DNA of 28,018 nucleotides, taken from IMG/VR virus record IMGVR_UViG_3300004369_000106, positions 1 through 28,018 of that record; one strand, given 5' to 3'. Numbering within the stretch: the first letter of the stretch is position 1; the number at the start of each line of letters is the position of its first letter. Origin of the DNA: a virus. Below, one piece after another: positions 1-28,018 of this stretch. A program made the position numbers and the translations under genes. The notes beneath the pieces are model-generated. The model was not told where the DNA came from. It saw only the letters and a list, made by a program, of their open reading frames with translations, and made no database searches.

Positions 1-201
1 AGTATCTCCGATTCTCATGGCCGAGAAACTTATTGAAATTTGAGCGTATTTTTTTTCTTCGCCATTATCGCCAATGACTTCACGACGTGTCGCCTTTTTG
101 GATTCTCCCGTGAAGTCGTCGGTTTCATCCAACCACAACTCTTGTGAAAAGCTGGTTGCGGCAAAAGCAAAGGCAAAAAGTAGGGCAAGTAAATTTTTCA
201 T
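1..201 (-). CDS. N-terminal part of a small secreted protein (runs off left edge)
   Basis: An open frame reads leftward from ATG at 201 to the window edge without a stop, giving 67 residues. It begins MKNLLALLFAFAFAATSFSQ, a clear Sec signal peptide with a likely cleavage after the S/Q region (about residue 19). The mature part starts ELWLDETDDFTGESKK and contains FSAMRIGDT. I recall this style of small secreted protein from flavobacterial genomes and prophages but cannot name a family. The region is richer in A/T than the phage structural genes, so it may be host DNA at the prophage edge or a cargo gene. It diverges from the plus-strand holin gene across about 100 bp. Function unknown. Confidence 0.75.
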   Translation of the reverse strand, partial: MKNLLALLFAFAFAATSFSQELWLDETDDFTGESKKATRREVIGDNGEEKKYAQISISFSAMRIGDT

Positions 202-303
202 GTGGTCTCGTTTTGCAATGCACAAAGAAAGACGATTTTGCTTCAAATGTCAATCTTGACGCCGTCAACCTCCTCACGTTATGCGAAGTAGACCTTCGCC
301 CCG
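202..303. other. Divergent intergenic region, left end
   Basis: About 100 bp lie between the leftward secreted-protein gene and the rightward holin gene. It is T/A-rich on the left and GC-rich on the right. I see no convincing TAnnTTTG element on either strand and no 12-base match to the region upstream of the integrase, so I cannot place an attachment site here. Confidence 0.4.
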
Positions 304-765
304 TTGACTCCTTCCAAAGACAAACGCCGACTCCGTGACACGAAGGTCGGGGCGTGGTTAACCACCAAGGCCCCCGCCATTCTCGACGCGGTTGGGGATG
401 TACTCCCCGACTCGGGCGTCTTGGGTGTCGTCAAGAACCTCGTGGACTCGGAGCCGAACATGTCGGCCGAGGACCGCTTGGAATTTGAACGCCTTGTCAC
501 TTCGGAGCGGGTCGCCTTGGAAGCCGAACGAACGAAGCGTTGGGAGGCGGACGCCAACTCCGACTCATGGTTGTCGAAGAACACGCGCCCCCTCATTATC
601 TTGTCTTTGGTCGGTGTCCTTTTCGTCTTCATTGTTCTCGACTCCCTCGACATTGCGTTCGAGGTTCGAGAGTCGTGGGTGACGTTGTACGAAGTTCTCA
701 TTGTCACGGCCGTCGGAGGGTACTTCACCCTTCGCTCCGTGTTTGACAAACGCCCCAACAAATGA
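304..765 (+). CDS. Holin-like membrane protein (GTA holin, 3TM type)
   Basis: The product is 153 residues if TTG at 304 is the start; an in-frame TAG at 289 rules out anything much longer. An acidic amphipathic N-terminal half ends in the run TKRWEADANSDSWLSKNTRP, just before a hydrophobic helix at about 97-114 and a second at about 128-146. This arrangement, with RW-x-D...SDSWLSKN-RPL before the helices, is typical of the 'holin of 3TMs, for gene-transfer release' family. It probably permeabilises the inner membrane during lysis. The next gene overlaps it by ATGA, so the two are translationally coupled. It lies on the opposite strand from the amidase, which is unusual for a lysis cassette. 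The family call rests on pattern, not a search. Confidence 0.72.
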   Translation: MTPSKDKRRLRDTKVGAWLTTKAPAILDAVGDVLPDSGVLGVVKNLVDSEPNMSAEDRLEFERLVTSERVALEAERTKRWEADANSDSWLSKNTRPLIILSLVGVLFVFIVLDSLDIAFEVRESWVTLYEVLIVTAVGGYFTLRSVFDKRPNK

Positions 766-1781
766 GCCTCCGCCCCTTGTCCCCGTCTTGGGCCTTTGTC
801 CGAGACCTTCTCGAACGCTTCCCCAACACCCCGTCCCTCACTTTGGCCAAGAAGGTCGCAAAGGAGAACCCTTCTTTGTTCACCTCGGTCGAAGCCGCGC
901 GGAGTGCCATTCGGTACTTCCGAGGAGCCGTTGGAGACGCGAACCGCAAGTACGCCGACCAACGGTTGGCCCGTGACTTCGAGGTGTCCTCGTTCAACCC
1001 CTTCGGCCTCCCCGAGTCCGACGAGGTCGAGTACCTCCCCTACAAGTTGCCCCCCGAGTGTCGGAGAATTTTGTGTCTTTACGACGTCCACGTCCCGTAC
1101 CACTCCGTGGACGCTTTGTCCGCGGCCATTCAATACGGCCTCGACATGCGCGCCGACACCGTCTTCTTGGGTGGTGACTTCCTTGACTTTTACTCGTTGT
1201 CCACCTTCGAGAAAGACCCAAGGCGGCGAGGCTTCAAGGAGGAGTTGGAAACGGGGCGCAACGTCTTGGAGGTGTTGCGGCAAAACTTCCCCGCGGCTCG
1301 GTTCTTCTACATGCTCGGCAACCACGAAGAACGCTTCGAGCGGTACATGAAGGTCAAGGCTCCCGAACTCCTCGACGTCGAACAATGGAGGCTCGAACAC
1401 CTCCTCAACTTCGACGCCATACGGTGCGAACTCATTGACGGGAAACGAGTGGCCAAGGCGGGGCGGTTAAACCTTGTACACGGCCACGAATTCGGACGCG
1501 GTGGGGCCTCCTCCCCCGTGAACCCCGCCCGAGGCTTGTACATGCGCTCCAAGGCCTCCGCAATGTGCGGACACCACCACCAAACAAGCGAACACACCGA
1601 ACCAAACATTGACGGCCAAGTCGCCACAACGTGGTCGGTGGGTTGCCTTTGCGAGTTGTCGCCCGAATACCGACCAATAAACAAGTGGAACCACGGGGTG
1701 GCCTTTGTCGAAGTTGACCACGACAACGGCGGCTCCTTCAAGGTTCACAACCGTCGCATACAACGCGGCGTCCTCCTTTAA
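762..1781 (+). CDS. Calcineurin-like metallophosphoesterase
   Basis: This 339-residue protein carries all the metal-binding blocks of the calcineurin-like phosphoesterase fold in order: D-x-H (D108, H110), GGDFLD (137-142), GNHEE (186-190), H-G-H (240-242) and GHHH (270-273). It should be a binuclear metal-dependent hydrolase of phosphodiester or phosphomonoester bonds; the substrate cannot be told from sequence. Residues 1-60 lie outside the catalytic domain and look helical (SWAFVRDLLERFPN...SVEAARSAIRYFRG), perhaps a small DNA-binding or helical domain. The start overlaps the holin stop by ATGA. Similar enzymes occur in many phages, where DNA processing or nucleotide turnover has been proposed. 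Confidence 0.88.
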   Translation: MSLRPLSPSWAFVRDLLERFPNTPSLTLAKKVAKENPSLFTSVEAARSAIRYFRGAVGDANRKYADQRLARDFEVSSFNPFGLPESDEVEYLPYKLPPECRRILCLYDVHVPYHSVDALSAAIQYGLDMRADTVFLGGDFLDFYSLSTFEKDPRRRGFKEELETGRNVLEVLRQNFPAARFFYMLGNHEERFERYMKVKAPELLDVEQWRLEHLLNFDAIRCELIDGKRVAKAGRLNLVHGHEFGRGGASSPVNPARGLYMRSKASAMCGHHHQTSEHTEPNIDGQVATTWSVGCLCELSPEYRPINKWNHGVAFVEVDHDNGGSFKVHNRRIQRGVLL

Positions 1782-1792
1782 CACCGAACAAC

Positions 1793-2011
1793 ATGACCTC
1801 AATTTGGAATTGGATTTTGGCCCGTGACATGGCCTCCACCCGTCTCTTGGCCATTGCCGCCCTCCTTCTCAATTACCTCGGCTTTTGCACCGCAAAAAAC
1901 CCCGACCCGTCCTCGTGGGAGTTATGGGTGGGGGTTGTCCTTTACGTTGGAAGCGTGGCCGCGCTCGTTGCGCTTGTCATTGCCGCGACGAGTCAGTCAC
2001 GGCCCCGTTGA
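1793..2011 (+). CDS. Small two-helix membrane protein
   Basis: The product is 72 residues with ATG at 1793, eleven bases after the phosphoesterase stop, so it belongs to the same plus-strand unit. Two hydrophobic segments (about residues 14-32 and 43-64) are separated by a short polar loop (KNPDPSSWE), and the tail SQSRPR is basic. No family is recognised. Its size and place beside a holin make an accessory holin or holin regulator possible, but this is inference. The 3' end overlaps the convergent minus-strand gene by 19 bp. Confidence 0.6.
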   Translation: MTSIWNWILARDMASTRLLAIAALLLNYLGFCTAKNPDPSSWELWVGVVLYVGSVAALVALVIAATSQSRPR

Positions 2012-2199
2012 AGGTCTACACGGTGGACCTTGTGTCCGTTCTTCTCGTAGGGCCTCCCGTGCCTTGACAAGTGGTTCATGAGGGTGTTGTATGGGGCCAC
2101 TTCGTGGACGCTCAACAACGCCTTCACGCTTGTAAAAGCTTCGACCGTTTCACCTTCTTCGGTGGTGCGGGTGTATATGACAACGCGGGAGGTACTCAT
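1993..2199 (-). CDS. Hypothetical protein, 68 aa
   Basis: I start this at the internal ATG (2199; MSTSRVVIYTRTTEEGETVE...) rather than five codons upstream, because the preceding TTTGTACC stretch looks like leader. The product mixes beta-type segments (SRVVIYTR) with a helical middle (AFTSVKALLSVHEV) and a basic end. No family is recognised. It is last in the minus-strand ORFan unit and is separated from the gene before it by a strong hairpin (2219-2243), so it may be expressed only by read-through. It overlaps the convergent membrane-protein gene. Confidence 0.5.
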   Translation of the reverse strand: MSTSRVVIYTRTTEEGETVEAFTSVKALLSVHEVAPYNTLMNHLSRHGRPYEKNGHKVHRVDLQRGRD

Positions 2200-2218
2200 G
2201 GTACAAAGGAACAAAGAA

Positions 2219-2243
2219 GGGACGAGTGTTTGTCACCCGTCCC
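2219..2243 (-). terminator. Hairpin, probable terminator after the 62-aa ORF
   Basis: GGGACGGGTG / ACAAA / CACTCGTCCC (minus strand) forms a 10-bp stem with one G-U pair and a 5-base loop. A T-rich stretch (TTCTTTGTT) follows on the minus strand. The plus strand also has a T-run (CAATTTTT) after it, so the hairpin could work in both directions between the convergent units. Confidence 0.55.
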
Positions 2244-2252
2244 CGTCAATTT

Positions 2253-2441
2253 TTAGAGGTAAAGCGCGGCGCGCTTGGCAATGAGTTCCAACCCTTGGCG
2301 GCTCATGAGTAGGCGTTGGGCCTTGTCCGCGGTGACTCCTTCGTCAATGGCCGCTTGTGTGTACTCGGCGACCGCCACTTTGAGGGCGAGTTCGAATTGG
2401 GCTTTGGTCGGGACTTCTTGTTTGATTGCTTCGAGGTTCAT
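2253..2441 (-). CDS. Hypothetical small helical protein, 62 aa
   Basis: The reading frame is open much further upstream, but the plausible start is ATG at 2441 (MNLEAIKQEVPTKAQFELAL...), because the upstream part is Arg/His/Pro-rich junk and overlaps another gene. The 62 residues are almost entirely helical, with a repeating Ala/Leu pattern (VAVAEYTQAAIDEGVTADKAQRLL) and end KRAALYL. No family is recognised. It is the second gene behind promoter 2675-2707. A hairpin with a UUCG loop sits just upstream (2457-2472) and may affect its translation or RNA stability. Confidence 0.6.
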   Translation of the reverse strand: MNLEAIKQEVPTKAQFELALKVAVAEYTQAAIDEGVTADKAQRLLMSRQGLELIAKRAALYL

Positions 2442-2456
2442 GGCTTGGTGTATTGT

Positions 2457-2472
2457 GGGGGCCGAAGCCCCC
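2457..2472 (-). other. Perfect 6-bp hairpin with UUCG tetraloop in the leader of the 62-aa ORF
   Basis: On the minus strand GGGGGC-TTCG-GCCCCC forms a perfect stem closed by a C-G pair around UUCG, the most stable tetraloop class. It lies between two ORFs of one unit, 16 bases before the ATG at 2441, and has no U-run, so it is not a normal terminator. It could be an RNA processing or stability element. Confidence 0.55.
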
Positions 2473-2479
2473 GTGGTTC

Positions 2480-2635
2480 TTACTTGACGAGACCCGCTTG
2501 GCGGTTGATTTTGTCGGCGGCGCGTTGTGCGCCCGTTGCGGTTGCGTAGCGGCGTTGCATGATGTCGCCACAATCGACGGTCCCCCAAGTGATGTAAAAG
2601 TGAGACCCCATTTTTTCGACCTTCCAAAGTTCCAT
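2480..2635 (-). CDS. Hypothetical protein, 51 aa
   Basis: The start is ATG at 2635 (MELWKVEKMGSHFYITWGTV), the first ATG downstream of the expected transcript start of promoter 2675-2707. An ATG just 3' of the promoter element would lie at or before the transcript start. The protein has a short aromatic beta-rich N-terminus (SHFYITWGTVDCGDI) and a helical, basic end (GAQRAADKINRQAGLVK). No family is recognised. It is the first gene of its unit, so it is probably the most strongly expressed of the three. Confidence 0.62.
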   Translation of the reverse strand: MELWKVEKMGSHFYITWGTVDCGDIMQRRYATATGAQRAADKINRQAGLVK

Positions 2636-2674
2636 TGTTCGTGTGTTTTGTGTTGTTCTTCCGTGTTGACATGA

Positions 2675-2707
2675 CAAACATACGTCCTTTAATTGTCTAC
2701 TTCCAAA
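2675..2707 (-). promoter_or_regulatory. Bacteroidota-type promoter (copy A)
   Basis: On the minus strand, -33 TTTG (2707-2704), a 21-base spacer and -7 TATGTTTG (2682-2675) match the primary sigma consensus known for Bacteroidota (TTTG ... TAnnTTTG). Transcription should start near 2668, leaving a leader of about 30 bases before ATG 2635. Its sequence and flanks are nearly the same as copy B at 3337-3369. Confidence 0.85.
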
Positions 2708-2716
2708 CAAAACGAC

Positions 2717-2740
2717 AAAAAAAAGAGACATTTTTGTCTC
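2717..2740 (-). terminator. Intrinsic terminator abutting promoter A
   Basis: The minus strand reads GAGAC-AAAAAT-GTCTC followed by eight T. The stem is short (5 bp) but the U-tract is perfect. It closes the unit ending with the 77-aa gene and lies only about 10 bp upstream of promoter A. Confidence 0.75.
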
Positions 2741-2764
2741 CCTTGTTCTTTTCGTGGTAGCGGC

Positions 2765-2782
2765 GGGGGGATTTAGCCCCCC
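2765..2782 (-). other. GC hairpin across the stop codon of the 77-aa ORF
   Basis: Runs of six G (2765-2770) and six C (2777-2782) face each other across ATTTAG, which contains the stop codon of the 77-aa gene on the minus strand. It has no U-tract. It probably protects the 3' end of the mRNA or adds to the terminator downstream. Confidence 0.4.
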
Positions 2783-3006
2783 TCCTCGTCCACCGTGCGG
2801 GCCATTTTTGGCTCCCAATGGTCGGCCATGCTTTGGACTTCTCGTTGGTTGAAGATGGCGGCGTCGTCCCTTCCTTCTTCGGTTACATACCACGCGAGAA
2901 GGTGGGTTGGGAGGTATGAGAACCCCTCCAACTTGTCCCCCCAATGGTAGGCGATGTACTCTTCGGCTTTTTGGCGCGTGGCGCGGGCTTGTGCGGCGGT
3001 TGGCAT
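2773..3006 (-). CDS. Hypothetical protein, 77 aa
   Basis: The start is ATG at 3006, ten bases after the stop of the 95-aa gene, so both share promoter B. The N-terminus is helical and charged (MPTAAQARATRQKAEEYIAY), followed by an aromatic middle (GFSYLPTHLLAWYV) and an acidic end. It resembles small phage accessory proteins in size and charge, but no family is recognised. Transcription should stop at the terminator at 2717-2740. Confidence 0.62.
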   Translation of the reverse strand: MPTAAQARATRQKAEEYIAYHWGDKLEGFSYLPTHLLAWYVTEEGRDDAAIFNQREVQSMADHWEPKMARTVDEEGG

Positions 3007-3016
3007 GGCGTAGGAA

Positions 3017-3304
3017 TTAGGCGTTGTACTTGTCGTTCATGGCGGCCTTGTAGCCCGCGGACATGACGCGGACGTACAAGGACAACTCTTTGGCAACCCA
3101 CTCACCGAAGCGGGCGTGGTCGATGTACCCTTGGTCCTTCGCGCTTGCGATGTCGTGCGCGAACATGTCGAGGGCGAGTTGTGCGGGGTTCTCGTTGGTC
3201 TTCTTCGACACTTCGATGGCCTTGCGAATCTTGGTCGCGTAGACGCTTCCGCTTGGTCCGTGGTTTTCGATGCCGTTGGCGATGTTGTTGAGTGAGTTGT
3301 ACAT
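3017..3304 (-). CDS. Hypothetical protein, 95 aa
   Basis: I start this at ATG 3304 (MYNSLNNIANGIENHGPSGS), because the earlier in-frame ATG (3336) lies almost on the promoter's -7 element and would be at or before the transcript start. The product is largely helical (IRKAIEVSKKTNENPAQLALDMFAHDIASA) with a C-terminal segment LYVRVMSAGYKAAMNDKYNA. No family is recognised. It is the first gene of the unit driven by promoter B. Confidence 0.62.
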   Translation of the reverse strand: MYNSLNNIANGIENHGPSGSVYATKIRKAIEVSKKTNENPAQLALDMFAHDIASAKDQGYIDHARFGEWVAKELSLYVRVMSAGYKAAMNDKYNA

Positions 3305-3336
3305 GTCGTTTGTTTTTGTTGTTTCCGTTGACATGA

Positions 3337-3369
3337 CAAACATACGACCCTTATTTGTCTTTTTCCAAA
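3337..3369 (-). promoter_or_regulatory. Bacteroidota-type promoter (copy B)
   Basis: On the minus strand, -33 TTTG (3369-3366), a 21-base spacer and -7 TATGTTTG (3344-3337). Element and spacer lengths equal copy A, and the surrounding 73 bp agree at about 61 positions. The expected transcript start is near 3330, with a leader of about 25 bases before ATG 3304. Confidence 0.85.
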
Positions 3370-3378
3370 CATTTAGAC

Positions 3379-3402
3379 AAAAAAAAGACCCATTTTTGTC
3401 TT
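3379..3402 (-). terminator. Intrinsic terminator closing the late block
   Basis: The minus strand reads AAGAC-AAAAATGG-GTCTT running into a T-tract of eight. It lies about 20 bp after the VRR-NUC stop and immediately before promoter B, in the same geometry as the terminator at 2717-2740. Confidence 0.7.
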
Positions 3403-3423
3403 TTTCTTTCGAAGTCCCAATGT

Positions 3424-3813
3424 TTACGCGGGTTCCCCGAGGTACTCTTCGAGTATTTTTTTTGCCGCGTCGTAGCCTTTGGCCACCGTTGCACGGTACC
3501 CACGCGCCTCCAACCGCTCCTTCCATTCCTTTTGTGAGGCGGAAACCCTCCCGCCCTTGTCCCGTTTTAATTCAATGGCGAGACCGTGGTGGCCTTCTCG
3601 GGGTTCGTAGATGAAGACGTCGGGGAAGCCCTTTTTGTACCCCGTCTCTTTGAGGCGTACCGCTTCCCTCATGCTCGTCCGTGCGCCCCCCGCGGAAGCA
3701 CACCACAAGACGTTCGGGTGTTGGGTGTCGAGGTACTCGGCGAAGCGTCGTTGGATGTCGTATTCGCTCCCTTCGCCGTGGCGGTTGTGTCGTGTCCTTT
3801 TACGCCTCGACAC
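3424..3813 (-). CDS. VRR-NUC domain nuclease
   Basis: The preferred start is GTG at 3813 (129 aa; VSRRKRTRHNRHGEGSEYDI), giving a 14-base overlap with the amidase. The ATG at 3897 would overlap it by almost 100 bases. The core matches VRR-NUC proteins of the PD-(D/E)XK superfamily: E-x-D-I-Q-R-R-F at the first helix, then GFPDVFIYEP...GLAIELKRDKGGRVSASQKEW, that is, the PD, the E-x-K pair (ELK) and the Q-x-x-W helix. Phage members are proposed to cut branched DNA or help packaging and host takeover. It is the last gene of the late block. Alternative roles in that superfamily cannot be excluded. Confidence 0.85.
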   Translation of the reverse strand: MSRRKRTRHNRHGEGSEYDIQRRFAEYLDTQHPNVLWCASAGGARTSMREAVRLKETGYKKGFPDVFIYEPREGHHGLAIELKRDKGGRVSASQKEWKERLEARGYRATVAKGYDAAKKILEEYLGEPA

Positions 3814-4237
3814 GGTCTCTTTGGGTGAATGTCGAACCCCACTTCTCGACGACGTCAAACGAAGGGCAAGCCTTGGCCGCGAATTCACGGTGGCCATGAA
3901 TGGACAAAGGCCCGAAGACGTCGCGGAGTTTGTCCACGAGTTCGAAGAAGGCCGCTTCTTGTATGGCGGTCATGGTGTCCTCGGGTTCTCCGTTGTGTAC
4001 CCCGCCAACGTAGCACACTCCCACGGCGTCGTTGTGGCCTTTGGTGTGTGCGCCTTTGCGCCAAACGGGGCGTCCACGCTCCACGGTGCCGCGTCCGTCG
4101 TTGAGAATTACGAAGTGGTACCCGATGTCCGACCAATTGCGCGGCGCGCTTGTGTGCCACCGTCGTATTGTCTCGGTGGTGACGTGTTGCCCCTTCTCGG
4201 TTGCGGAGCAATGGAGGACAATTTTGGAGGGCTTCAT
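3800..4237 (-). CDS. N-acetylmuramoyl-L-alanine amidase (endolysin)
   Basis: This is a 145-residue T7-lysozyme/PGRP-like amidase with start ATG 4237, overlapping the upstream membrane-protein gene by ATGA. Visible motifs are VLHCSAT (H9), SDIGYHFVI (residues 37-45), a central GVCYVGG, then HGHREFAAKACPSFDV, where H116 and C124 are the likely second and third zinc ligands. The single-domain size matches phage amidase endolysins that cut the bond between MurNAc and L-Ala in peptidoglycan. There is no signal peptide, so it needs a holin to reach the wall. The XhlA-like gene directly before it and the holin at 304-765 are candidate partners. Confidence 0.9.
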   Translation of the reverse strand: MKPSKIVLHCSATEKGQHVTTETIRRWHTSAPRNWSDIGYHFVILNDGRGTVERGRPVWRKGAHTKGHNDAVGVCYVGGVHNGEPEDTMTAIQEAAFFELVDKLRDVFGPLSIHGHREFAAKACPSFDVVEKWGSTFTQRDRVEA

Positions 4238-4416
4238 GAGGCCACGAGTTGTTTCAACCACAACCCCACGGCAAGGAAGAAAGCCCCCACCCCGCTCCAC
4301 CACTTTTGCTTCAAGCCGTCGATGTCTTTGTCGTGGCCTTTGAGGGTGTCGGCGTGGTGGTCCAACTTCTCTTCAATACGGGCGACCGTGGCGAAGATTT
4401 GGTCCAACTTGTCCAT
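4234..4416 (-). CDS. XhlA-like coiled-coil membrane protein
   Basis: The 60 residues from ATG 4416 (MDKLDQIFATVARIEEKLDH) form a heptad-like coiled coil at about 1-35 and one membrane helix at about 40-57 (WWSGVGAFFLAVGLWLKQLV). This layout is that of the hemolysin XhlA / BhlA family, membrane-anchored partners of holin and amidase. An upstream in-frame ATG (4464) would add 16 Arg-rich residues and is less likely. The start of the amidase overlaps its stop, which fits a lysis pair. Confidence 0.7.
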   Translation of the reverse strand: MDKLDQIFATVARIEEKLDHHADTLKGHDKDIDGLKQKWWSGVGAFFLAVGLWLKQLVAS

Positions 4417-4474
4417 GTCGTCGAAGGTGCCAAGTCGCCCCGCCCTACGGGTTGACCTCGTCAAGTTTTGGACT

Positions 4475-7400
4475 TTACGAAGCCGACACCGCGAACGAAA
4501 ACCGAGTCGGAGCCGAACTCAAATTGGTAGTCGACAAGCGGCCCAACATGATGAAGACAAGGTCGCCCGCTCGAAGTGTGAGTCGAGTGACGTTCAAGTC
4601 AAGGTCGGTGAACACACCTTGAACCAAGTTTCGAGTGGAGACGGTACCGAGTCGGGTGAGTGTTATGGCGTTCGTGCTACCGCTTGGACGACGGCCAACC
4701 CACGCCGACAATATGAGGTCGTCTCGTGACACCTCCGCCAACACTTGGGCCTTCACCGTGAGGTCCGTGGCATTGGTCGGAAGAATGAAGCCCGCGGCGG
4801 CCGTGTCCGCTTGGATTGAATTGGCCGACGAAGACATTGTCGCGTCCCATGTATCGCTTGCCCACCCTTCGGTTCGGTTGCCGTAGTAGTACGACCGCCC
4901 TTTGAGAAGGTTGGTTCGTACGGAATGAGAACCGAGGGTCACAACGCTCGAACCACCCGTGGCGGGTGTGGAGAATGTGTACCGCCCGCTCCCGTCCGTC
5001 GTCAATACTTGGCCGCTTGTGCCGTCGGGGATGTCGTCGAGGGTGCCGTTGGTTTGGAGCGCAATGAGACGCGGGGTTGACGTGGAGTTGGGGAGGCCCG
5101 TGAGCTTGTTGGCCAACCGTTCGACGTCGTCAAGGTCCACGGCTTGCGTGATGGATATGAGGTCCGTTTTGCTTTGTACCAAGGTCACCTCGTCGTTCAC
5201 CTCTTCGACCGCATCCAATACGGAGACGTAGTTGGTAAGGCCGTGCGGGTTGCCTTGTCCGTTGCCTCCCCCGTTGTTGCCCGAAGAAGACGTCGAACCC
5301 CCGTATGTAAAGCCCGTGGGGACGACGGTGTCGTCGTGCGACAAAACAGTCCGCGACAAGACAACGGCGTCGAGGTCGTAGGTACATGGCCCCGCCGTGA
5401 AGGTCAAGGCCAACGGGACCAAGACGTCTTCAACGTCTCCCACCGTGCTACAATTGTGAGCGAAGGCGGTGGTGAAGTCCAACGGGTCGTCGACGTTCTC
5501 GTCGTCCCACTTTGGAACAATGGTCCCCCGTTGCGTCATGAGCGGCCGCCCTCGTTGGTACAAGGTTTCACGCGCCACCACTTGGAGGTTGTGCGCCCCG
5601 TCGTGGTCTTGGTCCACGGTGTCCGTGATGGAGTGCCACGCCTCACCCGAAAGGGTCACCACTTGCGAGACGTTGTTGTCGTGGGTGTACAACGCTCCCG
5701 AGGCGTTGGGGAGTCCGTCTTCGGTTTCGGAGACGCCCAAGACCGTCGACCCAAGGTCGAGGTACTCGGTGTTCTCGTCACCCTCGGCGAAGTACAACAC
5801 GTCCGCGTCCTCGTCGGTGGAGTCCACCGTGACACGGAAACCCGTGACAAAGTCGGCGGGCGCGTTTTGGTAGTTGGGCGCGATGTTGTTTCCGTTGTGG
5901 TCGTATTGGACGGCGTAGGAGGCGAAGAAGATTTTGTCGAGTTCGGGGAATGTTTGTCGCACCCCTCCGATTCTTGTAATGACAATACGGTCCACCGTCA
6001 CCTCGACACCGTCGTACGAGGACGAGGTGTTTGGAAGGGGTGCCGTTGTAAAGTCGAATTGTTGTTCGAAGCGGCGGTCTTGCGTTTCGTTGACGCGGTA
6101 TTCGAACTCGTTGTTGCCCGTGGCCTTAATGTGAAGACCTCCCACACGGCTCCAACCGTCGTACGTCTCGACGGACGCTTCGGGGTTCGAATTGGTCCAA
6201 GGGACGGCGACTTCGTAGAACCCTTCTTCCGTGGTCCAAACGGGGTTTGGGAAGTTTACTTCATTGAATGCGACGTCGGGTTGTGTACCCACGGGGAAGT
6301 CGATGTTGGTGTTCTCCGAGTCCATTGAATGTTCGGAGACGTAGTACAAGTTCCCCACCTTCACCTTGAAGCGAAGAATGATTCGCGCGCCGATTCGGTC
6401 AATACCGAGGTCGTTGTACGCGGCTCCCGTCAATGCGCTCCCGAATTCTCTTTTGAGTTCACCCGTGTCGTACAACCCTCGAAGGTTGAGCGTTTGCCCT
6501 TCCGAGACGACGAGGTCGTCATTGGTCCACGTTCGCCCCGAGTACCCGTTGTTTGGGTAGTCGATGTAAAAGAAGCTTCCCGTGGAGCCGAACACCGTTT
6601 GGCTTCCCGCCTCGTCGTGAGTGATGGACGCCCGTTTGATGGGTAACAAGTACGAGTTGGCCCACCCATTGGCCAAGGCGTGGTCGACTTCGATGTCCGT
6701 TTTGAAGTCCACATTTTCCGCCGTTGCCGTGGGGAGGTAGTTGCTTCCGTTTTGCGCGCGTCGGATGGACTCGGACGCCACCTTGAACCTCGGCCATTTT
6801 TGAACGGCCAACGTGGTCGACCAATTCAAGGCGTTCGGAGGGAAGAACCAAAAGGCGAAGTCGTTGAGAAAGATTCGACCCCCGAAGGCCGTGGTGATTT
6901 GTTCGAGAACGTCGAAGCACGAGTTGAAGTTGTCGGGGTAGTGTGCGCGCCTCCCAAAGTCGTCTTCGCGGTCTTTGTTGGTGGTGTAGAATGCTTCCGC
7001 CGTCGTGAAGGTTTGTTCCAACATGGTCGTCGGGAACGGGTCTCCTTCGGTCGTTGTGAAGTCCGCGTCGGCGTGGGAGGCGTTGAAGATGTCGACGACC
7101 TCTTTGAGTTGGTATTCGGCGTCCAACCAAAAATTGGCGGTTGGGATTTTGTTGAGGCAAATGGACACGAGTTCGGCCATTGTCTTCTTCCCCAAGTAAG
7201 CGTCCCCCGCGTTGTTGAACGGGATGTTGCGGAGGCGGTTAAGACCACACGAAGCGCGGACGGTGAACAAGTACGGACGGTCTTGCAACTCGTACTCAAT
7301 GGCCTCGTGGTTCAAGACACCCACCCACCACGGCTTCCAATGGGTGCCTCCGTCGTCGTAGTAGACGGCCAACCCGAAGCGGGCGTCGTCGTTGTCACGG

Positions 7401-7708
7401 ATTGCGCCTTTGAGAAGTTCAAGGCCCGCCGTGTCAATTACGAAGGTGACTTCACAAGACGAAGGGATGACGGAGGCCCCAATGTGGTCGGTGGGACCGT
7501 CCCACGAAAGGGTGAACCCCTCTTCGGTGAGGTCCGCTTCGTGACACCCTACGGAGGACAACCCAAAGTCGCCGTACCCGTTGATGTCCGAGTCGATGAA
7601 TTCGACCCGCCAATGGCGTCCCGTTTGGTCGTAGAACTCCCCGCAAATGCGGGCGCGCCAATTGCCCGTCACAGTGTTAAGGGCTTGGGAGATGGGTGAG
7701 TCGGTCAT
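4475..7708 (-). CDS. Large tail tip / receptor-interacting protein, 1077 aa
   Basis: This is the largest gene of the window, directly after the tape measure, the usual place of the distal-tail and tail-tip proteins. The first 330 residues (AEDL-type beta segments, HWRVEFIDSDINGYGDF, PWWVGVLNHEAIEYE, RPYLFTVRASCGLNRLRN) look like a baseplate hub domain. The middle holds several beta-sandwich-like stretches. Around 790-860 there is a Gly/Ser/Asn-rich linker (YGGSTSSSGNNGGGNGQGNP) and then a short coiled coil (VLDAVEEVNDEVTLVQSKTD). The final 130 residues, starting at TLGSHSVRTNLLKGRSYYYG, look like a beta-rich receptor-binding head. Fusion of hub, linker and head in one chain is common in Bacteroidota phages. 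Exact homology is not established. Confidence 0.7.
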   Translation of the reverse strand: MTDSPISQALNTVTGNWRARICGEFYDQTGRHWRVEFIDSDINGYGDFGLSSVGCHEADLTEEGFTLSWDGPTDHIGASVIPSSCEVTFVIDTAGLELLKGAIRDNDDARFGLAVYYDDGGTHWKPWWVGVLNHEAIEYELQDRPYLFTVRASCGLNRLRNIPFNNAGDAYLGKKTMAELVSICLNKIPTANFWLDAEYQLKEVVDIFNASHADADFTTTEGDPFPTTMLEQTFTTAEAFYTTNKDREDDFGRRAHYPDNFNSCFDVLEQITTAFGGRIFLNDFAFWFFPPNALNWSTTLAVQKWPRFKVASESIRRAQNGSNYLPTATAENVDFKTDIEVDHALANGWANSYLLPIKRASITHDEAGSQTVFGSTGSFFYIDYPNNGYSGRTWTNDDLVVSEGQTLNLRGLYDTGELKREFGSALTGAAYNDLGIDRIGARIILRFKVKVGNLYYVSEHSMDSENTNIDFPVGTQPDVAFNEVNFPNPVWTTEEGFYEVAVPWTNSNPEASVETYDGWSRVGGLHIKATGNNEFEYRVNETQDRRFEQQFDFTTAPLPNTSSSYDGVEVTVDRIVITRIGGVRQTFPELDKIFFASYAVQYDHNGNNIAPNYQNAPADFVTGFRVTVDSTDEDADVLYFAEGDENTEYLDLGSTVLGVSETEDGLPNASGALYTHDNNVSQVVTLSGEAWHSITDTVDQDHDGAHNLQVVARETLYQRGRPLMTQRGTIVPKWDDENVDDPLDFTTAFAHNCSTVGDVEDVLVPLALTFTAGPCTYDLDAVVLSRTVLSHDDTVVPTGFTYGGSTSSSGNNGGGNGQGNPHGLTNYVSVLDAVEEVNDEVTLVQSKTDLISITQAVDLDDVERLANKLTGLPNSTSTPRLIALQTNGTLDDIPDGTSGQVLTTDGSGRYTFSTPATGGSSVVTLGSHSVRTNLLKGRSYYYGNRTEGWASDTWDATMSSSANSIQADTAAAGFILPTNATDLTVKAQVLAEVSRDDLILSAWVGRRPSGSTNAITLTRLGTVSTRNLVQGVFTDLDLNVTRLTLRAGDLVFIMLGRLSTTNLSSAPTRFSFAVSAS

Positions 7709-7711
7709 GTT

Positions 7712-10480
7712 TTAGCGTCCTCGGTTTCGTTTTGCTCGTTCTTGTGACAAGACAATGTCCGCTCCTCGGATTCGTCCCGCCACGTTCATGTTGTTGCGGC
7801 CTTGGCCTTGTATTTGGCCCACGAATTGCCCCATACGTTCGAAGGGGATGACCAATTCACGCCCCGAGGGATTGTCACCAATGAGGGCGAGGGTTGGTCC
7901 AAGGGTCATTCCACCGCGGGCAAGCTTTGGAATTCCCGTCATGAGCGAAGCGATGGCGGCTTTGAGGGCCGCGGCTTTGGCCACGCCCGCCACGCCACCC
8001 GTTGCGACGTTGTCGGGCGTCGGGGACATGGCATTCATGACCGCTTGGGCGATGGCCGCTTTGATGGCGCGCATGGCAATTTGTCCCAACATTTGGGTGG
8101 CCGCTTGGCCGAAGTTGCCCACCTCACCCGTTGCCGACTTGAACCCAAGTTCAACGAGGTCCGCAACGGCCGCGCCCGCTTCTTGTGCGGAGAACAACGC
8201 TTCGTTCGCTTCCTTTTGTTGGTCGGTTGTGTCGGCGAGGAGCGCGCGGAAGGCTTCCGCTTGTTCCATGAGTTCGGCGAACTTCTCGGTGTTGGCAAAC
8301 TCGGGGTCGGCCAATATGGAGTCGGCCAACGCTTGGTCGAGGGCGGAGAGTGCTTCTTGTGCCGTTTGGAGGTCCGTGGTAATGCCAAGGCCTTGTTGAA
8401 CGGCGAGACGTTGGAGGGTCTCTTCGAGTTGCGTCAACGGCGTCTCGACTTCTTCGCCCTTGGTGGCGAACTCACCCATGAGGGTAACAAGGTTACCCAA
8501 GGCGGCCTCCGACCCTTCGAAGTCGCCCTCCACAATTTGGCGGATGGCGTTTTCAATGGCCGAGAACTTGTCGGACGAGAGGTCTTTGGACAAGACGTTC
8601 TCCAACTCCCCGATGTCGGTGAGTGTCTTTTGGAGTTCGGCTTGGATGCTTTCGAGGGTCTTGGTGGTTTTCGTACCACCTCCTTGTACGTCCACGACCA
8701 CGTTGACTTTGGAGTCAAGGTCGGCGGACTTTTCGTCGAGGGCTTCTTGTGTCTTTTGGAGTTCGGCCGTGAGTATTCGTTCGACCTCTTCGAACGCGGT
8801 TTGGGGGTCTACTCCGTCGCCGAAGGGGTCGAGGGAGTTGATGAGGTCAAGGGTAAAGGTTGAGAAGTCGACGCCCGCAAACTCCGAAAGGAGGCCGAGG
8901 TTTATTTGTCGCGCGGCTTCGTCGAGTTGACCCGTGGCGGGGTCGAACACGGGAACAAGTCCAAGTTCGAGGGCAACGAGGGGGTTGTTGGCGGCTTCGA
9001 GGGCGGCTTCGTTGAACTTCTCGAACGCCTCGGGGGAGATGTTTTCGAGTTCGGTTCGGAGGGCGCGGGTTTGTTGTTGGAGCGCGCCAATGGTCTCACC
9101 TTCCGCTTCAAGGGAGAAGGCCTCACGAAGTAGGGCGGCACGGGCGGCGAGTTGTTTGACACCTTCGGAGAGAAGGCCGTTTTGTAGTTCGATGGTCTCG
9201 TTGAAGTCCAACACCGCGTCGTTGGCGATGTACGAGTCCCGAGACATGGAGTACAACGCACCACCCAAGGCCAACGCGCCCGCAATGACGACGCCGTACG
9301 GGTTGGTGGTCAAGAATACCGAGGCCGCTTTGAAGGCTCGAATGGAGTTTTGTACGCCTCGAATCATGCCTCCAATGGCCGAGGTGACGGGGCCAAGGGC
9401 CGCGGCAAACAACCCAAACTTGACGACGCTTTGTTGGGTCTCGGGAGACAACCGTGAGAAGGAGTCGGCGAGGTCTCGAATACGGTCCACGACCTTCGTG
9501 ACCGTAGGGGCCAAGGCGTTGCCAAGGGCGATTTGTGCGCCCTCTACGGCCGAACGCATGGCGGCGAGACCACCCGAGGCGGTGTCGTCCATTTCGGCGG
9601 CCATTTCCTTCGCTCGTCCCCCACTCCTTCGGAGTTCTTTTCCGAGGTCTTCGAGGTCTTCGAGGTTTTTTCCGAAGATGGGTTGGAGAATGGCGGCGCG
9701 CTTCCCGAGTACTTTGATTGCGTCCGTATACGAGAGGGAGCCGTTTATGAGACCCGTGAAGGTCCCTTTGACGTCAACACCCGCGGAGGCGAGTTCGGAG
9801 AACGCCATTTTGAGTTTGGTTCCCGCGTCGCTTCCCGCGATGCCATTGTTGGCGAGGACACCAAGAAGGGCGGTCGTCTCCTCCAACGAGAACCCGAACT
9901 CGTTGGCAACGGGTCCCGCGTTCTTCATGGACTCCGAGAACTTGTCGAGGTCGAGCGCGGAAGACGCGAACGAGGCCGCCATGATGTCGGCGACGGACGA
10001 GGCGTCGTCGGCCGAGAGGCCGAATTGTGCAATGGTTTGGCCAACCACCTCCGCCGTTGGTCCGAGGTCTTGTCCGAATGCTTGGGCAAGGGCCAAGGTC
10101 GATTCGGTCGCCTTGGTTATCTCCTTCGAGGAGAGGCCGAGTTTGGCGAATTCAAGTTGGAGGCTTGAAACTTGGGAAGCCGAGAAGACCGTGGACGAGC
10201 CGAGGTCGCGGGCGTTCTTTTGAAGGGCGGCGAATTCTTGGCCCGTCGCACCCGACACGGCCTTCACCTTCTTCATTGCCAACTCGAAGTCGGCGGCGAC
10301 CTTGAACGAAGAAGCCCCAATACCTACGAGTGGGGCGGTAACACCTACGGAGAGGCCACGACCAACACTCGACAAGGTGTTGGCGGTGTTGCGGACTTTA
10401 CGTTGTGCCGCGGTCAACCCCCGCTCAAATTGCCGAGAGTCGAGGCCGAGGACTACCGAGAGGAGGGATTGACGTGCCAT
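7712..10480 (-). CDS. Tail tape measure protein (TP901 family core)
   Basis: This 922-residue protein opens with a helical N-terminus (LTAAQRKVRNTANTLSSVG). The TP901 core signature follows at about 60-270: FKVAADFELAMKKVKAVSGA, STVFSASQVSSLQLEFAKLG, ELASAGVDVKGTFTGLINGS. Hydrophobic segments follow at about 360-410, then long coiled-coil stretches, and a typical tape-measure end, RGGMTLGPTLALIGDNPSGR with ELVIPFERMG. It sets tail length; at roughly 1.5 angstrom per residue the tail would be of the order of 130-140 nm, an estimate only. Its ATG lies inside the end of the tail chaperone T frame (28-base overlap). Confidence 0.93.
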   Translation of the reverse strand: MARQSLLSVVLGLDSRQFERGLTAAQRKVRNTANTLSSVGRGLSVGVTAPLVGIGASSFKVAADFELAMKKVKAVSGATGQEFAALQKNARDLGSSTVFSASQVSSLQLEFAKLGLSSKEITKATESTLALAQAFGQDLGPTAEVVGQTIAQFGLSADDASSVADIMAASFASSALDLDKFSESMKNAGPVANEFGFSLEETTALLGVLANNGIAGSDAGTKLKMAFSELASAGVDVKGTFTGLINGSLSYTDAIKVLGKRAAILQPIFGKNLEDLEDLGKELRRSGGRAKEMAAEMDDTASGGLAAMRSAVEGAQIALGNALAPTVTKVVDRIRDLADSFSRLSPETQQSVVKFGLFAAALGPVTSAIGGMIRGVQNSIRAFKAASVFLTTNPYGVVIAGALALGGALYSMSRDSYIANDAVLDFNETIELQNGLLSEGVKQLAARAALLREAFSLEAEGETIGALQQQTRALRTELENISPEAFEKFNEAALEAANNPLVALELGLVPVFDPATGQLDEAARQINLGLLSEFAGVDFSTFTLDLINSLDPFGDGVDPQTAFEEVERILTAELQKTQEALDEKSADLDSKVNVVVDVQGGGTKTTKTLESIQAELQKTLTDIGELENVLSKDLSSDKFSAIENAIRQIVEGDFEGSEAALGNLVTLMGEFATKGEEVETPLTQLEETLQRLAVQQGLGITTDLQTAQEALSALDQALADSILADPEFANTEKFAELMEQAEAFRALLADTTDQQKEANEALFSAQEAGAAVADLVELGFKSATGEVGNFGQAATQMLGQIAMRAIKAAIAQAVMNAMSPTPDNVATGGVAGVAKAAALKAAIASLMTGIPKLARGGMTLGPTLALIGDNPSGRELVIPFERMGQFVGQIQGQGRNNMNVAGRIRGADIVLSQERAKRNRGR

Positions 10481-10821
10481 TGGGCGATGAGGTCTTTTTG
10501 TTCTTGTGTCACTTCATGACCGCGGGAGGTTTTGTTTTCGGCGATGTGGTACGGGTTGAAGTCGTCGACCGTGTAGGCTTGGGGCCTTCGCTTCGGGTCA
10601 CGGTTCGAGTTGGCCATGAGTGCCATGACGCTCGAAGTATGTTCCCACAAGCGGCGGTCGCGGTCGTTCTCTCCCTTGACGACAAAGGCGAACTCCGCGA
10701 ACGTGAGGTCCCAAAATTCCCGAGGGCGTAGACCAAGACCCAAGCCGACCTCGTACAAGGCGGCCCAAGAATTGAGAGTTGAGGGGACGAATTCGTCTTC
10801 GCCCCCTCTTACTCGTTTCCC
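10453..10821 (-). CDS. Tail assembly chaperone, T part (read by -1 frameshift from G)
   Basis: This frame has no need of its own start: it is open from the slippery site at 10821 to the stop at 10453 and is in the -1 frame relative to the upstream G gene. The translation continues from G as RVRGGEDEFVPSTLNSWAAL then YEVGLGLGLRPREFWDLTFA, ending in HVNPSSR. An ATG at 10758 could give a 101-residue free form. In long-tailed phages the G-T fusion binds the tape measure through T and recruits tail-tube subunits through G. The predicted fusion is 234 residues (114 from G plus 120). Position directly before the tape measure fits exactly. Confidence 0.85.
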   Translation of the reverse strand, partial: GKRVRGGEDEFVPSTLNSWAALYEVGLGLGLRPREFWDLTFAEFAFVVKGENDRDRRLWEHTSSVMALMANSNRDPKRRPQAYTVDDFNPYHIAENKTSRGHEVTQEQKDLIAQWHVNPSSR

Positions 10822-11156
10822 TCCGTCTCCCCCACTTCTACACCGAGGGACTCACCAATGGACGAAGACAACACGTTGAACTTGTCCATGTCCGCGCAAA
10901 CGGCGGCGGCGACGTGGTCGAATTTGACTTCGGGACGGTCTTGGCCCGCGAAGTCCGCGGCGTTCATGATGCCCCAAAAAACCACGCATGGCACAAACTC
11001 CAACGGGTTCTTCGAGACGAAGTCGTCGAGGTCTCCCAACTCAATACCGCGGTCTTGGGTCATGAGTCGAAAGGCGTTCATGTTGAGGAGGACTTCGTGT
11101 TCTTGTCCTCCAAGTGTGACGGACGTTTGCCCGCGGAGTGTGTTGCCTTTGGCCAT
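10809..11156 (-). CDS. Tail assembly chaperone, G part
   Basis: This 115-residue protein (MAKGNTLRGQTSVTLGGQEH) has N-terminal beta strands followed by helices around ALRLMTQ-like NAFRLMTQDRG, ELGDLDDFV and EFVPCVVFWGIMNAAD, as in tail chaperone proteins that coat the tape measure before the tube forms. It ends in an acidic tail (GVEVGETEGNE). The stop codon at 10809-10811 comes two codons after the slippery heptamer, so most ribosomes should terminate here and a fraction shift into T. It follows the tail tube gene by ten bases. Confidence 0.85.
   Translation of the reverse strand: MAKGNTLRGQTSVTLGGQEHEVLLNMNAFRLMTQDRGIELGDLDDFVSKNPLEFVPCVVFWGIMNAADFAGQDRPEVKFDHVAAAVCADMDKFNVLSSSIGESLGVEVGETEGNE
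10815..10821 (-). promoter_or_regulatory. -1 ribosomal frameshift slippery site G GGA AAC
   Basis: In the G frame the codons read GAG GGA AAC GAG TAA, so the heptamer G GGA AAC fits the X XXY YYZ rule with the right phasing. After slipping back one base the frame continues without a stop to 10453. I did not fold the downstream RNA for a stimulatory structure. Confidence 0.88.
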
Positions 11157-11166
11157 TGGTTAAGAA

Positions 11167-11583
11167 TTAGGAGAAGGTGCCTTCGGAGAGGTTGCTACAA
11201 TCGAAGGACACGTTGAACGAGGTGGAGTCGTTCAAAGGCGCGGTCTCTTCGAAGCTTGTGATGTAGGCGTCGACTTGAATGTATGGGTCACCCGTGACAC
11301 CCGAACCGTATTGGAGGGTGAGTTGGGTTTTGTCAATTACCGCGTCAATGAGTTCGGTGCGGCCTACGTTGTCGTACGCCGTGAGACCTTCGACGGTAAT
11401 GGTGACGGATTGTTGCCCTGGAAGGACCGTCCGCGCGCCGTCGTTGTCTTTGCATACGGTTTCAATCATCTCGTTCGAGATGTTCAAGGTGGCGTTGGTA
11501 CCACACGCGACGAGGTCGTACGACGCGCCGTCTTGGATGTACACGCCGACGAGGTTTCCTTTTACGGTTCCCGTTGTTGCCAT
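11167..11583 (-). CDS. Major tail tube protein
   Basis: This 138-residue, beta-rich protein (MATTGTVKGNLVGVYIQDGA) contains ATLNISNEMIETVCKDNDGA, QQSVTITVEGLTAYD and ends NVSFDCSNLSEGTFS. The layout corresponds to the TP901-1-type major tail protein: an early strand pair, a 'defined for K/D-N-G' loop, then TITVEGL and a long loop before the final strands. It lies just before the tail chaperones, the conserved place of the tube gene. As the tube polymerises in many copies, it should be among the most highly translated late products. Confidence 0.85.
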   Translation of the reverse strand: MATTGTVKGNLVGVYIQDGASYDLVACGTNATLNISNEMIETVCKDNDGARTVLPGQQSVTITVEGLTAYDNVGRTELIDAVIDKTQLTLQYGSGVTGDPYIQVDAYITSFEETAPLNDSTSFNVSFDCSNLSEGTFS

Positions 11584-11595
11584 GAGTTCGAGTTT

Positions 11596-11865
11596 TTATT
11601 CGTTGGAGTTGGAGGAGGGTTCTTCGTCTTCCACCTCTTCGAACACGTCAACCTCTTCTTCGTGGTTGTCGTCACATTCTTCGCACGGCTCGGCCTTGTC
11701 TTGACATGGACAAGGGTGCGTCGGCGCGGGGTCGGTGACGGTTGGGTGGACAATGGCGAAGCCGTCTTCAATGAGGCGTTCGGCCGCGTCTTGGTCGTCT
11801 ACGAGGAGGGTGTGTCCGATGGGCCATTTTTTGCCCTCGGGGGTGCGGATGACTTGGAGTTTCAC
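11596..11865 (-). CDS. Cys-rich acidic protein of the tail module
   Basis: The start is uncertain. GTG at 11865 (VKLQVIRTPEGKKWPIGHTL) gives 89 residues; the TTG at 11943 would overlap the upstream gene by 35 bases. The first half looks like a small folded domain (IGHTLLVDDQDAAERLIEDGFAIVH when read through, with a DDQDAAERLIEDG helix), similar in feel to small head-tail proteins. The second half contains four cysteines spaced C-x-C ... C-x2-C (HPCPCQDKAEPCEECDD), followed by an extremely acidic tail rich in E, D and V. The cysteines could bind a metal. No family is recognised. Sits between tail terminator and tail tube. Confidence 0.6.
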   Translation of the reverse strand: MKLQVIRTPEGKKWPIGHTLLVDDQDAAERLIEDGFAIVHPTVTDPAPTHPCPCQDKAEPCEECDDNHEEEVDVFEEVEDEEPSSNSNE

Positions 11866-11908
11866 GGTTCGAAGAAACCGACTCCTCCACCCGTAGGGGT
11901 TGACGTTG

Positions 11909-12313
11909 TCAAGTATGTCCGCCCGAAGATTCGCGCGACACAATTACCGTGTACTCCGTCACGGTCACGAAGGTCTCGTCTTCTTCAATGACGCCCGTTT
12001 CAAGGTCTTCGAAGCGTATCTCGAAGGTCTCTTCTCCAATGACGTTTTCGTACTTGTCCAACTGCAAACGCGCGGCCTCCGCGATTTGGTAGGACGTGCG
12101 GGGGTCCTTGGCGTACGCCACAACTTGAACCGTACCAAAGTCCAAGTCGCTCGAACGGTGCTTGGTTTCGCTCGTCTTAATGTCGAGGAGGTCAACCACA
12201 ATGCACGGAAGCCCGCTCCCTTGCTTGCGTTGAATGGGGAACATGTCGGTGGCGTCCACGAGTGTCGACACACCGAGGTCGGCTTGTAGAATGTCAATTA
12301 TTTGTCCAATCAT
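11909..12313 (-). CDS. Tail terminator / completion protein (DUF3168-like)
   Basis: This 134-residue protein (MIGQIIDILQADLGVSTLVD) has an N-terminal helix, then PIQRKQGSGLPCIVVDLLDI, a strand DFGTVQVVAYAKDPRTSYQI with the following helix AEAARLQLDKYEN, and a C-terminal strand pair TFVTVTEYTVIVSRE. This alpha-beta order and the position between the gp10-like protein and the tube are typical of tail terminators (gpU / DUF3168 group), which cap the tail tube at the head side. It overlaps the preceding gene by ATGA. Confidence 0.72.
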   Translation of the reverse strand: MIGQIIDILQADLGVSTLVDATDMFPIQRKQGSGLPCIVVDLLDIKTSETKHRSSDLDFGTVQVVAYAKDPRTSYQIAEAARLQLDKYENVIGEETFEIRFEDLETGVIEEDETFVTVTEYTVIVSRESSGGHT

Positions 12314-12795
12314 GCTTCGACGAGTTTTCGGACGGCGGTGAAGATTTTTTCTTGTGCGGCTTGACTCTTCGACGTGAACGTCCGTTGGATGTACTTGACG
12401 GCTTTGGAGCCGCGCCGCGTGATGGACTTGGCACGAATGACGCCTCCTCCACTTTTGAAGACGGTAAACGAACCCGACTTGGCCGTGTAGGTGCCTCCTC
12501 GTGTCCCAAGTTCGACGAGGTGCGCGTGTGGTGCGGCCTTCTTACCTCGGCCACCCTTGGGGCCAATCAAAACGGTCTCCCCAAGGTCCCTTCGCTTCTT
12601 GCCTCGACGTGTGACAATGGAGTCACGAAGCGCGCCCGACTTCTTCGGGGCCAAACGCTTCATCTCCCGCTTAATGGGAGGCGCGCCCTTTTTGAGAATC
12701 TTGACGGCCTCTTTGCGGGCGACCTTGTCGGACAACGTCTTCAACCGTTTCTCCAAGGCTTCGACCCCGTAGAATTGAACGTCACTCCGAGACAT
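12310..12795 (-). CDS. HK97 gp10-like head-tail protein
   Basis: The start is ATG 12795 (MSRSDVQFYGVEALEKRLKT), giving 161 residues; a longer upstream reading is antisense-like and overlaps the adaptor gene. The sequence follows the HK97 gp10 pattern: helix EALEKRLKTLSDKVARKEAV, then ILKKGAPPIKREMKRLAPKK with SGALRDSIV, and the HAHLVELGTRG motif. Members help complete the neck or tail. The protein is unusually basic. It overlaps its neighbours by 14 and 4 bases, in line with tight translation coupling. Confidence 0.82.
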   Translation of the reverse strand: MSRSDVQFYGVEALEKRLKTLSDKVARKEAVKILKKGAPPIKREMKRLAPKKSGALRDSIVTRRGKKRRDLGETVLIGPKGGRGKKAAPHAHLVELGTRGGTYTAKSGSFTVFKSGGGVIRAKSITRRGSKAVKYIQRTFTSKSQAAQEKIFTAVRKLVEA

Positions 12796-13111
12796 TGTTG
12801 TCGCGTTTGGTGGTAATGACGCGGACGGCTTCTTTGCGCCCAATGACCTCCACGGAGTGGATGTCGTATTCGTCACCGTCGTACAACACACGGTTCAACG
12901 GTGCGAAGTCGCGGTGGTACCGCGCCACGAAGTGTACTTGGTCGACGTTGACCCTTTGTTGGCCCACGTTCTTCTCGGTGCCACGCTTGTATTGAACCTC
13001 CGCCCACACGGTGAAGCGGTTGGTGTAGGTGACCACCGAATGGTTCCAAGCGTCTACGGTGTTTGCTCGTACAAGAATGGAGACGCGCTTGTCAAGGTTG
13101 CCGATTTTCAT
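12782..13111 (-). CDS. Head-tail adaptor (SPP1 gp16 type)
   Basis: The 109 residues begin MKIGNLDKRVSILVRANTVD, followed by RFTVWAEVQYKRGTEKNVGQ, VHFVARYHRDFAPLNRVLYD and GDEYDIHSVEVIGRKEAV. This is the phage head-tail joining pattern (I-G-x-L-D-x-R-V-x-I ... W-A-E-V ... R-x-I ... Y-D-G-x-x-Y-x-I). Such proteins form a ring beneath the connector and close the head after packaging. Overlaps the connector gene by ATGA. Confidence 0.9.
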   Translation of the reverse strand: MKIGNLDKRVSILVRANTVDAWNHSVVTYTNRFTVWAEVQYKRGTEKNVGQQRVNVDQVHFVARYHRDFAPLNRVLYDGDEYDIHSVEVIGRKEAVRVITTKRDNNVSE

Positions 13112-13695
13112 GCGAACGAGACGAGGCGGTGGGGGTTCATGAGGTAGCGCGACGCCAACGGCGTCTCGTACACTCGAAACGGGGTCACGTCTTGGCGGTT
13201 CTCGTACAAGTGGCCGACAATGAGCAACATGGCCGACACGAGCGCGTCGGGCCTTGTGGTGGCCGTGAACCCGCTTTTGGTGTCAACCCTCCAAGCGTTC
13301 AACGTGTCCTTGACGTCCGAGGGTTCGTTGAGAATGCGGAGACGCGCGGGGTACGAGGTGCCGTCGAACTCGTAGTCCGTGGCGTCGAGATACGTCCGTC
13401 GGTTGGCCGTGTTGATGTAGGACACGCCCGCCTCGGTTTCACCTTCTCCCGTGTCAATGGTCACATGTGGCCCGACGTGGATGTTGGTGAACTCGTGGAG
13501 GTAGTCGAATTGGTGAGACACTTTTGTCTCGGCGAGGTGGGTGTTGGTGTACGCTTGTACTTGTTCGTAGGCGACGCCGATGTACGTTTCAATCAATGCG
13601 TCGTCGTCGGTATTCTCCACCCTCAAATGAGCCTTCGCCGTTGCCAAGGAAACGACGTCGGTAGGACTTGGGAAGGTTTCTTGTTGTTGCGTCAT
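13108..13695 (-). CDS. Head-tail connector (HK97 gp6-like)
   Basis: This 195-residue protein has the conserved opening VVSLATAKAHLRVENTDDDA followed by LIETYIGVAYEQVQAYTNTH, the helical core of gp6-like connectors ('possible DNA packaging protein'). The C-terminal helix PDALVSAMLLIVGHLYENRQ and the ending ETPLASRYLMNPHRLVSFA (with R and L-x-P-x-R) also match. A beta-rich insertion lies between (HVTIDTGEGETEAGVSYINT). The protein forms the ring that docks to the portal. It follows the capsid gene after a 66-bp spacer containing a terminator-like hairpin. Confidence 0.88.
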   Translation of the reverse strand: MTQQQETFPSPTDVVSLATAKAHLRVENTDDDALIETYIGVAYEQVQAYTNTHLAETKVSHQFDYLHEFTNIHVGPHVTIDTGEGETEAGVSYINTANRRTYLDATDYEFDGTSYPARLRILNEPSDVKDTLNAWRVDTKSGFTATTRPDALVSAMLLIVGHLYENRQDVTPFRVYETPLASRYLMNPHRLVSFA

Positions 13696-13712
13696 GACGA
13701 AGGGTTCAAAGT

Positions 13713-13743
13713 GAAAAGGGGGACGAACCCTTTGTCCGTCCCC
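13713..13743 (-). terminator. Terminator-like hairpin after the major capsid gene
   Basis: On the minus strand GGGGACG (13743-13737) pairs with CGTCCCC (13725-13719) around an 11-base loop and is followed by CTTTTC. It lies in the only sizeable spacer of the head block, just after the capsid stop. It may give partial termination or protect the capsid mRNA 3' end, raising capsid output. Confidence 0.55.
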
Positions 13744-13761
13744 ATTCTCGTGCGGTTGGTT

Positions 13762-15141
13762 TTAGTAGGTCGTGTCGGTGGACAAGCCCGCGGCAATGGC
13801 ACCCGAACCCACGCGGCGAATGTTGCCGTCCATGTAGCCGTCGGCAATGACACGGACGACTCCTTTGAGGGCCTCGGTGTACACGTCGACATTGATGGAG
13901 ATGCCCGCCCATGTGCACATGAAGATGTCCGAGGCGTCCACGCACATAATTGGCGACGCCGTGATGGTGTCGGCGGTGTCCGTGTCCCCAAAGTATTCGA
14001 GGGTCTCAAATGAAGCGTTCTTCACGTTGGTCGTAACGAATGCGGGGTGGCCCAACACTTGTTCACCCGCGGCCGCTTGAATCATTCCACCCGCGTCGGC
14101 GGTTTGCGCCAAAAGGTGGCCGTAAATCTCGGGCGACATGAAGAAGGCGCGGTTGAGGTCGTCGGGGTTGCCTCCGAGGTAGACACCCATGAGGCGGGCC
14201 ATGTCCGAGAAGTCGGTGGCCAATCCCGCCGTGTTCGTGCCGTTGCTTCGGCCGACGGAGTGACGGTCCGCGGCTTGCAAACGCTCCCGAACCTCGGTCA
14301 AGACATGCTCGTCGAACTTGGCGGCAATTGCGTTGCCCAAGTCACGGCCGAACAAGTCGTCGAGTTGACCGTTAGCCGAGTACATGAGGTGCTTGGACAC
14401 GTCCACCGCACCCGCGAACCGTGTAGGCTTCAACGTGACGGACTGAAAGTCGGCGGTACCGACTCCAATTTGGTCGCCTTCGTTCGCGTCGCCGTTGCCG
14501 CCGTCGGACACCACGGAGTTTCCTGGCATGGTTGGCAATTTCACGTCACCCGCGAAGCCCGTGAGTTGGGTTGCCCCCGCTTGGGCGACGACGCTTTTGC
14601 CTTGCAAGGACAACGCCGCCTCGAATGCGTTTTCTTGAATCATGCCCCCCACGTTGGCGGAAGCGTGGATGTTGGCGTCGGCGGAGCTAACACCGTAGGC
14701 GGTACGCTTGCCATACGCCAACGCCGCGGGGATGTTGAATTCGCCTCGGAGTGAAATTCCGCTTTCGTTGGCTTCCTTCCGTGCTTCTTCATCCATTTCG
14801 CGGAGTACACCTTCGAGCGGACGCCCTTGGGCGAGGCTACGAATGCCCTCCGTGAGTGAGTGACGCTTGGCAATGTTGTCCATTTCGCGCGCTTCGCTTT
14901 TGCTTGCGCTCATGTCAACGGCCACGGCCTTCTTCCCCGCATTGGCGGCGAACACGGCTTCGTTGTTCTTGGCCCTTTGGATGGCTTCGTCGAGGTCCAC
15001 AATTTTCGCGTGGATGTCGTCTTGGCGTTCGTTCTCCGCTTCGGAGAAGTCACGTTCTTCGGTTGCGACGTTGTCGAGGAGGGTTTCGAGTTCCTCCACC
15101 AACGCGCCGCGTTCCTCCATGAGTTTCTTGGAGTTCTTCAT
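13762..15141 (-). CDS. Major capsid protein (HK97 fold) with N-terminal scaffold domain
   Basis: The start is ATG 15141 (MKNSKKLMEERGALVEELET), overlapping the protease stop by ATGA, giving 459 residues. The first 100 or so residues are a charged coiled coil (the HK97 delta domain) that acts as scaffold and is normally removed by the protease. The mature part contains typical pieces: FEAALSLQGKSVVAQAGATQ, VTLKPTRFAGAVDVSKHLMY, NRAFFMSPEIYGHLLAQTAD and GHPAFVTTNVKNASFETLEY. The cleavage site cannot be fixed by eye. The order portal, protease, capsid confirms the HK97 type. Confidence 0.95.
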   Translation of the reverse strand: MKNSKKLMEERGALVEELETLLDNVATEERDFSEAENERQDDIHAKIVDLDEAIQRAKNNEAVFAANAGKKAVAVDMSASKSEAREMDNIAKRHSLTEGIRSLAQGRPLEGVLREMDEEARKEANESGISLRGEFNIPAALAYGKRTAYGVSSADANIHASANVGGMIQENAFEAALSLQGKSVVAQAGATQLTGFAGDVKLPTMPGNSVVSDGGNGDANEGDQIGVGTADFQSVTLKPTRFAGAVDVSKHLMYSANGQLDDLFGRDLGNAIAAKFDEHVLTEVRERLQAADRHSVGRSNGTNTAGLATDFSDMARLMGVYLGGNPDDLNRAFFMSPEIYGHLLAQTADAGGMIQAAAGEQVLGHPAFVTTNVKNASFETLEYFGDTDTADTITASPIMCVDASDIFMCTWAGISINVDVYTEALKGVVRVIADGYMDGNIRRVGSGAIAAGLSTDTTY

Positions 15142-15824
15142 GAGTTGGTTGTTTTGAGTTTTGCGAGGGCGAGTCGTTGCCGTGACCACTTGACGCGGTC
15201 GTACCTCTTCCCTTCCTCGACTTGGTTTTCGATTTGAGGTTCTTGTTGTGGCGGTGTCGGGAGCGAACGGGCGGCCACATGGGTCGTTTCGTAGGCTCCG
15301 TACGTCGTCACGGACAAGTCGATGAGCGAACCGAGGCGAGTGATGTGGCGGTGTGGTTTGCCGTCACGCTCCTCCCACTCGTCCGCGTCCACGGTGAAGG
15401 CGAACGAGGCTTGGTCGACGTCGCCGCGGAGAATGCTTTGGTGTAGGTCCTTCGCGTAGGTTTGGGGGCCTACGGGGAAGGAGAAAAACAACCCCTTCTC
15501 GTCGACCTTCATGGAGAGGGTGCCTTCGCCGTCACGAGAACGGGCCAAGGGGAAGTTGGGGTCATGGTTGAACAACATTCGGACGTCGTCTTGTAGGACG
15601 TCGGCGAATGCGTCGGGGTCAATGGTTTCGGTGAAGTTGCCGAGGTCGGCTTCGCCGTGGAAGACCGAGGCGTACCCTTCAATCTTGGGTTCGTCCTTTG
15701 CTTCGGGTGAGTCCGACCGCGCTTCGATGGATGTGGTGAAGAATCTTCGTTCCATGTTGTGGTCGTTTTGTCGGTTTTGTTTTCGGCGCGGCTTGTCTTC
15801 GCTTTTGGTGTTGTAGTCGGTCAA
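15138..15824 (-). CDS. Prohead protease (HK97 family, U35)
   Basis: The product is 228 residues from ATG 15824, which overlaps the portal stop; an alternative start is M24 (MERRFFTTSIEA). The family landmarks are present: KIEGYASVFHGEADLGNFTE, RMLFNHDPNFPLARSRDGEG (catalytic H87), DQASFAFTVDADEWEE (catalytic S140) and ITRLGSLIDLSVTTYGAYET. It assembles inside the prohead, cuts the capsid N-terminal domain and then itself. The final 45 residues (TPPQQEPQIENQVEEG...) are low-complexity and basic, and probably contact capsid or get cleaved. Confidence 0.93.
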   Translation of the reverse strand: MTDYNTKSEDKPRRKQNRQNDHNMERRFFTTSIEARSDSPEAKDEPKIEGYASVFHGEADLGNFTETIDPDAFADVLQDDVRMLFNHDPNFPLARSRDGEGTLSMKVDEKGLFFSFPVGPQTYAKDLHQSILRGDVDQASFAFTVDADEWEERDGKPHRHITRLGSLIDLSVTTYGAYETTHVAARSLPTPPQQEPQIENQVEEGKRYDRVKWSRQRLALAKLKTTNS

Positions 15825-17047
15825 GCTTCGGACGTGAGTTTGTCGCCGTAGTCCGCGGCGGAGTTGAGTGGTATTTGGTTGACTTGCACCAAGTGGAGGT
15901 CACCCGCTTCACCGATTCCGTTGAGGTCTTCGAGGGCGCGTACTTCGTTTACGCTCATGAAGCCGTGTTGGAGGGCCGTCGCGTAGTATTCGCGGCGGGA
16001 GTCGAGGTCACCGCGCAACAAGGAGCGCATGTCGAAGCGGATGTTGTATTCACCGCGCTCCCGTTCGGGCAACACCTTCCGCTCCAACTCCATTTCGAAA
16101 CGGCGCGCCCAAGGGATGAGCGTTTGTTGGGCGAAGGCGATGAGTATTTGTTCGACGTTGTTGTACGTCGTGTTCCCTTCCGCTTGAATGAGAATTGGCG
16201 GGATATTGAAAATTCGCGCGACCTCTTCCACTTGGAACTTCCGCGTGGCGATGAATTGCGCCTCGTCGGGCGGAATGGTACTCCGCTCGAATTTGAGGCC
16301 GTGTTCAAGTATGGCCGTCTCGTGCGCGTTGTGGATGCCTTGGTGTTGCGCGCTCCATGTGTTTTTAAGGCGGTGGTATTGTTCGTCCGTCAAGGACTTG
16401 TCGGTCATGAGAAAGCCGCCAATGTTCCCGCCCGTTCCAAAGAACCGCGCGCCGTATTCCATTGCAGCGGCCGATATACCCAAGTTCTCCATGTGGAGAC
16501 GGATGGGGGATTTGCCGCGGAAACATTCCAAGACCACGAGGTCTTCGGGGTAGTACACCGCGCCCGAGGCCTTGTCACGGAAGATTCTTTGTCCTTCGTA
16601 GGTGTCCCGCGCAATGCCGAGGGGGTCGAGGGGGTGAAGGGCCGCCGCGCGACCCGTTACCGAACCCCGTTCAATTGATGCGTACGCACACCCGTACATG
16701 AGGGCGTCGGACAACATGCGCTCGACAAATGTGAAGGACGTGAGGTCCTCGTTGGGTTCGGAGTTGAGAAGAACAAAGGCGGGGTGTTCCTTGGCCAAGC
16801 TTTTCCCGTCTACCGTTTCGCGGTAGAGGTTGAGAGGCAAGGACGCGAGCGTCGAGGAGATTTTGTTTACCGCGGCGTACACGGAAGAAAGGGACAAGGC
16901 CCCCTCTTCGTCTACATGAACGCCCGAGTGGGTGTTGCGACCGAAGACACCCATGAAGGGGTGGTGGGGTACTTTGTGCCGCTCCTCGGCGTCCTTCTTT
17001 GGACGGCGGAAGCGTTGGAGAAAGTCAAGTTCGAGGGAGAACCGCAT
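15821..17047 (-). CDS. Portal protein (HK97 family)
   Basis: Taking ATG 17047 (MRFSLELDFLQRFRRPKKDA), the product is 408 residues; a start at 17065 would add six. Portal hallmarks include SLSSVYAAVNKISSTLASLP with LNLYRE, FVLLNSEPNEDLTSFTFVER, a central PLDPLGIARDTYEGQ, ENLGISAAAMEYGARFFGTG, and the helix ARIFNIPPILIQAEGNTTYN followed by NVEQILIAFAQQTLIPWARR. It forms the twelve-subunit ring through which DNA enters and leaves the capsid. Its stop overlaps the protease start. Confidence 0.95.
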   Translation of the reverse strand: MRFSLELDFLQRFRRPKKDAEERHKVPHHPFMGVFGRNTHSGVHVDEEGALSLSSVYAAVNKISSTLASLPLNLYRETVDGKSLAKEHPAFVLLNSEPNEDLTSFTFVERMLSDALMYGCAYASIERGSVTGRAAALHPLDPLGIARDTYEGQRIFRDKASGAVYYPEDLVVLECFRGKSPIRLHMENLGISAAAMEYGARFFGTGGNIGGFLMTDKSLTDEQYHRLKNTWSAQHQGIHNAHETAILEHGLKFERSTIPPDEAQFIATRKFQVEEVARIFNIPPILIQAEGNTTYNNVEQILIAFAQQTLIPWARRFEMELERKVLPERERGEYNIRFDMRSLLRGDLDSRREYYATALQHGFMSVNEVRALEDLNGIGEAGDLHLVQVNQIPLNSAADYGDKLTSEA

Positions 17048-17090
17048 GGCGCGAAACTCCCACACCCGCTTCGCGGGGGCGTTGACGTCG

Positions 17091-17327
17091 TCAAGTTTTG
17101 CGGCGCGCCTTGCTCCACTTGGAGAGAACGGTGGCGAACACCTCGTGGCCGTTGTACCGTGTGCGGCCGAATATGGTCATGTGGTCGTCTTCTACCGACC
17201 AATACGCCTCCCCGTTCTTGGAGTGGTTGGGGAGTCGTTTGAAGTACTCGTCGACGAACCCTTCTCGGGTTGAGATTTTGGAGGCGAGTTCGAGGAGTTT
17301 TTTGGGGTCTTTGGGTTGGTATGTCAC
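17091..17327 (-). CDS. Small protein between terminase and portal, 78 aa
   Basis: The ATG at 17327 overlaps the stop of the large terminase (ATGA), and the stop lies 43 bases before the portal start, so it is part of the packaging block. The sequence MTYQPKDPKKLLELASKIST is helical, with later EDDHMTIFGRTRYNGHEVFA and an Arg/Lys-rich end SKWSKARRKT. No family is recognised. Position suggests a packaging or portal accessory role, but this is inference only. Confidence 0.65.
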   Translation of the reverse strand: MTYQPKDPKKLLELASKISTREGFVDEYFKRLPNHSKNGEAYWSVEDDHMTIFGRTRYNGHEVFATVLSKWSKARRKT

Positions 17328-19030
17328 AAGGTTCGGATGTCGTAGTTGTCGGGAATGTTGGAGGGGGCTTTTGCTTGGTCGGTCATGGCTTGGCCGATGG
17401 CCATGACGTGGGCCACGACCCCGTCAATTTTGTCTCCCGACTTCTCCTTGTCGGGTTTGATGTTGCCCGAAGGGTCCGTCTTCAATGTGACGTTCCCCAA
17501 CATGTAACGGAAGACGGGGTCTCCGTTGTGGGCGATTTTCCCTTCGGCCATGAGGCGTTCGACTTCCTTTGTTGGTGTCGACATGGAGACGAAGCCTTGT
17601 CCGTAGGGTTGGAGGTTGAGACCGTCGGCGGCAAGGTTGAGGACGAGTTGGGAGGAGTTGTAACGGTCGAACGCGATGGCCTCCACGTTGTACCTCGTGG
17701 CGAGTGCGTCTTTGTCGTACCCAACCACACCTCCTTCAATGTGGAAGCCCGTGAGAAAACGTCGTATGGCGTCGTAGTCGGTGACGTTGCCTTCGGTCAC
17801 GAAGACGTTGTCGAGGGCTTCGAAGGACTCGTATATGTGAGAACCGCTTGTGGCAAGGCGGCGGGCGATGGCCTCTTCGGGCAACCAATACCAAGACCGC
17901 GTCAAGTACCCACCGTCTTCGGTTGGCCACACAAGGTTCAAGGCGGTCACGTCCGAAACCGAGGCAAGGTCGAGGCCGCCCCAACACTTGGCCGTTGGGC
18001 TTGGCTCCTCTTCGCTTTGGTTGGCCAAGAAGGTCTCGTCTTGAATCCACACCGCCGAACTCCTCACCCACTCGTTGAGGTGCTTGGTTCGAAAGTTGGT
18101 CAACATGCTCCCCCCGTAGATGCGCGCTTGGTTGAGTTCTTTTTGGAGGTACTCGGTGGAGATTGTCTCCCCCAACGACGGGTTCGCCTTCACCCATGTC
18201 GAAGGGTCGCCGAAGTCGTCTTCTTCGTCGAGGGTGTACACGAGGGCAAACAACGAGTCGTCCTTGGCCTTGCCTTCGAGGACGTCACACGACGAGCGCA
18301 TGAGTTGAAAACATGGTCCGTCGACATTGAACCCCGCGGTGGTTATGACGGCAATGAGAGGCGACGTTCGCGCGCCCGTGGCCGACTTTAAGACGTTCAA
18401 CAACCCCGCGTCCTTGTGTGCGTGGAACTCGTCGAGAACGCCACACGAGACGGAGAGACCGTCGAGGGAGTTGTGGTCACTTGACAAGGGGACGCAACGG
18501 GAGGCGGTTTGCTTCACCGTGAGGTTGTTGCGAAGCACGGTCACACGCTTCGAGAGTGCGGGCGAACTCTTCGCCATTCGTGTCGCCTCGTCGTGGGCGA
18601 TTTTGGCTTGGTCCTTCTTGGTTGCGGCAAAGACAACCTCGGCGGCGGGTTCGCCGTCAAAGTCCAACATGGCGAGACCGATTCCCGCAAGGAGTTGGGT
18701 TTTGCCGTTCTTCCGCGCGACTTGCGTGTACAAGGTGGAGAAGCGGCGGGAGCCGTCTTCCTTCTTCCAACCAAACAAGGACGCGACCGCGAATTGTTGC
18801 CACGGCAAAAGGTAGAAGGGTTGTCCCGCCCACTTCCCCTTCGAGTGCTTCAAGAAGCGTTCAAAGAAGGCGATGAATTTATGGGCCTCGACTTGGTCGA
18901 AGTACAACCCGCGCTCCGCTCCGTGTTCGAGGTCGTCAAGGTGACGTTGACACGCAAGGCGAACCCAACGAGACGCGGGGATGGTCCCGTCGAGTACTTC
19001 TTCGACGTATTTGTCCCAAGGCGTCGTCAC
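17324..19030 (-). CDS. terL: Terminase large subunit
   Basis: This 568-residue protein has an N-terminal ATPase with Walker A ARKNGKT (105-111) and Walker B VLDEFH (198-203, D200/E201 catalytic). The coupling motif region is LIAVITTAGFNVDGPCFQLM, and the C-terminal RNase-H-like nuclease begins WGGLDLASVSDVTALNLVWP (D354) with later acidic residues around GDKIDGVVAH. It belongs to the Terminase_1 / P27-partner group of HK97-like phages. It translocates DNA into the prohead and cuts concatemers. Start ATG 19030 overlaps the small-subunit stop. Confidence 0.96.
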   Translation of the reverse strand: MTTPWDKYVEEVLDGTIPASRWVRLACQRHLDDLEHGAERGLYFDQVEAHKFIAFFERFLKHSKGKWAGQPFYLLPWQQFAVASLFGWKKEDGSRRFSTLYTQVARKNGKTQLLAGIGLAMLDFDGEPAAEVVFAATKKDQAKIAHDEATRMAKSSPALSKRVTVLRNNLTVKQTASRCVPLSSDHNSLDGLSVSCGVLDEFHAHKDAGLLNVLKSATGARTSPLIAVITTAGFNVDGPCFQLMRSSCDVLEGKAKDDSLFALVYTLDEEDDFGDPSTWVKANPSLGETISTEYLQKELNQARIYGGSMLTNFRTKHLNEWVRSSAVWIQDETFLANQSEEEPSPTAKCWGGLDLASVSDVTALNLVWPTEDGGYLTRSWYWLPEEAIARRLATSGSHIYESFEALDNVFVTEGNVTDYDAIRRFLTGFHIEGGVVGYDKDALATRYNVEAIAFDRYNSSQLVLNLAADGLNLQPYGQGFVSMSTPTKEVERLMAEGKIAHNGDPVFRYMLGNVTLKTDPSGNIKPDKEKSGDKIDGVVAHVMAIGQAMTDQAKAPSNIPDNYDIRTL

Positions 19031-19506
19031 CCCATGCTCGACATTTTCAGGGCTTCGTACGGGTCGACTTCTTTGGACTTGGTCTCGGCGAAGGCCATGA
19101 GTTTCTCACGGTCGGCGGGAGACAACCCAAGCTTCGACGAAAGTGTGAGGACGGCTTTGGTAGCGCGCTCGAAGGCGGTGTACGTCCCCGAGATGTTCGT
19201 GGCCCCACTTTCGAAGGTTTGGACAACGTCGTCGAGTGTTTGGATGTCGTTGGCCGCGGTCACAAGGAGGTCGAGGTTTTTGGCGAGTACCGACAACAAG
19301 ACGGCGTCTACCTTCCGCAAGACCTCGGCTTCGTTGAGGTGTTCAATGGTCAAGTCGTAGAATTCCCGCGCCCTTGGGTTGAGTTCAAGGACGGGTTGGG
19401 GGAACTCGGCTTTGTCCACCGTCGAGGGCTTGACGGCAATGTCACGGTCGGGGCGGAGTGTGCCTTGGAGGGCTTTGAGTTGTTTGGGCTTTGGTGGTCG
19501 GGCCAT
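19027..19506 (-). CDS. terS: Terminase small subunit (P27 family)
   Basis: The 159 residues begin MARPPKPKQLKALQGTLRPD, the typical P27-family opening (R-P-x-K-P-x-x-L-K-x-L-x-G-T-x-R-x-D), followed by FPQPVLELNPRAREFYDLTI, DAVLLSVLAKNLDLLVTAAN and the C-terminal LSSKLGLSPADREKLMAF. It recognises the packaging site and hands DNA to the large subunit. With an HNH nuclease just upstream, it suggests cos-type packaging. The gene is coupled to terL by ATGA overlap. Confidence 0.93.
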   Translation of the reverse strand: MARPPKPKQLKALQGTLRPDRDIAVKPSTVDKAEFPQPVLELNPRAREFYDLTIEHLNEAEVLRKVDAVLLSVLAKNLDLLVTAANDIQTLDDVVQTFESGATNISGTYTAFERATKAVLTLSSKLGLSPADREKLMAFAETKSKEVDPYEALKMSSMG

Positions 19507-19509
19507 GTT

Positions 19510-19803
19510 TTATTCTTGGTAGTCCTCGGGGTCGTAGCCGCCTCCGTCTTGGATGTATTCGACAATCTCCAATTCCAACTCCTCAAACACTTGGTCACCG
19601 AGGACGGCGAACAAAAGGTTGGTCACGTCTACACCCTTGTACTTCATTCGGAGAAGTTCAACGGACGGCGGTTCGGGTGGACACCCGCTCCCGTCGGCGT
19701 AGTACATGACACCCGCGTCTCCCGCGTCGTAGTCGTACACCACCTCAACGGCGTCTTCCGTGTTGTCGTGGGTCCATTCCCAATACCAAGTCGCGTTCTT
19801 CAT
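19510..19803 (-). CDS. Acidic hypothetical protein, 97 aa
   Basis: This begins MKNATWYWEWTHDNTEDAVE and is strongly acidic, with many Asp, Glu and Tyr residues (VEVVYDYDAGDAGVMYYADG, ending YIQDGGGYDPEDYQE). It lies between the HNH nuclease and the small terminase and is separated from the latter by three bases. Its high negative charge and place could suit a DNA-mimic or packaging accessory, but there is no direct evidence and no recognised family. Confidence 0.65.
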   Translation of the reverse strand: MKNATWYWEWTHDNTEDAVEVVYDYDAGDAGVMYYADGSGCPPEPPSVELLRMKYKGVDVTNLLFAVLGDQVFEELELEIVEYIQDGGGYDPEDYQE

Positions 19804-19905
19804 GTGATACTCCCCCCTTGGGGATTTTGGCGGGGTTTACGAGATGACACGCGACGGTCTTCCTTCAAACGGTCGTCCGATGTGTGACCCCCCTTCCCCC
19901 CTGAA

Positions 19906-20226
19906 TTATTTGTGGCCGTGGGATTCGCGGCCGCTTTTCTTGTTGTGGCACGAGTCGCAAAGGCTTTGAAGGTTCGAGAAGTCCCAAAACCCTCCGCCGT
20001 CACGGACTCGTTGTTTGTGGTCAACAACGCGGGCGGGCCGAACCCGCCCCGCGTCTTGACATGAGTTACAAAGTGGCGACCGTTCGAGGACGAGTTGACG
20101 AAGACGACGCCACCGCGCGGTATTGTACCGCGGGTCTCGGGCGTGTGGTGAACGCGCCCCGCTTTTGTGGTTTGGGTCGTCTTTGACCCAAGGTCTTCGT
20201 GGGTTCTTCCATGAGAAGGTCGGCAC
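19906..20226 (-). CDS. HNH endonuclease
   Basis: The preferred start is GTG 20226 (VPTFSWKNPRRPWVKDDPNH; 106 aa), because related phage HNH proteins open with M-P-x-x ... RPW. An ATG at 20322 would add 32 unconvincing residues. The domain is complete: YNTARWRRLRQLVLERSPLC then NSCQDAG (first C-x2-C), RVVDHKQRVRDGGGFWDFSN (DH), and LQSLCDSCHNKKSG (second C-x2-C with HNK). In HK97-type phages an HNH protein beside terminase is needed for cos cleavage and packaging. It is the first gene of the late block. Confidence 0.9.
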   Translation of the reverse strand: MPTFSWKNPRRPWVKDDPNHKSGARSPHARDPRYNTARWRRLRQLVLERSPLCNSCQDAGRVRPARVVDHKQRVRDGGGFWDFSNLQSLCDSCHNKKSGRESHGHK

Positions 20227-20330
20227 GTCGCAAAGGTCCGACCTCGTCCGCGTCAAATTACGGGTGTGGAGAGGGGTAGGTGTAATTTTGTGCGCGGCAC
20301 ACCTTGGCCGCCGTTTTCCCAAAGTCCGCG

Positions 20331-20398
20331 TATAAGGTCCTTACTCGTCCCCCTTAAAGGGGGACAAGGACCGTTTACGGTATAAGGACCGTATACCG
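20331..20398. other. Cluster of inverted repeats, candidate cos / packaging site or operator
   Basis: Three nested or adjacent palindromes lie here. GTCCCCCTT-A-AAGGGGGAC (20347-20365) is a perfect 9-bp inverted repeat. It is framed by GGTCCTT (20336-20342) and AAGGACC (20366-20372). Then CGGTATA (20378-20384) and TATACCG (20392-20398) flank AGGACCG. TATAAGG occurs at both ends. No U-tract follows on either strand, so it is not a standard terminator. It sits directly before the HNH-terminase genes. Confidence 0.5.
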
Positions 20399-20471
20399 CG
20401 GGCGCGCGTCTACACAAGACGGAGTCGCCCTCGACAAGTGTGGAGAGTGTTGGGTGTTACTTGGTGCCGAG
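20399..20471. other. Spacer between the 388-aa gene and the palindrome cluster
   Basis: A GC-rich spacer of about 70 bp starts CGCGGGCGCGCG and contains no gene. No promoter of the TAnnTTTG type was seen here for the late block, so late transcription either uses a different signal or needs an activator. Confidence 0.4.
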
Positions 20472-21638
20472 TCAGTCGAAGCCCGACATGTGAACGCGGC
20501 TTGGACCCTTTACCCACATGGGTTTCTCGTCGGTGCCGAGGTTCTTGTACTTCACGGTCACGGACACCGTGAACTCCCCGTTGTCGTCCAACATTTCCGC
20601 GACAAGGGGTTGGTGTAGTTTAATTACCTCCAACAAGTTCTCGGGCGTCTCGTCTTCTTCGACCACTTCGACTTCGGGTTCGGGTTCGGGCATGACAACA
20701 CCTTCGGCGGCTTTGGCTTTGGCTTCGAAAAGTTCTTCGAGTTCCTTTTGCCGCTTGGCCTCCCGCGCGTCTTTCTCGTTGTCCGCGGCTTCCCTTTGAA
20801 GGACTCGTTGGGTAACACGGCCGCGTCCGCTACCTACCCCAAACTTCAACCCTTCAAACTCCATGCACCACTCTTCGGCAAGGTCGGAGTGTTCGGTACG
20901 GGCCTCGTCACTCACCCCGAAGCGGACAAGCGGGAAGCGGTCCAACCACTCAATGTCCTCGGTGGAAGTCCACAAGTACCAAACGTCTCCCCCGTTCTCG
21001 TACTTCTTCTTCGCCTCCTCGAACTTCTCGGCGCGCTTCTCGGGGTCGATGTCGCGCCACGCGGGGTTCGCGGGGTCGGCCATGAATTGTACTTCGGGGT
21101 TCTCGGCAATCTCGACACCTTGCGAGACCGCGTCCACCAATTCCCTCGTCCTAATGGTAAAGCCTTCGGCCTCCATTGCCGTCGTTACGTCGTGGATGAA
21201 GTGGTCGGTGATGTCGTAGGACGGCCCCGTGTAAAGACGGACGCGCTTCCGCTTCATGCCGCCGTTGTCGGTGTACCACACTTCCCTCTTCGCGTCGGTC
21301 TCCCAATGCGCTCGAAAAACCTTCATCCACGTTTGCCTCCGCTTGGTAAATGCTTCTTCAATCTCCTCCCACTTCAAGCTTCGACCCTCGAAGAACTCCT
21401 CTTCTTTGAGGTTGTCCAACAAGCACCGCACCCACGCCGCGCGCATGAGAAATTGGGTTTTGCGTAATTCTTCGGCCTTCGCGCGCTTGGCTTCCTTGGC
21501 GTGGTCGCGCAACACCCCCTTGTTGACGGTGAGAAGCTTGACGTGTTCGTTGGCCGCAACCGCCCGTTCTCGTTCAAGTCGAGTCATGCTTTGAACGGCC
21601 GCCTTCTTCGAGGCTTTCGAGTACAATGGGAACTTCAT
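20472..21638 (-). CDS. Unrecognised 388-aa protein with its own promoter
   Basis: The start is ATG 21638 (MKFPLYSKASKKAAVQSMTR), 28 bases after a TATGTTTG element; longer upstream reading lies before the promoter. Residues 1-75 are a charged helix (LERERAVAANEHVKLLTVNK, DHAKEAKRAKAEELRKTQFL). The middle is mixed alpha/beta (EVWYTDNGGMKRKRVRLYTG, TDHFIHDVTTAMEAEGFTIR). After about 300 comes a Lys/Glu coiled coil (EAKRQKELEELFEAKAKAAE) and a PEPEPEVEVVEEDETPE linker, then a C-terminal beta segment (GEFTVSVTVKYKNLG). I do not recognise a family. It is transcribed away from the replication block, between it and terminase, where regulators or DNA-handling proteins are often found. Confidence 0.7.
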   Translation of the reverse strand: MKFPLYSKASKKAAVQSMTRLERERAVAANEHVKLLTVNKGVLRDHAKEAKRAKAEELRKTQFLMRAAWVRCLLDNLKEEEFFEGRSLKWEEIEEAFTKRRQTWMKVFRAHWETDAKREVWYTDNGGMKRKRVRLYTGPSYDITDHFIHDVTTAMEAEGFTIRTRELVDAVSQGVEIAENPEVQFMADPANPAWRDIDPEKRAEKFEEAKKKYENGGDVWYLWTSTEDIEWLDRFPLVRFGVSDEARTEHSDLAEEWCMEFEGLKFGVGSGRGRVTQRVLQREAADNEKDAREAKRQKELEELFEAKAKAAEGVVMPEPEPEVEVVEEDETPENLLEVIKLHQPLVAEMLDDNGEFTVSVTVKYKNLGTDEKPMWVKGPSRVHMSGFD

Positions 21639-21666
21639 GGGAAGCGTGAATTGAAGATTGACAAGG

Positions 21667-21700
21667 CAAACATACGCCATTTTGTGCGTGTCTCGACAAT
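21667..21700 (-). promoter_or_regulatory. Bacteroidota-type promoter (copy C) of the 388-aa gene
   Basis: The minus strand has -7 TATGTTTG (21674-21667), identical to copies A and B. A 22-base spacer separates it from ATTG (21700-21697), a one-base variant of the -33 TTTG. The leader to ATG 21638 is about 22 bases. Confidence 0.7.
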
Positions 21701-21813
21701 GAGAGAAGCGAATTTCTACGCCTTGAAGGAGCGAAACCCCACAAAATACGGGCCTCTTGGCCATTGTGGACAATTTTCGGTCGCAAGAACCGCCATTCTT
21801 TGTTCTTCTTGCG

Positions 21814-21821
21814 TAATTTTG
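21814..21821 (+). promoter_or_regulatory. Possible -7 element for the early plus-strand block
   Basis: TAATTTTG fits TAnnTTTG and lies 49 bases before ATG 21871. No TTTG is found at the expected distance upstream (the nearest is 11 bases away), so this is weak; the promoter may be activator-dependent. Confidence 0.3.
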
Positions 21822-21870
21822 AGCCGTGAAGTGACCCAACGAAGGGTCGCAAACGACACAAAAGTACGAC

Positions 21871-22086
21871 ATGCTCCAACCAATTCCTACCAATCGACCC
21901 TCCCACCTCACCGTTGAGGAGGTCGCCCAAGAACTACGGGTCACACCCGCAACAGTTCGCAACATGATTAAGCGCGGAAACCTCCACGCCATACAACTCG
22001 GCGAGCGCGGCTCCTTCCGCATCCCGTTGGCCTCCTTCCAAGCTTTCGTCGGACTCCCTCCGACCCCCGAACACCGAAACGTCTAA
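21871..22086 (+). CDS. Excisionase-type helix-turn-helix protein (HTH_17)
   Basis: These 71 residues contain HLTVEEVAQELRVTPATVRN followed by MIKRGNLHAIQLGERGSFRI and a last helix (PLASFQAFV). This is the winged MerR/excisionase-like fold of the HTH_17 group: helix-turn-helix at about 13-32, then K-R-G-x-L-x-A wing. Such proteins act as excisionase (directing the integrase to excise) or as transcription regulators. It is the first gene of the early block and directly borders the divergent control region, which favours a regulator. The integrase lies more than 4 kb away, so an excisionase role is not required. Confidence 0.82.
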   Translation: MLQPIPTNRPSHLTVEEVAQELRVTPATVRNMIKRGNLHAIQLGERGSFRIPLASFQAFVGLPPTPEHRNV

Positions 22087-22098
22087 AACAACGTATAC

Positions 22099-22584
22099 AT
22101 GAGTTACTCTTTTTTGAACGGGGCCAACGCCCCCAAGCGGACGCAACCAACGCGCCGCACACGTCGAACCCTCAACGTCAACCCCGACTTCCCGCACGTT
22201 CGCAACGTCGAAGAAGCTTTGGTTGAACTTGGCCGCCGCCATTGGGAGTTTATGTTTAAGAAGTTCGGGTACACCGAAAGGGCCTACCACGCGCTTCTCG
22301 TCCAACATGGCTTCGAGTACAAGGACGGCCGCCCAATTACCCTTCACACGGTGGCATGCACACTCAACAACCTCACGCGCCCCGAGTATGGGTCACGGAT
22401 GGACAAGTTGAAGCACAAGTGGGGCCGCAACGGTGAACGCGACGTCTTGCAATACGCTCCCGCGGGCAAGGTCGCCGAAGCCCTTGACGCCGACGACGAC
22501 TTCTTTGCGGAGGTCTTCCGTGGCCACCCTCACTTCTCGGCATGGCGTCTCATGTCCTTGTGGCACCAAAACCGCCGCCGTTGA
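22099..22584 (+). CDS. Hypothetical protein of the replication block, 161 aa
   Basis: The start is ATG 22099. The N-terminus is basic and disordered (KRTQPTRRTRRTLNVNPD), followed by a helical domain (VEEALVELGRRHWEFMFKKF, YTERAYHALLVQHGFEYKDG) and TLHTVACTLNNLTRPEYGSR. The end is acidic and then basic (LDADDDFFAEVF ... HQNRRR). The middle could be a helix-turn-helix-like DNA-binding domain, but I recognise no family. The stop overlaps the next ATG by one base (TGATG), a sign of coupling with the DnaA-domain gene. Confidence 0.68.
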   Translation: MSYSFLNGANAPKRTQPTRRTRRTLNVNPDFPHVRNVEEALVELGRRHWEFMFKKFGYTERAYHALLVQHGFEYKDGRPITLHTVACTLNNLTRPEYGSRMDKLKHKWGRNGERDVLQYAPAGKVAEALDADDDFFAEVFRGHPHFSAWRLMSLWHQNRRR

Positions 22585-22979
22585 TGGGGGCGGGCTTCCA
22601 CTACGGGCCGCCACCAATTGAAACGGTGGTCGGCTCCAACGACGCGATGTTGTCCCACTACGTCGCCGTATTGTGCGGCCTCGTAGGGGTCGAGGTCTCC
22701 GAAGTCATGGGGCGCGCGCGTCCTTCTCGAATTGTTACCGTCCGTCACATGGCCCAAGCCTTCGCACGGAAGGAGCGCGAATACCTCCTCCTTGAAGTAG
22801 GCGCGTTCTTCCACCGCGACCACGCTTCCGTCATGAATGCCGTGTCAAAGGTTGAGTGGTTCTTGAAGCACCCCAAGACCGCCTCCAACTACTTCTTCAA
22901 AGTTTACGAAGCCGCGGAAGCGGCCTCCCTCACCGTCTACAAACAACCCTTCAAAAACCTTTCAATATGTCAGAAATGA
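22584..22979 (+). CDS. Free-standing DnaA domain IV (origin-binding domain) protein
   Basis: With ATG 22584 the product has 131 residues. Residues about 23-94 match DnaA domain IV: LSHYVAVLCGLVGVEVSEVM, GRARPSRIVTVRHMAQAFAR, LLLEVGAFFHRDHASVMNAV. RDHASVMNA (78-86) corresponds to the DnaA signature RDHTTVxHA that contacts the DnaA box. The AAA+ domain and N-terminal domains of DnaA are missing, so this is not an initiator ATPase by itself. It may mark the phage origin, load the helicase from the next genes, or compete with host DnaA. The last 35 residues are unlike DnaA. Confidence 0.87.
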   Translation: MGAGFHYGPPPIETVVGSNDAMLSHYVAVLCGLVGVEVSEVMGRARPSRIVTVRHMAQAFARKEREYLLLEVGAFFHRDHASVMNAVSKVEWFLKHPKTASNYFFKVYEAAEAASLTVYKQPFKNLSICQK

Positions 22980-23449
22980 AAAAAGTGTCCTTCTCCTTGG
23001 ACCTCGGCAAGCTTGACAAAAGTGTCTTCTACCAAGGCGAGAAAGCCTTGTACGCTTCCTTCACGGCCAAGGCCACCCCAAACTCACCGTACAACCCTTA
23101 CATGATAACCCAATACCTCGGCGCGGGTAACACCGACCACCCGAAGGTTGGAAACGGCAAGCACCGTGGAGAGGGTACCCCATGCGACAAGGACTTCAAG
23201 TTGAAGGTGAAGTGGGACAAGCTTGACATGTCCGCGGCCTACGAGTACAACGGACGGAAGTATGTGACGCTTGACGCCGTCTTCCGTAGCGGCGAGTACT
23301 CGGACGGAATGGTCGTCCAATACCTCGGCAAGAATGCCGAAGAAGGACCGATTGTCGGAGACGTCAACTTCTTCGAAGCAAAGGCCGAAGGAGGCGGCGG
23401 AATGTCACTCCCTTCGGGCATGGGTAACGACGACGGAATGCCGTTCTAA
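22967..23449 (+). CDS. SSB-like single-stranded DNA-binding protein (candidate)
   Basis: The start is ATG 22967 (MSEMKKVSFSLDLGKLDKSV), overlapping the DnaA-domain gene by 13 bases; 160 residues. It is beta-rich with many aromatic residues (ALYASFTAKATPNSPYNPYM, AAYEYNGRKYVTLDAVFRSG) and ends in a flexible Gly-rich tail and an acidic tip, NDDGMPF, very like the DDxIPF tip by which SSB proteins recruit replication partners. Position before the helicase supports this. I cannot confirm an OB fold by eye, so it could be another DNA-binding protein that copied the tail. Confidence 0.6.
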   Translation: MSEMKKVSFSLDLGKLDKSVFYQGEKALYASFTAKATPNSPYNPYMITQYLGAGNTDHPKVGNGKHRGEGTPCDKDFKLKVKWDKLDMSAAYEYNGRKYVTLDAVFRSGEYSDGMVVQYLGKNAEEGPIVGDVNFFEAKAEGGGGMSLPSGMGNDDGMPF

Positions 23450-23509
23450 TGTTCCCAACGGTGCCATGATTGCCCAAGGCCTTCGGGCCAATTTCCAACC
23501 CTTCGTCAC

Positions 23510-23542
23510 GGGGGTCGGGGACTTTGCCTCGGCCCCCTTTTT
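23510..23542 (+). terminator. Strong intrinsic terminator between SSB-like and helicase genes
   Basis: GGGGGTCGGGG (23510-23520), loop ACTTTG, CCTCGGCCCCC (23527-23537) and TTTTT (23538-23542). All 11 positions pair, two as G-U. It is a plus-strand signal only, since no U-run lies on the other side. The helicase ATG follows 15 bases later. Confidence 0.85.
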
Positions 23543-23557
23543 ACGCCTTCTCCTTCA

Positions 23558-24541
23558 ATGATTCCTTCCCCAACATTCACCTCGACACCTACGGCCACCA
23601 CCGAAGCCGTTGTACCAATCTTCAAGGCCGAAGACAAGTCCTTGGCCATTGACCAACACCGCCGCACCTCCGTACGTCGCGGAGTAAGCACGGGTTGGGA
23701 GACGCTCGACGAATACATGTCCGTAAAGCGTGGCGCGCCCCTCTTCATTGCAGGGTCTCCCCATGCGGGTAAAAGTCAGTTCACCAAGGCCTTGTTGGTC
23801 AACTTGTCCAAGCTTCACGGGTGGCGGCATTGCGTGTACTTGGGAGAAGAAGGAGAAGTCCGAGACCTCACCTTGGACTTCGTGGAACTCTACGTTGGGA
23901 AGCCGTCTCGAATGAAGAACGACGACGGCACGGACAACGAGGGAGTCATGACGGAGTCGGAGTTCACTTCGGCCTTCTTGTGGGTCAACGAACACTTCGC
24001 CTTTGTCAGTCCCGACGAGGCCGACGTGGGAGGCTTCGACATTGCCACTTTCTTCTCGTGGGTCAAGGCCTTCGAGGACGAGAGAGGCGTGAAGTTCGAC
24101 ACCACCGTCGTAGACCCTTGGAACGACCTACAAATGGACCTCAACTCCAAGGGAGGGCGCGAAGACCTCTTCTTGGCCGACGCCTTGAAGACGGTTCGGG
24201 ACTCGTCAAGGGTCAACAAGCGCGTGGACATTGTCGTCACCCATATCGCCGCGCCATACTCGAAACACGTCTCCGACAAAGGCAAGCGGTTCGCCGCTCC
24301 CGCGGAGCCGTACGAATGGGCGGGAGGTCAAACGTGGTTTAGAAGAAGTTTCGTCATGCTCCTCGTGTACCGTCCTCCCGCGCCCGACTCCTTCCGCATT
24401 GGCAAGCACAAGGCCGAAACGGTCTTTGGAGAAACGTGGCTCCTTGTCCAAAAGGCCAAGCCCCGCGGTATTGGTAAGGTGGGTATGTGCCGCTTGAAGT
24501 ACGACCCGAAGACCAACATGTATTCAGAGTTTGAGTCATGA
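23558..24541 (+). CDS. DnaB/RecA-type replicative ATPase (helicase)
   Basis: This 327-residue P-loop ATPase has Walker A GSPHAGKS (66-73), preceded by STGWETLDEYMSVKRGAPLF as in DnaB_C, RadA and Twinkle-like proteins. It has YLGEEGE with a likely catalytic Glu (about 97-98), Walker B TTVVDPWND (182-190), then RVDIVVTHIAAPYSKHVSDK and a RRSFVMLLVYRP strand. It lacks the N-terminal primase or DnaB-N domain, so it is shorter than a full DnaB. It most likely unwinds DNA at the phage fork or acts as a RecA-like recombination ATPase. The stop overlaps the next gene by ATGA. Confidence 0.82.
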   Translation: MIPSPTFTSTPTATTEAVVPIFKAEDKSLAIDQHRRTSVRRGVSTGWETLDEYMSVKRGAPLFIAGSPHAGKSQFTKALLVNLSKLHGWRHCVYLGEEGEVRDLTLDFVELYVGKPSRMKNDDGTDNEGVMTESEFTSAFLWVNEHFAFVSPDEADVGGFDIATFFSWVKAFEDERGVKFDTTVVDPWNDLQMDLNSKGGREDLFLADALKTVRDSSRVNKRVDIVVTHIAAPYSKHVSDKGKRFAAPAEPYEWAGGQTWFRRSFVMLLVYRPPAPDSFRIGKHKAETVFGETWLLVQKAKPRGIGKVGMCRLKYDPKTNMYSEFES

Positions 24542-24921
24542 CCTTCACCGACCTCACGCGGGGCCGCTACAACCCCAACGGCAAGTTCAACGAGTGGACA
24601 CCCTTGGGTCTCATTCTACTCCGAACCCAACTCGAAGCGGGTGCCGTGCGGATGGAGTTGGCCTTGGAACAAAAAACAGACGCGCCCGAGTCAGTCCGTA
24701 AAAACACGGAGGAGTTGGTGGAGACCTTGCGCGAAGCGGTGTTGGCCCTTCACGACTTGGAGACCCAACGGAATATCGCCAACCACAACTCCGTCTTGGA
24801 GAAGGCCGCCCACGCTCGTACGGCGGCCGAATTGGACTCCACAAAGGAGCGGTCCACACAACTACACAACGAAGGCGAACGGCTACGAGCGGCCGTCGCC
24901 GACTTAATGCGAAACCAATGA
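24538..24921 (+). CDS. Coiled-coil protein of the replication block, 127 aa
   Basis: ATG 24538 overlaps the helicase stop (ATGA). After a short N-terminus (MTFTDLTRGRYNPNGKFNEW) the protein is nearly all charged helix (TQLEAGAVRMELALEQKTDA, RKNTEELVETLREAVLALHD, TKERSTQLHNEGERLRAAVA), consistent with a long coiled coil. No family is recognised. It might be a structural partner of the helicase; this rests on coupling only. Its stop overlaps the next start. Confidence 0.68.
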   Translation: MTFTDLTRGRYNPNGKFNEWTPLGLILLRTQLEAGAVRMELALEQKTDAPESVRKNTEELVETLREAVLALHDLETQRNIANHNSVLEKAAHARTAAELDSTKERSTQLHNEGERLRAAVADLMRNQ

Positions 24922-25307
24922 AACTCAACGAAACCCAACGAGCGGAACTCCGCCAACTCTTCGAGGCAAATGGCCTCACGAAAGACCACATTTTCGCCCA
25001 CCGTCACTTCGTCATTGTGACACGCGCGGGTATTGAGGTTATCCAAGCGAAACAAGGCCTCGACGTGACCTTCGAGGTTGTCAAGTGTGAACCCGACTTC
25101 GTCGTCATGAAGGCCTTGGGCCGAAAGGTGGGGGACGAAGCGCGAAGGGTCGAGACCTTCGGGAGTGCCACGGCGGAGAATTGCACGTCCAAGCACCTCG
25201 TGGAGATGGCCGAAAAGCGCGCGTTGTCTCGTGCGGTCTTGAAACTCACCAACCTCTACGAACACGGGGTCTTTGGGGAAGACGAAGATGTCCACCGAGA
25301 ACGGTGA
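24918..25307 (+). CDS. Hypothetical protein with EMAEKRALSRAVLKL motif, 129 aa
   Basis: The 129 residues start at ATG 24918 (overlap ATGA). Strand-rich early part: HIFAHRHFVIVTRAGIEVIQ, then DVTFEVVKCEPDFVVMKALG. Later come ETFGSATAENCTSKHLVEMA and EKRALSRAVLKLTNLYEHGV. A closing helix of the form x-E-M-A-x-K-R-A-x-x-R-A-V-L is seen in phage single-strand annealing and Rad52/ERF-like proteins and their relatives, suggesting a DNA recombination or ssDNA role. This likeness is short and not decisive. It overlaps the next gene by 20 bases. Confidence 0.6.
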   Translation: MKLNETQRAELRQLFEANGLTKDHIFAHRHFVIVTRAGIEVIQAKQGLDVTFEVVKCEPDFVVMKALGRKVGDEARRVETFGSATAENCTSKHLVEMAEKRALSRAVLKLTNLYEHGVFGEDEDVHRER

Positions 25308-25566
25308 GTGGGACTCGGTCTTCGATTCTTGGGAGCGGGAGGTACAAGACGCCTTCCGCTTCCGCTTGTTGGACCTTCTCGAAACGGCCTACCTTGAACC
25401 TCACGAGGAGCCGTTCTTGGAGGCTCAAATTATGGCCAACGACCTCACCCAAGCCGAGGCCAAAGAACTACACCGCCGCCTCGTAGACGCACAACCAAGG
25501 GTCCCCGAGATGTACGCCCCTTCCCAAACACTTCTTGGCCGTTGGATTCGGTCTTTTTGCTTTTAA
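25288..25566 (+). CDS. Hypothetical protein at the end of the replication block, 92 aa
   Basis: I prefer ATG 25288 (MSTENGEWDSVFDSWEREVQ) over 25273, because MST is the typical small-protein start in this window. It is helical and acidic (DAFRFRLLDLLETAYLEPHE, MANDLTQAEAKELHRRLVDA), with an aromatic C-terminus (LLGRWIRSFCF). No family is recognised. Its stop overlaps the stop of the convergent lipoprotein gene by 4 bases, leaving no terminator between. Confidence 0.6.
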   Translation: MSTENGEWDSVFDSWEREVQDAFRFRLLDLLETAYLEPHEEPFLEAQIMANDLTQAEAKELHRRLVDAQPRVPEMYAPSQTLLGRWIRSFCF

Positions 25567-25979
25567 TTAACGTCCATCCAAGGTTGGTCATTGGTTTCGT
25601 ACATGACTTTCCCATTGGCCATTTGCCGCGCCAACACCTTTTTGCCTTTGTACGCCTTCAACACGTTTTCCGCCTCCACCCATGAGACACAACGCTCAAT
25701 TCGTGATTGCAACGTTGGGTCTTCCTTTTCAATGAATGCGAAGTAATTGACTCGGCCACCACCACCAATTACACCAATGGTTGAGGACGCCTGAAATTGA
25801 CTGACCTTTCCTGACAATAGCCGCAAATGCACAGACCCGAACGATTTGGAAAAGTCCACACGCGGTGATTGCAACGTCGGGGCGGTTGTTGTAGTTGGCT
25901 TCTCCGAGGAGGATGGTGTCGCCGAAGTACCGCACGACGCCAATATGATGACCAACGCGCAAAGTGAGGGGAATTTCAT
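25563..25979 (-). CDS. Lipoprotein (cargo candidate)
   Basis: The 138 residues begin MKFPSLCALVIILASCGTSA: a type II signal peptide with lipobox LASC, so Cys16 is the lipidated residue. A Ser/Thr/Pro-rich linker (SSSEKPTTTTAP) tethers a small domain (GSVHLRLLSGKVSQFQASST, GGGGRVNYFAFIEKEDPTLQ, AENVLKAYKGKKVLARQMAN). Phages often carry surface lipoproteins that block superinfection or alter the lysogen envelope; whether this one does is inference. Its start overlaps the stop of the gene before it by ATGA. The DNA is A/T-richer and holds CAG/CTG at a near-normal rate, unlike the phage backbone, which suggests recent acquisition. Confidence 0.82.
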   Translation of the reverse strand: MKFPSLCALVIILASCGTSATPSSSEKPTTTTAPTLQSPRVDFSKSFGSVHLRLLSGKVSQFQASSTIGVIGGGGRVNYFAFIEKEDPTLQSRIERCVSWVEAENVLKAYKGKKVLARQMANGKVMYETNDQPWMDVN

Positions 25980-26257
25980 TCGGATTTGTTTTTATTGATG
26001 GCCCTTCCAATCAGTTTGAACGGCAAGGAACAACACCACCAAACAATTTTCAAGGAAAAATAAATTGGTGCGAAGGCAAAAAAACCGACCAATGGCATGC
26101 GAAAGGACAGACCCTTGACCGAACTGTTGTAGGACACCGTTCCGCGTGAATTGAATGTGAACCGCTGAAATTTTTGACTGTGGCTCACTCCGCTTTTTGA
26201 AACGTTGATACGCCCTCCTTTGTTGGCTTTTACTTGTCGCTGAAAACGTGTTGCCAT
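25976..26257 (-). CDS. DUF4236-like N-terminal motif membrane protein
   Basis: The 93 residues begin MATRFQRQVKANKGGRINVS then KSGVSHSQKFQRFTFNSRGT. The 'R-F-x-[R/K]-x ... G-x-R-[I/L]-N-x-S-K-S-G-V-S' pattern is that of DUF4236, a short beta motif found at the N-terminus of many bacterial membrane proteins. One or two hydrophobic helices follow (MPLVGFFAFAPIYFSLKIVW with WCCSLPF), and the end is basic (RAINKNKSE). Function is unknown. It lies 27 bp after the integrase stop and is coupled to the lipoprotein gene; they probably act together at the envelope. Same atypical composition as the lipoprotein gene. Confidence 0.7.
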   Translation of the reverse strand: MATRFQRQVKANKGGRINVSKSGVSHSQKFQRFTFNSRGTVSYNSSVKGLSFRMPLVGFFAFAPIYFSLKIVWWCCSLPFKLIGRAINKNKSE

Positions 26258-26284
26258 TTCGTGGTGTTTTGGTTCGTCGACAAG

Positions 26285-27595
26285 TTAGGAACCAAACGCC
26301 GCCCGCAACTTCGCGGAGGCCTTTTTCGATACGTCGAGGCGGGTGACGTTCAAGTACGTCATGAGCGAAGATTCGGACTCGTGACCCGTGAGGCTCATGA
26401 GTTCACCGAGGGACATGACCCCGAGTTGGTACACGTTGGTAGCGAAGGTTCGCCGCGCCGTGTGGTTGGTCACCTCCTCCCACACGTTCAAACGCTTCGT
26501 CTTGGTGTCGTAGAAGTCCGTGGAGGCTTGTTCGAAGGTGCGGTCGATGCCCGCAACCCTCACCAACTCCTTCACCGTGGCGTTCATTTTTTGCTCGTTT
26601 GGCGGCTTCGGGAGTTTGCCTTTGTGCTTCTCAATGATTCGACGCGCCGCGGGCAACACGGGGACCGTGACGGCCTCTTTGGTCTTGTGTTGGATGAAGG
26701 TGAGTTCGTCGGGACATTTGTTCCCGTTGGCCTTCCATGCTTCGGCGACAATCTCGGGGAAGCGTTTGATGTCCGATATGCGCGCGCCCGTCCAACACCC
26801 CAACAAGAACAAGTCCCGAACGGCATGTATGGCGGTTATCTCCCGACCGTAGTGAGTGCGGGTCGGAAGCTTGGCCGCCTCAATCATTGCCAACTCTTCG
26901 AGGGTGAGGTGTGGTTTGGTGACTCTTACTTCTTTGACCTTGAAGTGTGACGCTTCCCACAAGCGGCTCGTGTGAACTCCACGGTGGTACGACTCCTTCA
27001 CCCACGTCTTCAAGACGGCGATGTCTTTGGCGATTGTGTTGACACCCACGCCCGTCTCCGCGCGGAATTTGCGGTACTTGTCGAGGAAGGTGGCGTCAAT
27101 CTCGTCGAAGCGAATGGCGCGACCCCACACCTTCTTCGAGAACTTTTCGAGGAGGTTTTGTACCGTCTTGTACTTGGCCACCGTGCGCTCCCCAATGGCT
27201 TGTCCTTTTTGGTTGGTGCGGCCACCCTCGGCCGTGTCTTTGATGAAGTCCGCCACCCATTGGTTGAACGTCAAGACCTTCTCCGCAACACCCGACCGTC
27301 CGTCCTTCATTCGCTTCACCGCATCCCGCAAAGATTCGGGGGTCAACTCCACACCGTCGAGAACGGTGAGTTGGTTGGCCGCGTTGACAATGGCTTGGAC
27401 GGCGTTGTCGACTTCGGTTTGAAGCGCGGCGAGGTCTTTGTTGTTTGCCTTCAACCGCTGCCGCTTTTTGTCCCATTCCTTCGGGTCTACGGAGACCCCC
27501 GTACCAAGCACAACGCGCCGTCCGTTTATGTAAGCAATGAAGCGAACCGAGGTTCGGTCGTCGTTCGGGCGGGCCAAGGTCAAATTGTACTTCAT
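26285..27595 (-). CDS. int: Tyrosine-family integrase
   Basis: I start at ATG 27595 (MKYNLTLARPNDDRTSVRFI; 436 aa), since the longer frame from 27697 would translate the promoter and repeats. An arm-binding N-terminal domain (FIAYINGRRVVLGTGVSVDP with KEWDKKRQRLKAN, the Arm-DNA-bind_5 style of Bacteroidota integrases) is followed by a SAM-like core-binding domain (about 105-210) and the catalytic domain: R272 in CWTGARISDI, K304 or K306, H378-x-x-R381 in NHTARRTF, H405 in LTGHES and nucleophile Y414 in MTYLNVT. All needed residues are present, so it should be active. It inserts and excises the phage genome. Confidence 0.95.
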   Translation of the reverse strand: MKYNLTLARPNDDRTSVRFIAYINGRRVVLGTGVSVDPKEWDKKRQRLKANNKDLAALQTEVDNAVQAIVNAANQLTVLDGVELTPESLRDAVKRMKDGRSGVAEKVLTFNQWVADFIKDTAEGGRTNQKGQAIGERTVAKYKTVQNLLEKFSKKVWGRAIRFDEIDATFLDKYRKFRAETGVGVNTIAKDIAVLKTWVKESYHRGVHTSRLWEASHFKVKEVRVTKPHLTLEELAMIEAAKLPTRTHYGREITAIHAVRDLFLLGCWTGARISDIKRFPEIVAEAWKANGNKCPDELTFIQHKTKEAVTVPVLPAARRIIEKHKGKLPKPPNEQKMNATVKELVRVAGIDRTFEQASTDFYDTKTKRLNVWEEVTNHTARRTFATNVYQLGVMSLGELMSLTGHESESSLMTYLNVTRLDVSKKASAKLRAAFGS

Positions 27596-27601
27596 GGGGT
27601 T

Positions 27602-27635
27602 CGTGTGTCGCGTTCGTGTGTCGTTTCGTGTGTCG
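27602..27635. repeat. Three direct repeats CGTGTGTCG upstream of the integrase
   Basis: Copies at 27602-27610, 27615-27623 and 27627-27635, spaced 13 and 12 bases. They lie in the integrase leader, immediately before the ATG. The spacing is close to a helical turn plus one or two bases, so a protein could bind all on nearly one face. Candidate arm-type sites for integrase or operators for its autoregulation. Confidence 0.75.
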
Positions 27636-27657
27636 TTTTCGCCTTTTTTGAAACGCT

Positions 27658-27690
27658 CAAAAGGTAGGTACTTTTTCTCCTTTTCGCAAT
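27658..27690 (-). promoter_or_regulatory. Possible integrase promoter
   Basis: On the minus strand ATTG (27690-27687), a 20-base spacer and TACCTTTTG (27666-27658) approximate the TTTG / TAnnTTTG pair, with one extra T. A transcript would start near 27651 and include the three repeats in its leader. Confidence 0.42.
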
Positions 27691-27742
27691 ACTCCACACG
27701 GTCTCCCCAATGTTTGCGGGCTTTTCCGAAGGTTTGGACATG

Positions 27743-27773
27743 AAAAAACCCACTCCGAAAGGGAAGCGGGTTT
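27743..27773 (-). terminator. Intrinsic terminator upstream of the integrase promoter
   Basis: The minus strand forms AACCCGCTTC against GGAGTGGGTT (about 10 pairs, two G-U) with six T following. It ends transcripts coming from the gene whose stop is at 27880. Confidence 0.75.
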
Positions 27774-27856
27774 GTTCGTTTTGTAGCCCGTAGGGGGCCA
27801 ACGTAAACCCCTCAAAAGCCCCGTACTTGTTGGCTTTCTTAGGTTGTCCACATGAC
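27774..27856. other. Spacer, possible attachment-site core region
   Basis: This stretch between the terminator and the second repeat cluster contains GTAGCCCGTAGGGGGCCAAC and TTGTCCACA (27844-27852), but no gene. No tRNA could be folded here. If the repeats are integrase arm sites, the crossover core should lie about here. Confidence 0.35.
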
Positions 27857-27877
27857 CGTGTGTCGTGCCGTGTGTCG
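27857..27877. repeat. Two more CGTGTGTCG direct repeats
   Basis: Copies at 27857-27865 and 27869-27877, spaced 12 bases, starting three bases after the stop codon of the right-edge gene (reading direction of that gene). Same 9-mer and same spacing as the cluster at 27602-27635, about 225 bp away. Confidence 0.75.
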
Positions 27878-27879
27878 TT

Positions 27880-28018
27880 TTACTCGGCAACCGCGGCCCA
27901 ATGCGCGTTCCAAGTTTCAGCGTCGACCGTCTTGGCGTCGGTGTAGTAGTCGGCTTGTTTGAATCGAATCATGACGGGGGCGTCGTTGGCTTGGATTCGG
28001 GCCAACAATTCGTCATTC
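27880..28018 (-). CDS. 3' end of a gene running in from the right edge
   Basis: An open frame enters from the right edge and stops with TAA at 27882-27880. The visible 46 residues contain NDELLARIQANDAPVMIRFK and QADYYTDAKTVDAETWNAHW, ending AAVAE. The Ala/Asp-rich helical ending gives no family. GC content is similar to the phage. Whether it is host or phage depends on whether the two repeat clusters flank an intact phage attachment site. Confidence 0.7.
   Translation of the reverse strand, partial: NDELLARIQANDAPVMIRFKQADYYTDAKTVDAETWNAHWAAVAE

Follow-up and report, generated by a model that had tools for sequence, protein, structure and literature searches.

The G and GT proteins of phage lambda arise by a -1 frameshift at the heptamer G GGA AAG. 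Details of this tail chaperone frameshift are also given in a review (PMC5009743, citing Xu, Hendrix and Duda 2004), which treats G-T frameshifting as a widely conserved trait of long-tailed dsDNA phages. G-T frameshifting at the same heptamers is reported there as well for the haloarchaeal tailed viruses HCTV-1, HCTV-2 and HCTV-5 (PMC5009743), which have archaeal hosts and are likened to the present locus by description.

The locus analysed here lies in a viral sequence of 28,018 nucleotides, referred to as the window. It shares with lambda the gene order (tube protein, G, T, tape measure), a T without start codon in the -1 frame, a heptamer just before the G stop and a T related to the lambda T family (PF06223). 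It differs from lambda in that its heptamer ends in AAC instead of AAG, its T has a TAC_6 domain in addition, there is a strong and conserved hairpin 6 nt beyond the heptamer, and the sequence of its G matches none of the Pfam chaperone families. We put the probability at about 95% that ribosomes at this locus undergo a programmed -1 frameshift of the lambda G-GT class. This reading is drawn from signals in the sequence, namely the heptamer, its phase, the open -1 frame, conservation, the hairpin, the absent start codon and the family of T.

As the initial annotation had proposed, the two apparently separate genes are best read as G and GT, which is supported by the conserved heptamer and the startless T. 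Across a whole group of uncultured phages, whose hosts are most likely Bacteroidota, an annotation as two genes would thereby be corrected to G plus GT. The mechanism itself is known; a partial literature search found no paper on G-T frameshifting in Bacteroidota phages and no prior report of this lineage, of the fixed, covarying hairpin or of the turnover of the heptamer. The group also offers a natural series for the evolution of frameshift signals, with heptamers that are swapped and never lost, overlaps that shrink to 13 nt, a hairpin that is present in one clade and mostly absent in its sister, and GTA-type relatives in which an ATGA or GTGA overlap takes the place of the heptamer.

Gene order and protein families

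The features of the locus are collected in Table 1. Pfam and PHROG matches place G/T between the genes for the tail tube and the tape measure protein. Further downstream, past the tape measure gene, a 1077-aa protein encoded on the minus strand (4475-7708) has no PHROG match at E<=0.1; from its position, it is perhaps a tail tip or receptor-binding protein.

Table 1. Features of the G/T locus and its neighbours in the window
Feature	Position	Strand	Evidence or remark
Gene G, short tail assembly chaperone, 115 aa, 0 frame	11156-10809	minus	ATG to TAA; homologues; predicted fold
Slippery heptamer G GGA AAC, in 0-frame phase	10821-10815	minus	Canonical in-phase heptamer in 38/38 clear relatives
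6-nt spacer GAGTAA, heptamer to hairpin	10809..10814	minus	Contains G stop TAA 10811-10809
Likely stimulatory RNA hairpin	10781..10808	minus	11-bp stem, 10808-10798 with 10791-10781, 6-nt loop
T region, -1 frame, presumably reached by the slip, 120 residues	10453..10815	minus	R (CGA starting 10815) to stop
TTG, sole conceivable T start, judged not real	10756..10758	minus	Inside conserved motif, not conserved
Major tail (tube) protein, directly upstream of G	11167..11583	minus	PF06199 E=2.7e-9; phrog_1407 E=2e-22
Tape measure protein, directly downstream, 28-nt overlap with T end	7712..10480	minus	PF10145 E=1e-36; phrog_1533 tape measure E=5e-98

The T of the window matches PF09550 (Phage_TAC_6) above the Pfam cut-off with E=1.1e-8, and more weakly the lambda Phage_tail_T family (PF06223, E=0.0027). 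Among its relatives, 17 of 19 match PF09550 and 16 of 19 match PF06223 at E<=0.01, the best Phage_tail_T match having E=3.3e-6. A PDB sequence search with T returned nothing significant.

G has eight close homologues with 57-65% identity and no Pfam or PHROG family match; one member of its alignment matches TAC_11 (GTA-gp10, E=6e-5). A structural model of G, built from 19 sequences, has a pLDDT of 83. Its predicted fold matches predicted phage protein structures at E 2e-4 and weaker; several of these are annotated as tail assembly chaperones and some as tail tube proteins, and N15 GT appears further down the list (E 0.06). Sequence and fold searches of the PDB with G gave nothing significant. 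Neither G nor T of the window has a protein match among 50,697 deposited phage genomes.

The slip site and the start of T

The 3' end of G is read as GAG GGA AAC GAG TAA. The X of the heptamer thus occupies codon position 3, which is the required phase, and a single sense codon (GAG) lies between the heptamer and the stop. In the -1 register, the frame extends without interruption from 10851 to a stop ending at 10453 on the minus strand, and it overlaps G by 43 nt. Slippage would join 114 residues of G to 120 of T in a 234-aa GT with the junction TEGN-RVRGG (junction peptide EGNRVR). The codons and the translation agree with the phase, the open frame and the 234-residue product given in the initial annotation. 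Its description of the site as ideal holds in part: the heptamer is canonical and in phase, but the word overstates the case for bacterial ribosomes, since E. coli prefers AAG, the shiftier choice, as the second codon of the slippery heptamer (PMC5009743). It is with mammalian ribosomes that G_GGA_AAC ranks among the shiftiest heptamers (PMC5009743).

Heptamers of the form X XXY YYZ occur at 8 of the 5254 in-phase positions of the phage's main genes, and GGGAAAN or AAAAAAN at two. At these frequencies, the 43-nt overlap would contain a heptamer of this form by chance with a probability of about 0.018, and one of the strong type with a probability of about 0.005. A chance origin is negligible because such a heptamer is conserved in all 38 clear relatives. 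These relatives were gathered by searching IMG/VR and GTDB genomes; they come from IMG/VR and one MAG and represent 25 distinct junctions, the window being excluded from the count, as was one contig (L073) with A-runs of uncertain status. Each of them carries an in-phase canonical X XXY YYZ heptamer within the G/T overlap. It is GGGAAAC in most relatives, GGGAAAG in the L045-L053 group and in L026, AAAAAAG in L037 and L039, GGGAAAT in L057 and AAAAAAC in the distant L058; the type of heptamer turns over and slipperiness is always kept. In five distinct relatives (L005, L034, L035, L021 and L026) the T frame opens just 3 nt before the heptamer and the overlap is 13 nt. Since such an overlap holds little other than the heptamer and the stop, the heptamer is the sole workable place for a shift in these five.

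The distribution bears on two other explanations of the broken frame. A one-base difference would join both frames, as expected of a sequencing error or the decay of a once-continuous gene, but the identical register, heptamer and stop recur in 38 contigs from many metagenomes, distant ones included, and this explanation is vanishingly improbable. Transcriptional slippage on a G/A run might also join the frames, and two relatives, L037 and L039, do carry a run of A there (GGAAAAAAG). In GGGAAAC, the usual site, however, no run exceeds three bases, which is too short for polymerase slippage, and the phase and the downstream hairpin are typical of ribosomal slippage, so that a transcriptional origin is extremely unlikely.

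A programmed ribosomal shift is also in keeping with the lack of a start codon for T. None of the table-11 starts (ATG, GTG, TTG, CTG, ATT, ATC and ATA) is present in the window between the slip site and the conserved W17 of T. No conserved T start was found among the relatives, and none of them has an ATG in the T frame near the junction, except for one codon inside T of the distant L058. The TTG at 10758 was rejected as a start. It encodes L20 of T, downstream of the conserved G4, P11, S12 and W17, and initiation there would remove conserved residues; it lies within a conserved motif (TWADLY in relatives), and the TTG itself is not conserved.

Alternatively, ribosomes could re-initiate close to the G stop, at this TTG or, in relatives, at a CTG or GTG over the stop, and make T as a protein of its own with no fusion to G. 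Many close relatives have TGA directly after the heptamer, creating CTGA or GTGA and with it a possible rare-start overlap. Such an overlap is absent from the window and many other members, and L029, L040, L077 and the sister group have CTAA, GTAA or GTAG junctions without such a start. Re-initiation appears to operate in GTA-type contigs, found among L059-L076, which encode TAC_11 followed by a short TAC_6 (three of them checked by Pfam). Their T begins in the -1 register within ATGA (12 contigs) or GTGA (3), in L059-L069, L071, L072, L074 and L076, a count that excludes the truncated L070 and L075, which could not be read in the same manner; the slippery heptamer is absent at these junctions. 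The GTA-type pair (TAC_11 is GTA-gp10) shares with the window the TAC_6 domain of T, its position and the -1 register, but its T is only about 55-69 aa long from the match start and resembles the window T only over the TAC_6 core. The initial annotation had regarded homologues that lack the site and keep a T with its own start as evidence against frameshifting; such homologues exist only in this distant branch with a short T, and the 38 clear relatives keep the site. For the window, re-initiation is very improbable: no start codon lies between the slip site and W17, the TTG fails for the reasons given above, and the invariant slippery heptamer and the hairpin at 6 nt would be left unexplained. 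Taken together, the two branches suggest that T can be expressed interchangeably by frameshifting or by coupled re-initiation.

The downstream hairpin

Folding of the RNA downstream of the heptamer, which had been proposed as a check, yields a strong hairpin. It is covarying and fixed in its spacing, and it was overlooked in the initial annotation. In the window, as in the 11 distinct sequences closest to it, the stem begins exactly 6 nt past the heptamer, and its length across these 12 sequences is 11-12 bp; in the window it comprises 11 uninterrupted base pairs (GAGGGG...CCCCTC) with a loop of 6 nt. The minimum free energy of the window hairpin has a z of -3.38 against dinucleotide shuffles and of -2.8 against synonymous recoding of the same T peptide, with 0.5% of the synonymous versions folding as well. 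The synonymous z is below -1.2 in all of the 12 sequences but L029 (-0.4). Several stem pairs change among these sequences and are still paired: pair 6 (GC/GU/AU), pair 7 (GC/AU/GU), pair 8 (CG/UG/GU/AU) and pair 11 (AU/GU/CG/UA). The pairs were counted sequence by sequence, because the automatic DNA alignment puts the 3' arm of L005, L034 and L035 in the wrong place. Judging from pairs that change while staying paired, the structure seems to be selected beyond the T peptide. An Rfam scan of the window gave no match.

The sister clade (L041-L053) mostly lacks the hairpin, with L041 as an exception. In L041 (2978-3037) the GAGGGG hairpin is missing and a different strong stem is found further downstream (z -3.8), which is perhaps an independent stimulator.

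An upstream SD-like stimulator, as in dnaX, was considered and rejected, as pairing with the anti-SD is generally no stronger than after synonymous recoding of the stretch. The corresponding fraction is 0.46 in the window and lowest in L032 (0.044), and some relatives have purine-rich stretches upstream.

Host and proposed mechanism

Upstream of the start codons in the window, the sequence is less SD-like than at random positions (mean -1.2 vs -3.7 kcal/mol). Such depletion is what one would expect for Bacteroidia, as their ribosomes do not recognise SD sequences (PMC9976891). The sole genome match is a Bacteroidetes MAG, and the integrase of the window carries Phage_int_SAM_5 and Arm-DNA-bind_5 domains, which are common in Bacteroidota. 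The Bacteroidota host named in the initial annotation is likely on the strength of the SD depletion, the MAG match and the integrase domains.

Should the ribosomes of the host be SD-blind, this site would offer a natural test case for frameshifting that takes place without stimulation by an SD. We consider it possible, but rather doubtful, that what drives the G-T shift in this SD-depleted lineage is a 3' hairpin at a strict position together with a eukaryote-like heptamer of the AAC type, and not an upstream SD-like stimulator, the recoding signals having adapted to the host ribosome. A hairpin as a simple rule of SD-blind hosts was rejected, since the sister clade L041-L053 is mostly SD-depleted too, yet mostly without it.

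Under the frameshift reading, most ribosomes would terminate at the TAA of G, releasing the chaperone of 115 aa. A minority would pause at the hairpin 6 nt downstream, with GGA in the P site and AAC in the A site; these ribosomes could then re-pair on GGG AAA and, with the stop avoided, translate 120 more codons to give GT. By analogy with lambda, the G part would coat the tape measure protein and the T part would recruit the tail tube subunit, which is encoded just upstream. The slippage, its frequency, its stimulation by the hairpin and the way in which G and GT share the work are steps that we infer.

Three further observations concern individual sequences. The genes of the distant L058 are strongly SD-led (mean -8.8 kcal/mol), and its G stop is still immediately preceded by A AAA AAC; given the strong SD leads, it probably comes from a different host phylum. 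In L077, the contig from the Bacteroidetes MAG, T shows an abrupt divergence in sequence near 3600-3629, close to the contig end; with a stated contig coverage of 0.06, this is probably an assembly-end artefact. Finally, the tape measure gene of the window contains an in-phase A AAA AAC at 9671-9665 (minus strand), after which the -1 frame is open for 180 codons; this heptamer is probably incidental.
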